From Pseudomonadota bacterium (GTDB taxonomy: Bacteria > Desulfobacterota > BSN033 > WVXP01): 33,478 nucleotides of DNA. Shown here piece by piece: positions 1-33,478 of the stretch. The translations under genes and the position numbers were made by a program. Below the pieces are notes generated by a model that was not told the origin of the DNA, did no database searches, and saw only the letters and a program-made list of their open reading frames with translations. The stretch lies in contig WVXP01000161.1 in the NCBI GenBank assembly GCA_011773445.1, positions 5,327 through 38,804 of the forward strand. Direction: 5' to 3'. The stretch's first letter is position 1. Every line of letters starts with the position of its first letter.

Positions 1-413
1 TTCTTGCCTTGGGGAGAGAACCATAAACGACCCATCCGGCCGCGACCTCGGCGCTGGGCCTCCGCAATCACCACCACCCCTTCCCGGGCTCCACGGAGGG
101 CCATTTCGTAGGCCAAATCATTGGTCGAGGTCACTTCTTCGTAGGTGCGAAACTCTCTGGCCACCCGAGAGACCTTTAGGTCTCGTTCAATTTCTTGAGA
201 TGACAACCGATCCGGTCTCTTAACCAGCGCGTATCCGAGATGAGGCTTCGCTGCGATTCTGTAACCATAACCTCTAAGCACCTGAATTCTTTTCCAAATA
301 GCAGCTCTTGACAAACCTAGCTGCCGACTTAGGTCCTCACCGGAGGCATACCCCTGGCACTCCTCAAGGGCGGTAAGAATTAACTGATTGATCGAGTCGT
401 TCGAGGTTCTCAT
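1..413 (-). CDS. birA: Biotin--protein ligase BirA, N-terminal part (cut by window edge)
   Basis: This is the first ~137 residues of a bifunctional biotin ligase/repressor; the rest lies left of base 1. The start is ATG at 413 (MRTSNDSINQ). Residues ~5-65 form a winged HTH, including SRAAIWKRIQVLRGYGY and then IAAKPHLGYAL, typical of BirA DNA-binding domains. The catalytic domain begins with TNDLAYEMA and then VVIAEAQRRGRGRMGRLW, the GRGRxGRxW biotinyl-adenylate loop. The family activates biotin with ATP and transfers it to acetyl-CoA carboxylase; forms with the HTH can also repress biotin genes. It lies downstream of the fusA-like gene on the same strand after a 269-bp gap, so co-transcription is possible but not obvious. 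The family call is secure; repressor function is inferred from the HTH. Confidence 0.93.
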   Translation of the reverse strand, partial: MRTSNDSINQLILTALEECQGYASGEDLSRQLGLSRAAIWKRIQVLRGYGYRIAAKPHLGYALVKRPDRLSSQEIERDLKVSRVAREFRTYEEVTSTNDLAYEMALRGAREGVVVIAEAQRRGRGRMGRLWFSPQGK

Positions 414-682
414 CAAATGCGCTTGCTATTCTTGTCATTTCTCAATGCGCTGCTTGGTCTCAGGAGAATTTAGCCATCAGGATGGAAACAAGAAAGAAAA
501 CGCCCCTCAAGACACGCGGTCTTACAGAAGAGCTCTTCAACGCTCGGTTCGAGTCGCCCATCTTTTGAAAATCTTGCCAAGTAGGAAAAACCCGGTTTGT
601 ATTCTCAATTAGGAAAACCTAGGAGGCTAGGTAGCCATTCCTGTTGGTCAATTCCGACTCCTGACCCCTGCCCTCTGACTTA
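414..682. other. Intergenic gap between birA and fusA-like gene
   Basis: I see no convincing gene here; a 74-codon plus-strand frame overlaps birA and has no recognisable features. The segment at about 648-682 (TCAATTCCGACTCCTGACCC and onward) resembles the C/T-rich stretch at 10512-10552 upstream of uvrB (TTCCTGACTTCTGCCC, then GACTCCTGACGAC). It is probably a degenerate dispersed repeat. Confidence 0.5.
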
Positions 683-2725
683 TCATTTTCCTGGCCCCCT
701 GTCATAACGGAAAAACTGCATCGAAAAAGTCCCCCGTCCTTGACTCAGGGACCTCAGATCCGTGGAATAGCCGAACATCTGGGTCAACGGACAGCGTGCC
801 TGAATATGAACGACCTTTCCCTTTGGCGTAATTGACTCGACTTTGCACTGCCGAGACTTCAGGTCTCCGATGACCTCACCCATGAACTCCTCGGGAACCA
901 CAACAGTAGTCGCCATGATGGGTTCGAGAAGCACGGGTTGGGCCTTCTCACACCCCTCTCTAAGCGCATTCGAACTCGCCATCTTCAACGCCACGGGAGA
1001 GGGATTGTCAGCATCGAAATTCACATCGATGACTTCCACTTTGATATCCGTTAGCGCGAATCCCATGAAAGGCCCAACCGTCACGGCATCCCGAACGCCT
1101 TCCTCGATAGCTTCATAGATCTCTGTCTGCAATTTTTCTCGTGGAACCATTGAAGTAAAGTCGATTCCCCGGCCCCGTCCTTGTGGGGATATTCTGAGGG
1201 TGACTTCCCCAAAAAGCCGGGTTTCATCAACTTGACGGAGGAACCTCCCTCTCTGTTCGACGACCTTTTCGATCGTCTCCCGGTAAACAACCTGGGGGCG
1301 ACCCACGTTGACCGAAAGGTTGTATTCATTTTGCAGACGGGTAACCAGCACATCAAGATGGAGCTCTCCCATTCCGGAAATGATGGTCTGCGCCGTGTCA
1401 TCGTCAAAGTTAACGAGAAAGGTGGGATCCTCTTCTGCCAACTTTTCAAGACTCAGGTTCAGTTTGTCTTGGTCTTGGTTGGTTCGAGGTTCGACGGCCA
1501 CGGACATGACCGGTTTGTAAAAATCGATCGGTTCAAGAAGAATGGGGGCGGCCTCATCGCAGAGGGTGTCACCGGTTGTAGTTCCCTTTAATCCCATCAC
1601 AGCAACGATATCCCCTGTAGACGCCTCGTCAATCCTCTCACGATGGTTGGCGTGCATTCTAAAGATCCTCGAAATCCGCTCCTTTGTCCCTAACCGCGGA
1701 TTGTAGGCCGCTTTGCCCACCTTTATGCTGCCTGAATAGACCCTTACATAAACCATCTTTCTTCCCTCGTCCATCATGACCTTGAAAGCCAGGGCGGCAA
1801 AAGGCTCGTTGTCGTCGGCCAGTCGTGTCTCGGACTGACCCGTGTTTGGATTTTTCCCGGTAATACCTGAAATCTCCAATGGGGAGGGCAAGTAATCGGC
1901 CACTGCATCAAGGAGAGGTTGAATTCCCTTATTCTTGAGGGCCGAACCGCACAAAACCGGCACAACCTTCATGCCAATCGTCGCTTTCCGAATCGCCGTT
2001 AAGAGCTCCGGTTCTGTGATGGGTTCCCCCTCAAGATATTTCTCGGTTAAGGTATCATCTGTTTCTGCTACGGCCTCAATCAAGCGCGAACGATAATCCT
2101 CAGCCTCCGCTCGATAGGATTCTGGGATCTCTACCTCACTGTAAGATGCCCCCAGGGTTTCTTCGTGCCACATGATCGCCTTGGCCCTGATCAAATCGAT
2201 AACTCCTCGGAATTCGTCTTCTATTCCCAAAGGCATCTGAATCAAAAGGGGCCTTGTGCCGAGCCTGTCGATCATCATTTTCACCGTTCCGTGAAAATCT
2301 GCCCCTACCCGGTCCATTTTGTTGATAAATGCAACTTTCGGAACGCTATATTTGTCGGCTTGGTGCCACACAGTCTCAGATTGGGGTTCAACACCCTCAA
2401 CGGCCGAGAAAACGACGACAACACCGTCGAGAACTCTGAGGGCACGTTCGACTTCGATCGTAAAGTCGACATGGCCAGGTGTGTCGATGATATGAATGTC
2501 ATGGTTCCGCCACAGGCATGTCGTCACCGCAGAGGTGATGGTAATCCCCCGCTGTTGTTCCAACTGCATCCAGTCCATTACCGTGTCACCGTCATGGACT
2601 TCTCCCATGCGATGGGTCCGCCCGGTATAGTAGAGAACCCTTTCGGTGACAGTGGTTTTCCCTGCATCGATATGGGCCACGAACCCTATGTTTCGCGTCT
2701 TTTGGAGCTTTTTCCTGAATGCCAT
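683..2725 (-). CDS. fusA: Elongation factor G (non-str-operon copy)
   Basis: This is a 680-residue translational GTPase that would drive tRNA-mRNA translocation or ribosome recycling in the cytoplasm. G-domain motifs are intact: AHIDAGKTT (17-25, P-loop), [13 protein letters not shown] and NKMDR. EF-G domains II-V follow, ending in [13 protein letters not shown]. The length is slightly below the usual 690-705. The gene sits next to birA and divergent from an envelope gene, with no rpsL, rpsG or tuf nearby, so it is likely one of two EF-G copies. Deltaproteobacteria and spirochaetes often carry paralogous EF-G forms (EFG II or the spdEFG groups); I cannot assign the subfamily by eye. The ATG start leads straight into the conserved [15 protein letters not shown], but the ribosome-binding site is weak. 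Confidence 0.93.
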
Positions 2726-3173
2726 GTTCTGCTTCTTGACGAGTCTTCCGACATGGTAATCAAAAAAAGCCGCGGAAACTATAGAAATGTCTGGCTTTTT
2801 TGCGGCATATTAAAGGCTTCCCCTCAAAAAGTCAAGCGAGCCAATAAGTAGCCAGGAGCGTGAGATATACGCAGGGATATCTTCGAAACTTTCACATAGA
2901 TATTGCATCAATGACGGAGGTGTTTTGGTCATTTGATATTCGAGTTTTGAAATTGTTTCGAATTCGTCCCTGCCGGGACGCTTCGCCCGATATTCGGATT
3001 TCGAGTTTAAGCGTCCTACACATACTTCAAATTTGACCGAAATAGAATCGACTTTGATGTGGTTCCGTCGCGGGGCTGATCTTTCTTGCATTTTGAGACA
3101 CAATCTGTTACTATTTTTTATCGCCTCTCGTCTGTTTCTCTTCTTTCCTCTTTTACAACAATCGGAGAAGGAT
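2726..3173. other. Divergent intergenic region with degenerate repeat
   Basis: About 450 bp separate the divergent fusA-like gene and the envelope protein gene, so promoters for both should lie here; I see no clear sigma-70 match. Bases 2930-3010 carry an AT-rich repeat with TTCG/CGAA motifs (GATATTCGAGTTTTG, TTTCGAATTCG, ATTCGGATTTCGAGTTT). The 13-mer TTCGGATTTCGAG at 2993-3005 recurs exactly at 13718-13730. The long-frame upstream extension of the next gene (from 3033) runs through this repeat and is unlikely to be coding. Confidence 0.55.
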
Positions 3174-4301
3174 TTGTCTCATCTTGCCCTAAAGCGCTTC
3201 CTTTTCATCACGCTACTGGTTGCCCTCGTTTCTCCTGCAGCCTGCACCCACATCGAGAGACTCAAAAGGCCCTTTACCCATCGAGTGGACCGCAGGGTCC
3301 GGCATAAGGAAATCGTTCGCATCGATGATCGCGTCTATGTGAAAGTGCCGAATCCAGATGCCCAGGCTGAGGGTGCTCAAATGCAGTATCTCTATGTGTC
3401 GGTTGATGAGTATCTTGCCAACCGCGAGACCTTCGATTCGGCACCGATTTCGAAGCCATCCACCCAGGAGGAGGAATGGAGGCCTGTGGAATTGGAGACC
3501 GCATCGCTTCCGACGACGGAAGAACCGGATAAGACCGGAGAGATAGGAACTTCTCTCCATTTTAAGAAAAGGCTCATGATCGTTCCTTTCAGAGATTCGA
3601 CCAACGCTTCTCATAAAAAGCTTGCCGACCGTGCCCTGCAAACTCTGATTTCAAAGATCCGGACAACATCTGATCAGATTGTTTTTTTCGACGCTGCTAT
3701 TTTGGAGGAGACGCTGCGAAGCCGGAAACTCGACCTTAAATCCTTTGAATCTCCAGAGACCATACAGCTAGCGAATCAGCTGTTCAACGTTCACGCCATC
3801 GTTACAGGGACGATCAACCATCTCTTCACCTCATCAACTGAGAGCAAGGTCAAGGGGAAAGGCAAGACGACATATGCCATTGCTGAGATAAGCGCGAAGC
3901 TAATCGATGCGGCGTCGGGAAGGGTCGTACGGGTATGGGAGAAGAGAAATCCAACATTTGCCTCAGAGGGAAAAGGGGATTTCTCGGAAGAAAAGGCCCA
4001 GCTAAAAGCGATCGAATGGATCATTTCGGAAATCGGCCTGGAAATCACCGAGGAGTTAAGGGGGATCAGCTGGCATACGACGATCGCCAGCGTTGACGGT
4101 GACAGAGTATATATCAGCGCTGGAAAACTCTCTGGCGTTCGGGTCGGGGACGTATTCTCTGTCTACCCGGCAGCCTCTCAGGAGGAACCCAAAGGAGAGG
4201 TCCGTGTGGGGGACTTATTTGGGATTGATTCCTCTGTGGCAGACATCACAAGGGGAAAGGGCTTCAGAGCTAACGACGTGGTTAGGCCTACTTTGAGGTG
4301 A
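3174..4301 (+). CDS. CsgG/FlgT-like envelope protein, probable lipoprotein
   Basis: I chose TTG at 3174 as the start because GGAGAAGG lies just upstream (3164-3171) and the protein then opens with a signal sequence: positive KR, a hydrophobic stretch FLFITLLVALV, then SPAAC with Cys24 as likely lipidation site (the lipobox is imperfect, Pro at -3). The mature ~350 residues have a charged linker, then a segment from KKRLMIVPFRD through VHAIVTGTINHL and AKLIDAASGRVVRVW that resembles the CsgG/LpoB/FlgT middle fold. A C-terminal piece, VYISAGKLSGVRVGDVFSVY, resembles FlgT C-terminal domains. It is probably a periplasmic outer-membrane lipoprotein; its partner is unknown. It is 72 bp upstream of carD on the same strand. 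The family call is by motif style only. Confidence 0.6.
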   Translation: MSHLALKRFLFITLLVALVSPAACTHIERLKRPFTHRVDRRVRHKEIVRIDDRVYVKVPNPDAQAEGAQMQYLYVSVDEYLANRETFDSAPISKPSTQEEEWRPVELETASLPTTEEPDKTGEIGTSLHFKKRLMIVPFRDSTNASHKKLADRALQTLISKIRTTSDQIVFFDAAILEETLRSRKLDLKSFESPETIQLANQLFNVHAIVTGTINHLFTSSTESKVKGKGKTTYAIAEISAKLIDAASGRVVRVWEKRNPTFASEGKGDFSEEKAQLKAIEWIISEIGLEITEELRGISWHTTIASVDGDRVYISAGKLSGVRVGDVFSVYPAASQEEPKGEVRVGDLFGIDSSVADITRGKGFRANDVVRPTLR

Positions 4302-4373
4302 TAAGTCTATTCCAAATTTAGAAAGGGGATACAACAAAAACGTAAGAACCAACAAAAAAGGGGAGTTTGAAAA

Positions 4374-4856
4374 ATGTTTGAGATTGGGGACAAGGCTGTC
4401 TATCCTGGACATGGAGTTGGCGTCATCGAGAAGATCGAGAATAGAGAAATCTCAGGAAACAACAAGGCCTTCTATGTTTTGAAGATCTTGGACAATGGAA
4501 TGACCATCATGATCCCTACGGACAACGCGGAAATGGTCGGGCTGAGAGAGATCATCCCTGAGTTTCAGGTTCCAAGGGTCTTTCAGATTCTCAAAGAGAA
4601 GGATGTTTCCGTCGATAATCAGACATGGAACCGCCGATATCGGGAGTACATGGAGAAGATCAACACGGGATCGATTTTCGAGATAGCCGAGGTCCTGAGA
4701 GATCTCTCCATGCTAAAAAATGAAAAAGAGCTTTCATTCGGTGAGCGCAAGATCCTAGATACGGCAAAAAACCTTTTAGTCAAAGAGATTGCCATCGCCA
4801 AGAGCTCTCAGGAGAATGAAGTTGTCCAAGAGCTTCGATCGATCTTAGATAGCTAG
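4374..4856 (+). CDS. carD: CarD-family transcriptional regulator (CdnL-like)
   Basis: This 160-residue protein starts FEIGDKAVYPGHGVGVIEKIE, the hallmark of the CarD/CdnL RNA-polymerase-interaction (Tudor-like) domain, followed by IPTDNAEMVGLREI. The second half is a helical domain (WNRRYREYMEKI, EVLRDLSMLKNEKELSFGERKIL) as in CdnL and Mycobacterium CarD. Family members bind the RNA polymerase beta subunit and stabilise open promoter complexes, notably at rRNA promoters. The start is supported by AAAAGGGGAG about 8-12 bases upstream. Its place just before the PIN/TRAM gene and ispD-ispF-cysS matches a conserved order I recall from Deltaproteobacteria. The domain call is secure; targets are unknown. 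Confidence 0.93.
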   Translation: MFEIGDKAVYPGHGVGVIEKIENREISGNNKAFYVLKILDNGMTIMIPTDNAEMVGLREIIPEFQVPRVFQILKEKDVSVDNQTWNRRYREYMEKINTGSIFEIAEVLRDLSMLKNEKELSFGERKILDTAKNLLVKEIAIAKSSQENEVVQELRSILDS

Positions 4857-5037
4857 GTCGTACAAATCGGTATACTAAACTTTCGTATTTCCTGAAAACA
4901 AACAGAAACACTCTTAAAAACCTCCCCTTAGCCAGCCGAGTCTTTCCAATCTAAAAGGCCTTCCGGGACCAGGATATCCCTTTATCATGGTGAATCAACC
5001 GTGAATCGACTCTGTGCCCAGTCTAGAAGGAGATAAC
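4857..5037. other. carD to PIN/TRAM intergenic spacer
   Basis: The 181-bp spacer has no ORF of note. It ends with the strong ribosome-binding site AGAAGGAGATAAC directly before ATG 5038, which is why that start is preferred over the upstream in-frame codon at 5014. It may hold a promoter for the downstream isoprenoid/cysS operon, but I cannot point to a convincing -35/-10 pair. Confidence 0.45.
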
Positions 5038-6075
5038 ATGGCATCTCTCATACTATGGATAGTCCTAATTCTTGCCAGTTCTCTGGGTGGGTATATTGCA
5101 GGCAGTGAACTCACCTCCTCAAAAACCTTCGCTTTGTGGGGCTTGCTCGGTGGGGCAGTCCTCGCCATTCTCGCCATACTTTTCGTGGAAAATGCCAAAA
5201 AAACACCCTTGCGAAAAATCTGCGGAGGGGTGGCTGGTCTTTTGGTGGGGCTCCTTTTTGGACGGCTCATCTCAGCTGCCGTCCCCTTTTTCGTCAAGTC
5301 CGGCAGCATAGCGATCAGTGGGATAATCTACTTCATTCTAGGCTATGTGGGGTTAAAAATCGGTTTGAAAAAAGGAGAAGAGTTTAACCTCCAGAGTCTC
5401 ACGCTCTCGAAAGGAACGGACACTGAGCGCTTTAAGATTCTTGATACAAGTGTGATCATCGACGGACGCGTGGCCGACATTTGCGAGACGGGCTTCATCG
5501 AAGGCACGTTCATTATTCCCCAGTTTGTGCTCCATGAGTTGCAGCACATTGCCGATTCTCCCGATTCAGTGAAAAGAACCCGCGGGAAACGGGGACTCGA
5601 GATTCTTCATCGAATGCAAAAATCGGTGGATATTGAAGTCCGGATCAGTGAGCAGGACTTTCATCGGATCAAAGAAGTCGACACGAAACTCGTGGAATTG
5701 GCCAAGCGAATCGACGGCAAAATCATCACCAATGATGCAAATCTCAATAAGGTCGCCGAACTTCAGGGGATTAGTGTCCTCAACATCAATGCATTAGCCA
5801 ATGCATTGAAGCCCGTCGTGCTGCCTGGAGAGGAGCTGGATGTTTACGTTCTCAAGGAGGGAAAAGAACCTGGGCAGGGCGTTGCATATCTCGATGATGG
5901 AACCATGGTCGTCATTGAAAGTGGTCGAAAGTTCATGGGCAGGTCTCTCGATGTGGTGGTCACCAGTGTCCTCCAAACCACCGCAGGACGGATGATCTTC
6001 GCCAAAGTCAAGGAGGAGGGGACTAGCAGTCAAGCCGAATCTTTTCAACACCGTCAGGAATGGCAGCGAGGGTAA
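5038..6075 (+). CDS. PIN/TRAM-domain membrane protein (YacL family)
   Basis: This 345-residue protein has four hydrophobic helices at the N-terminus (~4-21, 31-50, 60-82, 88-110). A PIN nuclease-like domain starts at RFKILDTSVIIDGRVADI (acidic Asp136, Asp142) and includes FVLHELQHIADS and the late acidic stretch KIITNDANLNK. The C-terminal segment VLKEGKEPGQGVAYLDDGTMVVIESG is the TRAM domain, a likely RNA-binding fold. This is the YacL architecture of Bacillus; PIN domains are usually RNases, but the substrate here is unknown. ATG 5038 has an optimal GGAG. The 3' end overlaps ispD by 16 bp, implying translational coupling. Confidence 0.88.
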   Translation: MASLILWIVLILASSLGGYIAGSELTSSKTFALWGLLGGAVLAILAILFVENAKKTPLRKICGGVAGLLVGLLFGRLISAAVPFFVKSGSIAISGIIYFILGYVGLKIGLKKGEEFNLQSLTLSKGTDTERFKILDTSVIIDGRVADICETGFIEGTFIIPQFVLHELQHIADSPDSVKRTRGKRGLEILHRMQKSVDIEVRISEQDFHRIKEVDTKLVELAKRIDGKIITNDANLNKVAELQGISVLNINALANALKPVVLPGEELDVYVLKEGKEPGQGVAYLDDGTMVVIESGRKFMGRSLDVVVTSVLQTTAGRMIFAKVKEEGTSSQAESFQHRQEWQRG

Positions 6076-6797
6076 CGGTGCAGAAAGTGAAGAGAAGAGT
6101 CGCTGCACTAATCGTGGCTGCCGGTGAGGGACGCCGCATGGGGAGTGCTGAGTCGAAAGCCTTTCTCCCCCTAAAAGGTATCCCGATTCTCGCACACACC
6201 ATTCAGCCGTTTGAGGCCTGCAGCCGAATTCAACGTCTCTATCTGGTCCTTCGAGAAGAGGACATACCTTCATGGCACCAGACGATCCTCGATCGGTTCC
6301 CGTTCAAAAAAACACAACCACCAGTGCCTGGAGGATCACAGCGGCAGGACTCGGTCCGTTTGGGTCTTGAAGCCATCGAAGAAGACATCGATATCGTTCT
6401 CATTCACGATGGAGCTCGTCCCTTTGTCGATCCTCCCATACTTGATCGACTGCTCGACACAGTGGAAAAGACACAGGCTGCTGTCGTCGCCGTACCTGCT
6501 ACGGAGACGATAAAAGTTGTTTCCCCCCGAGGTCTCGTCGTCGAAACACCAGCCAGAGAAGACCTTTGGCATATTCAGACTCCCCAGGCCTTCGATTATA
6601 GCCTCATCCTCAAAGCCCATCGCAAAGCGGTGGCAGATAATATCGTCACGACAGATGACGCAACGCTCGTTGAACGGCTGGGTATTCCGGTCACCGTTGT
6701 GCACGGTTCTTACAGAAACATAAAAATCACAACACCCAAAGATCTCGTCATTGCTTGCGCTCTTCTCGAAAATGGTGAAACTTCATCTGAGTCCTGA
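6060..6797 (+). CDS. ispD: 2-C-methyl-D-erythritol 4-phosphate cytidylyltransferase
   Basis: IspD joins CTP to MEP, the third step of the non-mevalonate isoprenoid pathway. The nucleotide-binding signature VAALIVAAGEGRRMG appears at residues ~13-27, followed by KAFLPLKGIPIL with the catalytic Lys. Further conserved blocks are GGSQRQDSVRLGL, VLIHDGARPFV and ATETIKVV, then a C-terminal block LWHIQTPQAF, TTDDATLVERLG and NIKITTPKDL. At 245 residues the length is slightly long because of an N-terminal extension; GTG at 6078, after AGCGAGGG, is a plausible alternative start. It overlaps the PIN/TRAM gene and is 9 bp from ispF, so the three genes form one operon supplying precursors for undecaprenyl phosphate and quinones. 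Confidence 0.96.
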   Translation: MAARVTVQKVKRRVAALIVAAGEGRRMGSAESKAFLPLKGIPILAHTIQPFEACSRIQRLYLVLREEDIPSWHQTILDRFPFKKTQPPVPGGSQRQDSVRLGLEAIEEDIDIVLIHDGARPFVDPPILDRLLDTVEKTQAAVVAVPATETIKVVSPRGLVVETPAREDLWHIQTPQAFDYSLILKAHRKAVADNIVTTDDATLVERLGIPVTVVHGSYRNIKITTPKDLVIACALLENGETSSES

Positions 6798-6806
6798 GAG
6801 AAGCCA

Positions 6807-7295
6807 ATGAGAATCGGTTGGGGTTACGACATCCACCCGTTGAGAGGGGGCCGAAAACTCGTTCTCGGGGGTGTGGAGATCCCTTTTGAGAAAGGACTGT
6901 ATGGGCACTCGGATGCTGATGTACTGATCCACGCCCTCTGTGATGCTATTCTGGGGGCAATGGGGGATGGAGATCTGGGACAGCACTTCCCAGACAGCGA
7001 CCCGAAACTCGCTGGCATCGAGAGCAGTCATCTACTTCGCGAGGTTGTCGATAAGGCAAAGGCGCGGGGCTATGAAATCCATAATGTGGACGCGACGATC
7101 GTCGCTCAAAAGCCAAAATTGGCAGATTACTTGCCCAAGATGAGAGAGCGGCTGGCGGAGCTTGTTGAGGTGAAAAGGGAAGACCTTAACGTGAAGGCGA
7201 CTTCACCGGAGGGAATTGGAGCGATCGGCCACGAAGAGGCCATCGCGGCTCAATGTGTGGTCTTGATGCAAAAGAATCGGGAGGAATCAAGCTAA
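6807..7295 (+). CDS. ispF: 2-C-methyl-D-erythritol 2,4-cyclodiphosphate synthase
   Basis: IspF cyclises CDP-ME 2-phosphate to MEcPP with release of CMP. Metal ligands are visible in GYDIHPL (Asp8, His10) and in the GHSDADVLIHALCDA block that supplies the third His. The segments GDGDLGQHFPDSDP and VNVKATSPEGIGAIG (here LNVKATSPEGIGAIG) complete the family signature. The length of 162 residues is typical. It follows ispD by 9 bp and precedes cysS by 3 bp, an arrangement common in bacteria. No anomalies were seen. Confidence 0.97.
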   Translation: MRIGWGYDIHPLRGGRKLVLGGVEIPFEKGLYGHSDADVLIHALCDAILGAMGDGDLGQHFPDSDPKLAGIESSHLLREVVDKAKARGYEIHNVDATIVAQKPKLADYLPKMRERLAELVEVKREDLNVKATSPEGIGAIGHEEAIAAQCVVLMQKNREESS

Positions 7296-7298
7296 ACA

Positions 7299-8786
7299 AT
7301 GTCCCTCCGAATCTACAACACCCTGACCCAGAAAAAAGAGGACTTTCGTCCGATTCGTCCTAAAGATGTTCGGATGTACGTTTGTGGCGTTACGGTTTAT
7401 GACCGATGCCATATTGGTCACGGGAGAGCGGCGATCATTTTTGATGTGATTTACCGTTACCTGAAATATAAGGGCCACAGAGTCGTATACGTCAGAAACA
7501 TCACCGACATCGATGATAAGATCATTAACAAGGCGAACGAGGAGAAGACCGAAGCAAATGTGATTGCCGAGAGATACATTTATGAACTCCACGAGGATAT
7601 GAGACTCCTCGACGTCTTACCGCCTACCCACGAGCCACGGGCCACCGAACATGTCTCTGATATTATCGCCATGATCCAAAAACTCCTGGACAACGGATAT
7701 GCCTACCACTTGAATGGCAAAGTGTTTTTCTCCGTTTCAAAATTCAAGCCTTATGGACGGCTTTCTCATAAGCGCGTGGAGGAGCTTTTGGCTGGGACGC
7801 GCTTTGAGCCGGACGAGGACAAGCGGGAGGTCCCGGACTTTGCTCTCTGGAAGCCTGCGAAGCCCGGAGAGCCCTCCTGGCCGAGTCCCTGGGGCCAAGG
7901 AAGACCTGGATGGCATATCGAGTGCTCGGCCATGAGTACCCGGTACCTTGGCGACAGTTTCGATATTCATGGTGGAGGTCGGGATCTTGTTTTCCCCCAT
8001 CATGAAAACGAAATTGCCCAGTCTGAGGCCGCTACAGGAAAGACCTTTGTCCAGTACTTTGTGCATAACGGCTTCGTGACGAATGAGAGTGTGAAGATGG
8101 CCAAGTCCCTCGGGAACATCGTCACGATCCGTGAAGTCCTGGAGCAGACCGATTGTGAAACTGTTCGCCTCCTACTCCTATCCCACCACTACCGAAGCCC
8201 TGTTGACTTCTCCCATAAGACACTCATGGAATCGTCTGAGAACATGGAGCGATTCTATCTACTCTTAAAGGAAATCGGCACAAAGCTTCGAACTTTCCCG
8301 GGAAAGCTTGCAAAAGTCCCAGATGAGAGGCTTTCGTCAGAAGAAAAAAGCAGTTTGGAGCCTCTCCTCCGTTTTCCCAAGCGCTTCGAACAGGCCATGG
8401 ATGATGATTTCAATACCGCTTTGGCAATTGGTTATTTTTACGATATGGCGAGGGTTCTCAATCGCATCCTCCACAACCCCGGAGATGACCCGTCGCTTGG
8501 CCCCTCCCTACTTGCATTTGCTAAAGATTGCTTTGAGAAACAAGGAGCCGTTCTTGGGCTTTTTCAGTCCGACCCCGAGGCCTATCTAGGCCAGAGAAAG
8601 GAGAAGAGCCTTGAAGCTGCCTCCTTGAAAGAGGGTGAAATTACGCGTCTCATCGAGGAGAGAGATATGGCGAGAAAGGCCAAAAATTGGAACCGTGCCG
8701 ATGAGATACGAGACTACCTCGTCTCCCACAACATTGTCCTCGAGGACGGCCCGGAGGGAACGCGATGGCGAATCAAGGAGTTCTGA
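7299..8786 (+). CDS. cysS: Cysteinyl-tRNA synthetase
   Basis: This 495-residue class I synthetase charges tRNA-Cys in the cytoplasm. It begins LRIYNTLTQKKEDF and shows the zinc/cysteine pocket start YVCGVTVYD, the HIGH motif as HIGHGRAAI, the zinc-ligand block WHIECSAMS followed by HGGGRDLVFPHHENEIAQSEA, and the KMSKS loop as KMAKSLGN. The C-terminal helical anticodon region ends DEIRDYLVSHNIVLEDGPEGTRW. Length and motifs are normal. It is the last gene of the tight ispD-ispF-cysS run; the next gene's likely start is 57 bp downstream. Confidence 0.97.
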   Translation: MSLRIYNTLTQKKEDFRPIRPKDVRMYVCGVTVYDRCHIGHGRAAIIFDVIYRYLKYKGHRVVYVRNITDIDDKIINKANEEKTEANVIAERYIYELHEDMRLLDVLPPTHEPRATEHVSDIIAMIQKLLDNGYAYHLNGKVFFSVSKFKPYGRLSHKRVEELLAGTRFEPDEDKREVPDFALWKPAKPGEPSWPSPWGQGRPGWHIECSAMSTRYLGDSFDIHGGGRDLVFPHHENEIAQSEAATGKTFVQYFVHNGFVTNESVKMAKSLGNIVTIREVLEQTDCETVRLLLLSHHYRSPVDFSHKTLMESSENMERFYLLLKEIGTKLRTFPGKLAKVPDERLSSEEKSSLEPLLRFPKRFEQAMDDDFNTALAIGYFYDMARVLNRILHNPGDDPSLGPSLLAFAKDCFEKQGAVLGLFQSDPEAYLGQRKEKSLEAASLKEGEITRLIEERDMARKAKNWNRADEIRDYLVSHNIVLEDGPEGTRWRIKEF

Positions 8787-8842
8787 AGAGAGGACCATTG
8801 TCCCCTCCCTCAAACCCCGGAAGTTCAAATCAGGAGGAAGGG

Positions 8843-10186
8843 GTGTCAAAACATCGGGTAATCATTGTCGGGGCGGGACCGGCGGGGATTTTCGCCGCGC
8901 TCAAACTTAAGGGCGCAGGTCTCCGACATATTCTGATCATAGAACAAGGGGAAGACATCGAACGGCGTAGACGGGATACAGGCAGAGACATTCTGTGCGG
9001 CTGGGGCGGAGCGGGGGCCTTCAGCGATGGAAAGCTGACCCTTTCTCCGGAAATCGGAGGATTTCTCGAAGATTTCATATCGAGGGACGAACTCAAGAAT
9101 CTTCTGATCGAGGCGGACGGGCTCTACCTCCACTATGGCGCCCCAAAGAAAACTTTCGGTTCACCCTCTGAGAAGACAGAGACCCTCACCTATCTGGCCA
9201 GACAGGCAGGGATGGAGTTTATCCCAACAGAGATTCGTCATGTGGGAACCGAGAACTGGGCCAAAATCCTCAAAAAAATGCGTGAAGACCTTGGCAAGGA
9301 GGTCACGGTTCGGACGAAAACGCGGGTAGAGCACCTGTGGGTCAACAAGGGAGCAGTCCGTGGTGTGGAGCTGGAAGATGGCCAAAAACTGGCTGCTGAC
9401 TGTGTGATCGTTTCTCCCGGGCGTTTCGGAGCCGATTGGGTCAAGCGCGAGATGGAACGGCTCGGTCTCTCTTCCTCCCCCAATCCCGTCGATATCGGTG
9501 TTCGGATTGAGTCTCCAGCCGTCATCTTGAAGGATCTGACCGATACGGCCTATGAATCCAAACTCATCTATTACTCCAAAACCTTTGATGATAGGGTGAG
9601 AACCTTCTGTATGAACCCTTATGGAGAGGTTGTCATCGAGGAGAGCAACGGCATTGTCACAGTCAACGGCCATAGCTATGCCAACAGGAAAACCGAGAAT
9701 ACCAATTTCGCCATCCTGGTTTCTAGCAATTTTACCGAGCCCTTTGATGATCCCATCAACTACGGGGGAGTCATTGCCAGGTTGGCAAACCTCCTGGGAA
9801 GGGGCGTCATCATTCAACGTTTGGGCGATCTCATGGAAGGGAGACGCTCCACACCCGAGCGCATTACGCGATGCATTACCCGGCCGACCCTCTCCTCTGC
9901 GACCCCTGGGGACTTGAGTTTCGTCCTCCCTTACCGGTATCTCAAAGATATCATGGAGATGCTTGAGGCTATGGACAAGATTGCACCTGGAATCTTCTCT
10001 CACCATACACTTCTCTACGGTGTGGAGGTCAAGTTTTATTCAAATCGAATCAGCCTCTCTCCCACGCTGGAGTCCCAGGTCAAAAACCTCTTTTTCATCG
10101 GCGATGGAGCTGGTATCACCCGGGGACTTCTCCAAGCTTCAGCGAGCGGCATCCTGGCAGCCCGGGAGATACTGAAAAGGGTGTGA
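8843..10186 (+). CDS. FAD-dependent dehydrogenase (COG2509-like)
   Basis: This is a flavoprotein of ~447 residues. The Rossmann FAD-binding motif VIIVGAGPAGIFAALKL lies at the very N-terminus, followed by GWGGAGAFSDGKLTLSPEIGG, characteristic of the uncharacterised dehydrogenase group COG2509. The C-terminal FAD motif is NLFFIGDGAGITRGLLQASASGILAA. I prefer GTG at 8843 because AGGAGGAAG lies immediately upstream (8832-8840) and the protein then starts just before the dinucleotide-binding fold; an ATG at 8765 inside cysS would add a 26-residue low-complexity leader. The substrate is unknown. Transcription may continue from cysS. Confidence 0.85.
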   Translation: MSKHRVIIVGAGPAGIFAALKLKGAGLRHILIIEQGEDIERRRRDTGRDILCGWGGAGAFSDGKLTLSPEIGGFLEDFISRDELKNLLIEADGLYLHYGAPKKTFGSPSEKTETLTYLARQAGMEFIPTEIRHVGTENWAKILKKMREDLGKEVTVRTKTRVEHLWVNKGAVRGVELEDGQKLAADCVIVSPGRFGADWVKREMERLGLSSSPNPVDIGVRIESPAVILKDLTDTAYESKLIYYSKTFDDRVRTFCMNPYGEVVIEESNGIVTVNGHSYANRKTENTNFAILVSSNFTEPFDDPINYGGVIARLANLLGRGVIIQRLGDLMEGRRSTPERITRCITRPTLSSATPGDLSFVLPYRYLKDIMEMLEAMDKIAPGIFSHHTLLYGVEVKFYSNRISLSPTLESQVKNLFFIGDGAGITRGLLQASASGILAAREILKRV

Positions 10187-10568
10187 TCAGGAGTCAGCCT
10201 CCCCAGAGAAGTTCTCAGGCGATTTCGAGAAGTGAGAAGCGGCCTTCAGGTGTCAGATTGAAAAATAGAGGCATTGAAAACCCTTCTGTTAACCACAGAG
10301 GCACGGAGATCGCAGAGAATTGTTTCGTCTTTGCCCATCGCGAGGCGGCGATGGCCAAAGACATTTCATCTGCACAGGGACGGCGGTTTGTCCGAAGGGC
10401 CGGAACTTTTCGTGTGCCGTAGCCCCGGCAAACGAGAGAATCAAATCCTCCGTGCCCTCGGTGACGCTGTGGTCGAAGAGACTGAAAGCGTGACGCTTAT
10501 TCTAAGTACATTCTGGTTCCTGACTTCTGCCCTTTGATTCTGACTCCTGACGACTGTCTTCTACAGTT
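10187..10568. repeat. Intergenic region with interrupted dispersed repeats
   Basis: This 382-bp gap before uvrB has no supportable gene. It contains AACCACAGAGGCACGGAG (10291-10308) and a partial inverse copy at 10448-10473 (CTCCGTGCCCTCGGTGACGC and on), a repeat type common between genes in environmental bacterial genomes. Between the arms is a hairpin, CTTTGCCCATCGC (10329-10341) against GCGATGGCCAAAG (10348-10360), 12 of 13 pairs. A C/T-rich segment at 10512-10552 resembles one at ~648-682. Confidence 0.6.
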
Positions 10569-12563
10569 ATGAACACCTTCAAACTAATCAGTGATTTCGA
10601 ACCTACCGGTGATCAACCCGAGGCCATTGAGAAACTGAGCTGTGCCCTGCTCGATGGCGTCCAGGAGCAAGTGCTTCTGGGAGTGACGGGATCCGGAAAG
10701 ACCTTCACAATGGCCAATACCATCGAAAGGGTCCAGAAACCCACGCTCGTCATATCCCACAACAAGACCCTTGCGGCGCAACTATACGGAGAATTCAAGG
10801 AACTCTTTCCGGAAAACGCAGTCGAGTTTTTCGTCAGTTACTACGACTACTATCAACCGGAGGCTTATATCCCCAGCGCTGACCTCTACATTGAGAAGGA
10901 CACCTCCATCAATGACGAGATTGATAAGATGCGTCATTCGGCTACGCGATCCCTTCTCGAACGGGACGACGTGGTCATCGTGGCCAGCGTATCATGCATT
11001 TACGGCTTGGGCTCACCCGAGGCCTATTACGGGTTACTTCTCTATCTCGAAAGGGGGGACCGAATTTCGAGAGACAAGATTCTCTCCAGACTCGTAGAGA
11101 TTCAGTATGAGAGAAACGATTTTGACTTCTACCGGGGAACCTTCCGGGTCCGTGGCGATGTGGTCGAGGTTTTTCCGGCCCACGAAGAAAGCCTGGCCGT
11201 TCGAATCGAGCTGTTTGGTGATGTTGTCGACACGATCTCTGAAATCGACCCCCTCAGGGGTCGGGTCGTCCGGAGGCTCGAGCGGATTGCCATTTATCCA
11301 GGCAGTCACTATGTCACGACCGAAGAGAGACGAAGAAAAGCCATCGAGAATATCCGCCTGGAACTGGAGGAGCGTCTGCAGTGGCTTCGTCAGAACGACC
11401 ACCTTCTCGAGGCCCAAAGATTGGAGCAGAGAACGCGGTTTGACTTGGAGATGCTCGAAGAGATCGGTTACTGTCAGGGTATCGAAAACTACTCCCGCCA
11501 CCTCACAGGCCGACAGCCAGGAGAACCGCCACCCACGTTGCTCGATTACTTCCCTAAGGATTTCCTCCTTTTCATTGATGAAAGCCACGTGACGATTCCA
11601 CAACTCAACGGTATGTACTGGGGTGATCGATCGAGAAAAGAGACCCTGGTCGAGTATGGTTTCCGTCTCCCCTCTGCCCTTGACAATCGTCCCCTCAGTT
11701 TCGAGGAGTTCGAGTCTCGTGTTAACCGGGTCGTCTACGTCTCAGCCACACCGGGGGAGTATGAAATGGGGAAGAGTCAGGACCATGTAGTTGAGCAGAT
11801 TATTAGACCCACAGGACTCATGGATCCTGAGATTCATGTGAAGCCCGCCACCAATCAAGTGGATGAACTTCTCGAAGAGATACGCAACCGGGTAGACTTG
11901 AATGACCGGGTTCTGATCACCACCTTGACCAAACGGATGGCAGAAGACCTGACCCAGTACTACGCCGACATTGGCCTCAGAGTCCGATATCTCCATTCAG
12001 AAATCGACACCCTCCAACGCTGGGAAATCATCCGAGATCTTAGGCTAGGAAAATTTGATGTCCTCATTGGCATCAACCTCTTGCGGGAGGGACTGGACAT
12101 TCCAGAGGTTTCTCTCGTCGCCATATTGGACGCGGACAAGGAGGGGTTTCTCCGATCGGAGAAATCTTTGATACAGACCTGTGGTCGAGCCGCTCGAAAC
12201 ATCAACGGGACGGTCATCCTTTACGCCGACCGGATCACGGCTTCGATGCAAAAGGCAATCGATGAAACGAACCGGAGAAGACAGATCCAGGCTGAATATA
12301 ATAGAGCAAAGGGCATTACGCCCAAGACCGTCCAAAAATCGATCAGAGACGGTCTGACATCGATTTTTGAGGCAGACTACCTCACCGTTCCTCTGGTGGC
12401 TGAACCCGAAGCGGCGTATGTGCCCCTCAATGCTATTCCAGAAACCGTCGAAAAACTGAAAAAAGAGATGAAAGAGGCAGCGGAGAGACTCGAGTTCGAA
12501 CGGGCAGCTGAACTACGGGATAGGATTAATCACCTCCAGCAACGGGAACTCAAGGAGAAATAG
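10569..12563 (+). CDS. uvrB: Excinuclease ABC subunit B
   Basis: UvrB (664 residues) is the DNA-damage verification helicase-like subunit of nucleotide excision repair; it works with UvrA for loading and UvrC for incision. Walker A is GVTGSGKT (38-45). The damage-clamping beta-hairpin region [15 protein letters not shown] is intact. Motif II is FIDESHV, and motifs V/VI are [14 protein letters not shown] and QTCGRAARN. The C-terminal UVR domain [20 protein letters not shown], which contacts UvrC, is complete. Start ATG 10569 matches the conserved F-x-L-x-S-x-FxPxGDQPxAI opening. No SOS box was evident by eye. The gene is convergent with uppP. Confidence 0.97.
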
Positions 12564-12574
12564 ACTAGGAACAA

Positions 12575-12651
12575 GGGTAAAAGACAAGGTGAAAGGTTCA
12601 CGGTTAAAGGATAACGGCAAACCCTGAATCCTTTGTCCTTTCTCCTTTTAC
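12575..12651. terminator. Imperfect inverted repeat between convergent uvrB and uppP
   Basis: Between the two convergent stop codons, GTAAAAG (12577-12583) pairs with CTTTTAC (12645-12651), and the purine-rich AAGGTGAAAGG (12586-12596) is partly complementary to CCTTTGTCCTTTC (12629-12641). The stem is broken by mismatches. It could act as a bidirectional terminator, or be another degenerate dispersed repeat; the purine-rich arm resembles the stretch at 17860-17895. Confidence 0.35.
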
Positions 12652-12658
12652 GTTTATC

Positions 12659-13486
12659 CTAACTCAAGAGCGAAAATATCAGCGTCAGCCCTCCAACAGC
12701 CCAACAGTAATAGGCAAAGCGGTAAAATCTTCCTCTTCTGATCACGCCTAGCAAAAGGCGAAGTGCAACGTAGCCGGTCAAGAAAGCAGCGAAAGCTCCG
12801 AGCAAAAAGTTCTGGGAAATCAATATTTCGTGCCCGCCAGAGGAGAGAAAGGGTGCACCCAACGCGCCGATCGTTGCAGGGATCATCAGGAGGAATGAGA
12901 ATCTTGCCGACAATTCCCTATCCAGCTCCCGAAAAAGGCCAGCAGAAACGGTCACACCCGACCGGGAAATTCCCGGAATCAAGGCAAAGGCCTGGACTAC
13001 CCCTACCCAGATGGCATCCCTGATTCCCATCTTCTCAGTATTTTTCTTGGAGACTTTTAGGCGGGAGGTCAACCAGAGAACCGTCCCTGTCACCATGAGC
13101 GTGAATCCCACAGCCAGAGAAGAGGCAAAAAGCGGTTCAATAAGCCTTTGGAGAGTAAGGCCCACAACAGCGATTGGAATCGTTCCCACTGCGATCCACA
13201 GGGCCAGTCGGCAGTTAGGCCGCTCGAAAAATCCCAAGAGGGGCTCATCTCTGAATCGATCCCCGAGATAGGCGAACAATTCCCTGAAGATGGACCCGAT
13301 ATCGGGCCAGTACACCAGAATGACAGCCGCGAGGGTTCCAACGTGGACGGTGATATCAAAAAACAGTTGGGGCTCTTCCAGACCAAATAGCCTCTGGGAA
13401 ATGACCAGATGCCCAGAACTACTGATAGGGAGAAACTCCGTAACCCCTTGAACGATTCCGAGGATAACAGACTCGAAAAGAGTAAT
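12659..13486 (-). CDS. uppP: Undecaprenyl-diphosphatase (UppP/BacA), apparent ATT start
   Basis: UppP dephosphorylates undecaprenyl pyrophosphate to recycle the lipid carrier for peptidoglycan and surface polysaccharides; it is a polytopic inner-membrane protein. Both signature motifs are present: GVTEFLPISSSGHL near the N-terminus and IPGISRSGVT in the second half, with many hydrophobic helices. The reading frame is open from a TAG upstream and has no ATG, GTG or TTG before the conserved VILGIVQG block. AGGAGG (plus-strand 13492-13497) sits 5 bases before ATT at 13486-13484, which would give a 275-residue protein aligned with family N-termini. The first ATG/GTG-type start (~13315) would remove the essential first motif. 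A mutated start or a base error in ATG is the alternative. Confidence 0.9.
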   Translation of the reverse strand: MTLFESVILGIVQGVTEFLPISSSGHLVISQRLFGLEEPQLFFDITVHVGTLAAVILVYWPDIGSIFRELFAYLGDRFRDEPLLGFFERPNCRLALWIAVGTIPIAVVGLTLQRLIEPLFASSLAVGFTLMVTGTVLWLTSRLKVSKKNTEKMGIRDAIWVGVVQAFALIPGISRSGVTVSAGLFRELDRELSARFSFLLMIPATIGALGAPFLSSGGHEILISQNFLLGAFAAFLTGYVALRLLLGVIRRGRFYRFAYYCWAVGGLTLIFSLLS

Positions 13487-13549
13487 AAGATCCTCCTGAT
13501 TCAGAAAAATCGGAACCTAGTAAGTTGCGAAGTCTTATTCAGATTTGTT

Positions 13550-13818
13550 CACTGGCTATTATTAAATTCGAAATACGAAGCACGAAGTTCGAAACAAATT
13601 CAAATTTCCAATACACTGAAATGTTCCGAATTCTATTCGCTCTTAGCCAATATGGTACCAAAGGGTTCTTCAAGATCGTAGCATTTTGGATTTTGTTTTT
13701 TTGTCATTAGGATTTTTTTCGGATTTCGAGATTCGACATTCGAATTTGATTGTTAAAAATAAGGCCTTTCCGGGCAGAATCAGCAATTTTTCACACAAAG
13801 AATTTTGGTATCTGGAGG
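13550..13818. repeat. Intergenic dispersed repeat rich in TTCGAA motifs
   Basis: This AT-rich stretch between uppP and the small export-family gene contains TTCGAAATACGAAGCACGAA at 13567-13586, then GTTCGAAACAAATTCAAATT. An opposite-sense half at 13718-13745 has TTCGGATTTCGAGATTCGAC and ATTCGAATTTG. The two halves look like arms of a large interrupted palindrome. The 13-mer TTCGGATTTCGAG also occurs at 2993-3005. Short open frames here have no coding character. Confidence 0.6.
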
Positions 13819-14331
13819 TCAAATGACCTTGATCAGAATACGAAAAGCCTCGACACCGCTGAGCACGATCACGGTGACAATCGTGCCTGCCATGAGAACC
13901 CCAATGATATTGGCAACAATGAACTTTCTGTAGCCCAACCCGATGAGATACGCCCCGAGCGCTCCAGAGTAAGACCCGGTTCCCGGAAAGGGGATCCCGA
14001 TAAATAGGGCGACCCCGATCTCCCCGTATCTGTCAACGGCTCTCTGAATCCGCCGTTGAGTCCTGACCACTATTCTCTGGTAGGACCGGTCCAGCCATGC
14101 GAACCTCAAAAAAAGGACCATCACTTTATCGACAAAGAGGTAGACTAGGGGTCCCAAGACGATGTTCGTGATCACGCAAACAACAACGACGCCCCACCAG
14201 GCCATATCGGCTCTCAGGATACCAAATGGGATACTCGCGCGAAGCTCCAGGGTCGGAATAAGGGTAATGAGAACCAGAATCAGGATTGTTTTCATCTCAT
14301 CAGAGCCAAAAAACGCCGTAAGGGTACCCAA
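13819..14331 (-). CDS. Small multi-drug export family membrane protein
   Basis: This protein of 158-170 residues is very hydrophobic, with about four membrane segments: ILILVLITLIPTLELRASIPFGIL, VVVCVITNIVLGPLVYLFV, ALFIGIPFPGTGSYSGALGAYLIGL and FIVANIIGVLMAGTIVTVIVL. The sequence PTLELRASIPFGI and the motif IPFPGTGSYSGALGAYLIG match the 'small multi-drug export' family (COG2426). The family name is historical and transport function is unproven here. The start is either TTG 14331 or ATG 14295 (MKTILILVL); the latter begins exactly at the first helix, and neither has a clear ribosome-binding site. It is on the same strand as uppP but separated by a repeat-filled gap. Confidence 0.75.
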   Translation of the reverse strand: MGTLTAFFGSDEMKTILILVLITLIPTLELRASIPFGILRADMAWWGVVVVCVITNIVLGPLVYLFVDKVMVLFLRFAWLDRSYQRIVVRTQRRIQRAVDRYGEIGVALFIGIPFPGTGSYSGALGAYLIGLGYRKFIVANIIGVLMAGTIVTVIVLSGVEAFRILIKVI

Positions 14332-14674
14332 AGCAATCTAAAATAACAAGCCCCCCTGCTGAAGGTGCAACAGGGCTTTCAGTTTGGGTTAGCGGGATCC
14401 CTGGTCCAAGATAGCTCAAGATCTGCCACTATCTGGTCATTCCTTTGATAAATTTTTGCAAAGAGGTGCACTCTGATCAAAGGGGTATAGAAAAACAGCA
14501 GATTTTGCCCCTTTGATCCGTATGGTGGATCCGCCTTTGTCAACGGAAGGCCTGGTGCTGGCAAAAAGCAGCCAGGTACAACGAAAAAAGGCTAATTCTT
14601 GGCCATGTTGCTGTCGATATACAATAATGAAATCAGAGGGTTTCCCAGAAGCACAAGAACGCGGCCGCATATCG
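14332..14674. other. Upstream region of the Wzz/kinase and peptide cassette
   Basis: The 400-bp divergent gap (to 14732) has no supportable gene. Near 14348-14378 an imperfect hairpin (AAGCCCCCCTG against CAGGGCTTT) could be a remnant terminator. The rest appears regulatory: CTTTGAT-type half-sites at 14443-14449, 14475-14485 and 14508-14518 lie upstream of the sigma-54-type promoter at 14678-14692. Confidence 0.5.
14475..14518. promoter_or_regulatory. Candidate enhancer-binding site: 11-bp perfect inverted repeat
   Basis: GATCAAAGGGG (14475-14485) and CCCCTTTGATC (14508-14518) are perfect inverse copies with a 22-bp spacer. A further half-like CCTTTGAT is at 14442-14449. The centre is ~195 bp upstream of the sigma-54-type promoter, a usual distance for a bacterial enhancer-binding protein. 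It could instead be a transcript hairpin, but there is no following T-run and no upstream plus-strand gene to terminate. The cognate regulator is not in the window. Confidence 0.45.
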
Positions 14675-14677
14675 GAT

Positions 14678-14692
14678 TGGCACTGTTTTTGC
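14678..14692 (+). promoter_or_regulatory. Sigma-54-type promoter before the wzz-like gene
   Basis: TGGCACTGTTTTTGC matches the sigma-54 consensus TGGCAC-N5-TTGC at every defined position and has the GG-N10-GC spacing. Transcription would begin near 14704, about 29 bases before the wzz-like start at 14733. It sits in a non-coding gap on the correct strand. Confidence 0.7.
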
Positions 14693-14732
14693 CCACTAAG
14701 CTCACAACCCATACGGAAGGCGCACTTGTCTG

Positions 14733-16082
14733 ATGGAAGGATCTGAAGTCCACCTTCTCGACTACCTCAGAATCGTTTACAAACGGAAGTGGCTCATTCT
14801 TGCGATCATGTTGATGGCCATGGCTCTGGGGGCTTTTCGTGTTTACCGGGCCGTGGCAATCTACCAGGCTGTGTGTACCATTAGTGTCGGGGACAGACAG
14901 AATACAACAATCCACGGGGGTCAGGTGGTTCAATACACTGACTACTGGTCTTCGGAGAAAAACATTAACACTCACCTCCAAATCATGCTGAGCGAACCTG
15001 TTCTTGAGGAGGTGAGCAACTCGTTGAACCTGGGCACACCATCCAACTCTCCGGTAGGGCCCGAAGCGTTGAGGGGCTATTACAGGATTGAGTCCGTGAA
15101 GGACACCAATCTCATACGAATCAAGGCAATTCACACGGATCCAGGGACAGCCCAGAAGCTAGCGAATGTCATGGCAACCAGCTATCGGGAGTTCAACATC
15201 AAGAAGCGCCTCGAGTCGTCTGAAAACAGCGTCTTATGGCTTAAGAAAGAGATCACGGACTTAAAAAAGAAGATGGAGGAGGCAGACTACAATCTCTACC
15301 AGTACAAGCAGAAAAGCCATATCCTTTCTTTGGAAAAAGAGACCAAAATGCAGGCCGAAGAACTCTCACAACTTCGGTCCACCCACAACGAAACCCGTGT
15401 CAAGCGCATTGAAATCGAGGCGAAAATAAGGGAGTTAGAAAGAATCCTCAAACTCAAGAACAAGTACATTCCCGCTTTCCTCGAAGGAGACGTTTTTCCC
15501 ACCTTAAGCAATAACCTTGTAAAAGCCAGACTCGAACTGGGGCAGCTACAGAAAAAATATGGACCGAGGCATCCGAAAATCATTGCTGCTCAATCGAATA
15601 TCACCTCGATTCAGGTCCAGATCGATCAGAATATCAAGAAGGCCATAAAGAGCCTCCAATCCGAGCATTCCGTTCTGCTCGCAAAAGAGCAGACCCTGGA
15701 AGCAACCATCAAGAACTATACCCAGAAGGCCATGAACACGGAGCAGAAACAAGTCCAGTATGCCCTTCTTGAGAAGGAAACCTTAATCAACAAAGAGCTC
15801 TATGACATCCTGGTGGCAAAGTTAAAGGAGATAAACATTACCGAGGGCCTCGAAACGCCGGAGATTACAGTCGTAGAGACGGCTGAAATGCCGGGAACTC
15901 CCATGCAGTCGAAGCGGAATATGAACCTGGCTATGTCCGCCATTCTCGGATTGGTTTTCTCGCTCGGTTTGGCTTTCTTCCTCGAATATCTCGATGTGGG
16001 GCTATCTACGAGAGAAGAGGCAGAGAAATATCTCGATCTTCCTGTCTTGGGAGTCATTCCGCAAACCCAGACAAGAAACTAG
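14733..16082 (+). CDS. Wzz/GumC-type polysaccharide chain-length determinant protein
   Basis: This is a 449-residue polysaccharide co-polymerase of the inner membrane. TM1 spans ~20-36 after the short cytoplasmic start (LLDYLRIVYKRKW, typical of Wzz). A large periplasmic part follows, with a long coiled coil (~165-350, e.g. LKKKMEEADYNLYQYKQK) and the conserved GPRHPKIIAAQSNI. A Pro-rich stretch ETAEMPGTPMQSKRNMN precedes TM2 (~398-418) and a short tail ending DLPVLGVIP. Such proteins set polymer length together with a BY-kinase, here encoded 10 bp downstream as a separate protein. The gene has its own sigma-54-type promoter. No glycosyltransferase or polymerase gene is in the window, so the polymer is unknown. 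Confidence 0.9.
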   Translation: MEGSEVHLLDYLRIVYKRKWLILAIMLMAMALGAFRVYRAVAIYQAVCTISVGDRQNTTIHGGQVVQYTDYWSSEKNINTHLQIMLSEPVLEEVSNSLNLGTPSNSPVGPEALRGYYRIESVKDTNLIRIKAIHTDPGTAQKLANVMATSYREFNIKKRLESSENSVLWLKKEITDLKKKMEEADYNLYQYKQKSHILSLEKETKMQAEELSQLRSTHNETRVKRIEIEAKIRELERILKLKNKYIPAFLEGDVFPTLSNNLVKARLELGQLQKKYGPRHPKIIAAQSNITSIQVQIDQNIKKAIKSLQSEHSVLLAKEQTLEATIKNYTQKAMNTEQKQVQYALLEKETLINKELYDILVAKLKEINITEGLETPEITVVETAEMPGTPMQSKRNMNLAMSAILGLVFSLGLAFFLEYLDVGLSTREEAEKYLDLPVLGVIPQTQTRN

Positions 16083-16092
16083 CAGGCAATCT

Positions 16093-17370
16093 ATGGGACA
16101 TAACCATCGTAGGAGCATTTTTGAGATTAGAAAGGACGGACCTTTTGCTGAGGCCTTTGACAGCCTCATGGTCAATTTTTCCCTGTCCTCAATCGATGAC
16201 CCGATCAAGAGTATTCTGGTTACAAGTAGCGTTATGGAGGAGGGAAAAACCCTTGTCGCTACCAATCTGGCGATCAATATCGCTGCCACGGGCAAGAAGG
16301 TCCTTTTGGTCGACCTAGACCTGCGCCGCCCCTCCGTGCACAAATGGCTCGATGTGAACGGGAATTTCGGCCTCGTGAATGCCCTGCTCGGTATCACGAG
16401 TGTCAACATCGAATCCGGCAGGTTGGGAGAATATACCATTGGCGATCTCCTCTACTTCCTTGAGGCTCAAGGTAGAAGCGCCTTGGTGACCTTCGAGAGC
16501 GACGGCACAGCTGTGGAAGTGACCGTCAAAGCCGGGCACATTATCAATGCCAATCTCAAGAATGGACCGATCGAGAGGAGTCTTGGAAGGATTCTCCTTC
16601 ACTGCAAAGGGATCACATCCGATCAATTGAAGGAAGCTCTGACCCTTCAGCAGCGTACAGGAAAACCCCTGAGCCAGCTCCTTGTCAGCCTCGGTTTTTC
16701 TCCTAAGGAAGAGATTAAGAAGATTACAAAAGCATTGATCGAAGAAAGCCTTCGGAGGCTCTTCCTTTTCGAGAATCCTACTTTTCGGATTGAGAACCTA
16801 AATAGCGCTCACATCGAAACCTATGCAGAAGAGGTTTCCAAAGAACAGGCCTATTTCAGAAGGTTTGTGGAACTCAACACAGCGCCCTTTTTCAATCGGG
16901 TGGTGAGCGCGGCCGTCAAGTCCACACCCGTTCAAAACCTCTTCGTTTGTCCCTGTGGAAAGCTTCCTCCCAACCCCGTGGAGGTCATGGGTTCGAAAAG
17001 AATGGAAGAGTTTGTCAAAATAGCCACCGCCAGTTTTGACATGGTCGTCCTCGACTCATCCCCGGTTTTGGGGGCAGCCCACGCATCTCTGTTACCCTCT
17101 CTCGTGGACGGAGTGCTCCTCGTCGTTCGGGCAGGAAAGACGGATAAGAAAATCATCCTGGAGGCAAAGAGGCAATTGGAAATGGCCAACGCCAAACTTC
17201 TTGGGGTGGTGCTCAATGGGGTGGACCGGAGAGTTCACTACCGCCGGTACTATCCCCACTATGCCCGAAGCGAGGAAGCAGACACCAAACAACCCGTTCA
17301 CCGGAAACTGATCCCCCTACTCCGGGGGAACTCCGATTCAGCCCCAGAACGGGGCCAAGAGGCGCGATAG
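16093..17370 (+). CDS. BY-kinase (CpsD/Wzc-like) homologue with inserted DUF4388-like domain
   Basis: This 425-residue cytoplasmic ATPase begins with ATG 16093, 10 bp after the wzz-like stop. Kinase parts are recognisable: Walker A in VTSSVMEEGKTLVATNLA (43-60), Walker A' VLLVDLDLRRPSVHKWL (70-86), then CGKLPPNPVEVMGSKRMEEF (288-307), Walker B FDMVVLDSSPVLG (315-327) and a Tyr-rich tail HYRRYYPHY (382-390). Between ~113 and ~275 lies an extra domain absent from ordinary BY-kinases: GDLLYFLEAQGRSALVTFE, then VKAGHIINANLKNG and ITSDQLKEALTLQQRTGKPL. It resembles DUF4388 (PATAN) domains of deltaproteobacterial signalling proteins. The usual PP in Walker B is SP and Walker A deviates (MEEGKT), so activity may be altered. 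Confidence 0.8.
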   Translation: MGHNHRRSIFEIRKDGPFAEAFDSLMVNFSLSSIDDPIKSILVTSSVMEEGKTLVATNLAINIAATGKKVLLVDLDLRRPSVHKWLDVNGNFGLVNALLGITSVNIESGRLGEYTIGDLLYFLEAQGRSALVTFESDGTAVEVTVKAGHIINANLKNGPIERSLGRILLHCKGITSDQLKEALTLQQRTGKPLSQLLVSLGFSPKEEIKKITKALIEESLRRLFLFENPTFRIENLNSAHIETYAEEVSKEQAYFRRFVELNTAPFFNRVVSAAVKSTPVQNLFVCPCGKLPPNPVEVMGSKRMEEFVKIATASFDMVVLDSSPVLGAAHASLLPSLVDGVLLVVRAGKTDKKIILEAKRQLEMANAKLLGVVLNGVDRRVHYRRYYPHYARSEEADTKQPVHRKLIPLLRGNSDSAPERGQEAR

Positions 17371-17551
17371 AAAAGCCACCCGCCGCCATGTGTGTTCCTC
17401 CTTTCCGCCCCTCTCTGACTCCTTCTCAAGATCAGGGAAAATGGCATGAATACTGCATAAATACGCTTGGATTTGTCCGTTTAAGAGACCTCCTGACATT
17501 CGGAACGAGATCTCCATATTGAGTCCCTTTTGAGTTGCACAACGAAACGAA
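17371..17551. other. Spacer between kinase and peptide cassette, with promoter
   Basis: The 181-bp gap holds no gene. Its main content is the sigma-54-like site at 17442-17457, giving a predicted leader of ~85 bases before the PqqD-like gene. CCCCC and GGGGG at 17313-17329, inside the 3' end of the kinase gene, could form a small stem but lack a T-run. Confidence 0.5.
17442..17457 (+). promoter_or_regulatory. Sigma-54-like promoter before the radical SAM peptide cassette
   Basis: TGGCATGAATACTGCA agrees with TGGCACG-N4-TTGCA except for two positions and keeps the invariant GG-N10-GC. It lies ~110 bp upstream of the PqqD-like start in the only sizeable gap between the kinase and the cassette. 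Expected transcription start is near 17468. Confidence 0.58.
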
Positions 17552-17854
17552 TTGAAAGAGGTGGCAGGAACCTTGATCGCAAATACCGACAAACCGGTAG
17601 CAAACCCTGTGGCAGTACTCCGAGAAGAATTCGACGACTGGGCCGTTCTTTTTGACCCTGACTCCGGAAATGCCTTTGGCCTCAACCCTGTCGGAGTGTT
17701 TATCTGGAAACGCCTCGACGGCCATCATACAACAGGAGACATCCTGAAAGAACTCTGTGAGCACTGCAGAGACGTCCCTGGGGACGCGGAGAGCCACATT
17801 ACGGATTTTGTCAAAGATTTAATGGACAAAGGCTTAGCAGGATATCAAATATAA
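17552..17854 (+). CDS. scmD: PqqD-like peptide chaperone, SynChlorMet ScmD type
   Basis: This protein of up to 100 residues has the PqqD fold signature: KPVANPVAVLREEFDDWAVL, FDPDSGNAFGLNPVGVFIW, then RLDGHHTTGDILKELCEHC and a final helix. PqqD-type RiPP recognition elements bind the leader of a ribosomal precursor and present it to a radical SAM enzyme. Start codons are ambiguous: TTG 17552 (used here), GTG 17561, or TTG 17573, which has CAGGA nearby and opens directly at IANTDKPV. It is the first gene after the second sigma-54-like promoter and is followed by two radical SAM/SPASM genes. The domain is secure; the ScmD name rests on cassette context. Confidence 0.85.
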   Translation: MKEVAGTLIANTDKPVANPVAVLREEFDDWAVLFDPDSGNAFGLNPVGVFIWKRLDGHHTTGDILKELCEHCRDVPGDAESHITDFVKDLMDKGLAGYQI

Positions 17855-17920
17855 GAGGCGTAAGGCACAAGGCTCAGGGTCAAGGGCGAAAGGTGGAGTG
17901 GCAGGGGCAAAATATAGATC

Positions 17921-19030
17921 ATGAGACTGATGAACACCCCACGGTCTGTGGAGATCTCTGTTACAAACCGTTGCAATCTCAGATGCACGTACTGCAGCCA
18001 TTTCACAAGCGCCGGTGACGTGGATCAAGATCTGCCCGCCCACGAATGGCTCACGTTTTTCGAAGAGTTGGCCCGCTGCGCGGTCATGGATGTGACACTT
18101 GAGGGAGGAGAGCCCTTTTGTCGGGAAGATCTGAAGGAACTCATTAGGACCATTGTCCGAAACCGAATGCGATTCAACATCCTGAGCAATGGAACGTTGA
18201 TCACGGATGAAATCGCAGCTTTTCTGGTTGCAACCAGCCGTTGTGACGGTGTTCAAATCTCGATTGATGGCTCCGTTCCCATGACACACGACGCGTTCCG
18301 GGGCAGTGGGAGCCTTGTAAAGGCAATCCATGGAATCAAGTGTCTTCAAAGGCACGCTGTTCCCGTTACTGTCCGGGTGACCATTCACAGACAGAATGTC
18401 AGGGACCTTGAAAACATCGCCGAATTGCTGTTGGAGAAAATTGGCCTTCCAGGTTTTTCGACCAATGCTGCCTCATTTATGGGCCTCTGCAGGCAGCATA
18501 CCGACGATGTTCAGCTTTCGATAGAAGAACGCTCGCTTGCGATGGAAAGCCTTTTGAAGCTCAAAAATAGATACAACGACCGCATCAGCGCTTCCGCCGG
18601 CCCTCTGGCTGAGGCGGAAAACTGGCTAAAGATGGAACAGGCTCGTCGGGAAAGAAAGGAATCTATCCCAGGAAGTGGCTATCTGACAGGTTGCGGAGGG
18701 GTGATGAGCCAAATGGCGGTGCGTGCCGACGGGGTCATGGTTCCATGCATTCAAATGAGCCATATCGAGTTAGGCCGAATAAATAGGGATGATCTTAAAG
18801 AAATCTGGCAGAATCACCCCCAACTGAATAGGCTCAGAAGTCGCCACGATATTCCGTTGTCCGATTTCAAGTTTTGTCAGGGGTGCGATTTCATCAACTA
18901 TTGCACTGGAAATTGCCCTGCTCTGGCCTACACGATTCTTGGCGAAGAGAATCATTCAAGTCCTGATGCATGTCTCAAACGATTTTTGGAAGCAGGAGGG
19001 CGGCTGCCACACAAAAACGTAAGAGCTTAA
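17921..19030 (+). CDS. scmE: Radical SAM/SPASM peptide-modifying enzyme, ScmE-like
   Basis: This 369-residue enzyme has the radical SAM cluster motif CNLRCTYC (Cys18, 22, 25), the GGEP motif at LEGGEPF, and a full SPASM set: Cys258 and Cys276, then the CX2CX5CX3C run 319/322/328/332 and Cys351. It therefore should hold one SAM-cleaving and two auxiliary 4Fe-4S clusters, as in PqqE, AlbA and other thioether- or C-C-forming RiPP enzymes. The segment SHFTSAGDVDQDLPAHEW and CAVMDVTLEGGEPFCREDL match my memory of the SynChlorMet ScmE family. It works presumably with the PqqD-like protein encoded 66 bp upstream. The substrate is likely the Cys-repeat peptide encoded at 20284. The reaction type is not predictable by eye. 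Confidence 0.88.
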   Translation: MRLMNTPRSVEISVTNRCNLRCTYCSHFTSAGDVDQDLPAHEWLTFFEELARCAVMDVTLEGGEPFCREDLKELIRTIVRNRMRFNILSNGTLITDEIAAFLVATSRCDGVQISIDGSVPMTHDAFRGSGSLVKAIHGIKCLQRHAVPVTVRVTIHRQNVRDLENIAELLLEKIGLPGFSTNAASFMGLCRQHTDDVQLSIEERSLAMESLLKLKNRYNDRISASAGPLAEAENWLKMEQARRERKESIPGSGYLTGCGGVMSQMAVRADGVMVPCIQMSHIELGRINRDDLKEIWQNHPQLNRLRSRHDIPLSDFKFCQGCDFINYCTGNCPALAYTILGEENHSSPDACLKRFLEAGGRLPHKNVRA

Positions 19031-19065
19031 TTGGTTCGATTGGTTTCATTGGTTCGGTTGGTTTA
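19030..19065 (+). repeat. Four tandem 9-bp units TTGGTTnnn
   Basis: TTGGTTCGA, TTGGTTTCA, TTGGTTCGG and TTGGTTTAG follow each other without a gap, beginning with the last A-T of the scmE stop region and filling most of the scmE-scmF spacer. A related run of TTGGA/TTGGTTTAA/TTGGTGGA/TTGGC occurs at 21571-21600, after scmC. Its role is unknown; it is probably a dispersed simple-repeat family. Confidence 0.85.
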
Positions 19066-19095
19066 GTCACTTTGAATGTGGAATGACTGCAAAAC

Positions 19096-20265
19096 ATGAA
19101 GAGAAACTCTAATAAGAAATCCCAAAAGCGGAAATATCCGTTGAATCAGATTTACTTTTACCTAACCGGGGGGTGCAACCTGAGGTGCCGTCACTGCTGG
19201 ATTGTGCCCAAGTACCAGAGTGCGGGGAACTCCTATCCAACTCTGGATCTGGATCTTTTCAGATCCATCGTTGAACAGGCAAGAACCCTGGGGCTCTCGG
19301 GTGTTAAGTTGACGGGCGGTGAACCCCTCTTACATCCTCAGATCCAGGATATTATGGAACTTATTCAGACAGAAGAACTCAGTCTGACGGTGGAGACTAA
19401 CGGCGTTTTGTGTACGCCTAAATTGGCCGAAAGGATGGCTGCGTGTAAAAACACATTTGTCTCAGTAAGCCTTGACGGCGGAAATGCAGAAACCCACGAG
19501 TGGGTGCGCGGCGTCCCAGGCTGCTTTGACCACGCCTTGGTGGGTATAAGAAACCTGGTGGTTGAGGAGCTCAAACCTCAAATCATCATGACCATCATGC
19601 GCCGAAATAAGTGCCAAATGGAGGCGGTTGTTCGATTGGCCGAGTCACTGGGTGCCGGCTCGGTGAAGTTCAATCTTCTCCAGCCAGTCGCCAGGGGGGA
19701 GAAAATGCACGAAGCCACTGAGACTCTGACGATTGAGGAGCTTGTGGATCTGGGACAATGGGTGGGAACAACCCTTTCGGCTTCAACCCCTTTGCGGCTC
19801 GTCTATAGCCATCCAATGGCCTTCCGCCCCCTATCGAATATGTTCGGCAACAATGGTGACGGATGCGGAGTCTGTGGAATTCTTGGCATTCTCGGTGTTC
19901 TGGGAAACGGCTCCTATGCCCTCTGCGGCATCGGGGAGACGGTCCCCGAGCTCGTCTTCGGGCACGCAGCAACTGATCGCCTGGAGGATGTCTGGAACAA
20001 TACACCCGTCCTTCTTGAACTCCGCGAGGGACTTCCCCACCGATTTGAGGGAATCTGCCAGGATTGTCTCATGAAGACTCGGTGTCTCGGTGAATGCGTC
20101 GCCCAGAATTACTACCGCGCGAAGAACCTCTGGGCACCATTCTGGTTTTGCGAAAATGCCTATGAAAAAGGACTCTTTCCAGAATCTCGAAGAATTTCAA
20201 ACGCCCTGCGCCGGACTGCCAGGGACAGCTCCCCGACCATGCCCACGAGAGCTGATGAACATTAA
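19096..20265 (+). CDS. scmF: Radical SAM/SPASM peptide-modifying enzyme, ScmF-like
   Basis: This second enzyme has 389 residues. The cluster motif is CNLRCRHC (Cys27, 31, 34) after YPLNQIYFYLTGG, the GGEP motif is KLTGGEPLLHP, and the SPASM-type cysteines are at 257, 260, 277, 321, 324, 330, 334 and 352. The Gly-rich loop DGCGVCGILGILGVLGNG between auxiliary-cluster cysteines is unusual. Sequence style (YPLNQIYFYLT, CRHCWIVPKYQ) fits ScmF as I remember it. Two different SPASM enzymes for one short peptide suggest two distinct modifications or two classes of residue. It is separated from scmE by a repeat-filled 65-bp spacer and from the precursor candidate by only 18 bp. The ribosome-binding site is weak. 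Confidence 0.88.
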   Translation: MKRNSNKKSQKRKYPLNQIYFYLTGGCNLRCRHCWIVPKYQSAGNSYPTLDLDLFRSIVEQARTLGLSGVKLTGGEPLLHPQIQDIMELIQTEELSLTVETNGVLCTPKLAERMAACKNTFVSVSLDGGNAETHEWVRGVPGCFDHALVGIRNLVVEELKPQIIMTIMRRNKCQMEAVVRLAESLGAGSVKFNLLQPVARGEKMHEATETLTIEELVDLGQWVGTTLSASTPLRLVYSHPMAFRPLSNMFGNNGDGCGVCGILGILGVLGNGSYALCGIGETVPELVFGHAATDRLEDVWNNTPVLLELREGLPHRFEGICQDCLMKTRCLGECVAQNYYRAKNLWAPFWFCENAYEKGLFPESRRISNALRRTARDSSPTMPTRADEH

Positions 20266-20283
20266 AACCGGAGCCGAAACGAC

Positions 20284-20475
20284 ATGACACGAAATGAAGT
20301 GAAGAAAAAAGATGGGAAGCTCAAATATCAGAAACCCCAACTGATGAGATTGTTTGGTTCTGAGGACACCGCTTCGGGAGCGAGTTGCGGACCTGGTAAC
20401 AGTGCCGTTCCCAATTGCACGCTGGGAACGAGCGCGAAAAACAGTTGCGCCTCCGGAACTGGGTTTATTCCCTAA
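20284..20475 (+). CDS. Candidate RiPP precursor peptide with three-Cys repeat core
   Basis: This 63-residue peptide lies 18 bp after scmF, with CGGAG ~11 bases before its ATG. Residues 1-32 form a Lys-rich leader (MTRNEVKKKDGKLKYQKPQL, then MRLFGSEDTASG); KPQLMRLFG is the sort of segment a PqqD domain binds. Residues 34-63 are a small-residue core with Cys35, 45 and 55 exactly 10 apart, made of three units: SCGPGNSAVP, NCTLGTSAKN, SCASGTGFIP (pattern [SN]CxxG[NT][SG]). The composition (Gly, Ser, Thr, Asn, Cys) suits sactipeptide- or ranthipeptide-like thioethers. It may be what the ScmA name covers; I cannot confirm. Coding is supported by position, start context and repeats, though no homologue was searched. 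Confidence 0.78.
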   Translation: MTRNEVKKKDGKLKYQKPQLMRLFGSEDTASGASCGPGNSAVPNCTLGTSAKNSCASGTGFIP

Positions 20476-20630
20476 TTTAAATGGGGGGGGGTTCGAAGGC
20501 ATAGAATCCATTTTGGGAATCAATGGGAGTCTTCCCCCTATTTCCGCGAAATTGACACCTCGGTGCCACCGGCTCACTGACGCGTGGAAGACTACTGACA
20601 TGGGAGACGAGGGGAAATCTGGTATTTTGA
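20476..20630. other. Spacer after the precursor gene
   Basis: The 155-bp gap between precursor and scmC starts with a run of nine G (20483-20491) and has only short possible stems (GGGAGTCTTCCC at 20525-20536; CGGTGCCACCG at 20561-20571). A partial attenuator that raises precursor levels over downstream genes would be expected here but is not clearly visible. A plus-strand frame 20354-20638 crosses it and is probably a shadow. Confidence 0.4.
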
Positions 20631-21566
20631 ATGACTAAAATGCACCGCACAGTAGACAAGCAGAGACGTTATTGCCTAGAGCTCGGAAACGGCCTGGGGT
20701 GGACCCTCACAGCTACTGAAAGGGTAAGGTTTTGGCTCGAGAAGTTCGCGTCGATCCTGGAGCTCACCGCGTGTGGTCCGAACGGGCACCCAAGACTGAT
20801 TTTCATCCCTCACAAAGCAGAACACTCTGGGAACGGGGAATCCGCAGCCATCCTCGATTCAGACAGACTCAAGGATCTTCCACAGGGGGGATGGACTAAA
20901 CAAACCCTCGGGGCGCTGAGGTTCTGGTCCCACCCGAGGGTTTCAGACATGATCTGCGAGACCGGTCAATTAGACGACAATATTGATGAGATTGTAAGTA
21001 TGTGGTGGGCGGTTTACCCGATTTTTCGGCGGGTGCAGGAGTCCGATGGACTTCCTCTCCATGCAGCGCTTGTCGGGCGGAACGGGGTGGGTGTCCTGCT
21101 CGCAGCTCCAGGGGGCACAGGAAAATCGACCTGTTGCCGTCGTCTACCATCTCCATGGCATGCCCTGTGCGATGATGAAACAGTGATCGCCCGTGATCAC
21201 GGGAACCGATACCTGGCGCACCCATTTCCAACGTGGAGTGAGTCCATCCAGCGAGGGCCCGGACGCAAATGGAACGTCCAACATTGTCTACCGCTATCGG
21301 CCGTATTCTTTTTGGAGCAGGCAGAGACCGACGAGGCAGTTCCCATCGGAAAGGGGGAAACCAGCGCGCTAATCAACAGATTAGCCGTCGAGGTATCTCG
21401 GATCGATTGGAGAAATCTGCCTCGAGAGGAGAAAATTCCTATCAGGAAAAAACTCTTTCACAACGCATGCGAACTCGCAAAATCAGTCCCGGCATTTAAG
21501 CTTCGGGTGAGCCTTAACGGTCGCTTTTGGCAGGAGATGGAAAGGGTTTTGTCAGAAATAGTTTGA
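20631..21566 (+). CDS. scmC: HprK-like P-loop protein, ScmC-like
   Basis: This 311-residue protein has a P-loop, LLAAPGGTGKSTCCRRL (APGGTGKST at 159-167), preceded by LPLHAALVGRNGVGVLL, and an acidic ALCDDETVI block at 178-186. This is the HPr kinase-like arrangement often encoded in RiPP clusters beside PqqD-like and radical SAM genes. N-terminal residues ~1-130 are not recognisable beyond a few aromatic/Arg motifs (TERVRFWLEKF). HPr kinases phosphorylate a protein Ser; relatives in lasso and other peptide clusters may phosphorylate peptides, but activity here is unknown. In SynChlorMet cassettes an otherwise uncharacterised protein ScmC accompanies ScmD/E/F, and this gene fits by context. 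The start is ATG 20631 or 20640; GAGGGG lies ~14 bases upstream. Confidence 0.75.
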   Translation: MTKMHRTVDKQRRYCLELGNGLGWTLTATERVRFWLEKFASILELTACGPNGHPRLIFIPHKAEHSGNGESAAILDSDRLKDLPQGGWTKQTLGALRFWSHPRVSDMICETGQLDDNIDEIVSMWWAVYPIFRRVQESDGLPLHAALVGRNGVGVLLAAPGGTGKSTCCRRLPSPWHALCDDETVIARDHGNRYLAHPFPTWSESIQRGPGRKWNVQHCLPLSAVFFLEQAETDEAVPIGKGETSALINRLAVEVSRIDWRNLPREEKIPIRKKLFHNACELAKSVPAFKLRVSLNGRFWQEMERVLSEIV

Positions 21567-21584
21567 TCAGTTGGATTGGTTTAA

Positions 21585-22235
21585 TTGGTGGATTGGCTGG
21601 GTCTTTTGAGTCAGAGGGAAAAACCAATAAAACAAAGATTTGTAACGTACACGGGCCCCAGCATGAATCCCACGTTGAGGGCTGGGGACAGACTTGAGGT
21701 GAATCCATATGAGGGTCGAAAGATTCGACCAGGAGATGTGATCGTTTTCCTCTCACCTGAAAATGGCAGCAAAATCTCCCATCGCGTCGTTTCCACTGGT
21801 CCAGACGGAGTCAGAACCCGGGGAGACAAAAACAGCCAAATTGACCCATGGGTTATCCGTACCGATCAAATACTTGGGCAAGTGATCTGCGCGGAAAGAG
21901 GAAACATAAGACGCTGGATCTTTGGAGGCTGGATGGGGATAATGTCCGCCACAGCAGTCAGAACCCTCCGTAGGGTCGACTCAAGCATGTCCTCCCTGCT
22001 CTATCCTGCCTATGATTGGCTATCCAGGTCAGGCATATTCGGGCGACTATTACCAGGCCAAAGGAAAACCCGAGTTGTCTCATTCAACCGACCCGCAGGC
22101 AGAGAACTACAACTGCACATGGGAGAGTGGGTAATCGGCAAATGGATGCCACACAGGCGTCAATGGCAGATTCGCAGGCCTTTTCGACTTTTTGTGGACG
22201 AAGCATCTTTGCCCGACAACCTGCCCGATTCATAG
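21585..22235 (+). CDS. S24/S26-family signal-peptidase-like protein (His-type dyad)
   Basis: The sequence YTGPSMNPTLRAGDRLEVNP carries the catalytic-Ser box of signal peptidase I (GxSMxPTL, Ser26 in this frame). IRPGDVIVFLSPENG follows, then KISHRVVS, where His replaces Lys as in the S26B (SipW/eukaryotic SPC) branch, and TRGDKN. The length is up to 216 residues; after ~residue 105 the protein is Arg-rich with no matched domain. There is no clear N-terminal membrane helix, unlike ordinary signal peptidases, so it could act in the cytoplasm. The proposed role is cleavage of the cassette peptide's leader; this is inference. The start is uncertain: TTG 21585, GTG 21588 or TTG 21606; the first two lie in the TTGG-type repeat. 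Confidence 0.72.
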   Translation: MVDWLGLLSQREKPIKQRFVTYTGPSMNPTLRAGDRLEVNPYEGRKIRPGDVIVFLSPENGSKISHRVVSTGPDGVRTRGDKNSQIDPWVIRTDQILGQVICAERGNIRRWIFGGWMGIMSATAVRTLRRVDSSMSSLLYPAYDWLSRSGIFGRLLPGQRKTRVVSFNRPAGRELQLHMGEWVIGKWMPHRRQWQIRRPFRLFVDEASLPDNLPDS

Positions 22236-22261
22236 CCTTTTTCCACCGATGAGCTTGAAGT

Positions 22262-22277
22262 AGGCCCGTCCCTTGCA
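22262..22277 (+). promoter_or_regulatory. Sigma-54-like site before the ABC exporter gene
   Basis: AGGCCCGTCCCTTGCA keeps the invariant GG-N10-GC and the whole -12 element TTGCA; two positions of the -24 element deviate (A for T, C for A). It is in the 101-bp gap after the S26-like gene; transcription would start near 22288, ~49 bases before the first possible start codon. Confidence 0.5.
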
Positions 22278-22336
22278 TAGATCTCTGTCCAGTTCATGAT
22301 CAATTCAATCATTACCTCATTGCATCAGGTTAGAAA

Positions 22337-24193
22337 TTGAGAACCAACTTGTTCACAATTCTTAAACAGGGGCTTTCCCGGAAACCGCTGAGAGATACGA
22401 TCACCGAGCGACATAGCTACGGCGGCATCAAAGCCAACCTGAAGAACCTTCGCCCCTTTGTTGGCCGACACTGGCGCAAAGGCGCATTGGGCGTACTCCT
22501 CATTATCATCACTTCGACCCTCGGTTTTCCCCAACCCCTGATCATGCGTTACCTCGTCGACGACGTCGTCCTGAGCCGTCAACTGGCCTTGTTAGCTGGG
22601 GCCATCATTCTTTTGGCTGGGATCTCGCTGGTGGAAAAGCTGGGGGGCTTACTTGAGAGATTCTATTTTACGCGATTTGAACAGGAAGTAACGCTCGACA
22701 TCCAGAACAGTCTACTCGAGCGAACCCTTCGGTTCCCCAAGTCATTTTTCGACGGGAACCAGACGGGTTATCTTATGTCGCGGTTGTCCTCTGACGTTCA
22801 GGGCCTTCGCTGGTTCTTCTCAAGCACCATAGTTTACATTGTCACCAATCTCATACGCATTGTTGGTGGCGTAGGGCTCCTCTTCTATTTGGAATGGAGG
22901 CTGGCCATTGGCATTCTGATCCTGCTCCCAGGACTCGTACTCTGTATTCGCTACTTCTCGGGTAAGATCCACGTCCTGAGCCATCAGGACATGGAAAGGC
23001 AGGCCGCTGTCTCACGTCGCCTGCAGGAATCACTGTCTTCGCTCTCTTTAATCAAAGCCTTTGCGTCGGAAGCACGCACCGTTCGACGTCTGATCTTGGA
23101 GTTGAGGGCAGCGTTTTGCATCTCTCTCGAACAATCCACGGTAAATTCGGTTGCCAATCTCGCGATCAATTCGATGCCCGGCATTGCTCGGGTCAGTACA
23201 CTCGCATTGGGAGCGTACTGGGTGATTCTTGGCCAATGGAGCCTGGGCTCTTTACTCGCCTTTCAGGCCTATTTGGGGTACGTATTCGGTCCGGCGCAAT
23301 TTCTGGCGTCGGCGAATCTCCAACTACAAAATGCCCGAGCCTCGTTGGAGCGTGTCTCGGCCGTTTTTGACATCCTTCCAGAAGAGAACCTGGGCAAGGG
23401 GATAAAGGTCGAGGGCCTAAAGGGGCAAATCGAGTTCAAAAACGTGTCCTTCTCTTACGACAGCCGTGAGCCAGTCCTGAAGGGAGTCTCCTTCCGCATC
23501 AATCCAGGAGAGCATGTCGCGGTCGTGGGACCCAGTGGTGTGGGGAAAACGACGCTACTGAGTCTCATCCTGCTTTTCTACAGACCCACGTCAGGAGATG
23601 TCTACTTTGATGGGCGACCGGGGTCGGAGTACGAAGTCGCGTCGTTGCGGCAGCGCATCGGGTATGTCTCCCAAAATGACCTCCTCCTATCCGGTACGGT
23701 CCTGGAAAACCTTTGTTATGGAAATCCCGAGGCCCGAGAAAAGGAAGTCATTCGCGCGGCCCGGGTGGCGAAAATCCACAAATTCATTACAAGTCTCCCG
23801 GCAGGTTACCAGACTGAAATCGGCGAGAGAGGAATCAGCCTTTCGGAAGGACAAAAACAGCGCCTGGCCTTTGCCCGGGCATTGGTCAGGGATCCGGACA
23901 TCCTGGTGTTGGATGAGCCGACATCTGCCCTGGATAGCATAACCGAGAATTCAATCTTCCAATCTTTGCCTTTCGCCCTCAAGAAGAAAACCCTTTTTCT
24001 TGTGGCCCACAGGCCTTCGACCATTTTGACCTCAAATAGGATTCTCCTGTTAAATGAAAGCGGCCGTGTCTCGACTGGAACACATCAGTCCCTCCTCGAG
24101 ACAAACGATTATTATCGTTCGGTGATCGGTCACAGCGGAACCGAGACCGAATGGAAGCCCTCCACGTCGATTACTCGCCCGATTCTCAGTTAA
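22337..24193 (+). CDS. ABC exporter (half transporter, MsbA/ATM1 type)
   Basis: This 618-residue half transporter fuses a six-helix membrane domain (~45-330) to an ATPase. The ATPase shows GPSGVGKT (398-405), the Q-loop YVSQND (Gln446), signature LSEGQ (502-506), Walker B DILVLDEP (521-528), SALD and the H-loop His558, so it should be active as a homodimer. There is no N-terminal C39 peptidase domain, so it cannot cut leaders by itself as bacteriocin exporters do. It is the last gene of the cassette and the natural candidate to export the modified peptide, though lipid or glycan export is possible given the Wzz/kinase genes upstream. The start is TTG 22337 (unusual) with no strong ribosome-binding site; a later start near residue 15-40 is conceivable. 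Confidence 0.88.
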   Translation: MRTNLFTILKQGLSRKPLRDTITERHSYGGIKANLKNLRPFVGRHWRKGALGVLLIIITSTLGFPQPLIMRYLVDDVVLSRQLALLAGAIILLAGISLVEKLGGLLERFYFTRFEQEVTLDIQNSLLERTLRFPKSFFDGNQTGYLMSRLSSDVQGLRWFFSSTIVYIVTNLIRIVGGVGLLFYLEWRLAIGILILLPGLVLCIRYFSGKIHVLSHQDMERQAAVSRRLQESLSSLSLIKAFASEARTVRRLILELRAAFCISLEQSTVNSVANLAINSMPGIARVSTLALGAYWVILGQWSLGSLLAFQAYLGYVFGPAQFLASANLQLQNARASLERVSAVFDILPEENLGKGIKVEGLKGQIEFKNVSFSYDSREPVLKGVSFRINPGEHVAVVGPSGVGKTTLLSLILLFYRPTSGDVYFDGRPGSEYEVASLRQRIGYVSQNDLLLSGTVLENLCYGNPEAREKEVIRAARVAKIHKFITSLPAGYQTEIGERGISLSEGQKQRLAFARALVRDPDILVLDEPTSALDSITENSIFQSLPFALKKKTLFLVAHRPSTILTSNRILLLNESGRVSTGTHQSLLETNDYYRSVIGHSGTETEWKPSTSITRPILS

Positions 24194-24292
24194 AGGGAAA
24201 AGGGACAGAGAGCCGGGAAACCAGGGCAGTTAGATCCGGACATCATGAGGATCTTCTGACGCGAAGCTGGCTTGGTGATTAACGAGAGAGCC

Positions 24293-25684
24293 TTAAGGCT
24301 TAAGGGAGTGGTGATCCAGGAAGAGATTAAGCAGCCGAGAATCCTCCTTCGAAGTCTTGGAGAATTTGATCCCTGCCAGCGATCCTCCATCGGGGATGGG
24401 TTGGACATACACCACCACCCCGCCCAATTTGGCATCCTCACCTTCCAGAGGTAGGGCAACATTGAGCCGACGGCCGATAGATAAAGAGGCCTCCGTTTTG
24501 ATTTGAATGCCTCCCCAACTGATATTATGGAGCACTGCCTGAATATTATCGTGCGTAATTGTTTCTCGAATCCGGATTCGTGGAGACCCCCGCCGGTCCT
24601 CATACGAGGAACTCGCCTCTCTCAGATATGTGCTTGCTATCTTTTGGGCTTTCCTAGAATCCGTTTTTTGCAATGGGTCTGCCAGGCATTTGTCGCAGGT
24701 CGTTGATGACCAATGAACCGGGTTGCCGCAATTGAGACACCGAATGGTGTGACTCTCCTTCCTCATGCCGCGTCCTGGTTGGGATCTTCCTGAACCTTTC
24801 GATTTTGATTTCTCCTCGTACATTCGTTGGTCTGCAAGCTGAATGAGTGTCTCAACTTCCAGATCGTCTCGAAATGCAGCTACCCCCAGACTCAGACCCG
24901 CGCCAGCCGGAGCCGTCTCTCTGAATTTATTCTGCATCCGACACCCAATGGCCCGCGCTGTTTCCTCATCGGCCTCTGGGAGGACAACGACAAACTCGTC
25001 TCCACCGTATCTGAAAACACAGTCAACGTGCTGCCTCACTGAAAATTGAAGTACCCGCGCAATCGTTCTCAAGAGAACGTCCCCTTCAAGATGACCATAC
25101 TGATCATTAAATCGTTTGAAATTGTCCACGTCCAACATAATAATGGAAAGGGGACGACCCTGCCGCCTCGCACGATCTATTTCGCGCTTCAATTTCTGAT
25201 AGAAGTACCTCCGGTTGTATAGGTCCGTCAGCTCATCCGTAATGGCTCTGAAGTAGAGCTTGTTTCTGAGGATTCTCTCCATTTCGATTTTATGGAGCCG
25301 AGCCCCGAGCTGGTCGAGGTTGAAAGGTTTGGCCAGAAAGTCGCTGGCTCCGGCTTGAACGATCTTCATCGGGGAATAATTGTTGTCAAATGCCGTTATG
25401 ATCAACACATCGACATCAGAATGCTTCTTCTTAATGATACGAAGCAGTTCAAGACCGTCCATTTCTGGCATGACAATATCAGAGATGACAATCGGAAAGT
25501 GAGTCTTCTTGAGGAACTCCAAAGCGCTGCGCCCAGAATTTGCCTCCACACCCAAATATCCGAATGATTCAACAAAACTCCGGAGAATTCCTCGAAAGAT
25601 GTCATCATCGTCGACGATAAGAACCTTCTTATATAAAGTCTCCTGCTCCGTTGCAAGCTCAATGGTTGTCACGCCCAACTCCAC
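24293..25684 (-). CDS. REC-GGDEF-zinc ribbon-PilZ response regulator
   Basis: This 463-residue protein has four modules. The receiver (19-135) has acidic DDDD at 25-28, phospho-acceptor Asp69 in ISDIVMPEMDG and Lys119. The GGDEF domain (145-295) has LTDLYNRRYF and RYGGDEF (225-231), so diguanylate cyclase activity is likely; the inhibitory I-site RxxD is QHVD. A zinc ribbon CLNCG-x10-CDKC (Cys316, 319, 330, 333) follows. The PilZ domain (~362-455) has RRGSPR (RxxxR) and NISWGG (NxSxxG), both needed to bind c-di-GMP. It may sense its own product through PilZ. The start is GTG 25684 or, better placed after GGAG, GTG 25672. It faces the peptide/EPS cluster convergently. Confidence 0.9.
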   Translation of the reverse strand: MELGVTTIELATEQETLYKKVLIVDDDDIFRGILRSFVESFGYLGVEANSGRSALEFLKKTHFPIVISDIVMPEMDGLELLRIIKKKHSDVDVLIITAFDNNYSPMKIVQAGASDFLAKPFNLDQLGARLHKIEMERILRNKLYFRAITDELTDLYNRRYFYQKLKREIDRARRQGRPLSIIMLDVDNFKRFNDQYGHLEGDVLLRTIARVLQFSVRQHVDCVFRYGGDEFVVVLPEADEETARAIGCRMQNKFRETAPAGAGLSLGVAAFRDDLEVETLIQLADQRMYEEKSKSKGSGRSQPGRGMRKESHTIRCLNCGNPVHWSSTTCDKCLADPLQKTDSRKAQKIASTYLREASSSYEDRRGSPRIRIRETITHDNIQAVLHNISWGGIQIKTEASLSIGRRLNVALPLEGEDAKLGGVVVYVQPIPDGGSLAGIKFSKTSKEDSRLLNLFLDHHSLKP

Positions 25685-25742
25685 CTCAATTCGAATTTGA
25701 TTTCAGCTGCTCAAAGGTCTCCCGTCCCGTAGGTTTGATGAA

Positions 25743-25759
25743 TGCCAATTCTATGCCAA
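25743..25759 (-). promoter_or_regulatory. Possible sigma-54-type promoter for the GGDEF-PilZ gene
   Basis: Read on the minus strand this is TTGGCATAGAATTGGCA, with GG-N10-GC and one mismatch in each core element (TGGCAT, TGGC for TTGC). It lies ~60-85 bp upstream of the GTG start options. The match is weaker than the plus-strand sites and may be chance in a 300-bp AT-rich gap. Confidence 0.3.
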
Positions 25760-25929
25760 GTCAGGCGAAGATATTTTGTGCAGTAATTTTGGGAAGTTAT
25801 CGATTTCATTCTCAGTGGTATCGGCCTCCTCTACGCCAAAAATTGACAACAATTGGCCAAAATTTGATCACAGAAAATGGGGGACAGGAGGTTTCTCTTT
25901 TTGGTAGACTGGGAATAAACTCTCTTCGT

Positions 25930-25949
25930 GTTACCCTCGAGGGTGTAAC
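25930..25949. repeat. Palindrome around CCCTCGAGGG
   Basis: GTTACCCTCGAGGGTGTAAC is a near-perfect palindrome with one extra base in the right arm, ~40 bp from the transposase stop codon and just outside the 25-bp inverted repeat. It could be a REP-like hairpin recognised by the adjacent transposase, or a terminator. Confidence 0.5.
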
Positions 25950-25969
25950 CCTTTGATTCTCTAAGATAT

Positions 25970-27038
25970 AACGTTGTTGGATTTGTTGAATTACTGTTCC
26001 GTAGACCTTTTTACTGTTTTGGAGATGGCAGATGTGGAGACACCCATTTGGCGAGCTATCTCTGCTAACGGAATCCCATAGATCTCCACGAGCTTACACG
26101 CTATCATTGACCTGATCTGAGATATGCGTCTTCGACGGCCTCCAGCCCTCAATTCTTCAACGCTGATCCTCTCTTTTTTGCATACCTCCTCAATGAACCG
26201 TTCCACCTCTTGACTCCGCTGATTTGCTGGAAACTGATACTGTACAATCTTATCGGCTTCCATCGTGACTCGTTCTACAAAATCTCCACTTCCCAATATC
26301 CGCTCATCAGATAACTCACGACCTCCATGTCTACGCAAGGATATCACCTGGGACCACCCGCCCCGAGAACGAATCAAACCTCCCCCCACTAACTCGGGAC
26401 GTCTCCCCTGTGCTATCCCTGCTTCCACATACTGATGATAAGCCCTTTTGGCCTCTCCTTCTCTCTTGCCAAACCAGTTCAACACATAGTCTCGATCCTG
26501 CCATTCATTTTTGAATCGACCCATCAAAACACCGTGACCACACCAAGGGTATCTGGCAAGTTCGGACATGTTTTCTAATATTCTCGCTCGCAAAGGATTC
26601 AGGTGAATGTAACGAACCAACTCCAAAAAATAGGAATCTTCTTCACAAACTATCGATTTATAACGATTCTGAAACAGATGGCCATGCCGGGAATGACGGC
26701 GGTTATACGCAACAGCATAGCCGGTAAGCAATCGTCGCATGTACCTCGACAAACCCAATGCTCCGCTCCGTAAGAGAATGTGAGCATGATTTGGCATCAA
26801 AGACCAGGCATAGATTACCGTACCAGTTTCAGGGGCAATCTTGCCCATGCGAAATACGAAATCTTGTCGATCTTCGTCATTATCAACAATACGCTCCTTT
26901 TCAATCCCCCGGATGATGACGTGATGTAAAGTTCCGGGAGCATCGAGCCTCGCCTGCCGGGGCATAAAACCTCTCCGAACCTGGTTTTCTCATCTCATAT
27001 CATGACTAGAAAAGTTATTCAACAAATTCAACAACGTC
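25970..27038. mobile_element. RAYT-type element bounded by 25-bp inverted repeats
   Basis: The left end (25970-25994) begins AACGTTGTTGGATTTGTTGA and its reverse complement matches the right end (27014-27038, GTTATTCAACAAATTCAACA and on) at 22 of 25 positions. The repeats enclose only the Y1 transposase gene; the left repeat overlaps its stop codon. IS200/IS605 elements normally have hairpins rather than long terminal inverted repeats, so these may be two REP-like units in opposite orientation. Confidence 0.65.
25991..26965 (-). CDS. REP-associated tyrosine transposase (Y1/IS200-like), with C-terminal HTH
   Basis: This 324-residue HUH-family nuclease starts MPRQARLDAPGTLHHVIIRG, the usual opening of this group. 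The HUH motif is PNHAHILL (His60, His62), and the Tyr-containing helix is YFLELVRYIHLNPLRARIL. A C-terminal extension after ~210 ends in a DNA-binding HTH, IPLAEIARQMGVSTSAISKT. RAYT proteins cut and join single-stranded DNA at REP hairpins and are usually domesticated single-copy genes. GGAGAGG precedes the ATG. The gene appears intact. It separates the signalling gene from the decayed toxin-antitoxin pair, consistent with an insertion-prone region. Confidence 0.88.
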   Translation of the reverse strand: MPRQARLDAPGTLHHVIIRGIEKERIVDNDEDRQDFVFRMGKIAPETGTVIYAWSLMPNHAHILLRSGALGLSRYMRRLLTGYAVAYNRRHSRHGHLFQNRYKSIVCEEDSYFLELVRYIHLNPLRARILENMSELARYPWCGHGVLMGRFKNEWQDRDYVLNWFGKREGEAKRAYHQYVEAGIAQGRRPELVGGGLIRSRGGWSQVISLRRHGGRELSDERILGSGDFVERVTMEADKIVQYQFPANQRSQEVERFIEEVCKKERISVEELRAGGRRRRISQIRSMIACKLVEIYGIPLAEIARQMGVSTSAISKTVKRSTEQ

Positions 27039-27086
27039 CCCCAAAGAGGTTTGATGACCCGCTTTTTTTATGCTAGTGTAGTTCCT

Positions 27087-27449
27087 ATGAGGCTTTCCGC
27101 AAAACCAAGAATGGATCGGGTAGGTAAGAATCTCATTATCTCTGAGATCAAAACTCTGCTTTCGAAACAAGAGCGGATTCTGTTTGCCTATCTGCATGGG
27201 TCATTCACCCGAGATGGGCCATTTCGACACATCGATGTAGCAATTTATCTGGACCCATCCGGGTTCAGTAGTTCTGATGACATCTTGGAGCACGGTCTTG
27301 CTCTGGGCGCAGCATTCGATATGTCCATTTCCGGCGCCACCACGGATATTCGCCCCTTAAATTTGGCTCCTCTTCTATTCAAATTCGCTCTTGTGACGGA
27401 GGGGAGCCTTATCCTCACAAAGGACGAAGAAAAACGGGCTGACTTTTGA
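27087..27449 (+). CDS. MNT-type nucleotidyltransferase (MntA-like antitoxin)
   Basis: A ~120-residue protein with the minimal nucleotidyltransferase motif AYLHGSFTRDGPFRHIDVAIYLD. In MntA-type antitoxins this motif is GSx10DxD with FRDIDVAVY; here the first Asp is His, so AMP transfer may be lost. The rest (LALGAAFDMSI, LNLAPLLFKFALVTEGSLI) fits the family. MntA proteins inhibit the partner HEPN RNase (HepT) by adding AMP groups. The HEPN partner follows 81 bp downstream but is broken by frameshifts. ATG 27087 is chosen over TTG 27051, which would add 12 unmatched residues. It is likely part of a decaying toxin-antitoxin unit. Confidence 0.8.
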   Translation: MRLSAKPRMDRVGKNLIISEIKTLLSKQERILFAYLHGSFTRDGPFRHIDVAIYLDPSGFSSSDDILEHGLALGAAFDMSISGATTDIRPLNLAPLLFKFALVTEGSLILTKDEEKRADF

Positions 27450-27530
27450 GGTGAGAACTCGGAGCCTGTATTTCGATTTTCTGCCACATCTGAAATTCTA
27501 TGATAGAACGATCGTTCTAGGAGAACCGGG

Positions 27531-27953
27531 ATGAACGATATGGAGAATAATATTCTCAACCGTTTATTCAGTGAGATGGGCGAATCCCTTCGCAAGTTGA
27601 GGATTTTTTCGAGACTATCAAAGAACGATTTCTTAGGTCAGGCTGAAAAAATCGATGCGACAAAATACAATTTCATCGTTGCCATCGAGGCCATGATCGA
27701 CATCTGCAATCGGATAATTTCAACAAAAAATGGGTTATCCCCAGGACTATTCCGAAGTCATCAGACTCATGGGCGAAAACGGAGTTTTTGAGGGAGACTT
27801 AGCGAAGCGATTGGTAGAGATGGTCAAATTTAGAAATATGCTCGTTCATCTTTACTGGAAAATAGAAGATGATAGGGTGCACGGCTCAAGAAAAACCTTG
27901 ATGATTTCGAGGCATTCGTACAGGCCATCAGGACCTATCTTAAAGATAGCTGA
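27531..27953 (+). pseudogene. HEPN toxin HepT (DUF86-like), two compensating frameshifts
   Basis: The reading frame starts MNDMENNILNRLFSEMGESL and gives the HEPN-like KYNFIVAIEAMIDICNRII up to ~27730. It then continues only in the +1 frame: YPQDYSEVIRLMGENGVF and KFRNMLVHLYWKIEDD, with the RNase motif R-x4-H in RNMLVH. Near 27880-27887 it returns to the original frame as LKKNLDDFEAFVQAIRTYLK before TGA 27951-27953. One extra base near 27731-27736 (next to an A6 run and GGGTT) and one missing base near 27885 explain this; repaired, it would be 140 residues, the usual HepT size. Either real decay or assembly errors could be the cause. Confidence 0.82.
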
Positions 27954-28020
27954 AGTTCATTGATCTGCTCGATTCACAAAAACATCGTAAATCCACTCAG
28001 CTGCTGAAAGGGACCGACCA

Positions 28021-29274
28021 GTGGCGATCACATCCATCAGAGGTTTTAAAGACATTCTTCCAGACGAGGTGGGAAAATGGCAATTCGCTGAGGCCACAGC
28101 ACGGCGAGTGTTTGAATCCTACGATTTTTCAGAGATAAGAATACCCCTTCTGGAGAAGACCGAGCTATTCACCCGCGGCATCGGTGAATCTACCGATATT
28201 GTCGAAAAGGAGATGTACACCTTCACCGACCGAAGTGGAATCTCGGTGACCTTGAGGCCTGAGGCGACGGCCTCCATTGTGCGAGCTTATATCGAAAAGA
28301 GTATGTATAAACAAAACCCGGTAGCGAAGCTTTATGTCATCGGACCCATGTTCCGTTACGAGCGGCCACAGAAGGGCAGATTTCGACAGTTCAATCAGAT
28401 CAACGCAGAAGTTTTCGGCCTTGAAGACCCTCTGATCGACGTCGAAGTCATGGTCATGTTGATCCATTTTCTCCAGGAAATCGGCCTTGAAAAACTGGAG
28501 CTCCAGCTTAACAGTCTGGGGTGCAAGGCCTGTCGCCCCTCTTATCAGGAAAGGCTCAAGGAGTTCCTGCTCTCCAATAAAGGGCGTTTCTGCGCCGACT
28601 GCCAGAGGAGAATCCGCACAAATCCTCTTAGAATATTCGATTGCAAGATAGAATCGTGCAAGGAGATCATGGGCCAGGGCCCTTTGATGCTGGATTTCCT
28701 CGGACCCGAATGCCGTGACCATTTCGAATTGGTGACTTCCTATCTGAAAGCGCTTGAAACCCCTTATGTGATAAACGCAAAAATGGTGAGAGGCCTCGAC
28801 TACTACGTGAGAACCGCCTTTGAAATGGTCTCAGGCGACCTCGGAGCCCAGAATGCCGTAGCGGGGGGTGGACGTTACGACGGTCTGATTGTCGATCTGG
28901 GAGGACCTGAGATCCCCGGAATCGGTTTCGCCATCGGCATGGAGAGACTCATCTCTCTCCTCTCTCCCGATGTCGGCAGCCAGAAGATCCCACACCTCTT
29001 CATCGCAACGATCGGTGAGAAATCACGGATTCAGGGCTTCAAGCTAGCCAAAACCCTTCGCCTGGAAGGCCTCAGCGTCGAGATGGGCTATGAAAAGAAG
29101 AGTCTGAAATCCCAGATGAGACGAGCCGACAAATTGGCTTGCCCATATGTTCTTATACTCGGGGAAGAAGAGCTTCAGCGTGGCACGGCCATGCTGAGGG
29201 ATATGAGGTCCAAAACCCAGGAGCAGTTGGACCTGACTCTCGCCCCTGAAGTGCTATTAAGAAAAATGAAATGA
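28021..29274 (+). CDS. hisS: Histidyl-tRNA synthetase
   Basis: This 417-residue class II synthetase charges tRNA-His in the cytoplasm. It opens ITSIRGFKDILPDE, followed by the motif 1 region, motif 2 GPMFRYERPQKGRFRQFNQ, the histidine-specific RGLDYYVRTAFE and AGGGRYDGL, and motif 3 PGIGFAIGMERL. The C-terminal anticodon-binding domain runs from PHLFIATIGEK to the end. The start is GTG 28021. An insertion with several cysteines (CKACRPSYQERL, CADCQRRI, FDCKIESCKEI) is common in many bacterial HisRS. It stands alone between toxin-antitoxin remnants. Confidence 0.97.
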   Translation: MAITSIRGFKDILPDEVGKWQFAEATARRVFESYDFSEIRIPLLEKTELFTRGIGESTDIVEKEMYTFTDRSGISVTLRPEATASIVRAYIEKSMYKQNPVAKLYVIGPMFRYERPQKGRFRQFNQINAEVFGLEDPLIDVEVMVMLIHFLQEIGLEKLELQLNSLGCKACRPSYQERLKEFLLSNKGRFCADCQRRIRTNPLRIFDCKIESCKEIMGQGPLMLDFLGPECRDHFELVTSYLKALETPYVINAKMVRGLDYYVRTAFEMVSGDLGAQNAVAGGGRYDGLIVDLGGPEIPGIGFAIGMERLISLLSPDVGSQKIPHLFIATIGEKSRIQGFKLAKTLRLEGLSVEMGYEKKSLKSQMRRADKLACPYVLILGEEELQRGTAMLRDMRSKTQEQLDLTLAPEVLLRKMK

Positions 29275-29520
29275 TTCGTGAAGGCTTCCAGGAACTGTTG
29301 TTTGAGAAGAGCATGAGCCGAAATAGAGCAGGGCAAGCCCCATCGTTTAACTTCCCATTCTGGGACTGTGTATTGTAGGCGATGAAGGATTACGGGTACA
29401 CGAAGTATTTCGAAAACGAGGTCGTGTCGCGACTGCCCGGCGGGAAAACGCCTTTGTTCTCACGGACGACCCCGGGTTCAGGAAAACAGAAGATCTGATA
29501 GAGACAAAATGGCTCAGTAA

Positions 29521-29655
29521 CTGAGCGCTGCCGAGTTTCGGAATCTTCTCGTTCACGAATATGTCGGGATAGACGGGGAGGAGGTTTACCGAAACCTTGA
29601 GCGGTCTCCTGATCTCAATCGATTCGCTGAACTCGTGACCAACTCGATGAAAAGG
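29521..29655 (+). pseudogene. C-terminal remnant of a second HEPN (HepT-like) toxin
   Basis: From 29530 the frame reads AEFRNLLVHEYVGIDGEEVY then RNLERSPDLNRFAELV, the typical C-terminal part of a HepT/DUF86 HEPN protein, including the R-x4-H motif RNLLVH. An in-frame TAA at 29518-29520 and the lack of any N-terminal part show it is truncated. It is a different paralogue from the one at 27531. The exact 3' limit is unclear because the frame runs on into the hairpin region. Confidence 0.65.
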
Positions 29656-29695
29656 AAATCTCGGCAGCAGCAAATAACCCAAAAACAAGGTCTGA

Positions 29696-29715
29696 CCCGG
29701 GGGCTTGACCCCGGG
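29696..29715 (-). terminator. GC-rich hairpin just past the pilY1-like stop
   Basis: CCCGGGG (29696-29702) and CCCCGGG (29709-29715) pair perfectly around a 6-base loop, 4 bases beyond the minus-strand stop codon. On the minus strand TTGTTTTTGGG follows ~10 bases later, so rho-independent termination is plausible but not ideal. The sequence also resembles a dispersed repeat of environmental genomes. Confidence 0.55.
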
Positions 29716-29719
29716 GCTG

Positions 29720-32700
29720 CTAGAAGATCTGCCGCCAGAAGATTAAGAAGAGTCCCCCGCTGGTCCCTGCTTCCACACCTCGGATGGAGCCGTCGACCCC
29801 CACTTTCGCCACGCCAAGGCCCTTGATCAATCCGTAAACCACTCCTGAGGGGATTGACCCACCGATGACTTTGAACCTGTCGGTTTTGCCGATGGCAGCA
29901 CTCGTCTCATCAAAATTGAACACCGCACTGCCTGTCGTGTAGTCGAGCGCGTAGATCCTGGCCGTGCCCAGGCTTGCGACTGACTCACAGGGATCGATTG
30001 GGGCGGTCATGTCAGGCTGAAAAGTCGTATAGTAGGCCACCCCTCCGAAGACGAGGGCCGGCGCAAGGGCTTTTTCGCCCGTGTTTTCGAGTCTGATATA
30101 CCACCCGGCCTTGGTCTGGAGGTTTGCCTTGATTGCATCCTTTTCGGCCTCGCTACCGGTCATTAGCTTTCCGTCTGTCAGATTGACCAGATCACTCACG
30201 GTCAAAGCCGATGCCGGGTTCCGATCCTTGATCGCATAGAGGTAGTCGATGTTTGCGTCGTCCAGGGGGTGAGCCCGGTTGCCACTACCGATGAAGAGCA
30301 TCTCGTATCCGTCTTCTTCGGCTACATCGGGGGGATAAAAGAACTTGCGATGAGCTGTTCCCGAGGGGTCGGCGTCAAAGATGATCTTCCCAGTCCAGGT
30401 TCCCGGGTCCGAGGAGCCCACATCGAATCGCCAGAGCTTTCCTCCGGTATCCCCGACGTAGAGTCGATCGACCATGCCGCTTCCCGTGGTATCGATCGCG
30501 GCCACGGAGCTAGGGATGGAATGGGTCATGGCTGCGTTTTGAGCGTTTGTGTACCTCCACACGTGTTGCCCGGTGAGAACATCCACCGCATAGACACCTC
30601 TTCCCATTGTGTCTGGTCCAGGGCTCCCATTGTCCTGATTGAGATCGTATCCGGCACCGATGAAGCCCACGGGCGTTGGAGTTCCTCCGTCGTTGATTGT
30701 GGCAATGACAGGCGTCGCAAAACTCAGGCCCATCTCGAGGTAGGGATAGGTGGCAACGGCCTTGTCTCCAGATTCTGTAGTCGTGTCGGGCCCAATCATG
30801 CCTGTGCTCTTCCATTCCGTGTCGCTTACCCAAACACCCCAATCGGCCCATCCGACAGGAATTTCCGGGTTTTCCGGATCGGTCACATCGATGGCAAAGT
30901 AATACTTCCCGCCTCGCCGAAGACCGCCCAGGAGAATCGCCTGATCGCCATCGGTCTTTCTGATCCTTCCATCATGATTGGCATCTTTTAGATAGACCTT
31001 TGGAGAGCCGTCCACGTAGAAGGCCGGAACCATACCGTCGCCGCTCAAATATTGAAGCTTTGGAAGCAGAGCGGGAGGAATATAAGCCCAGAGCTCTGAG
31101 CCTCCCGGATGCAAACCAGCGTCCCCATCCCAGAAGGCATGGAGCATGCCGTCGTTGGCTCCTGCATAGATGACCGTTGTGTCCTCATCGTAGGAAATAA
31201 CCGCGGGTCGCGAGTGGATAAAGGCCCCGAGTGCCCAAGGCCGCGTGTCCGTGGTCTCCCCATCCTGATCGTCGTCATAGACATCGTATCCTCTGATATA
31301 GTTAATTAGCTGAGTCCGTTTTGCCGTCTCGCCGGACAGAAGACCCAGTCTCTCCTCTGTGAGGGCTGTGGTATTGTTAATAGTAAACCCATTGGAGGGA
31401 TGGGTCAGCGGCCTAGTGGTCTTTCCGGCCACGAAGGTGTAGACATTTCTGTCTGCCAGGCTCATAGTCTGCAGCTTCTCTCCAACCCCACCTTTCGTCA
31501 CGCTATTACCATCGCCGCCATCGGCCCAGGGCCCCCAAAGGGAGACGGCGGTGTCCAAAATCTCTTGGTTCGGATCGACGGCAGGATCACCATAGAGATC
31601 CAGAATGTCTCCCTCGGAAATACCACGGACCGGGTCGTTCTCGGTTGCGATACCGAACTTTTTGATGTTTCCCGGCCAGAAGTTGGCCATGCCAGGACGA
31701 AACAAGGCAATATAGATCTCGTTTTTGCTCGAGGTCTTCTCCATGTAGTTCACGGGAATGACCGGCGCCGTGAAAGATGTATCTTTCTGAATGATCTCTC
31801 CAATGATTTGGTGAAAGGCGTTTCTGAGATCCCGCGTGTCCTCGACGTGGTAAAACTTCCCGCCTCCCTGATCGGCCGCATCTCGGAGGGCCTTGAAATC
31901 GACCTTGAAACCGATCGTATAGGTGATCACGTTTTGAATCCCTTCAAGGCTGGAATAGTCGTGGGTGTACATGTACTGGGCAAGGTCGTCGATGACATCG
32001 TCAACCTCATCGTCATTCCAGTCTTCCATGCCGTCGCCGTCGACGTCACCGATCTCTGTCTCAAGGATCGGGTGCGTATCCTCGGTGGCTGCGCCATCCG
32101 TGAGGTGAATCACGTAGTTTCTCTGGCACCAGTTTTCAATGGGGGATTCTGCCCCACTGTAAGGGCCGACATCAAAAAAGGCGCCGCCGTTTGGAAGAGA
32201 GTTCTCCATGTAGTACCGATGGGCCTCGAACTGGGATTCAGCCAGGGGGGTTCCCGAGTGGTTATCTGTCGCGTTGATGATGTCAATCAACTCTTGCCGC
32301 GTCCCTGTGTCGCCGGAGGTCATGTCCTGAACCGGAAACTGAAGTGATCCTCCCTCTTTATTTGAATTGTACGTCATATACCCAAACCGAACTCCGAAGG
32401 TGGCCTCGACAAGATCGGTCAGGACCTCCTTGGCGATCGCGTTTTTCTTCCGCATCGTCGATCCCTGGTCGCTCCACATGTAGTTGAGGTAGTTTCCCAT
32501 CCAGATCGAAATGGGATATGTATTCGGTGGGTAAGGCGTACCCGACGGCCAGTCCGAAGGGATACAGTAGTCAATGTCTGCCGCCGTGAGGGGCTTCCAA
32601 TCGGTATAGGTCCATTCGTTCATTAACACAATGTAACCATGCCAGAAACCCTTGTTCTGAACCGTCGTTTTCATCTCGGAACAGGGAAACTCCCCGAGAG

Positions 32701-33478
32701 TGACATTCGGAAACGTATTGTAGTAGTTCCCATCGGGATCGGGACCATAGATCGTGTCCGAAAACCACCGATCTTTGTCCGGTCGGTACATGGGATAATT
32801 GGCCGCCTTGTTGTACCCATCTGGGTCTGTCTCAGTGGGAACCGAAGCGGTCATGCTGCTCGAGGTGTCGAGAACGATGAGCACGTTTGGCAGTATCCCA
32901 CTGGCCCCTTCGCTCCCGGTGTAGACCTCCGTATCACCTTTGCCGTCCGTGCTGGGCCCAGGCTCTGGTTCTGGATCCGGAGGCGTATCAGGAGTATATG
33001 TTACCGTGATCGTATCGGTTGCAGTGTTCCCTGCTGCGTCTCGGGCTGTCACCGTAATAGCTGTTGTGCCCGAAACAAGCGATATACTGCCGGTGCTCCA
33101 GCTATCTGTGCCAGAGCAGACGCCGGAACTTCCGGCCCCGTCAGCCCACGTCACTTCTACAACTCCCACGTTGTCACTCGCCGTGCCGCTAAGGGTAATT
33201 GACCCGACGGATGTGGTATAGGTAGAGGCACTCGTCGGCGATGTAATCGTCACGGACGGAGCTTCGCCGTCTGCAGGGTCATAGTTCACTGTGAGGACAT
33301 CGGATGCCGTGCTGCTGTTCACATCCTCTGCAACCACAGTAATGACATTAAGGCCTAAAGCCAGAGATATAGCACCCGTGCTCCAGGTGTCCGTGCCTGA
33401 GCAGAGACCCGAGCCTCCCCGATCATTACTCCAGGTGACCTGTGTGATAGTCTTGGGTCCACTGGCCACACCCCCAAG
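29720..33478 (-). CDS. PilY1-like type IV pilus-associated protein with Ig-like repeats (5' end outside window)
   Basis: At least 1,252 codons are open to the window edge; the Met at 33469 is probably internal, since LGGVASG continues upstream in the same Ig repeat. Two Ig-like repeats (e.g. VTWADGAGSSGVCSGTDSWS, ITVTARDAAGNTATDTITVTY) are followed by an acidic-Pro linker (DTPPDPEPEPGPSTDGKGDT). A vWA domain has the MIDAS DTSSS in LIVLDTSSSM and acidic DVDGDGMEDWNDDEVDD. The C-terminal half has the PilY1 beta-propeller signatures: DANHDGRIRKTDGDQAILLG, GGLRRGGKYYFAIDVTDPEN and GDTGGKLWRFDVG. PilY1 proteins act at the pilus tip in adhesion, pilus assembly and surface sensing. No other pilus genes are visible. 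The secretion signal lies outside the window. Confidence 0.88.
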   Translation of the reverse strand, partial: LGGVASGPKTITQVTWSNDRGGSGLCSGTDTWSTGAISLALGLNVITVVAEDVNSSTASDVLTVNYDPADGEAPSVTITSPTSASTYTTSVGSITLSGTASDNVGVVEVTWADGAGSSGVCSGTDSWSTGSISLVSGTTAITVTARDAAGNTATDTITVTYTPDTPPDPEPEPGPSTDGKGDTEVYTGSEGASGILPNVLIVLDTSSSMTASVPTETDPDGYNKAANYPMYRPDKDRWFSDTIYGPDPDGNYYNTFPNVTLGEFPCSEMKTTVQNKGFWHGYIVLMNEWTYTDWKPLTAADIDYCIPSDWPSGTPYPPNTYPISIWMGNYLNYMWSDQGSTMRKKNAIAKEVLTDLVEATFGVRFGYMTYNSNKEGGSLQFPVQDMTSGDTGTRQELIDIINATDNHSGTPLAESQFEAHRYYMENSLPNGGAFFDVGPYSGAESPIENWCQRNYVIHLTDGAATEDTHPILETEIGDVDGDGMEDWNDDEVDDVIDDLAQYMYTHDYSSLEGIQNVITYTIGFKVDFKALRDAADQGGGKFYHVEDTRDLRNAFHQIIGEIIQKDTSFTAPVIPVNYMEKTSSKNEIYIALFRPGMANFWPGNIKKFGIATENDPVRGISEGDILDLYGDPAVDPNQEILDTAVSLWGPWADGGDGNSVTKGGVGEKLQTMSLADRNVYTFVAGKTTRPLTHPSNGFTINNTTALTEERLGLLSGETAKRTQLINYIRGYDVYDDDQDGETTDTRPWALGAFIHSRPAVISYDEDTTVIYAGANDGMLHAFWDGDAGLHPGGSELWAYIPPALLPKLQYLSGDGMVPAFYVDGSPKVYLKDANHDGRIRKTDGDQAILLGGLRRGGKYYFAIDVTDPENPEIPVGWADWGVWVSDTEWKSTGMIGPDTTTESGDKAVATYPYLEMGLSFATPVIATINDGGTPTPVGFIGAGYDLNQDNGSPGPDTMGRGVYAVDVLTGQHVWRYTNAQNAAMTHSIPSSVAAIDTTGSGMVDRLYVGDTGGKLWRFDVGSSDPGTWTGKIIFDADPSGTAHRKFFYPPDVAEEDGYEMLFIGSGNRAHPLDDANIDYLYAIKDRNPASALTVSDLVNLTDGKLMTGSEAEKDAIKANLQTKAGWYIRLENTGEKALAPALVFGGVAYYTTFQPDMTAPIDPCESVASLGTARIYALDYTTGSAVFNFDETSAAIGKTDRFKVIGGSIPSGVVYGLIKGLGVAKVGVDGSIRGVEAGTSGGLFLIFWRQIF

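Follow-up and report, generated by a model that had tools for sequence, protein, structure and literature searches.

A predicted SynChlorMet-type RiPP cassette with a cysteine-repeat precursor and an S26 peptidase

Gene content and distribution of the cassette

The window, that is, the whole stretch of 33,478 nucleotides of contig WVXP01000161.1 that was analysed, contains seven genes that run in one direction on the + strand from 17552 to 24193. They encode ScmD, ScmE, ScmF, a 63-aa peptide, ScmC, an S26 peptidase and an ABC protein (Table 1). The start of ScmD is ambiguous: it is either the TTG at 17552 or the in-frame TTG at 17573, which is preceded by GAGG. The NCBIfam equivalog models of ScmC, ScmD, ScmE and ScmF all matched over their cut-offs, and the genes are contiguous on a single strand. 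A model for ScmB was sought at TIGR04247 and TIGR04253, both of which turned out to be unrelated families. In a promoter and terminator scan, the number of sites was not above chance. The immediate upstream neighbours of the cassette are Wzz and BY-kinase genes.

Table 1. Genes of the cassette and the models that they match
Feature	Position	Strand	Evidence
ScmD, PqqD-like predicted leader-binding protein (RRE)	17552..17854	+	TIGR04248 137 bits, cut-off 100; PF05402 63 bits
ScmE, radical SAM/SPASM enzyme, CxxxCxxC and seven SPASM Cys	17921..19030	+	TIGR04250 643 bits, cut-off 400
ScmF, second radical SAM/SPASM enzyme, CxxxCxxC and seven SPASM Cys	19096..20265	+	TIGR04251 611 bits, cut-off 400
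ScmA-type precursor, 63 aa	20284..20475	+	TIGR04252 28.6 bits, E 1.3e-6, cut-off 35; placed like the peptides of most related cassettes
ScmC, PEPCK/HprK-fold P-loop kinase-like protein	20631..21566	+	TIGR04249 292 bits, cut-off 125
S26 peptidase, Sec11/archaeal type, extra C-terminal part	21585..22235	+	PF10502 31.8, cut-off 22.9; TIGR02228 51.4, cut-off 51.85
Predicted ABC exporter, membrane and ATPase domains	22337..24193	+	PF00664 and PF00005

The original prediction described a one-direction cassette of a PqqD-like protein, two radical SAM/SPASM enzymes, a 63-residue peptide, an HprK-like protein, an S26-like peptidase and an ABC protein, and assigned it to the SynChlorMet type. All seven genes are present, and the ScmC-ScmF models match far over their cut-offs. 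The statement that the precursor of this cassette had not been identified needs correction, since NCBIfam already has the ScmA precursor model TIGR04252, which the window peptide matches below its cut-off. As judged from these matches, the window holds a new member of the named, apparently uncharacterised SynChlorMet cassette. A search of the open literature on the cassette by name, TIGR numbers, organism and motif found nothing; ScmE/ScmF together with radical SAM returned unrelated papers.

An alignment of ScmF gave 80 named genome loci, which are spread over many phyla: Thermodesulfobacteriota and other 'Deltaproteobacteria', Nitrospirota, Chlorobiota, Verrucomicrobiota, Chloroflexota, Planctomycetota, several candidate phyla and methanogenic archaea. 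The name 'SynChlorMet' thus undersells the range of the cassette, which is carried by many more phyla. In 39 loci, ScmF is flanked by at least 4 kb on either side. ScmE was found in 39 of these, ScmD in 38, ScmC in 32, the S26 peptidase in 31 and an ABC protein like that of the window in 22. A precursor was found in at least 33 of them, because two of the six loci scored without one (L065 and L112) do have a precursor that was removed by a later filter. The peptide and the S26 peptidase are therefore also frequent beside ScmE/ScmF elsewhere, the exporter less so. Locus L044 has a set of ScmD, ScmF and precursor without its own ScmE, and a complete cassette lies nearby.

The ScmF tree mixes phyla, with 37 label changes against a minimum of 15, and no ScmE was found in those members of the window's class that were searched. 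Horizontal transfer of the cassette is therefore likely, although binning errors in MAGs and loose organism names weaken this suggestion. No relative of ScmF was found in phage records (E<=1e-40) or plasmid records (E<=1e-60), and carriage by a mobile element was rejected.

The genes around the cassette bear on the role of its product, which may be a structural or metal/redox peptide rather than an exported antimicrobial or signal, perhaps tied to the adjoining extracellular polysaccharide genes. We regard this role, which is compatible with any chemical reading, as possible but rather unlikely. In addition to the Wzz and BY-kinase genes upstream in the window, Wzz/BY-kinase-like neighbours are present in 11 loci and export-protein-like neighbours in 9, the cassette is present in many anaerobes, and no immunity gene was recognised. 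However, such neighbours are absent from most loci, and the counts are raw numbers.

The precursor peptides and their predicted crosslinks

The leader of the window precursor carries YQKPQL, and its core is a perfect 10-residue repeat of three C-x2-G units, in which C35, C45 and C55 are paired with G38, G48 and G58. The C-terminal residue is Pro. In the window's genome, a search with the repeat pattern matched the precursor gene and one other place, and the backward control matched once. ScmA model TIGR04252 detected 17 of the 52 related precursors tested (E<=0.01) and looks too narrow to decide membership.

We collected 73 precursors from 60 sources, including that of the window. They have in common a leader motif of the YxxP type, mostly [Y/W]xxPx[L/I/V/M/F], and core units of C-x2-G-x2-[A/P]-x3, which are commonly spaced by 10 residues. 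Each core has 1 to 15 Cys, and the last Cys is followed mostly by 6-8 residues, which is one whole unit. In a precursor set picked by leader and position only, and not for Gly, Gly was present at Cys+3 in 65% of cases versus 17.4 +/- 1.7% in shuffles that preserve Cys positions; at the other offsets from 1 to 9, it was present in 6-18%. In the cleaned set the frequency of Gly was 83% at +3, 10% at +2 and 20% at +4; since a Gly at +2 to +4 was a condition for entering this set, its information lies solely in the contrast of +3 with +2 and +4. With about 80 relatives compared, the repeated Cys-x-x-Gly unit in their peptides makes the probable chemistry predictable and testable.

Both radical SAM enzymes retain their motif Cys. 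In ScmE, C18/22/25 and C258/276/319/322/328/332/351 are kept in 99-100% of 72 homologues, and in ScmF, C27/31/34 and C260/277/321/324/330/334/352 are invariant in 83 homologues. Since the CxxxCxxC motif and the seven SPASM Cys are conserved, two auxiliary clusters are expected in each enzyme. The best solved relative of ScmE is SkfB, a sactisynthase, whereas ScmF scores alike with cytosylglucuronate decarboxylase, SkfB and PqqE. By family models, neither enzyme is especially near to known sactisynthases.

ScmD plausibly recognises the 63-aa precursor by its YxxPxL leader and thereby offers the core to the two SPASM enzymes. A discrete PqqD-like protein and precursors that share a leader motif are what an RRE-dependent RiPP cassette has, and the predicted binding follows established RiPP logic. 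Each C-x2-G-x2-A unit would then receive one crosslink from ScmE, from ScmF or from both acting together, and the likeliest bond is a thioether from Cys to the alpha-carbon of Gly at +3. Because each repeat has one Cys and a fixed +3 Gly, and because streptosactin provides a precedent, the product is expected to carry small four-residue rings in a row, none nested in another. In streptosactin, GggB forms the unnested S-Calpha rings Cys25-Ser28 and Cys31-Gly34 (PMC8172795). The CX2G spacing and the SPASM enzymes are compatible with the sactipeptide class.

The residue at +6 could be an alternative acceptor, which counts against the +3 Gly. Ala or Pro occupies this position in 54% of units, and the same cassette may join Cys to it, or to a beta or gamma carbon as in ranthipeptides, with the +3 Gly serving merely as a turn. 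PapB forms tandem Cys-X3-Asp S-Cbeta rings (PMC8172795), so tandem thioethers are not necessarily alpha-linked, and ScmE does match the PapB ranthipeptide model, at 95 bits against a cut-off of 340. We consider such a linkage unlikely, because +6 is much less fixed than +3 (41% Ala versus 83% Gly in the same set) and the alpha-carbon is the sole acceptor on Gly. No acidic acceptor of the CX3D type is conserved among the precursors.

ScmE and ScmF are distinct families, each near-constant in the cassette, and the set lacking its own ScmE in L044 indicates that ScmF may work without ScmE. It is conceivable, but doubtful, that one enzyme makes the Cys crosslink and the other performs an epimerisation, a C-C bond formation or another reaction on a second residue, giving a doubly modified product: the two radical SAM enzymes of thuricin CD are needed together, cooperate in one reaction and can act as one complex (PMC12093266), and the complete cassette near the L044 set could provide ScmE in trans.

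ScmC, the S26 peptidase and the ABC protein

In ScmC, H144, K165, T167, D181 and D182 are invariant in 47 homologues. The fold of its AlphaFold2 model (pLDDT 92) matches PEPCK and HprK/P, with loose whole-chain superpositions (rmsd about 10) that make this a statement on fold family and not on function; by sequence, the profile matches HprK/P at 6e-5. The P-loop, the catalytic Asp pair and the modelled fold thus agree with a PEPCK/HprK-fold protein. The probable role of ScmC, phosphorylation of hydroxyl residues in the peptide, is the weakest step of the proposed mechanism. In the lasso peptide paeninodin, an HPr-kinase homologue phosphorylates the C-terminal Ser of the precursor, and in pseudomycoidin a nucleotidyltransferase glycosylates the phosphate (PMC8498205). 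A C-terminal Ser was rejected as the target of ScmC, since only 3 of the 73 precursors end in Ser. The commonest further neighbour of the cassette is a cluster of NTP_transf_5-type nucleotidyltransferases, which was identified through one scanned member and is present in 38 loci. The pair of HprK-like kinase and nucleotidyltransferase known from lasso clusters is present in many Scm loci. The window's genome, at 82% completeness, yielded no NTP_transf_5-type nucleotidyltransferase.

S26, H66 and D87 of the S26 protein are invariant in 53 homologues. This Ser-His arrangement is that of Sec11/SipW-type signal peptidases. The best solved relatives of the protein are SEC11C and SEC11A, human SEC11 matches by sequence and fold, and the protein has both the S26 fold and the catalytic Ser26/His66 pair of an S26 signal peptidase. 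No membrane anchor was predicted in it, and no 19-residue stretch exceeds 1.6 on the Kyte-Doolittle scale; we therefore class it as an S26-type peptidase and not as a housekeeping signal peptidase. Without an anchor, its site of action could be elsewhere. The S26 protein and ScmC are fused as one protein in six loci, and in L044 the S26 protein is fused to an NTP_transf_5 nucleotidyltransferase.

The Ser-His S26 enzyme would cut off the leader near A-x-G, right before the first Cys; in the window precursor, the predicted cut follows A30-S31-G32. Within the last residues ahead of the first Cys, 47% of linkers contain A-x-G versus 8% of shuffled ones, an enrichment in line with what signal peptidases prefer at -3/-1. 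A double-glycine leader was rejected because GG is not enriched before the first Cys. The boundary motif A-x-[G/A] was found in 33 of 58 cases with S26 and 6 of 15 without it and is not clearly commoner with S26, so that the tie between A-x-G and S26 cleavage is suggestive only. A review of RiPP leader proteases from 2023 (PMC10885120) mentions neither signal peptidases nor S26.

No C39 peptidase domain was among the domain matches of the ABC protein, and exporter subfamily models matched it below their cut-offs. The peptidase-less ABC protein would export the finished product. An ABC protein resembling it occurs in 22 of the 39 well-flanked loci, which counts against this export step.

Overall reading and comparison with known systems

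We think it fairly probable that this is a SynChlorMet-type RiPP cassette in which ScmD binds the leader, ScmE and ScmF form rings between Cys and Gly at +3, ScmC phosphorylates, S26 cleaves and the ABC protein exports the product. What was observed directly is the gene content, the family membership of the proteins, their conserved catalytic residues, the linkage of the genes and the repeat grammar. This reading is supported by the four models over cut-off, the gene set kept in 80 loci, the S26 fusions and the 73 precursors with leaders of the YxxP type; by the enrichment of Gly at Cys+3, the GggB precedent, the relation of ScmE to SkfB and the intact catalytic residues; and by the A-x-G boundary motif, the enzyme pair of thuricin CD and the kinase of paeninodin. 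Against it weigh Ala/Pro at +6, the distance of ScmE and ScmF from sactisynthase models, the rarity of C-terminal Ser, the A-x-[G/A] motif that is not tied to S26, the unanchored S26 protein and the limited presence of the ABC protein. The idea in the original prediction of a complete set with precursor, modification, peptidase and exporter genes is borne out by gene content; we infer every reaction, the reaction order and export.

A more specific proposal, which we put forward as speculative and unlikely to hold in every part, is that ScmA peptides form a widespread RiPP class in which four-residue thioether rings between Cys and Gly follow in tandem. They would be phosphorylated, and those of relatives perhaps also glycosylated through the nucleotidyltransferase, and an anchorless Sec11-type Ser-His protease would release them. 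If true, this would be a chemically distinct class of peptides present in both bacteria and archaea, and the maturation protease would be of a new kind. Parts of the cassette were named earlier, apparently without a product. This study adds the grammar of the repeats, the S26 peptidase as a frequent and in some loci fused partner, and the wide distribution of the cassette, and the precursor set yields a precise prediction of the joined residues, the leader cut and the enzymes.

Compared with the SynChlorMet models (NCBIfam TIGR04248-TIGR04252), the window is alike in having ScmC, ScmD, ScmE and ScmF over cut-off and an ScmA-type precursor at the expected place, but the precursor is under the ScmA cut-off, and the S26 and ABC proteins match no Scm model. 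The lasso clusters of paeninodin and pseudomycoidin have in common with the cassette a PqqD-like protein, an HprK-fold kinase, a protease and protease fusions. A nucleotidyltransferase is shared with lasso clusters by the 38 related Scm loci and was not found in the window's genome. Unlike lasso clusters, Scm has no conserved C-terminal Ser, S26 replaces the B2 protease, and no lasso cyclase is among the cassette genes. The PapA/PapB ranthipeptides (freyrasin) also have tandem Cys repeats with a fixed distance to the acceptor, but their spacing is CX3D, whereas that of Scm is CX2G with no conserved acidic acceptor. Streptosactin (GggA/GggB), a type II sactipeptide, shares with Scm a SPASM enzyme, unnested CX2G/CX2S spacing and a separate protease. 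It has two rings and one radical SAM enzyme. In Scm, by contrast, a core has 1 to 15 Cys, the radical SAM enzymes are two in number, and a kinase-like protein and a stand-alone PqqD-like protein are present as well.

Polysaccharide-type genes and other features of the window

Wzz and BY-kinase genes sit immediately upstream of the window cassette, and neighbour clustering across the related cassette loci gave a cluster of Wzz/BY-kinase-like genes that is present at 11 loci. In the BY-type kinase, a DUF4388 module is inserted at residues 141-269 and splits the ATPase domain, and the MshE-related c-di-GMP-binding motif model scored over its cut-off at residues 197-242. Judged from its sequence, this protein is possibly a tyrosine kinase under c-di-GMP control. 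The transposase near the cassette, which we take to be of the REP-associated type, has relatives near the cassettes of two other loci, L066 and L042, in the same kind of clustering. The 422-aa open frame had no Pfam match at E<=1e-5.

Features of the window and of related loci
Feature	Locus	Coordinates	Strand	Basis
Wzz + BY-kinase genes	window	14733-17370
BY-type tyrosine kinase (polysaccharide biosynthesis)	window	15994-17370		domain-model matches
Transposase	window	25991-26965	-
Open frame	window	3033-4301
Long precursor	L064	2039-2476
Long precursors	L083	9650-10039, 11061-11489, 12485-12868
Long precursors	L093	7324-7701, 8572-9306
Four precursor genes	L061	7749-9008
ScmD-ScmF-precursor set	L044	4927-6648

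Precursors and cassette variants in related loci

At L064, L083 and L093, which belong to one ScmF subclade, there are long precursors that contain 14-15 Cys and deviate from the simple 10-residue repeat. L061 carries its precursor genes consecutively within one cassette. The L044 set has no ScmE of its own and is followed downstream by a complete cassette. At L089, L097 and L105, ScmE/ScmF are present and neither ScmC nor S26 was recognised. L105 has an additional PqqD-like protein, and another HprK/PEPCK-like protein is encoded at L089; there may thus be a second cassette type.
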